From the IMG/VR virus record IMGVR_UViG_3300030103_001965, positions 1-23,047 of that record: a stretch of DNA of 23,047 bases. One strand, 5' to 3'. How positions within the stretch are numbered: position 1 is the stretch's first letter; each line of letters starts with the position of its first letter. Positions 1-23,047 of the stretch are shown here, piece by piece. Below the pieces are notes generated by a model. That model was not told where the DNA came from. It searched no databases and saw only the letters and a list, made by a program, of their open reading frames with translations. Source of the stretch: a virus. The translations under genes were made by a program, and so were the position numbers.

Positions 1-236
1 CCCAAATCCCCGTGCTGCATACTCAGCATCTGGCAGTGTGAATTTGCTGCAGTGTCAGCATGCCTCCAGATTGCTGCAATGATGGCAATTGCTGCTCCAA
101 TGGCAATTGCTGCATCTACAGCATCCCAGATTGTCAATGCTGCGTTTGCGTCACAACGTGATTGCCTTGCTGCATTTGCACATATTGCGTTTGCAGCATC
201 CCAGACCTCCGAACTGCTTATGCTGCATTTGTAACA
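1..236 (-). pseudogene. Ala-rich repeat reading frame, start codon missing, runs off left edge
   Basis: Read on the minus strand, the frame stays open from the stop at 239-237 to base 1. It encodes a cysteine/alanine-rich stretch with recurring short units such as WDAANA, WDAVDAA, IAIGAA and IAIIAA. On the + strand this appears as repeated TTGCTGCA words, a direct repeat of ATGGCAATTGCTGC at 82-95 and 100-113, and GCATCCCAGA at 121-130 and 196-205. No ATG, GTG or TTG start with a ribosome site lies at the head of this frame, so it may be a decayed or frameshifted gene whose 3' end is outside the window. Ala-rich repeat proteins of this look occur in phages and bacteria, but I cannot name a family. 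It could also be non-coding repeat DNA. Confidence 0.3.
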
Positions 237-283
237 TTATCGTTAGGCGGGTATGGTCTTGGGGGTTGTAGGCTGCTAACTCA

Positions 284-327
284 AAAAACAAAAGAATAGC
301 CTATAGGGTGCTAAGACCCTATAGGCT
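284..327 (-). terminator. Rho-independent terminator for the minus-strand small gene
   Basis: A perfect 12-bp stem pairs 298-309 (AGCCTATAGGGT) with 316-327 (ACCCTATAGGCT) around a 6-nt loop. On the minus strand the hairpin is followed by a T-rich run covering 297-284 (ATTCTTTTGTTTTT). It starts 9 nt after the stop codon of the 47-aa minus-strand gene. In the + direction the hairpin is followed by TAAGTGTTG, which is not a U-tract, so minus-strand termination is the better reading. Confidence 0.72.
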
Positions 328-336
328 TAAGTGTTG

Positions 337-480
337 CTAGTGTGTAACAGTATAAAGAAACCACATAAAACATATGTATGCAGCAATAGCAGATGAAAAA
401 GTAATCTTCATTAATAATAGTGTGTTTTGTAGTTCTTTGATTTGTTTGTCAGTCATGTGTTTTTTGTATTTGTCGTTCAT
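337..480 (-). CDS. Small single-span membrane protein (47 aa)
   Basis: The minus strand has an ATG at 480-478 and a TAG at 339-337, giving 47 residues. A Shine-Dalgarno AAAGGA (493-488) lies 7 nt upstream. Residues 1-20 are polar and Lys-rich (MNDKYKKHMTDKQIKELQNT). Residues 21-45 form one long hydrophobic segment that includes ITFSSAIAAYICFMWFLY. The short C-terminus ends in His. A hairpin terminator follows within 10 nt, which together with the ribosome site argues for a real gene. A 79-aa + strand frame covers the same bases but has no such signals. Topology would be N-in with a cytoplasmic helix. Small phage proteins of this shape include holins, spanin parts and superinfection-exclusion factors, but nothing seen here decides between them. 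The gene points away from the structural operon. Confidence 0.62.
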   Translation of the reverse strand: MNDKYKKHMTDKQIKELQNTLLLMKITFSSAIAAYICFMWFLYTVTH

Positions 481-540
481 GGTATGTTCCTTTTGTGGTA
501 GGTTGTTAGGTTATATCGCCAGTGTGGAATGGAAGGGGGT

Positions 541-582
541 TGTATACGGTTCAACACAAACCCCTTTGTGTTATAGTATACA
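541..582. repeat. Nested inverted repeat (two-tier hairpin or cruciform)
   Basis: The inner stem is an 8-bp perfect match, AACACAAA (553-560) with TTTGTGTT (565-572), around a CCCC loop. The outer stem is 7 bp, TGTATAC (541-547) with GTATACA (576-582). An alternative outer pairing GGTTC (548-552) with GAACC (583-587) is also possible, so two conformations compete. There is no U-tract on either side, so it is not a simple terminator. It lies 61 nt upstream of the minus-strand gene's start. Confidence 0.6.
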
Positions 583-684
583 GAACCACCGAACAGACCA
601 CACGCACGATTAACCGGCTACCACGTACAAGGTTTTACATGTGCCTAAATACAAACATCTTGCATACATGAATAATTTACAGTA

Positions 685-710
685 TTGTATATTTAAGCAT
701 CTAATATAAT
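685..710 (+). promoter_or_regulatory. Weak candidate sigma70 promoter upstream of terL
   Basis: A perfect -10 hexamer TATAAT occurs at 705-710. The best -35-like word is TTGTAT at 685-690, with only 14 bp between them, which is shorter than usual, and there is no extended -10. It points towards terL about 105 nt downstream. In A/T-rich DNA such a -10 can arise by chance. Confidence 0.25.
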
Positions 711-758
711 ACATCTTATACATGGTGCTTTGTTCTTTACCGTATTAGGGAAATACTC

Positions 759-790
759 GGCTAGTGTATAGGGGACATGATACACTAGCC
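759..790 (+). promoter_or_regulatory. Leader stem-loop just upstream of terL
   Basis: An 11-bp perfect stem pairs GGCTAGTGTAT (759-769) with ATACACTAGCC (780-790) around a 10-nt loop, AGGGGACATG. A short T-run (ATCTTTT, 791-797) follows, and the terL start is at 817. It could terminate or attenuate upstream transcription, or stabilise the mRNA 5' end. The loop holds a purine-rich AGGGG, and its ATG reads ATG-ATA-CAC-TAG, a three-codon frame. Confidence 0.5.
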
Positions 791-816
791 ATCTTTTAAG
801 CCTACCAGGTCAATAC

Positions 817-2334
817 ATGGAATCAATAGAACAACAAATTGCACGGGTATTTAGTGACCCTTTTGAGTTTATCCAGAGATTAAAGATAGTGGATAAGTCT
901 GGTAAGGTTGTACCTCTTAGACTCAATGCAGAACAAATAGAGATTATTAACGCCTTACAAGAAGGAAGGGATACCCTTGTACTCAAGCCTAGACAAATAG
1001 GGTCTAGTACTGTTGTTTGTGCTTACATGTTTTGGAAGGCCTATACAGCAACAACACCACTAACATTAATAATACTATCGTATAAGATTGCTAGTTCTAA
1101 ACACTTGCTACATATACATAAAAGGTTTTATCAGTATCTACCAGAAGGATTAAAGAGACCATTGGATACAGACAATACAACGGAACTATCTTTTAAGAAT
1201 GGAGGACGTATTATAGCAGCCGCAGCAACACAAGCAGGTGGATTGAGATCTCAGACTTGTAGCATGCTGCATATATCGGAGTATGCATTTGCAGAGAATC
1301 CAGAGGAACTCAAGGCTACTGCAATCAGTGCATTGAATGATGGTCAGTTGGTAATAGAGAGTACGGCTAATTATTACAACGATGCATTGTGGAAGGAGAT
1401 ACACAAAAGTCAGATAGGAGAGGCAGATTGGAACTATCTATTCTTTCCATGGTATAAGCATGTAGAGTACTGTATGGATGACATACCAATCACACTAACG
1501 GACGAAGAGACAAAACTACAAGAGGACTTTGGTTTAACGTTAGGTCAGTTTGCATGGAGGAGGGAGAAGATAAGTAAACTAGGATGGGAAAAGTTTATAC
1601 GAGAATATCCGATGACCTTGGATGAAGCGTATCGTATAAGTGGCAATACATATTTTACGTATGATGACTTTGAGAATGTAGATGTATTGACTGTAAATCC
1701 AACAGAGTGGGTAACGTTTGAGGAGCCAAATGCAGACGACACATATGCGATAGGGGTAGATGTTAGTGGTGGTGTAGGTAGGGACTATGCTGTAGTGTTT
1801 TGTGTATCTAGGATGACGTTACAGCCAGTCTGTATTTACAGGTCCAATACGGTAAGTCCAGTGCAATTAGCAGACTACATATATGACATGAGTGTTACGT
1901 ACAACAACGCATTGACATTGGTAGAGAGCAACAACTATGGTCTGGCGACGATACAGGAATTGGTGCACCAGGGTTTTTATAGGTTGTGGAAGGACGCGCA
2001 TACTGGTAAGGACTTTTTGACAACGAGTAGGAGTAAGCCGTTGTTGTTTGAGAATTTGAAGAAGGGGATACAGACTGGTGCGATACGGTTAATAGACAAT
2101 GTAACAATGACAGAGTTGCGTAGTATTACAGTAGACGAGAAAGGTATATTAAGGTTTGGTGAAGATGTAGAAAGTCACTGTGACAGTGCAATGGCAATGG
2201 CATTGGCATATTGGTGTTTGAATAGTGTAAAAATAAAACAGAGTGCATTTTTACCAGAGTGGATTATAAGTCAAAAGGCAGAGCAGTCATTGCGAAGCAG
2301 TGGTGTCAGTCCACATTTGCATAGGAGATACTGA
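817..2334 (+). CDS. terL: Terminase large subunit
   Basis: This is the ATP-driven DNA packaging motor and headful or end-cutting nuclease, which docks on the portal. The N-terminal ATPase shows a Walker-A-like KPRQIGSST (residues 57-65), a Walker-B-like MLHISE with the catalytic Glu at 155, and the coupling motif ESTAN (181-185). The C-terminal RNase-H-like nuclease shows GVDVSGG with Asp315, VESNNYG with Glu370 and HCDSAMA with Asp456. These are the expected three acidic metal ligands. The length of 505 aa is normal for the family. The start is supported by AGGT 7 nt upstream in CCAGGTCAATACATG. The stop overlaps the next ATG by one base (TGATG), which implies coupling. Arginine codons are mostly AGA/AGG (17 of 24 by my count), unlike the capsid gene. 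No small terminase subunit is evident in the window. Confidence 0.96.
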   Translation: MESIEQQIARVFSDPFEFIQRLKIVDKSGKVVPLRLNAEQIEIINALQEGRDTLVLKPRQIGSSTVVCAYMFWKAYTATTPLTLIILSYKIASSKHLLHIHKRFYQYLPEGLKRPLDTDNTTELSFKNGGRIIAAAATQAGGLRSQTCSMLHISEYAFAENPEELKATAISALNDGQLVIESTANYYNDALWKEIHKSQIGEADWNYLFFPWYKHVEYCMDDIPITLTDEETKLQEDFGLTLGQFAWRREKISKLGWEKFIREYPMTLDEAYRISGNTYFTYDDFENVDVLTVNPTEWVTFEEPNADDTYAIGVDVSGGVGRDYAVVFCVSRMTLQPVCIYRSNTVSPVQLADYIYDMSVTYNNALTLVESNNYGLATIQELVHQGFYRLWKDAHTGKDFLTTSRSKPLLFENLKKGIQTGAIRLIDNVTMTELRSITVDEKGILRFGEDVESHCDSAMAMALAYWCLNSVKIKQSAFLPEWIISQKAEQSLRSSGVSPHLHRRY

Positions 2335-2588
2335 TGGATGGTAAGCCATTAAGCGTGTGTCCGATATGTAATTTGTATCCATGTAAGTGTAATGGTAGTG
2401 AGGAGCTTGAGTTGGTTAGGTTGACGTACAGGGTTGGAGAGTATAAGTTTGTGGTATGGATCCCCAAGTCGTTAGTAGACCAGTACAAGAGTTTGTATGA
2501 AGAGTTTGAAGTAATGAATGCAGATGGTAGTGTAGTGGTGTATAGTAGTGGTGGTGGTGCTAGGGAGAAGAGCAATGAGAACCAATAG
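2334..2588 (+). CDS. Small Cys-cluster protein (84 aa), unknown role
   Basis: The N-terminus carries a tight cysteine cluster, C9-x2-C12-x4-C17-x-C19 (VCPICNLYPCKC), which could bind one zinc ion. A mixed polar segment follows, with a likely beta-helix portion around VGEYKFVVWIPKSLV and a Ser/Gly/Val tail. The start ATG overlaps the terL stop by one base and sits behind AGGAGA at 2325-2330. Its end overlaps the portal start by 14 nt. Its place between terL and portal suggests a packaging or portal-assembly accessory, but that is only inferred from position. I recognise no named family. Confidence 0.7.
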   Translation: MDGKPLSVCPICNLYPCKCNGSEELELVRLTYRVGEYKFVVWIPKSLVDQYKSLYEEFEVMNADGSVVVYSSGGGAREKSNENQ

Positions 2589-4215
2589 AGAGGCAGTGTC
2601 ATTAATCCGTACGGTATTGGATGAACACAATCATTTTTGGGATGATCAACGCGCAGAAATGAAAAGGTATCGAGATGTTTATGAAAATCGTTTTTGGCAG
2701 TCAGAGTATATGGATGACACAATGGTTAGAGTTGAAACCGCCGACTGCTTCAGCTACGTTGAGGGCTTTATTGCTAGTTTGTTTTCTCGCAACCCTGCTG
2801 TTGTTGTGGCGAAAGATGCATCAATCATAGAAGGTAATGCAAAGATGGCTGAGGCTGTTGTCAATCGTTTTTTGTTTGACAAGAGAGAGCAACTAGAGAT
2901 TGCATCAAGACTAGCCCTTATTTATCCTGCTTCATTCCTCAAACTATCCCCTACGGATAGCACGGATATGCTTGAAAAGGTATCCATTCGTGCGATTCCG
3001 TGCTGGGAAGTTATTGTAGATATGGATGCGAGCAGTTGGTATGAGCAGAGGTTTATGGCGCATGTGTATTACTTGCCGATGCCAGAGGTAAGGCAACGGT
3101 TTGGTGCGAAAAAGTTTACACCCATACCGAAGGTGGATTATTTTACACCACAGGAAAAATATACTGGAGTGAGTGAGGACTTGCCCAATGATTATTTGTA
3201 TGTGCAGATAGTAGAGTTTTATGATCTGGCATATGACAAACTGTATTTTTGGAGTGCAAATTACAAAGATGGTGGAGAACTACTAGAGAAAAGCGACATA
3301 CCAATCAGGACATACGATGATCGTCCATTGAGTCCGTTGTGTCCACTTTATTATGCACGCAAACCAGAGAAGCCTATGTGTGGATTGTCGGCGGTATCTA
3401 GAGTGTATGACCAGTTTTATGAAAAGAACATATTGCGAACGTATTGGGCCAATTCCGTACGTAGAGATTCTAGGCAATACTTGTACAAAGAAGGTGCTTT
3501 GGATGAAGAGGCATTGGCTAAGATTACGGCAGGTGTTGACGGGGCAATGATTGCCGTAGATGAACCAGTATTAGATGGGATTATACGTTCAGTCGGAGTT
3601 GAACCTTTGTCTGGTAACTTTGACAGATACTTAAATTACATAGAGCAAGATATAAACCGCGGCAGCATCTTGGCACCGTTCAGTCGAGGGGAAGCGACAA
3701 AAGCGACGGCGACTGAGGTGACTGCCCTTGCTCAGTATTCCGCATCAGAAATTGGTAAGTTGGCAAGAGAAAGGGACAATGCCATAGAACTAATTGCTTT
3801 AACGTACTTGCGTATTATATCTTTGTTGGCAGAGGATAAAGAACAGGCGGTTATTGAGGTAGACGGTCTACCAAAGATTATTACTGTGCCAGACTTAGAT
3901 GCAAAATTTAAGATTGTGGCATTGGACCAAAGTAGCACTCCACTGTCTGAAGCACTAAAAAGAACAAATCTAGTACAGTTGCTTCCAGTACTTACACAGT
4001 TGGGCGTTCCTGTAGAAAAGATTAAAGAAGAATTGATTAGAATCTACGACTTACCAGATTCGTTTATGGAGCAACCTCCAGCACCACCAGCACCACCACA
4101 AGGTATGGGCGGTGCTTCACCAGATCAAATGCAGACCACACCAGGCGAAATAGGTGCCCAAGGCGAACTACCATCTGCCCAACTTGTCAATATGCTTAAC
4201 TCACAGAGACAATAA
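2575..4215 (+). CDS. Portal protein
   Basis: Portal proteins form the dodecameric ring at the capsid vertex through which DNA enters and leaves. The protein is 546 aa, close to the 536 aa of the T7 portal. Typical features are an N-terminal helical region ending near FIASLFSRNP, a long mixed alpha/beta body, and the signature stretch around SILAPFSRGEATKATATEV followed by a long helix (SASEIGKLARERDNAIELIA). The C-terminus is Pro/Gly/Gln-rich and probably flexible. I chose the ATG at 2575, behind AGGGAG at 2562-2567, over an ATG at 2548 that has no good site and would overlap the previous gene more deeply. It ends in TAATG, sharing one base with the next start. Neighbours on both sides encode small cysteine-cluster proteins. 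Confidence 0.93.
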   Translation: MRTNREAVSLIRTVLDEHNHFWDDQRAEMKRYRDVYENRFWQSEYMDDTMVRVETADCFSYVEGFIASLFSRNPAVVVAKDASIIEGNAKMAEAVVNRFLFDKREQLEIASRLALIYPASFLKLSPTDSTDMLEKVSIRAIPCWEVIVDMDASSWYEQRFMAHVYYLPMPEVRQRFGAKKFTPIPKVDYFTPQEKYTGVSEDLPNDYLYVQIVEFYDLAYDKLYFWSANYKDGGELLEKSDIPIRTYDDRPLSPLCPLYYARKPEKPMCGLSAVSRVYDQFYEKNILRTYWANSVRRDSRQYLYKEGALDEEALAKITAGVDGAMIAVDEPVLDGIIRSVGVEPLSGNFDRYLNYIEQDINRGSILAPFSRGEATKATATEVTALAQYSASEIGKLARERDNAIELIALTYLRIISLLAEDKEQAVIEVDGLPKIITVPDLDAKFKIVALDQSSTPLSEALKRTNLVQLLPVLTQLGVPVEKIKEELIRIYDLPDSFMEQPPAPPAPPQGMGGASPDQMQTTPGEIGAQGELPSAQLVNMLNSQRQ

Positions 4216-4703
4216 TGCCTTTATACACCTACCGATGCCAAGCATGTGACAAAACACACGAAGAGATAGTGTCGTTTTCAGACATACAAAACAACTGCGC
4301 ACCACGTATTTGTGGTGCTGACACGTACGAATCTGGTTGTGGTGGCAAGTTGCACCGTGTGTTAATGGCACCAGGTTCTCATAGTAGTTGGGCAGGGACT
4401 GGCAAGCATGGAGCCAACGGATATTTTTCTAAGGCTTTGGGTAAACACGTGGCAAATCAGCACACGGAACAAAAAATTATGGAGAGTAAAGGATTTGTTT
4501 GTGAGGCTGATTTGCCCAAAGACAGGTGGGATACCGCAGTAGAAACACAAAAAAGACGCGTATCTGCACAAGATAAAAGTATAGAAACATACACGGAGGC
4601 TTTGAAAAGTGGTAAAACAAAAGAAGAAGCCGTGGTGGCAGCGTTTCCTGCAGCTGATGCAGTCAGTGGTAAATTGGATGAAACATGGGGGAAAAGTGAA
4701 TGA
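4215..4703 (+). CDS. FmdB-type zinc-ribbon protein
   Basis: The N-terminus MPLYTYRCQACDKTHEEIVS is the hallmark of the FmdB/CxxC zinc-ribbon family, with C8 and C11 as the first metal pair. The second knuckle is expanded: C28, C33 and C42 lie in CAPRICGADTYESGCGGK, where the family usually has a compact CP-x-CG. The remaining roughly 110 residues are polar, with Gly/His-rich (AGTGKHGANGYFSK) and Lys/Glu-rich helical parts. FmdB-like genes are frequent next to phage portals, but their role is not established; DNA or protein contact during head assembly is a guess. The start shares one base with the portal stop and lacks a strong Shine-Dalgarno, so translation probably depends on coupling. Confidence 0.78.
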   Translation: MPLYTYRCQACDKTHEEIVSFSDIQNNCAPRICGADTYESGCGGKLHRVLMAPGSHSSWAGTGKHGANGYFSKALGKHVANQHTEQKIMESKGFVCEADLPKDRWDTAVETQKRRVSAQDKSIETYTEALKSGKTKEEAVVAAFPAADAVSGKLDETWGKSE

Positions 4704-4707
4704 AGAG

Positions 4708-5187
4708 ATGTTAGACGCTGAGTTAAATTCAGCGCAACAAGAAGAAGAAGTCGCGTTTGCGCAAATGGCACCAGAGGGTCGATTTAGTGCTAAGGCATTG
4801 AATAACTTGGTCAAAGCAACAAATCGTTTGTTGCCCAAGTTTGGTCAAACACCAGACTATCCGTCGTTTGAAGGTGACATTACAAGGTTTCCAACAGACT
4901 TTGTACGCGTCTTGGCTATGTTCCAAGGTGCCACAGACGAGGCTGTGGAGCGTGGTATTGTAGACGAAGAGTTTAGTTTTGACTTCGAAAACATATCATC
5001 GGACAGTAACTTAATGATACTTGCTGGTAAAATTAATAAACTAGCATCTGACAAACAATATGATAGATTTTTAAAATCACAACCAGTCGATGAACCTGAA
5101 GACGGTGAAGAGATGGTTGATGATGAAACTACAACCGAAGACATGCTACCAGAGGATGTCGATACACTATTCATGGAGAGAATGTAA
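4708..5187 (+). CDS. Acidic head-region protein (159 aa), unknown function
   Basis: This protein has a globular core (residues about 20-120, including FSAKALNNLVKATNRLLPKF and FPTDFVRVLAMFQGA) and a very acidic tail with 15 Asp/Glu in the last 34 residues. I chose ATG 4708, 4 nt after the previous stop. GTG 4696 behind GGGGGA is a possible alternative start adding four residues. A longer upstream frame back to 4609 would overlap the FmdB gene by 95 nt and has no ribosome site. It ends in TAATG with the Lys-rich 51-aa gene, so the two are coupled. Its position between portal and scaffold suggests a head-assembly role. No family recognised. Confidence 0.8.
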   Translation: MLDAELNSAQQEEEVAFAQMAPEGRFSAKALNNLVKATNRLLPKFGQTPDYPSFEGDITRFPTDFVRVLAMFQGATDEAVERGIVDEEFSFDFENISSDSNLMILAGKINKLASDKQYDRFLKSQPVDEPEDGEEMVDDETTTEDMLPEDVDTLFMERM

Positions 5188-5342
5188 TGCCAAAAGTAAA
5201 CGGAAAAAAATTCCCATACACAGCCAAAGGGAAAGCGGCAGCAAAAAAGGCTAAAAGTGCTAAGTCGTCTAAGATGGCAAAAGTAAGAGCAGCCAAGCGT
5301 AAGAAAACTATGCCCAAAAAAGGCATGAGCAAAAGGAAATGA
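5187..5342 (+). CDS. Lys-rich 51-aa head-region protein
   Basis: ATG 5187 overlaps the previous stop (TAATG) and is preceded by GGAGAG at 5175-5180. TGA lies at 5340-5342. The product begins MPKVNGKKFPYTAKGKAAAK and has 18 Lys and 3 Arg among 51 residues, with no Asp or Glu. Such extreme basicity suggests nucleic-acid binding or charge pairing with the acidic protein encoded just upstream. Tiny proteins with a similar MPK-V-G-KKFPYT opening are familiar to me from other phage head modules, but their function is unknown. The gene is easily missed because of its length. Confidence 0.8.
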   Translation: MPKVNGKKFPYTAKGKAAAKKAKSAKSSKMAKVRAAKRKKTMPKKGMSKRK

Positions 5343-5344
5343 AA

Positions 5345-6214
5345 ATGAATGACACTACCTCCGGTGCGGAGACTGTTGAAAACGTAGAAACCCCTGAAAC
5401 CCCTGAAACAACTGAAGCAGTTGAAACTGAAGAAACTGATGACACAACTAATGTTGATGATGTCGATGGGGTTGATGGTGATGATGAAAAAGTAGAACTG
5501 ATGACCATTGAGGAACTGTTGGGGCTCAATGAAGAAGACTACGAAGAGTTTACAGAAGATGCCAACCACAAAGGTATGAAGCCTTTGCATGAATGGATGC
5601 AACACATACCAGAAGATGTTCGAAAACATGTTGCTAATATACGTTCTAGTTACACTCAAAAGACGCAAGAGTTGGCAGAAATGCGCAGAGCATTGGAGGC
5701 AGAAAGAGCTGAGTTGCATCGTCAACAAGACCATGCTGTCAACAACCCCTTTCTTAAACGTGCTGAAGAAGAGTTGGCCAAGGAAGAAGAATACGACATC
5801 TACACTACAGAGGGTATGCAAGCTGAGATTAAACGTCAGGCTGCTAAAATGCTTCAGGAAATGATGAAGCCCGCTCAAGAAGAGATGCAGATGAAACAGC
5901 GTCGTATGCAACTTGAACAGTTTAAAAGTGATAATCCAGAACTAATGCATGACGACTATAGGTTACCAGTTGCGCAAATGCTACAGGATAGACCAGAGTT
6001 ACGGCTAGAGGATGCCTTCTATATTGTAAAAGCCAAAGTAGATGCTGAAAAACTTAAGGTAGAGCGTGCTCAGGTAGCAAAACAAAAGTCTTCAAGGCGC
6101 GAGACATTCCGTAAAACATCTGGTGGCAAATCAGTGACTCCTAGTGGCACCCCAAAGTTTCGTGATGCATGGGAAGCCTTCCAATATCACAAATCACTTA
6201 AGGCTAAAAAGTAG
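5345..6214 (+). CDS. Capsid scaffolding protein
   Basis: Scaffolding proteins guide capsid-protein assembly into a prohead and then leave. Here residues 1-65 are intensely acidic with ETPETTEAVETEE-type low complexity. A short conserved-looking segment (MTIEELLGLNEEDYEEF) comes next, then a long charged helical/coiled-coil region (about 95-235). The C-terminus is basic (KQKSSRRETFRKTSGGKS) with a final helix, FRDAWEAFQYHKSL, where scaffolds usually contact the capsid. At 289 aa the size is typical. I placed the start at 5345 because AGGA at 5334-5337 is spaced correctly for it; ATG 5339, two codons earlier, is too close. It overlaps nothing downstream and sits one gene before the capsid gene, as expected. 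Confidence 0.88.
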   Translation: MNDTTSGAETVENVETPETPETTEAVETEETDDTTNVDDVDGVDGDDEKVELMTIEELLGLNEEDYEEFTEDANHKGMKPLHEWMQHIPEDVRKHVANIRSSYTQKTQELAEMRRALEAERAELHRQQDHAVNNPFLKRAEEELAKEEEYDIYTTEGMQAEIKRQAAKMLQEMMKPAQEEMQMKQRRMQLEQFKSDNPELMHDDYRLPVAQMLQDRPELRLEDAFYIVKAKVDAEKLKVERAQVAKQKSSRRETFRKTSGGKSVTPSGTPKFRDAWEAFQYHKSLKAKK

Positions 6215-6222
6215 AGGATGTC

Positions 6223-6648
6223 ATGCCAAAAGGTAAGCGCAACGTAAACAAAATTATTGTACATCATTCTGCTTCTCCGCAGTCTACAACAAAAGAACAG
6301 ATATATGATTGGCATGTCAATGGCAATGGTTGGTCAGACATTGGGTACCATTACATCGTTCTGGGTAACGGTGAAGTGGTATCTGGTCGCCATGTAAACA
6401 AAACGGGTGCACACTGCAAAGGTCACAACAAGGGTAGTATTGGCATTTGTGTTACGGGAAATACGTCTGTTGAACCCCCTAATACACAACAGTTACAATC
6501 GTTGTGGGGTAAAATAAAAATGCTTTTGGAAGAATATAATCTAGAACGAAGTGACGTGTATGGTCATCAAGACTGCGGGACAACCGAATGCCCTGGTGAC
6601 TATTTATACGAATTTGTTAAACAGTTCAAGGCTGGACTACTTGCCTAG
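6223..6648 (+). CDS. N-acetylmuramoyl-L-alanine amidase (T7 lysozyme type)
   Basis: This zinc enzyme of the Amidase_2/PGRP fold cuts the bond between N-acetylmuramic acid and L-alanine in peptidoglycan. Zinc ligands correspond to H14 (IVHHSAS), H115 (YGHQDCG) and C123 (TECPGD). The catalytic tyrosine is Y42 (DIGYHYIV). The T7 residue Lys128 is replaced by T121, as in many PGRP-type amidases. At 141 aa it is close to T7 lysozyme (151 aa), with no signal peptide and no cell-wall-binding domain, so export would need a holin or virion delivery. The start follows GAGGA at 6214-6218. Its place between scaffold and capsid genes is unusual and suggests late expression or virion association. T7 lysozyme also inhibits T7 RNA polymerase; nothing here shows that activity. 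Confidence 0.93.
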   Translation: MPKGKRNVNKIIVHHSASPQSTTKEQIYDWHVNGNGWSDIGYHYIVLGNGEVVSGRHVNKTGAHCKGHNKGSIGICVTGNTSVEPPNTQQLQSLWGKIKMLLEEYNLERSDVYGHQDCGTTECPGDYLYEFVKQFKAGLLA

Positions 6649-6650
6649 AG

Positions 6651-6679
6651 TTGACAACGGTGCATAAACAATTTAAAAT
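6651..6679 (+). promoter_or_regulatory. Strong sigma70-type promoter for the capsid genes
   Basis: A perfect -35 TTGACA (6651-6656) is followed, after an ideal 17-bp spacer, by -10 TAAAAT (6674-6679, five of six matches). The predicted start site is near 6686, giving a leader of about 94 nt before the capsid ATG. The -35 begins two bases after the amidase stop codon. The 6649-6779 gap has no convincing gene. This is the only promoter of such quality I found between genes of the window. Confidence 0.8.
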
Positions 6680-6779
6680 GCCTATGTTGAATGAACTCTA
6701 TCGAGCACTCAAACAACAACCATTCCACAGGAATACGGTTTAGGCGAAACTACATAAACTAAACATTATAGGTAAAACA

Positions 6780-7796
6780 ATGGCTATTTCGAATGATTTG
6801 CTATCGTCAACCTTGTATTCCATCCGTGATGGCGAAGTTGACGAACTATTTCAAAAAGTGGCATTTCTTGACCACGCTAAACGTTACAACGGTATTGAGT
6901 ATGAAGATGGTGGTATTAAAATCCAACGTCCTCTCAGTATTGCTGAACACTCTCAAATCACTAACCTTCCTACTGGATACGAAGCAGTAAACCTTGCTGT
7001 CAAAGACGTATTGCAACCTGCTATTTATGAGTGGGCTGACTTTGCTGCACCTATCGTAATCACCAAAAAAGAAGAGTTGGAAAACAAAGGCGAGAAGGCA
7101 ATCGTAAAGATTGTTGAAGCCCGTATGCGCTCAGTAATGGGTATGCTTCGACGTGAACTTAACAAGCAGATTCTTGCTGGTAGTTCAACTGTTTTGACCA
7201 CTGTAAACACTTTGAACGGTGACGTTGCTGGTGGATTTTTGGAAGCAGAAACTAAGGCAAACCAAAACAACACTGTCGGTGGTATCTCTAAGACAACCTA
7301 TCCAGTAAACGGTTGGTTGAACCAGGTTGCTGACATTCAAGGTGCTTTTGGTACAAACGGTATACTTGGAATGCAACAAATGGCAATTCAAGCAAACACT
7401 GTAACTCACATGGGTGAGATTCAATGTGTGTTGTTGTCTGAAGCAGCAATGGCTAACTATCGTCGTGCTATGTTCCAACAAGAGCGTTACATCAACGAAA
7501 CCACATTAGATGGTGGACGTATGCAACTTGCTTTTGGTGGTGCTGTATGTGAACAAGACCTTGAACTTGGTTTTAGTTACAACTCCGCTGACTTTGGTAA
7601 CGCACCATTGTCTGGTTACTTCCTGAACTTTGACGGTGTTAAGTTGTGCATGCACAGAGATGCTGACTTCGCTGTTTCACCTTTCGAGCACATTTCTGGA
7701 ACTACTGCACGGGCTGCCCAATTGTATGTTAAAATGCAATTGATTGCAGACCACCTCGGTTCTTGTGGTGTTCTCTTTGACGCAGACACTTTCTAA
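6780..7796 (+). CDS. Major capsid protein
   Basis: The 338-aa product is identified as major capsid protein from its position after the scaffold, its length (T7 gp10A is 345 aa) and its composition. It starts MAISNDLLSSTLYSIRDGEV and has a long Lys/Glu/Arg-rich spine-like helix (ITKKEELENKGEKAIVKIVE, about residues 93-115). A glycine/asparagine-rich middle follows, then a beta-rich region ending in LGSCGVLFDADTF. An HK97-type fold is expected. There is no obvious protease-cleaved prodomain. AGGT at 6770-6773 is the ribosome site. Codons favour CGT (9 of 13 Arg), GCT, GGT and AAC, a pattern of strong expression that differs from terL. A dedicated promoter lies upstream and a strong terminator after the next gene. 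Confidence 0.9.
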   Translation: MAISNDLLSSTLYSIRDGEVDELFQKVAFLDHAKRYNGIEYEDGGIKIQRPLSIAEHSQITNLPTGYEAVNLAVKDVLQPAIYEWADFAAPIVITKKEELENKGEKAIVKIVEARMRSVMGMLRRELNKQILAGSSTVLTTVNTLNGDVAGGFLEAETKANQNNTVGGISKTTYPVNGWLNQVADIQGAFGTNGILGMQQMAIQANTVTHMGEIQCVLLSEAAMANYRRAMFQQERYINETTLDGGRMQLAFGGAVCEQDLELGFSYNSADFGNAPLSGYFLNFDGVKLCMHRDADFAVSPFEHISGTTARAAQLYVKMQLIADHLGSCGVLFDADTF

Positions 7797-7802
7797 GGAG
7801 GT
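7795..7802 (+). promoter_or_regulatory. Perfect Shine-Dalgarno for the 159-aa head protein
   Basis: AAGGAGGT overlaps the capsid stop codon and lies 5 nt before ATG 7808. It is the strongest ribosome site in the window. It fits a product needed in amounts comparable with the capsid protein. Confidence 0.85.
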
Positions 7803-7807
7803 TTATC

Positions 7808-8287
7808 ATGGCTACACAAAACATTATCCAATACTTGGAAACTTCTCAATACAACGCATTACCATCTGGTGGTACAGTTGCAGTTGGAATCGAAGCGATG
7901 AATCGTCGTCAAATCGAAACCTTCATTTCTGGTGCCGCTATTGCTGCAAATGATTTGGTATGTCTTGACCTTAGCAAAACTGCTAACGGTGAAAAGGCAA
8001 TTACAATCATTCCCGCTGATGGTGCTGATGTAACAAAGCGTTGCGTAGTAGGCTTTGCTCTTGAAGCCGCTGCGGATGCTGGTGAATCAGTTGACGTCAC
8101 CATTGCTGGTTTGCATGCAGATGCAAATGTACTTACCGGTGTTGCAAAGGGCAGCGGTCTTAGTACATCAGGTGTTGCTGGGCGTTCAGATGCATATGTT
8201 GCTGGGGACACTGTTCCTGTTATCGGATTTGCACTTGAAACTGCTGCTGCTAACAAAGCACCCGTGTTTGTAATCAAGCAGTTCTAA
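7808..8287 (+). CDS. Probable capsid decoration or minor head protein
   Basis: The 159-aa protein is rich in Ala, Gly, Val and Thr and reads as mostly beta strands, with two similar segments, CVVGFALEAAADAGESVDVT and PVIGFALETAAANKAPVFVI, that suggest an internal duplication. It is co-transcribed with the capsid gene, separated by 11 nt, and has a perfect Shine-Dalgarno and strong-expression codons. A terminator closes the unit 22 nt after its stop. This arrangement is typical of head-decoration (cement) proteins, which coat the capsid in high copy. The assignment rests on context and composition. A head fibre or head-completion protein is an alternative. Confidence 0.7.
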   Translation: MATQNIIQYLETSQYNALPSGGTVAVGIEAMNRRQIETFISGAAIAANDLVCLDLSKTANGEKAITIIPADGADVTKRCVVGFALEAAADAGESVDVTIAGLHADANVLTGVAKGSGLSTSGVAGRSDAYVAGDTVPVIGFALETAAANKAPVFVIKQF

Positions 8288-8308
8288 GTTAGATTTTCTA
8301 TTAAGCCG

Positions 8309-8339
8309 AAGGGGTGGGTGTTTCGCCCATCCCTTTTTT
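8309..8339 (+). terminator. Rho-independent terminator after the capsid unit
   Basis: An 11-bp stem pairs 8309-8319 (AAGGGGTGGGT) with 8325-8335 (GCCCATCCCTT), with two G-U pairs and a GTTTC loop. It runs directly into a six-T tract at 8334-8339. It lies 22 nt after the decoration gene stop and 13 nt before the next start codon. Some read-through must be expected, because the tail genes downstream show no promoter of their own. Confidence 0.88.
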
Positions 8340-8352
8340 CGTATGGTGACCT

Positions 8353-9846
8353 ATGGCAAATTTAAAAGCGTTGAGACAGAAAGTTAAAAACATCACAGAC
8401 TATAGTCCAGAACTAGCACAGTTTAACAACCAATTAGATGAACTGTTAAACGATGCATACTATTGTATTTGGACTATGAAGCGTTGGAACTTTAGTACAA
8501 AACTGAGCACTATGCGATTGCATACTGACATTACAGCCACAACAGATACAGAAAACAATGGTGGCAATAATGTAACTTTGTCCGTAAACAAAGGAGAGCG
8601 TAAAGTTACCTTTGTTGCTAATATGGATCGATTACACGATCCAGACATCTGGGAAGGACAACCAATAGAAATAGACAATATGGAATATACCATATCTAAA
8701 GTTATAGACTTGAAAACCTTGTTGTTAGTAAGTCCTTTTGAAGGTACAACCACCACCACTAATATAAAATGGAAAATTAAAAAACGATGGTATGACCTTC
8801 CAGAAAACTGTTTAGAACTACTATATCTAGGGCATCGTGACTATCCATACGTAAGTGTAAGTGGTTCGCAAAATCCATATGGTAAGTCAACCGCCATTTT
8901 ACCAAGACGAGAGGAAGACGTTGACTTAAGGGTTGACTACACTCAGTCGTACGCAGAGGCATACATAACAAGCCCCACTAAACATATTGCTCCTGCAGAA
9001 CAGCTAGTTATTGATGAAGAGGCAACTGGTTTGTTCCAAGGCAATACGTATTATGAGTTTGCTTGGGCGTTTTTAAAAGATGGAAAAGTAGGAGCATTGT
9101 CGGAACCATTAATATTTAAGGTGCGTGAAGACAACAAAAAAATGCGCCTTATATTCCAGGGCTGGGATGACTTAAGAATTGTCGCAGACACTGTGAATGA
9201 CAAAGACCAACAACCAACTCAATGGGAAGGTTTTCGAAAAGTTATTTGTTGGAACAAAAACTTTGATAGAAATACTGGTGAACGTAAAGGTTTACCATGT
9301 TGGCTGTATGTTATTAATGGTGGTGATAATAGAAATGAATCCTCCTACCTAGAAAAAGTAGTTGTTGAAGATGTAAATTCATTCTATGACATTGTTTACC
9401 CTAATCAACTTGACAATGGTTCGGAGCGATACATAGAAATTGACGGTAACCATCAGCAAATTAGACCGTATCCTCGACCAGTTGGTTTTGATTTTGAAGT
9501 TGAACAAAAGCGGGTAGGTGAAACAATCACTGTATTTCACGATTATGTTCGAGAGATGGTGATGCGCTACATGATAAAACCAAAAGATATGTTACTGTCT
9601 ACAGATGTACCACAGATGCCATATGAGTTTCATCAACTAATCGTGTACAAAGCATTGGAAGACATCTATCTAAAGTTAGGTCAGCAAGGCTTGGCATCTA
9701 CATATGAACGTAAATACATGAAAGAAATAAACAACCTGGCTAAAAGATATGTTGATAAAATAGACCAGCGTGTGGTACGAGGACGGTTTCAAATTGCGCA
9801 CGGTAGACCAACATACGATGGTACCTCATTAAGGAGACTTACATGA
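8353..9846 (+). CDS. Head-tail adaptor (tail tubular A-like) with inserted beta domain
   Basis: The protein joins portal and nozzle if the T7-type order holds (portal, capsid, adaptor, nozzle). Residues 1-50 are helical (ALRQKVKNITDY and NQLDELLNDAYYCIWTMKRW), as in adaptors. The C-terminal 100 residues are also helical (YEFHQLIVYKALEDIYLKLG, EINNLAKRYVDK). At 497 aa it is much longer than T7 gp11 (196 aa). The extra part includes a beta-sandwich at about 215-356 with the Ig/FnIII-like phrase YEFAWAFLKDGKVGALSEPL. A similar stretch occurs in the next protein. The start has only a weak GGTGA site. The end overlaps the next start by 4 nt (ATGA). No enzymatic motif is visible. Confidence 0.75.
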   Translation: MANLKALRQKVKNITDYSPELAQFNNQLDELLNDAYYCIWTMKRWNFSTKLSTMRLHTDITATTDTENNGGNNVTLSVNKGERKVTFVANMDRLHDPDIWEGQPIEIDNMEYTISKVIDLKTLLLVSPFEGTTTTTNIKWKIKKRWYDLPENCLELLYLGHRDYPYVSVSGSQNPYGKSTAILPRREEDVDLRVDYTQSYAEAYITSPTKHIAPAEQLVIDEEATGLFQGNTYYEFAWAFLKDGKVGALSEPLIFKVREDNKKMRLIFQGWDDLRIVADTVNDKDQQPTQWEGFRKVICWNKNFDRNTGERKGLPCWLYVINGGDNRNESSYLEKVVVEDVNSFYDIVYPNQLDNGSERYIEIDGNHQQIRPYPRPVGFDFEVEQKRVGETITVFHDYVREMVMRYMIKPKDMLLSTDVPQMPYEFHQLIVYKALEDIYLKLGQQGLASTYERKYMKEINNLAKRYVDKIDQRVVRGRFQIAHGRPTYDGTSLRRLT

Positions 9847-12023
9847 AGCCGCAAAGGTTTAAAAGATACGTGCCATGCGGTGGTATTAACCAAGTGTTGA
9901 TACCATCTATGGGCGATGCTAACATTGTAAACAACTGTAGATACGTTTCTGAGGGTGGTTGGAAAGCAAATGTTGGTTTTGAATCTTGGTGGCATATACC
10001 GTCAACTTTGACAGCTACTGGTACTATAGGACAAAGATATTTTACTGATAAGGTTGACGCGGTATATCAATGGAAAAGACAAGGCACGAATGACATCTAC
10101 ACTTTTGTTGAGCAGTCAGGGCGACTGTACTACGCTATTGGAAACAAAGGACAAGGTGCAACATATACAGGTAATTTCTATGAGAATGACCTAGTAACTA
10201 TTGATAGTAATCGGTACATACCCAAACTAGGCGATGTCGGTAGTCAGTTTGTGAACTTGGGGCAACATCTGTTGATTATAAACGGACGGGACCGTGCAAT
10301 ACTGTTTAGTGGTGATCAAGTCTATCGAGACTTTGGTTTTGTATTGCAGACTCCAAGTTGCGATCCATTAGATGTAAATACTGATTATCAAAACAATAAG
10401 GTGTTAGCTGGTGGTGCTGCTGTTGCTTTTAATAAGGTATCTCAGTATGGTCTGGGTGATGTATCACAAAATGAACAATATACATACAACTTTAAAATGA
10501 CAATGATTTCAGACCTAGGTGCAGAGTCGCCATTAAGTGCAGCACAAAGTGTATCATGGTCGATACCAAACGAACAAAATAAAAGGTACGGTGTTGCGCT
10601 TGACTTGCCAATAGGTCAAGAAGGTGTAGTGGCAAGACGGATTTATCGCACTAAAGACATAGCCACAAACGGAGAGTTGTACTATTTTGTTACACAAATT
10701 AACGAAAACTCTAGTCGATTTTTTATAGATGCTACGCCAGACAGGTTTTTGGTTGATCAAGCACCATCGTTTACGGCAAGTACACCAATCACCACAGATT
10801 GGAAGTTTGGTGAAGTATGGGACAATAGACTATGGCTGGCCGCTGGTAGTCGTATAATCTATTCTGATAGAGGCATATTTGAACAGTTTGGTGCTCTAGC
10901 ATACTTTGATCTGGGCAATCAGACTGGTGGTGACATTACTCAACTTGTAGCCTTTTATAATAATCTTATTGTATTTCGTGAAACGGCTATAAATATTATA
11001 AGTTTTGATACTGAAAGTTACAACATCAGCACCATCACTAACACGCTTGGCACAGTAGCCAGCAAAGCAGTTGTGGTTATACCACAGTTGGGTGTTGTCT
11101 TTATCAACGAACAAGGCGTGTGGATGCTCTCAGGTGGTCTTAACGGTGGTGCATCGATCAGCATGCAAAAGATTAGTAAGCCCATTGACAAACTGTTGCG
11201 TAGAGTAAATCGTTCGATGATGCACAAGGCTATTGCTGCATACTCATATCGAGAAAAAGAAGTCTGGCTGCATTTACCAACTGATGATAGCACAACACCA
11301 GACTTCGGATATGTTTTACATTTAACACCTCAGACACCACTGTGGTCGATACGTACAGACCTAGAAGATCCTACAAACAGTTATTGGTCTGCGATGTCTA
11401 CGACTGTCAATGGATACTTTCTACTGGGTAATGACCCAAACTGGACACCGGCATTGGATGCAAAAACAAACAAGTTGGGTCCACTCCAGGTTATGAGTTC
11501 TAGTTCTTTTTGGGGTCAGTCAGGAATAATAACTAGTGTAGATGACGTTTTAACTCTTACTGTAACAAACACAACACACAATGGTCATCAGTGGGAAAGC
11601 GCATGGTACAACTCAAACGAAAACAGCGTTAAGGTTAGATACTATAGTGTAGAACTTCGTATTATGTCATATGGTGACAATGGCTTTGACTTCTTTTATG
11701 GTATCGACTACTCGTATCTAGAAAACACTACATTGATTCAAAAGCAAGCCAAAAGTGAAACCGTATTTACTTTGAAAGAAGATGCTGTATTTGGTCCAGC
11801 GGATCTGTCTGTTACCAAGGTACCGTTTACAGTAAACTCCAGTAAGATTGCAGATGGTAGATTGATAACATTAAGATACGATGTCAATACAGAGTTGTGT
11901 GATCAGTTTAAGTTTGGGATTCGTACAACTGACTCACAACAGTGGCACCTACTGTCGTTTAACATTTTGTCAGATTCAGTAGCCATACCAGCACTCAACC
12001 AATCTACCAAGGTGTCACGATGA
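9843..12023 (+). CDS. Tail nozzle protein (tail tubular B / P22 gp10-like)
   Basis: The 726-aa protein has the look of phage nozzle or stabilisation proteins, close in size to T7 gp12 (794 aa). The N-terminus is typical (RFKRYVPCGGINQVLIPSMG, then NCRYVSEGGWKANVGFESWW). Propeller-like blades follow, with repeated phrases such as YIPKLGDVGSQFVNLGQHLL, FGEVWDNRLWLAAGSRIIYS and LGVVFINEQGVWMLSGG. An inserted beta domain sits at about 205-306 (YNFKMTMISDLGAESPLS, RRIYRTKDI). The last 150 residues form another beta-rich domain. AAGGAG (9831-9836) is 6 nt before the start. It overlaps both neighbours by 4 nt. It should form the distal tube of the short tail. Confidence 0.82.
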   Translation: MKPQRFKRYVPCGGINQVLIPSMGDANIVNNCRYVSEGGWKANVGFESWWHIPSTLTATGTIGQRYFTDKVDAVYQWKRQGTNDIYTFVEQSGRLYYAIGNKGQGATYTGNFYENDLVTIDSNRYIPKLGDVGSQFVNLGQHLLIINGRDRAILFSGDQVYRDFGFVLQTPSCDPLDVNTDYQNNKVLAGGAAVAFNKVSQYGLGDVSQNEQYTYNFKMTMISDLGAESPLSAAQSVSWSIPNEQNKRYGVALDLPIGQEGVVARRIYRTKDIATNGELYYFVTQINENSSRFFIDATPDRFLVDQAPSFTASTPITTDWKFGEVWDNRLWLAAGSRIIYSDRGIFEQFGALAYFDLGNQTGGDITQLVAFYNNLIVFRETAINIISFDTESYNISTITNTLGTVASKAVVVIPQLGVVFINEQGVWMLSGGLNGGASISMQKISKPIDKLLRRVNRSMMHKAIAAYSYREKEVWLHLPTDDSTTPDFGYVLHLTPQTPLWSIRTDLEDPTNSYWSAMSTTVNGYFLLGNDPNWTPALDAKTNKLGPLQVMSSSSFWGQSGIITSVDDVLTLTVTNTTHNGHQWESAWYNSNENSVKVRYYSVELRIMSYGDNGFDFFYGIDYSYLENTTLIQKQAKSETVFTLKEDAVFGPADLSVTKVPFTVNSSKIADGRLITLRYDVNTELCDQFKFGIRTTDSQQWHLLSFNILSDSVAIPALNQSTKVSR

Positions 12024-12745
12024 AAGTATTTACACAAGTTGGACAAAAAAACCTTGACCAGGTCAAACCAGAAAACATCAACGACAACACGCGTATGGTT
12101 GTAGGTGAGTACAACGGTAAACTAGATGGTCAGAACTTTCCAGTCGCAACTGTAGACAAATTGAAAATGACACCATCAACACTAACATCACAAAGCACCC
12201 TTAATGTATTTGGTTTTAAACATGAAGGGCAAACACAAGACTACCATTTTGTACGTCGATGGAATACTTATGAAGGCAGTATTAACGTGCATTTGCCATT
12301 GCATACTTTTGATTTACAAAATGGTAGTTGGTCAAGCGGATGGAATTGTTTGTGCGATATAGACAGTGATTTCAATGATTTCGTTTTAGAATTTCAAGCG
12401 TTACAAGGTATGCTTAATGGGTGTTTTGATATAAACTTTAGACACGGTGTAGACAGAATAAAAAATAGTGAAGACGAGGCAACAAGTTGGTCAACAGACT
12501 GGTGGTCAAGGTGGGGATTGTTTTGCAACGGGGTGTTGATAGCTGAAACAGGCAGAGTGTATCCTCGATTGGAAAATCTGAGTGTACCTTACAAAGTATT
12601 TGTTGGCAGTCAACCAATTAGATTAGAACTGCGATGGCAAACCATTAATACTAATCCTATTGATGAATTATCAGTAGATGTAGAACCTGTTTCAAGAATG
12701 GAAATATATGGTGCCTCAATATGGGCGTGTAACACCAAGAGGTAA
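12020..12745 (+). CDS. Beta-rich virion accessory protein (241 aa), unknown
   Basis: The gene starts with ATGA overlapping the nozzle stop, behind AAGGTG (12009-12014). The opening NLDQVKPENINDNTRMVVGE and the following YNGKLDGQNFPV resemble the N-termini of small phage fibre or whisker proteins. The rest reads as beta-sandwich with many Trp residues (TSWSTDWWSRWGLFCNGV). There is no catalytic motif. Its position right after the nozzle suggests a tail-attached structural protein or receptor-binding component. No family recognised. Confidence 0.72.
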   Translation: MKVFTQVGQKNLDQVKPENINDNTRMVVGEYNGKLDGQNFPVATVDKLKMTPSTLTSQSTLNVFGFKHEGQTQDYHFVRRWNTYEGSINVHLPLHTFDLQNGSWSSGWNCLCDIDSDFNDFVLEFQALQGMLNGCFDINFRHGVDRIKNSEDEATSWSTDWWSRWGLFCNGVLIAETGRVYPRLENLSVPYKVFVGSQPIRLELRWQTINTNPIDELSVDVEPVSRMEIYGASIWACNTKR

Positions 12746-12747
12746 AC

Positions 12748-13413
12748 ATGAGTAAAATTGCAAATAAATACTTTGAAGGTGGGCAAGCACCAACGGCAAC
12801 CGAACTAAATGCTGTATATAATAGTGTTGCTGGTGATAGTGTACAAAATGTAAACTTAGAAACAGAATGGGCGCAACGTAAACATTTTAGCGACTCTAAT
12901 AGCATTACATCTTTATTTACATTTGATTATGACGGCACCACAGAACAAACTATATCTAGCACCTCTTTTACAACTATAAACAATACAGGGAGCAACCCGA
13001 GTCAAGTACTTCCAAGTTACACAACACATGGTCATGTTGTAGTAAGGGTACATGCAAGTGGATTGGTTACTACTTGCTCATTAGATGTAGACGATGGTAA
13101 TGGAACAAGTGGTGAAATTAACAGAAATACTTATGCTTTTCGCCTTTTTATGACCACAAACAGTACGACTGTTGACTTGGCAAATTGCACATACAGTTTT
13201 ACTGAAAAGGCAGCGATTACGACAGCAGAAGCTGGTTCTGACATGGGTATACGAGATTCAATACAATTTCGTACGTTTGCATTTAGTGGACTGTTTACAC
13301 TAGCACCAAATAATACTATTGAAAAGATTGAACTGCAAGCATGTGTAGGTCATAATGGAAACACATTTAACGTAGAACATAATCACATACAATTAATTGT
13401 AGTGGAGAACTAA
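12748..13413 (+). CDS. Virion accessory protein, paralogue of the next gene (221 aa)
   Basis: The N-terminus contains the phrase GGQAPTATELNAVYNSVAG, of the G-x-x-LTA-x-x-LN type common at the start of phage fibre or whisker proteins. The remaining 150 residues read as a beta-sandwich. The stretch SSTSFTTINNTGS followed by HGHVVVRVHASG parallels the next protein. AGAGGT (12738-12743) lies 4 nt before the start and overlaps the previous stop. The stop shares one base with the next start. It is likely a virion surface protein. Receptor binding is possible but unproven. Confidence 0.7.
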   Translation: MSKIANKYFEGGQAPTATELNAVYNSVAGDSVQNVNLETEWAQRKHFSDSNSITSLFTFDYDGTTEQTISSTSFTTINNTGSNPSQVLPSYTTHGHVVVRVHASGLVTTCSLDVDDGNGTSGEINRNTYAFRLFMTTNSTTVDLANCTYSFTEKAAITTAEAGSDMGIRDSIQFRTFAFSGLFTLAPNNTIEKIELQACVGHNGNTFNVEHNHIQLIVVEN

Positions 13414-14123
13414 TGGCATTTACCAAACCATTTACATATGTAGACGGATCTGTCTTAACTGCAACTAATCACGCATTGAATGAAGATGCACTGAGGGAAT
13501 ATGTCAACCAAGAAATCATTGCTGCTGACGTATCTGTGGATACCTTTGTTGGAGAGAGTATTGCTTCCGCTCGTTTTATTTCTTCTGTACAAACTGGTGA
13601 CTTTGTTTCTAAAACTATTCAGGGTGTATCAAAGTTACGACTACCACAAGCATTTAGTTGGTTCACCTCGACCACTAAGAGCAACAATCAAACAAGCGCT
13701 ACTGTTGAAGATTTCCAAACTTTAAGCAATACGGGTTCTGAAGTAACAATCACACATGCAAACACAAAAGTGATGATTACATTTTATGCAAAAGCGTTTG
13801 GTAGCGTGAATAGCACTGTAACTCGCAGTAAAGGAAATGGTCTTTGGGATAACAAATTTTTATTAGTGTATGAATTGAATGGATTGATTACCAAGTATAT
13901 AGGAACAAAGGCATATGTGTTTGAAAGCAGTAAAACTGCTACGTCATTAGGCTCAGTAGATCCAGATGCTAAGGGTAACGCCTGTGGTCATCGCAGCATA
14001 ATGATTACTCGTATGCTAACATTAAGTCCAGGCAGATATAAGTTTTCAGTGGCAGTCAATGCAAAGGTTGAAAAAGGCCAGATTAACTGTCAAACATTTA
14101 CGATAGAAACATTTCATGTGTAG
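13413..14123 (+). CDS. Virion accessory protein, paralogue of the previous gene (236 aa)
   Basis: The N-terminus DGSVLTATNHALNEDALREY repeats the G-x-x-LTA-x-x-LN theme. A short linker follows and then a beta-sandwich with SATVEDFQTLSNTGS and NTKVMITFYAKAFGS, which line up with the previous protein, ending in QINCQTFTIETFHV. GGAG (13404-13407) precedes the ATG, which shares a base with the previous stop. The two genes are probably an old tandem duplication. Both lie between the nozzle and the ejection proteins, where T7 has no equivalent. A role in host contact is inferred only. Confidence 0.7.
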   Translation: MAFTKPFTYVDGSVLTATNHALNEDALREYVNQEIIAADVSVDTFVGESIASARFISSVQTGDFVSKTIQGVSKLRLPQAFSWFTSTTKSNNQTSATVEDFQTLSNTGSEVTITHANTKVMITFYAKAFGSVNSTVTRSKGNGLWDNKFLLVYELNGLITKYIGTKAYVFESSKTATSLGSVDPDAKGNACGHRSIMITRMLTLSPGRYKFSVAVNAKVEKGQINCQTFTIETFHV

Positions 14124-14130
14124 GTGAACT

Positions 14131-14688
14131 ATGGACCCATTAACAATGGCATTAATAGCAAGTGGCGGTAGCGCAATTGGGGCATTGCCTGACGTTATTC
14201 CAAGTAAGTTTGAGCGTGAGCAGAAGAAACGACTGCGAGACATGCAACGCAAGCAAGAGATGGGGACTCTTGGACTGACAGACCGTGAGCGTACGGCTAT
14301 TGAAGGACAAATGCGTGGTAGTAGACAGCAAGCCCAGCAATATGCACAAGCAGAACGTCAAAGACTTACACAGCCTCAAGGACAGCCACAAATGGCTTTG
14401 TTAGGTCAACAGTTAGCAGATGAGAGTAGACAACGATTGGAGGCAGATGTTGCTTCGCAGATACTTGGTTTGGATTTGCAACGCAAAGCAATGCAAGAGC
14501 AAGAGATAAAAGACCTTCAAGCAGCACAAGGACAGATGGCGAGACAAAGAGCAGAGGCATTGGTATCTCCGTTTCAAGTGGGTGCTGAAACACTTGTTGG
14601 TCAAATGGGCATGCAGGCTTTGTTGGAAGCAGGTCTAAGCGACGAAGAAAAGTTTAAATTCTTTGGCAACATATTTAAAGGGGCATGA
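14131..14688 (+). CDS. Small internal virion (ejection) protein, T7 gp14-like position
   Basis: The 185-aa protein begins with a small-residue hydrophobic segment (MALIASGGSAIGALPDVIP). A Gln/Arg/Glu-rich helical region fills the middle, including QGQPQMALLGQQLADESRQR and RQRAEALVSPFQVGAETLVG. A hydrophobic-polar helix with GLSDEEKFKFFGNIF closes it. Size and position match T7 gp14 (196 aa), the first of three ejection proteins, and the next two genes match gp15 and gp16 in rank. In that model it would insert in the outer membrane as DNA enters. Sequence similarity to gp14 cannot be judged here. AGGTGA (14122-14127) precedes the start. Confidence 0.62.
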   Translation: MDPLTMALIASGGSAIGALPDVIPSKFEREQKKRLRDMQRKQEMGTLGLTDRERTAIEGQMRGSRQQAQQYAQAERQRLTQPQGQPQMALLGQQLADESRQRLEADVASQILGLDLQRKAMQEQEIKDLQAAQGQMARQRAEALVSPFQVGAETLVGQMGMQALLEAGLSDEEKFKFFGNIFKGA

Positions 14689-14689
14689 C

Positions 14690-16612
14690 ATGGCTATTCA
14701 ACAAATAGGCGGGCAAGGCGTATATGTCATTACTGGAAGTGGGCGCGACCCACGTAAGACAAGTTCTGGTGAGTCATGGGCAAACCTAGTAACACAACAA
14801 AAGTTTATGTTGATTCAAGAAGCGCAGAAGGAAGCACTGCGTCAGATAGAACAAGAGCAACTTAGTTTTGAGGATAAACGTAAAGCACAAGAACAACTTA
14901 GACAACAACTGTTAGATCAAATAGCCGCAGAGAAAAAGGGCATTGCAGACCTACGTGTAAAGCAGATTACCACCAACGAAGCACGAACACTTGCAAATCA
15001 AAGACAGGGTGCCAAGGCACCAAGTGGTGGTGGTAGTGTAACTACAAGCATACCTAGCCAGTCAGATGTTCAAAAGTTTTACACTGGTGAAATCAACGCT
15101 GCTACAGCACAAGAACGTAAGGCTAGAGCAACTAAAGAGGGTTTGATAAAGGCGAAAAATGAAAAACGTCTTTATAAACAAGCTGCACCTGGTTTGATGT
15201 CAATAGAAGACGCAGAAAACTATACTACTTATAAAGATGCCATTGATGCAATGGAGAAAGAAGAGGAGGAAGCAAGATTAAGAGCAGGTCAGTTAACAAA
15301 GACAAAGAAAGAATTTACGACAGCAAGTGACCCTGCCAAGCGTAAAATACAAAGAGAAATGGCGCGTCAAACCATACGGTCGGGTACTTCTAGACCTAGT
15401 AAAGAGGTAGAACCGCTAGGTGAGTTTAAGGGATTTGAGCCAGAGATTGCAGGTAGAGAAGACCGCATAGCAAAACTACAGGCTGAACTGGATGCACTCG
15501 AAGTATTAGAGCGACCAACTTTTGATACGATAGAACGCACACGTCAGATTTATGGTGACAAGTTTATGGGTCCACGTCGACGATTGCGTGGCCCGCAAAG
15601 AACGGAAACACAACCTGTAGAGCAACCTGAGCGCACGCCAGAGCAACAGAGTAATCTTCAACAAATGGAGTCCTTTGGTGCGTCCAGTGATCCTATGATG
15701 ATAGGGGGCGCAGACACTAGACCAGTGATAGGACAACAACCTAGTCGACAACTACCTATCCAGCAACAACCTTCGATGTCAGCACCAGTAGATATATTTG
15801 AAGGTGAAGAAGAGGTTATACAACCAGCACAAACAAGACCAAATCAAGGGAACATGGATGCTTTGCGTCAAGCAGAAATGGATGCAATAAATGCACAAGA
15901 TTTTCAGTTTCAGCCAAGTACGGTACAGAATGTTAGCACACCTAGGTTTAACCCCTTGCGACCACCAGCGGAGCCTGTAGATACCTTTGAGGGAGAGCAA
16001 CCAGTAATACAGGCTCCAATGTCTCCTATGAACTTTAACTTTACACCAAGTTCTGTACAAAATCTGACAGCACAGCCATCTTCTATACAACCACAAGAAG
16101 GTCAACGGTTTTTAGAAAACATGGTTTTGGGTTTTAATCCTGAAACACAACAATCTGTTGACCTAACACAAGAGTTTGCAGAGGTAAAATTTGGTACACC
16201 ACAACAAAAGCAAATGAAAGCAATGACACTGTTGGCAGATGCAGCAGAACAGTTTGGTCCTTCAAGTCCAGAGTTTAAGAAACGTAAAGGGGAAATACTA
16301 CTTGAACTTCTTAAGGTAAATGATCCTAAGCAATTTCGCCTAAAGCGAAAGGTAGAGCGAATCATGAATGAAGACCCGAAAAACTATAAAGCACTTATTA
16401 AAGCAGTGCCTGGTATATCAGAACAAGATTCACAACTCGTAACGCAGTTGTTTGCACCATCGGGTGACAAAGTGGCTTTAGATGTAGATGCTGAATACCA
16501 AAACGCAAAAGCGCAACTGCAAACGTTACCACCAGCAAGACGCAAAAAAGCACTAGAACTTCTAGAACTACAATATATAGCGGTCTTAGACAATATTAAC
16601 AGTGGAATGTAA
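14690..16612 (+). CDS. Middle internal virion (ejection) protein, T7 gp15-like position
   Basis: I start the 640-aa protein at 14690, where AAAGGGG (14677-14683) is spaced correctly; an in-frame ATG at 14663 lies inside the previous gene. Residues 30-90 form a Gln/Glu-rich coiled coil (EALRQIEQEQLSFEDKRKAQ). A charged helical region follows, then a Pro/Gln-rich disordered stretch (about 300-480) holding a two-copy repeat, and a helical C-terminal domain (KERK-like stretches around FRLKRKVERIMNEDP). The size order 185/640/2038 matches T7 gp14/15/16 (196/747/1318). The disordered, repeat-bearing middle is unlike a rigid tube protein and may act as a flexible tether. The function is inferred from order and composition only. 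Confidence 0.62.
   Translation: MAIQQIGGQGVYVITGSGRDPRKTSSGESWANLVTQQKFMLIQEAQKEALRQIEQEQLSFEDKRKAQEQLRQQLLDQIAAEKKGIADLRVKQITTNEARTLANQRQGAKAPSGGGSVTTSIPSQSDVQKFYTGEINAATAQERKARATKEGLIKAKNEKRLYKQAAPGLMSIEDAENYTTYKDAIDAMEKEEEEARLRAGQLTKTKKEFTTASDPAKRKIQREMARQTIRSGTSRPSKEVEPLGEFKGFEPEIAGREDRIAKLQAELDALEVLERPTFDTIERTRQIYGDKFMGPRRRLRGPQRTETQPVEQPERTPEQQSNLQQMESFGASSDPMMIGGADTRPVIGQQPSRQLPIQQQPSMSAPVDIFEGEEEVIQPAQTRPNQGNMDALRQAEMDAINAQDFQFQPSTVQNVSTPRFNPLRPPAEPVDTFEGEQPVIQAPMSPMNFNFTPSSVQNLTAQPSSIQPQEGQRFLENMVLGFNPETQQSVDLTQEFAEVKFGTPQQKQMKAMTLLADAAEQFGPSSPEFKKRKGEILLELLKVNDPKQFRLKRKVERIMNEDPKNYKALIKAVPGISEQDSQLVTQLFAPSGDKVALDVDAEYQNAKAQLQTLPPARRKKALELLELQYIAVLDNINSGM
15782..16090 (+). repeat. 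Two-copy coding repeat inside the 640-aa protein
   Basis: The first copy starts at 15782 (APVDIFEGEEEVIQ) and the second at 15971 (EPVDTFEGEQPVIQ), 189 nt apart. Each is followed by a second shared motif, FQFQPSTVQN at 15902 and FNFTPSSVQN at 16034, 132 nt apart, so the linker lengths differ. The copies are similar but not identical, indicating an old duplication under selection for the motif. Confidence 0.75.
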
Positions 16613-19600
16613 ATGGCACAGACAGGTTTATTCAGTGAAAACTTAAGCAAAGATCTAGAAAAGTTTGGTGTTATAAATCCACCTACGGACCTAGAGTTGG
16701 CAGAGTTACCAGTTGATTTACAAAGACAATTAGCAGAGACTATTAAGGATACTGCTGTTGCTAGTGAGGTGACAAAAAGGACACCAGAAAAACGGGAAGA
16801 GAAACTTAAAAAGATATACACCATACTAGGTCAAGCACAAGAACCAAAGTATGGTAGTTATTCAGAACGAGCAAAGAAAACTAAAGAACCACCACCACCA
16901 CTAGACACTATACCAACAGGTGCACCGCCCATCAAAGCATCTACCGCACTAAAAACACAACAGACTGTTAGTGGCAGACCAGCGCAAACTCTCGCAGATG
17001 TTACACTAACTATTCGTACTAAAATGCCACAAACGTTGGCTACGATGATGACTCCCGATGGGCAACGTTTGTTTACAGACGAAGAGATACCGCAACAAGT
17101 TAGGGCATTTGAGTCATTGTACGAACAGTTGCAAGTTGAGAATGCTGCCTATGCAGGTGTTGGTGCTCCACGAAAAAATGAAGTAGAGTTGTATGAACAA
17201 GCACTGGACGAGTTTGTTAACATTTTGTCTGGCAACATACCTGTGCTATCAGAGGAAGAAGTAGACCCTGAAATGCAAGGTTTGACAGCAAGTCCATATG
17301 TCAATGCATACTCAAAACAAATCGTGCCTGGTTCTATTCCAGACTACACACCGGCACAACTTAAATACTTTAAAAAACTTAATAAAGAGAAAGTGGATAA
17401 GTATGTCAACCGCAACTACGAGCAGTTTCTACAAACAGCACCAAGAATGTTTTACGTCAAAAAAAATGGCATTGAAACCACAATTAGTCAACCAGTATTA
17501 GAGCACATTGTATCTAGTCCAACTGCCGCTATTATTTTCTCACCAGAGATTGACGATGAGATTAGACAACAGTATGACGATGTGTATTTCCAACTTCCAG
17601 CTGTGAGGCTAAACTCAGGTGATTATGGTCTCGATGTATATGAGGCGAGAGCAATAGCAAAGGTCAAAGCAATCAATGATTTACAAGTAGGTCAATGGTT
17701 TCAAGATCCAGACCAGAAGGCGCGTATACTAGCAGATGTAGACAAGTTTAAAGACGTAGGCATCATGGAAACTAGGACACCGTTTGGTGGTACAGGGGAA
17801 AGTAATTTTGCAGAATACGCACGTTTGGTCATGTCACCCTTAACAGCGTTTGCGAGTATTACACAAAGCAAAGCAGAGAAAGAAGTCGCAAAGGTTATTG
17901 GTGCTGGTGCTGAAGTATTAGAGTCAGTAGGCATATTAAATCAACTGCCAGAGGGTGAGTCATACTACGACCCAGATATGGCATCTAGAGTTCGACTACA
18001 GGAACGTAAAGAAGAAGCACCGTTGTACACTGGTACACTAACTATGTTTGATCAAGAGATTGCACCAGACAGCATACTTGGTGAGATGGTGGATGCAGTC
18101 GCTAGGAACCGTGGGCATCTAGATTTTAATACTGATTTGGCTGAAGGTTTGAATATAGATGGTGCAACAAAACTAGGTATGCAAGCAGCTGGTCTAACTG
18201 CGGACTTGTTATCACCAGACATGGCAGTGATTGCAGCAGCAGTAAAAGGTACAAAAGCAGGTGCCAAAATGTTCCAAGTGCAAAAGCAAGTAATGGATGC
18301 CACGAACTGGAAAGCGGCAAACGAAGCACTGAAGCAACTAGAGCGCACAGCAATAAGCGAAGTATTTGATGAAGCAAACCTTATAAGTTTGACTTCACAG
18401 TTGGTATCGCCAAAGGTAGCAAAGAAACTAAAAGATACTTCGTACGGAGACATACGTTTGTATATGTCTGATAACATGGCACAAAACTTAGAGGCACGAG
18501 CACTGTTGCAAAATCAGGACGTACTGGGTCTGGTAAATGCTGGATTGCAGGATACCGTTTATGCCAAAACATTTTATGAATTAGGTGGTGCCCAACAAGC
18601 GGACGAAGTCTTTTTTGCCAAGATGAAAGAATCAAAAAATATACCAGACATGATAAAACAGTATGATGAAATGTCTAGTATTTTAAGTGATGCTGACAGT
18701 ATTGGCTATGACGAAGCGGTAAGGCTCTCAAGAAGAGCGAAATCTGACATTAAAGCATCTACATACAAGCAACTTGACGATATATATAATAGGGCGGGCA
18801 AGCAGCCAGATGTAAAGGATGTATCTGATCAAATTAACAATGCACAACGCATGTTGGCTACTGTTTATGGAAGGGCTATGTTTTTCGAAACTAGCCCAGT
18901 CATTGGTGGTCTGGACAACATTGTTGCTATAACACGCAATACTTACGGTACTCCACAGGCTAGGGCAGACCTTTTGGCTACGGCGAAGTTTACTAAACTT
19001 GCTACAAGCATCAAAGAGATACGCAAGATGCAAGTGTCTAGACAAGTTAAGCCAGTAGAGTTTGCTTCATACAACTTGTACGGTGCTGATAGGGTTGCAA
19101 AACAGGGTCGCGTTGAAACGATGTATGACCTAACCAACATGACTGCAGCAAACAAAGGTATTTTAGAAGAAAGCATCTTAGAACTAGACGCACCACAAAC
19201 ATACAAGAATTATCTCATGAATATGGTGCGGAATCAAAATCGCATATTTGAGTCCGATATAAATCAGCTTGTAATGAAAAACCGCGACGATGTTGCTATT
19301 GGTCGCAGAGATGTGTTTACCACAGAAAACATTAATGCCTTACCTAAAAGTCAACAGAAAAAGTTGCTTGAACCCGCTAACTCATTGGCACGCATCGATT
19401 GGCGAAACGGATTCTTTGGACAAGCGTTTGACAAAGCGGATGACATGTTTGGCATAGGTGACTTATTTAAAACTAAGAAAGCAGCAGAGAACGCACAAAA
19501 GAACCTTACCAATGACGTTCAAACATTTGAACAAGCACGAATGTTAAATGAAATACAAAAGGAAATGGCACAGCTACCGCTACAGCTGAATAGAGATTTT

Positions 19601-22600
19601 AGAGAGTTACTCAAGGGTGATGTTTCTGTACGTGCTCGTTATGTGCCTGACTCAGATACAAAGTTAAGCAAGTCTGAAGTTATGGCTTCTCTAATTGTAG
19701 GGCAAAGACAGGTTGGTGCTGATAAGGTTGTGCAAGAGGATGAACTTGCAAATACTCTGAAGTGGATGTTGGATCGATGTTTTTACCAAAAGCGTGGGGG
19801 TATAGCAACACAAAGTGCAGGTGATGACGTTACTGGTATGTCTAGTATTTTAGATGCCGACATCTTTACATCAGAAGCGCGTGAGGAGATAGGTAAGTAC
19901 TTAGAGGCTATAGCCAAAGATGCGACAAACAACCCAAGGGTTATGTGGCCTAGGTTTCAGCAAGTAGTTAATGATTTAGATGAGATGCTAGCAAACAATG
20001 AACCTCTTCCAATATTGTTAGATGATGGTAGTGTACAAGAGGTGTTGATAGTTAAGGATGGTTTGCAGTACACAAATCTAAGAACTGTGTCAAATGTAGA
20101 ACTTGAAAACATTATGGAAGAAATGACAATGGGTGCCTACTTTCATGCTGAAGGAAGAAGGATAAATCATCGATATTTAGTCGATGTAGTTGACAAACAA
20201 ATGGAGCAACTTAACATTGAAAACATTTTACCAGGTTCTGGCATTAAACAAGAAACATTTGAAAGAGTGACAAGAGAATCATCTGAGTTTGTGTGGAACA
20301 AAAATAACTACAGTTACGAAAAGAAATTAGAACTGGTAGAACAATCAATGAAGCAAAGCAATGTGCAAGACATATTGATAGATGCAGGTGATGAAGTAGA
20401 TATAGACACAACAGATATATTTACAAGCATGTACAAAGAGTTTGATCAATACATAATAAAGAGTTTTGCAGACATAAAACAAGAGGTCAAAAATATAAGT
20501 CAAAGCATAGACGAAGAACTTGCTGACAATTTGGTTACTATACGAAAGAAGTATGAAACTGAACTTGATGAAAAATCTAAGCAGTTAAAGACTACACTGA
20601 ATACCGACGAACTTCAAGAAATCAGTACAGTCAAGTTAGATGCAACAAACAAGATAAAAAATGTAAGATATAGAGGTGCAGCGGCAAAGGCTATAAGAAC
20701 TGTAAGAGATACCACTATTAAAAGCATAAAGAAAAAGTACACGCAGCAACGCAAAGCCTCTCTTAAATCATTAGAAAAAGATATAAACGAACTCGCGGCA
20801 CGCGAGTTGCAGAGTGCAAGAAAGGAAGCACAACTTAAAAAAGAATTTAACCTAAAGCAAATAGAAGAGGGTGAACAACAGGAACGTGAATTTTTTACTT
20901 TAAACCTGCAAAACAAATCACCTACAGAGGCTTTAGAATTCTTTGTTAAAGAGTATGGAAAGGAAGTGTCAGGTGACTTCAATACTGTTCTTAACAAACT
21001 TAAAAGTGAAACTATGTCAGACGAGACAATAGACAAAATCTCTAGATTTGCACTTGACTATGTAACAACAGCACTAAGAAAAGGGGGTGTAGACACCGCC
21101 GTAGCACCAACACTAAATCAACTAGACGATAAAATGAACGCGTTGTTTAAACCAGGCAATGAAGATTTTGGGATAGCCATACTTGGTACAGAGTTTGAAG
21201 CACTTCGTAGAGACTATGCCAAGATAGGCATACAAGGTGCGCAAGAAAACATAAAGAAGGTACTACAATCTGAACCAGGCGTAGGCACATTTTTATATAA
21301 GTTTTTTAATGTACATCAACCTATTTTTTACTTTTTCGTGTTGGGAGCAAGAACAAGGTTTCACGGTATGAACTTTTTAACTGCACCCTTTTTGATTTAC
21401 CAAACACTAGGTAGGTTTACAAATCCTCTTAAAGGTATGGAAGTGGTCTTAAAGGGTGGAAGAATAGGTTCTAAAGGTGCAGACGATGTGGCTGTGCGTA
21501 GTGCAGATGGAATGACTTTTACCAATAGGCAAATCTTTGAGCGTATCGAACGTAGTGGTGTGAAATCAGAGTACAGTTTTATTCAGTCAGTATTTCAAGA
21601 TGGAACCCTTCTTCGGTACATGAAGAACTATGAAAACGCAAATGTTGGTTTTGGTAAAAAGTTTTACGACAACCTTATGAGTTGTGTTGACTCTATAAAC
21701 TCCATTGGTACGCAAACAGACATGGCATGGCGATCATCAGTATTTGTTGATGCCATTAAAGATGGTAGCAGTGTAGAGGAAGCAACTGATTTGGCTCGAC
21801 GTTCATTGTTTGATTACAATGACCTATCTGATTTGGAGCGTAAATATGTTATGAGTGCTACAGTGTTTTGGAATTTTCAAAGACAAAACATAGGTGGGTT
21901 CATAAAGGCATTGTTGGACCCCAAAAAGTTGGCTAGATTCATGCGCATGTACAAACTTAAGCGCGATATGAACGCCATATTTGCAGACAACAATGATGGT
22001 AAGCGTATACCATATGAGATGTATATGCCTGAATACACACAAACACGTATCATATTTGGTCAACAACAAGGCATACAAGACAATCGCCAGTTACTGATGT
22101 CACCTTCCATACCTGGACTAGAGGCATCTATGTTTTTAACAGATGTTGCTAGTAATCCACTTAGTACTGTACAAGAAAAAGTAAACCAGTTGTTACGTCC
22201 AGATCTTCGATTGCTGTTGGGCACCAAGCAAGACAAATACAAATCCACAATTGTCAATCCAGAATACATCACAAACTTGGCTAGAATAAACGACGACCCA
22301 CAAGTCATTGCAGACAACCTATCATTATTGATGGGTACAACAATCGAACCAAAGTATGTTGGCACAAATACGGTTGGTAACATTAATGGATATACTTATC
22401 CACTGGATGACTCACAACAAAAGACATATGCGTATTTCCAAGATGCGTTGGCGTTGATCGGTGCAACAACTGCCATCAATGACTACTCCCGCATATTAAA
22501 TCCGAAAGGCACAACATACGAAGGTCTGTCGCCTTTACAACGTATGCTGGCACTAACAGGTGCCTTGACACCTGCTAGACAAAAGAGTATTGTCAATCAA

Positions 22601-22729
22601 CAGATACTAAATATAAAACGTCAAATAAGCGAACTTCGTAAAATGCAAAACCTAGAACGGTCTAGAGCACAAGGTGATATAATCAGAGGGGTAACACCTC
22701 AACAAACAAATCCATCCGAACAGAGGTAA
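16613..22729 (+). CDS. Giant internal virion (ejection) protein, 2038 aa
   Basis: One uninterrupted frame fills over a quarter of the window. Visible regions are a charged N-terminus with a PPPP linker (about residue 90) and a small-residue hydrophobic patch GLTADLLSPDMAVIAAAVKG (about 525-545). A long Lys/Glu coiled coil lies at about 1284-1430, and an aromatic hydrophobic segment VHQPIFYFFVLGARTRF (about 1565-1600). A conserved-looking C-terminal stretch, LFDYNDLSDLERKYVMSATV then FWNFQRQNIGGF (about 1730-1765), recalls the C-terminal helical domains of very large phage proteins (LPD38-like; tentative). No lysozyme or polymerase motif was recognised. By position it equals T7 gp16, the ejected transmembrane channel. 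A tape measure is less likely because no tail-tube genes are present. The ribosome site is weak (GGA at 16604-16606). Confidence 0.72.
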   Translation: MAQTGLFSENLSKDLEKFGVINPPTDLELAELPVDLQRQLAETIKDTAVASEVTKRTPEKREEKLKKIYTILGQAQEPKYGSYSERAKKTKEPPPPLDTIPTGAPPIKASTALKTQQTVSGRPAQTLADVTLTIRTKMPQTLATMMTPDGQRLFTDEEIPQQVRAFESLYEQLQVENAAYAGVGAPRKNEVELYEQALDEFVNILSGNIPVLSEEEVDPEMQGLTASPYVNAYSKQIVPGSIPDYTPAQLKYFKKLNKEKVDKYVNRNYEQFLQTAPRMFYVKKNGIETTISQPVLEHIVSSPTAAIIFSPEIDDEIRQQYDDVYFQLPAVRLNSGDYGLDVYEARAIAKVKAINDLQVGQWFQDPDQKARILADVDKFKDVGIMETRTPFGGTGESNFAEYARLVMSPLTAFASITQSKAEKEVAKVIGAGAEVLESVGILNQLPEGESYYDPDMASRVRLQERKEEAPLYTGTLTMFDQEIAPDSILGEMVDAVARNRGHLDFNTDLAEGLNIDGATKLGMQAAGLTADLLSPDMAVIAAAVKGTKAGAKMFQVQKQVMDATNWKAANEALKQLERTAISEVFDEANLISLTSQLVSPKVAKKLKDTSYGDIRLYMSDNMAQNLEARALLQNQDVLGLVNAGLQDTVYAKTFYELGGAQQADEVFFAKMKESKNIPDMIKQYDEMSSILSDADSIGYDEAVRLSRRAKSDIKASTYKQLDDIYNRAGKQPDVKDVSDQINNAQRMLATVYGRAMFFETSPVIGGLDNIVAITRNTYGTPQARADLLATAKFTKLATSIKEIRKMQVSRQVKPVEFASYNLYGADRVAKQGRVETMYDLTNMTAANKGILEESILELDAPQTYKNYLMNMVRNQNRIFESDINQLVMKNRDDVAIGRRDVFTTENINALPKSQQKKLLEPANSLARIDWRNGFFGQAFDKADDMFGIGDLFKTKKAAENAQKNLTNDVQTFEQARMLNEIQKEMAQLPLQLNRDFRELLKGDVSVRARYVPDSDTKLSKSEVMASLIVGQRQVGADKVVQEDELANTLKWMLDRCFYQKRGGIATQSAGDDVTGMSSILDADIFTSEAREEIGKYLEAIAKDATNNPRVMWPRFQQVVNDLDEMLANNEPLPILLDDGSVQEVLIVKDGLQYTNLRTVSNVELENIMEEMTMGAYFHAEGRRINHRYLVDVVDKQMEQLNIENILPGSGIKQETFERVTRESSEFVWNKNNYSYEKKLELVEQSMKQSNVQDILIDAGDEVDIDTTDIFTSMYKEFDQYIIKSFADIKQEVKNISQSIDEELADNLVTIRKKYETELDEKSKQLKTTLNTDELQEISTVKLDATNKIKNVRYRGAAAKAIRTVRDTTIKSIKKKYTQQRKASLKSLEKDINELAARELQSARKEAQLKKEFNLKQIEEGEQQEREFFTLNLQNKSPTEALEFFVKEYGKEVSGDFNTVLNKLKSETMSDETIDKISRFALDYVTTALRKGGVDTAVAPTLNQLDDKMNALFKPGNEDFGIAILGTEFEALRRDYAKIGIQGAQENIKKVLQSEPGVGTFLYKFFNVHQPIFYFFVLGARTRFHGMNFLTAPFLIYQTLGRFTNPLKGMEVVLKGGRIGSKGADDVAVRSADGMTFTNRQIFERIERSGVKSEYSFIQSVFQDGTLLRYMKNYENANVGFGKKFYDNLMSCVDSINSIGTQTDMAWRSSVFVDAIKDGSSVEEATDLARRSLFDYNDLSDLERKYVMSATVFWNFQRQNIGGFIKALLDPKKLARFMRMYKLKRDMNAIFADNNDGKRIPYEMYMPEYTQTRIIFGQQQGIQDNRQLLMSPSIPGLEASMFLTDVASNPLSTVQEKVNQLLRPDLRLLLGTKQDKYKSTIVNPEYITNLARINDDPQVIADNLSLLMGTTIEPKYVGTNTVGNINGYTYPLDDSQQKTYAYFQDALALIGATTAINDYSRILNPKGTTYEGLSPLQRMLALTGALTPARQKSIVNQQILNIKRQISELRKMQNLERSRAQGDIIRGVTPQQTNPSEQR

Positions 22730-22732
22730 ATT

Positions 22733-23047
22733 ATGAAAACAGGACACAAGGACCATCCAAGTATTAACGATACAAACGTAGCAGCAGTAGGCCAAAACTT
22801 TGACGCCTCAAAATTCCACAAACACACGCTGGTAGTGCCAGAACAAATTGACACATCTGGTAAGTTTCTTGGACGACCAATGTCAATCGTAGTTCGATGC
22901 ACTGGGTTGGGTGGTAGCAATACCAGTCTAACAGTCAAAGGTTGTTGGGATGCGGCTGGTGACCACGTATGGTTTCCAGACACAGCGGGGGACATTGCCT
23001 TGGGTGTAACAACCACCACATCAGGTAGTGCTGTGTATGAGTTTCAA
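22733..23047 (+). CDS. Virion protein, 3' end beyond the window
   Basis: ATG 22733 follows AGAGGT (22722-22727), which overlaps the stop of the giant gene. The 105 visible residues start MKTGHKDHPSINDTNVAAVG and continue as alternating beta strands with Gly/Thr/Ser turns (TGLGGSNTSLTVKGCWDAAG). The frame is open to the last base, so the gene is truncated by the window edge. It is likely another small structural protein of the virion surface or tail. No family recognised. A 106-aa minus-strand frame over the same bases has no ribosome site and is treated as a shadow. Confidence 0.75.
   Translation, partial: MKTGHKDHPSINDTNVAAVGQNFDASKFHKHTLVVPEQIDTSGKFLGRPMSIVVRCTGLGGSNTSLTVKGCWDAAGDHVWFPDTAGDIALGVTTTTSGSAVYEFQ

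Follow-up and report, generated by a model that had tools for sequence, protein, structure and literature searches.

The compact minus-strand unit at positions 284-480 of the window (the whole stretch of DNA analyzed, 23,047 nucleotides long) looks like a moron-like slot for swappable early-type accessory genes and not like a lysis gene. In the reading preferred here, to which a probability of about two in three is assigned, the unit is a self-contained, exchangeable moron-like cassette that lies where the late operon, running rightward, diverges from a leftward unit, and that encodes an early, host-acting membrane peptide. What the initial annotation of this unit had missed is the exchangeability of the cargo and a folded element located between the small open reading frame (ORF) and terL.

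The window comes from a 23 kb IMG/VR virus record of a marine phage. Within it, terL (817-2334, plus strand; a match to phrog_2) opens a rightward structural operon; a soluble amidase is encoded at 6223-6648 and the gene for the major head protein starts at 6780. The operon is closed by a 2038-codon gene (16613-22729, plus strand) that has no PHROG match and, judging by position only, probably encodes a large internal virion protein. Overlapping the gene at 13413-14123 in a different frame is a hydrophobic frame of 74 aa (13501-13725, plus strand), which has a Shine-Dalgarno (SD) site and stays open in three other phages; it may be a gene in its own right, or its openness may simply follow from the conservation of the main gene. 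The first 8 kb of the window showed no nucleotide match to annotated phages, TerL is less than 30% identical to those of the best-listed cultured phages, and a search for this TerL in bacterial genomes found none. Relatives were gathered by TerL and portal scans of IMG/VR, which yielded about 120 loci, some of them on records of 28-35 kb. To the left of the cassette lie rightward genes, namely a conserved gene for a protein of about 100 aa and GP88 (PF17338), and farther left, leftward genes of 40-250 codons make up the other arm of the genome.

The small gene and its expression signals

The gene (337-480, minus strand; start at 480, stop at 337) consists of 47 codons, with the translation MNDKYKKHMTDKQIKELQNTLLLMKITFSSAIAAYICFMWFLYTVTH. 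The SD site AAAGGA (488-493, minus strand) stands 7 nt ahead of the ATG, in the wider start context AACCTACCACAAAAGGAACATACC, which is like that of the leftward early-type genes. The stop codon is followed by 9 nt and then by an intrinsic terminator (284-327, minus strand) composed of a 12-bp stem, AGCCTATAGGGT-cttagc-ACCCTATAGGCT (298-327), and the T-rich tail ATTCTTTTGTTTTTT (284-297). The initial annotation had described the ORF, the ribosome site, the hairpin and the tail exactly so, in every detail. Among the terminator-like sites of the first 2.6 kb (three, vs 1.4 expected), the one at 298-327 has the longest stem, with 12 pairs, and a fold z of -2.7. A scan for minus-strand promoters of the cassette, which covered sigma-70-type sites, found no consistent one.

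Both hydropathy and AlphaFold, which models a single helix over residues 11-46 (mean pLDDT 83), predict one membrane helix in the product, as would be expected of a holin, which has at least one, and of the small membrane proteins of type I toxin systems. Neither PHROG nor Pfam gave a match, so that none of the holin families in them is matched either. Homologues were not found in annotated phages, a scan with the alignment of the relatives of the 47-mer added no further ones, and a fold search with the predicted helix returned nothing significant; thus, sequence, alignment and fold searches yielded no relative of known function. In the search among related phages that the initial annotation proposed, diverged relatives in the same frame and position were found on the contigs L053 (35% identity), L018 (26%) and L019 (23%). 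These relatives and the 47-mer share the motif MxxKYxKxLTDxQxKxL, and third codon positions vary most between the 47-mer and its distant relatives; in the two cargo families with enough sequences, pN/pS is about 0.2-0.8, with few informative sites.

A slot with exchangeable cargo

A minus-strand small ORF is found at the same junction upstream of terL in eleven contigs, including the window, and each of these ORFs opens with an SD site and ATG just beyond the conserved folded element. At the divergent position beside terL, which the initial annotation suggested checking for conservation, the cargo varies between relatives or is absent. Per locus, 0.4% of dinucleotide shuffles yield an ORF of 37 or more codons with an SD site at this junction, and such an ORF is present in 10 of the 10 cassette loci tested. 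A strong minus-strand terminator, one of the features that define morons, follows the small ORF in 11 of 11 cassettes, and its stem contains five compensated pairs (nine sequences compared); alongside ORF-less elements, the minus-strand terminator is weak or absent. That the frame arose by chance, and that the hairpin is a fortuitous terminator or one with no connection to it, could be argued from the many hydrophobic chance frames on the minus strand of the region and from the small number and divergence of the relatives of the 47-mer. This is highly improbable, given that the SD site, ATG, ORF and terminator recur in 11 contigs with different ORFs, that residues are conserved in the same-place relatives and that no terminator of similar strength accompanies the ORF-less elements. 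The recurrence, the 0.4% chance expectation, the compensated terminators and the conserved same-place relatives bear out the view, already taken in the initial annotation, that this is a real accessory gene.

The cargo comprises relatives of the 47-mer (window, L053, L018 and L019), three other single-span types, namely a second family in L010, L016 and L017 and further ORFs in L009 and L027, and two soluble, non-membrane proteins in L007 and L014, all on the minus strand. In L003, L006, L008, L012 and L015 (TerL 94-96% identical), among others, there is no ORF at the slot. The TerL tree, with 11 loci that carry the cassette and 23 that do not, requires at least seven gains or losses of the cassette, all of them forced by well-supported branches, so that the cassette, as expected of a moron, appears as an insertion variably present in close relatives. 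The cargo type does not follow TerL: the window has that of the TerL-distant L053, L018 and L019, whereas the TerL-closer L017, L010 and L016 hold the second family. In L027, the cassette adjoins an ORF-less element in a tandem arrangement, which would be expected if cassettes insert beside the folded element.

The cargo also has links to early genes. Many of the leftward genes carry the start context AACCTACCACA-GGAGTAAACC, which is common to the cassettes as well; CCTACC also occurs at the start site of terL, so that the context is not confined to leftward genes. The leftward operon of L056/L294, where the folded element is undetectable, begins with a gene homologous to the second cargo family. 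The soluble cargo of L007 matches phrog_33188, homologues of which belong to the early region of Autographiviridae (T7-like phages); in Klebsiella phage vB_Kpl_K48PH164C1, the homologue is flanked by an ocr-like gene on one side and by the genes for the kinase and RNA polymerase on the other. Cargo exchange, the T7-type early family and the leftward operon of the cousin phage together point to a moron-like slot for early-type genes. Judging by direction, start context and homologues, the cassette would be transcribed leftwards early in infection, like the other leftward small genes. Its own terminator would be useful because, if not stopped, the transcript would continue as antisense RNA through the rightward genes at the left, and stopping it there is the role envisaged for the hairpin. 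The 47-aa product would reside in the host inner membrane and act on the host, in takeover or in the exclusion of other phages. Host-membrane action early in infection is, with moderate confidence, the most likely class of function for the 47-mer, and superinfection exclusion, also named in the initial annotation, or modification of the host membrane is possible.

The same evidence bears on the proposal, likewise made in the initial annotation, that the protein is a holin or a lysis regulator. A lysis function of the 47-mer, as a holin, an antiholin or some other partner of the amidase (6223-6648), would agree with its size, its single helix and the solubility of the amidase of the same phage, and a cargo of another family marginally matches the holin family phrog_6918 (E = 0.097). 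An indispensable lysis gene should, however, be kept, and this one is missing or replaced in close relatives: the slot is empty in at least five of them and holds soluble proteins in L007 and L014, which leaves a lysis role unsupported. The leftward direction and the start context of the early-type genes also disagree with it, and there is another small membrane protein with broader conservation, so that a lysis function of the 47-mer is quite unlikely. This other protein, of about 36 aa, is a different single-span protein; most genomes of the group encode it on the rightward strand, with GP88 and the ~100-aa gene as its neighbours on either side (e.g., L008:4870-4968 and L288:2832-2942, both plus strand), with the pattern MNxDxxxDxAIxxM...FCxxYxPxxxRW. 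It occurs in cassette-bearing (L007, L009, L014, L017, L019, L053) and cassette-free (L003, L008, L012, L020, L062) contigs alike and is a better candidate for a lysis or membrane protein than the 47-mer. As a slot in which single tiny genes are exchanged, the cassette offers a way to gather peptides that act on the host from marine phages not yet in culture.

The folded element and its surroundings

The conserved structured element (505-623; about 128 nt) adjoins the small ORF and consists of covarying helices; in the window, the predicted fold reaches about 490-632 and pairs the ribosome site of the 47-mer gene. Across 33 copies, 25 of 33 pairs show compensatory changes, and the covariation score is 0.373, vs 0.119 in shuffles and at most 0.098 with slid partners. 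Because the 33-copy alignment was fitted to the model, a MAFFT alignment of the twelve ORF-less copies is the cleaner test: in it, 13 of 33 pairs are compensated, a number reached by no shuffle, and a model built from these twelve copies alone finds the copy in the window (E = 1.6e-11). The covariance models of Rfam 15 gave no gathering-score match in 15 relatives and only chance-level hits in the window, and a search of the literature for structured RNA beside the terminase found nothing that fits. With its 25 covarying pairs and no Rfam 15 match, the element is a concrete candidate for a new switch, a testable phage RNA or DNA switch near packaging genes. Readings of it as attC-like, retron-like or a self-cleaving ribozyme were dropped because inspection by eye showed none of the defining motifs.

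The element was always found upstream of terL and in a single orientation; each record has one such locus, which in L027 comprises two copies in tandem. It is commoner than the small ORF and persists where the latter is absent. Mostly, it stands ahead of the first rightward late gene, whichever gene that is: in the window this is terL, in L009 and L020 it is the ~100-aa gene, and in L025, L028 and L043 yet another gene; the exceptions are L032 and L035, in which a leftward ORF intervenes. An extra rightward gene between the element and terL extends from about -811 to -150 in L025, where its product begins MNIYTAALPNRACQDYIDRVYPSMRYML, and from about -664 to -5 in L043, both counted relative to terL.

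The frequency of the element, its single locus per record and its strong covariation are what would be expected if it were the main object, as an RNA of either strand or as a DNA site for packaging or replication, and the ORF its passenger. Such a view is compatible with the gene being real, and searches of TerL relatives at a greater distance (L031 and L056, with TerLs 53% identical) did not detect the element, so that packaging in the wider group can do without it; a mere passenger role of the ORF is possible, on the doubtful side. The exchangeable cassette remains the preferred reading of the unit, and the element probably helps to control the divergent region, as RNA or as DNA. Tentatively, at somewhat less than even odds, it represents an undescribed class of phage structured elements, RNA or folded DNA, which stands at the point of transcription divergence and anchors swapped early-type genes in a family without close cultured relatives.

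As regards the strand, G.U and A.C are equally frequent when all pairs are counted; a recount without three weak pairs favours the plus strand, a skew that is not relied on because greater conservation of one arm alone could produce it. In most copies, the better fold is that of the plus strand, and the terminators suggest the minus strand, but only at copies with the small ORF. A candidate late promoter, TTGCAT-N17-TATTGT (660-688, plus strand), lies between the element and terL and has the same place and spacing in about ten relatives, each single site being weak vs shuffles; given this promoter-like site, the element need not be part of the terL mRNA, as a 5' leader would be.

The pairing of the ribosome site also suggests a unit akin to a type I toxin gene, in which the site is locked in a structured leader and freed by processing or by a regulator. 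The product is small and single-span, a very stable leader fold pairs the SD site in the window, L009, L010, L016 and L017, and tisB, for which PMC7708055 describes a sequestered ribosome site, is a precedent. SD accessibility in longer leader segments (0.02-0.44) nevertheless overlaps that of ordinary genes of the window (0.01-0.86), two of the cargoes are non-membrane proteins, no antisense antitoxin RNA was identified, and the structured element, which may act from either strand, persists without the ORF. A toxin of this type is accordingly unlikely.

Several further features surround terL. A hairpin with the invariant loop GGGAC (759-790, plus strand) precedes it; 7 of the 11 pairs in its covarying stem show compensatory changes in ten phages, and a T-run behind several copies makes it terminator-like in some relatives. 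Attenuation or antitermination in the late operon is a possible role for it. Positions 1-240 of the window contain degenerate TGCTG-N6-CAGCA repeats behind the conserved ~100-aa gene; in many relatives, these repeats lie to the left of a conserved CGTTAGGCGGG motif, and in some their place is taken by a GTTTCGGTGTTTC-type repeat. They could be a packaging or replication site. The adjoining ~100-aa gene (L009:5204-5515, plus strand; -797 to -486 before terL) has no Pfam or PHROG match and, by position, could encode the small terminase subunit.

Comparison with known systems

The packaging RNA of phi29 is a compact structured element of a phage. The element described here is likewise compact, similar in length and close to a packaging gene; it differs in having no Rfam match to pRNA or to any other family, in accompanying a TerL of phrog_2 and in being known from sequence, not as a transcript or a motor-bound RNA. 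With the mRNAs of type I toxins such as hok and tisB, the unit shares a small single-span product and a stable predicted fold around the ribosome site in several copies; unlike them, it has no identified antitoxin RNA, it also takes soluble cargoes, and the element occurs without an ORF.

The class I early genes of T7-like phages located between gene 0.3 and the RNA polymerase gene are very small, variable and probably host-acting. The cassette resembles them in being very small, variable and probably early and host-acting, and the cargo of L007 is homologous to a gene found there. Here, in contrast, there is one gene per slot, cut off from the leftward operon by rightward genes, and the cargo of the window itself has no T7 homologue.

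The remaining comparison is with the morons of tailed phages, a term introduced by Hendrix, for which criteria are given in PMC2920897. Unlike morons, the cassette has no recognized promoter of its own, its slot has a conserved structured element next to it as an anchor, it shares its start context with leftward genes of the phage itself, and the phages of this family are not established as temperate. The likeness to morons is both in the cassette, a single small gene with its own terminator placed between phage genes, and in the slot, which is present, absent or replaced in close relatives and serves as a hotspot for different genes.
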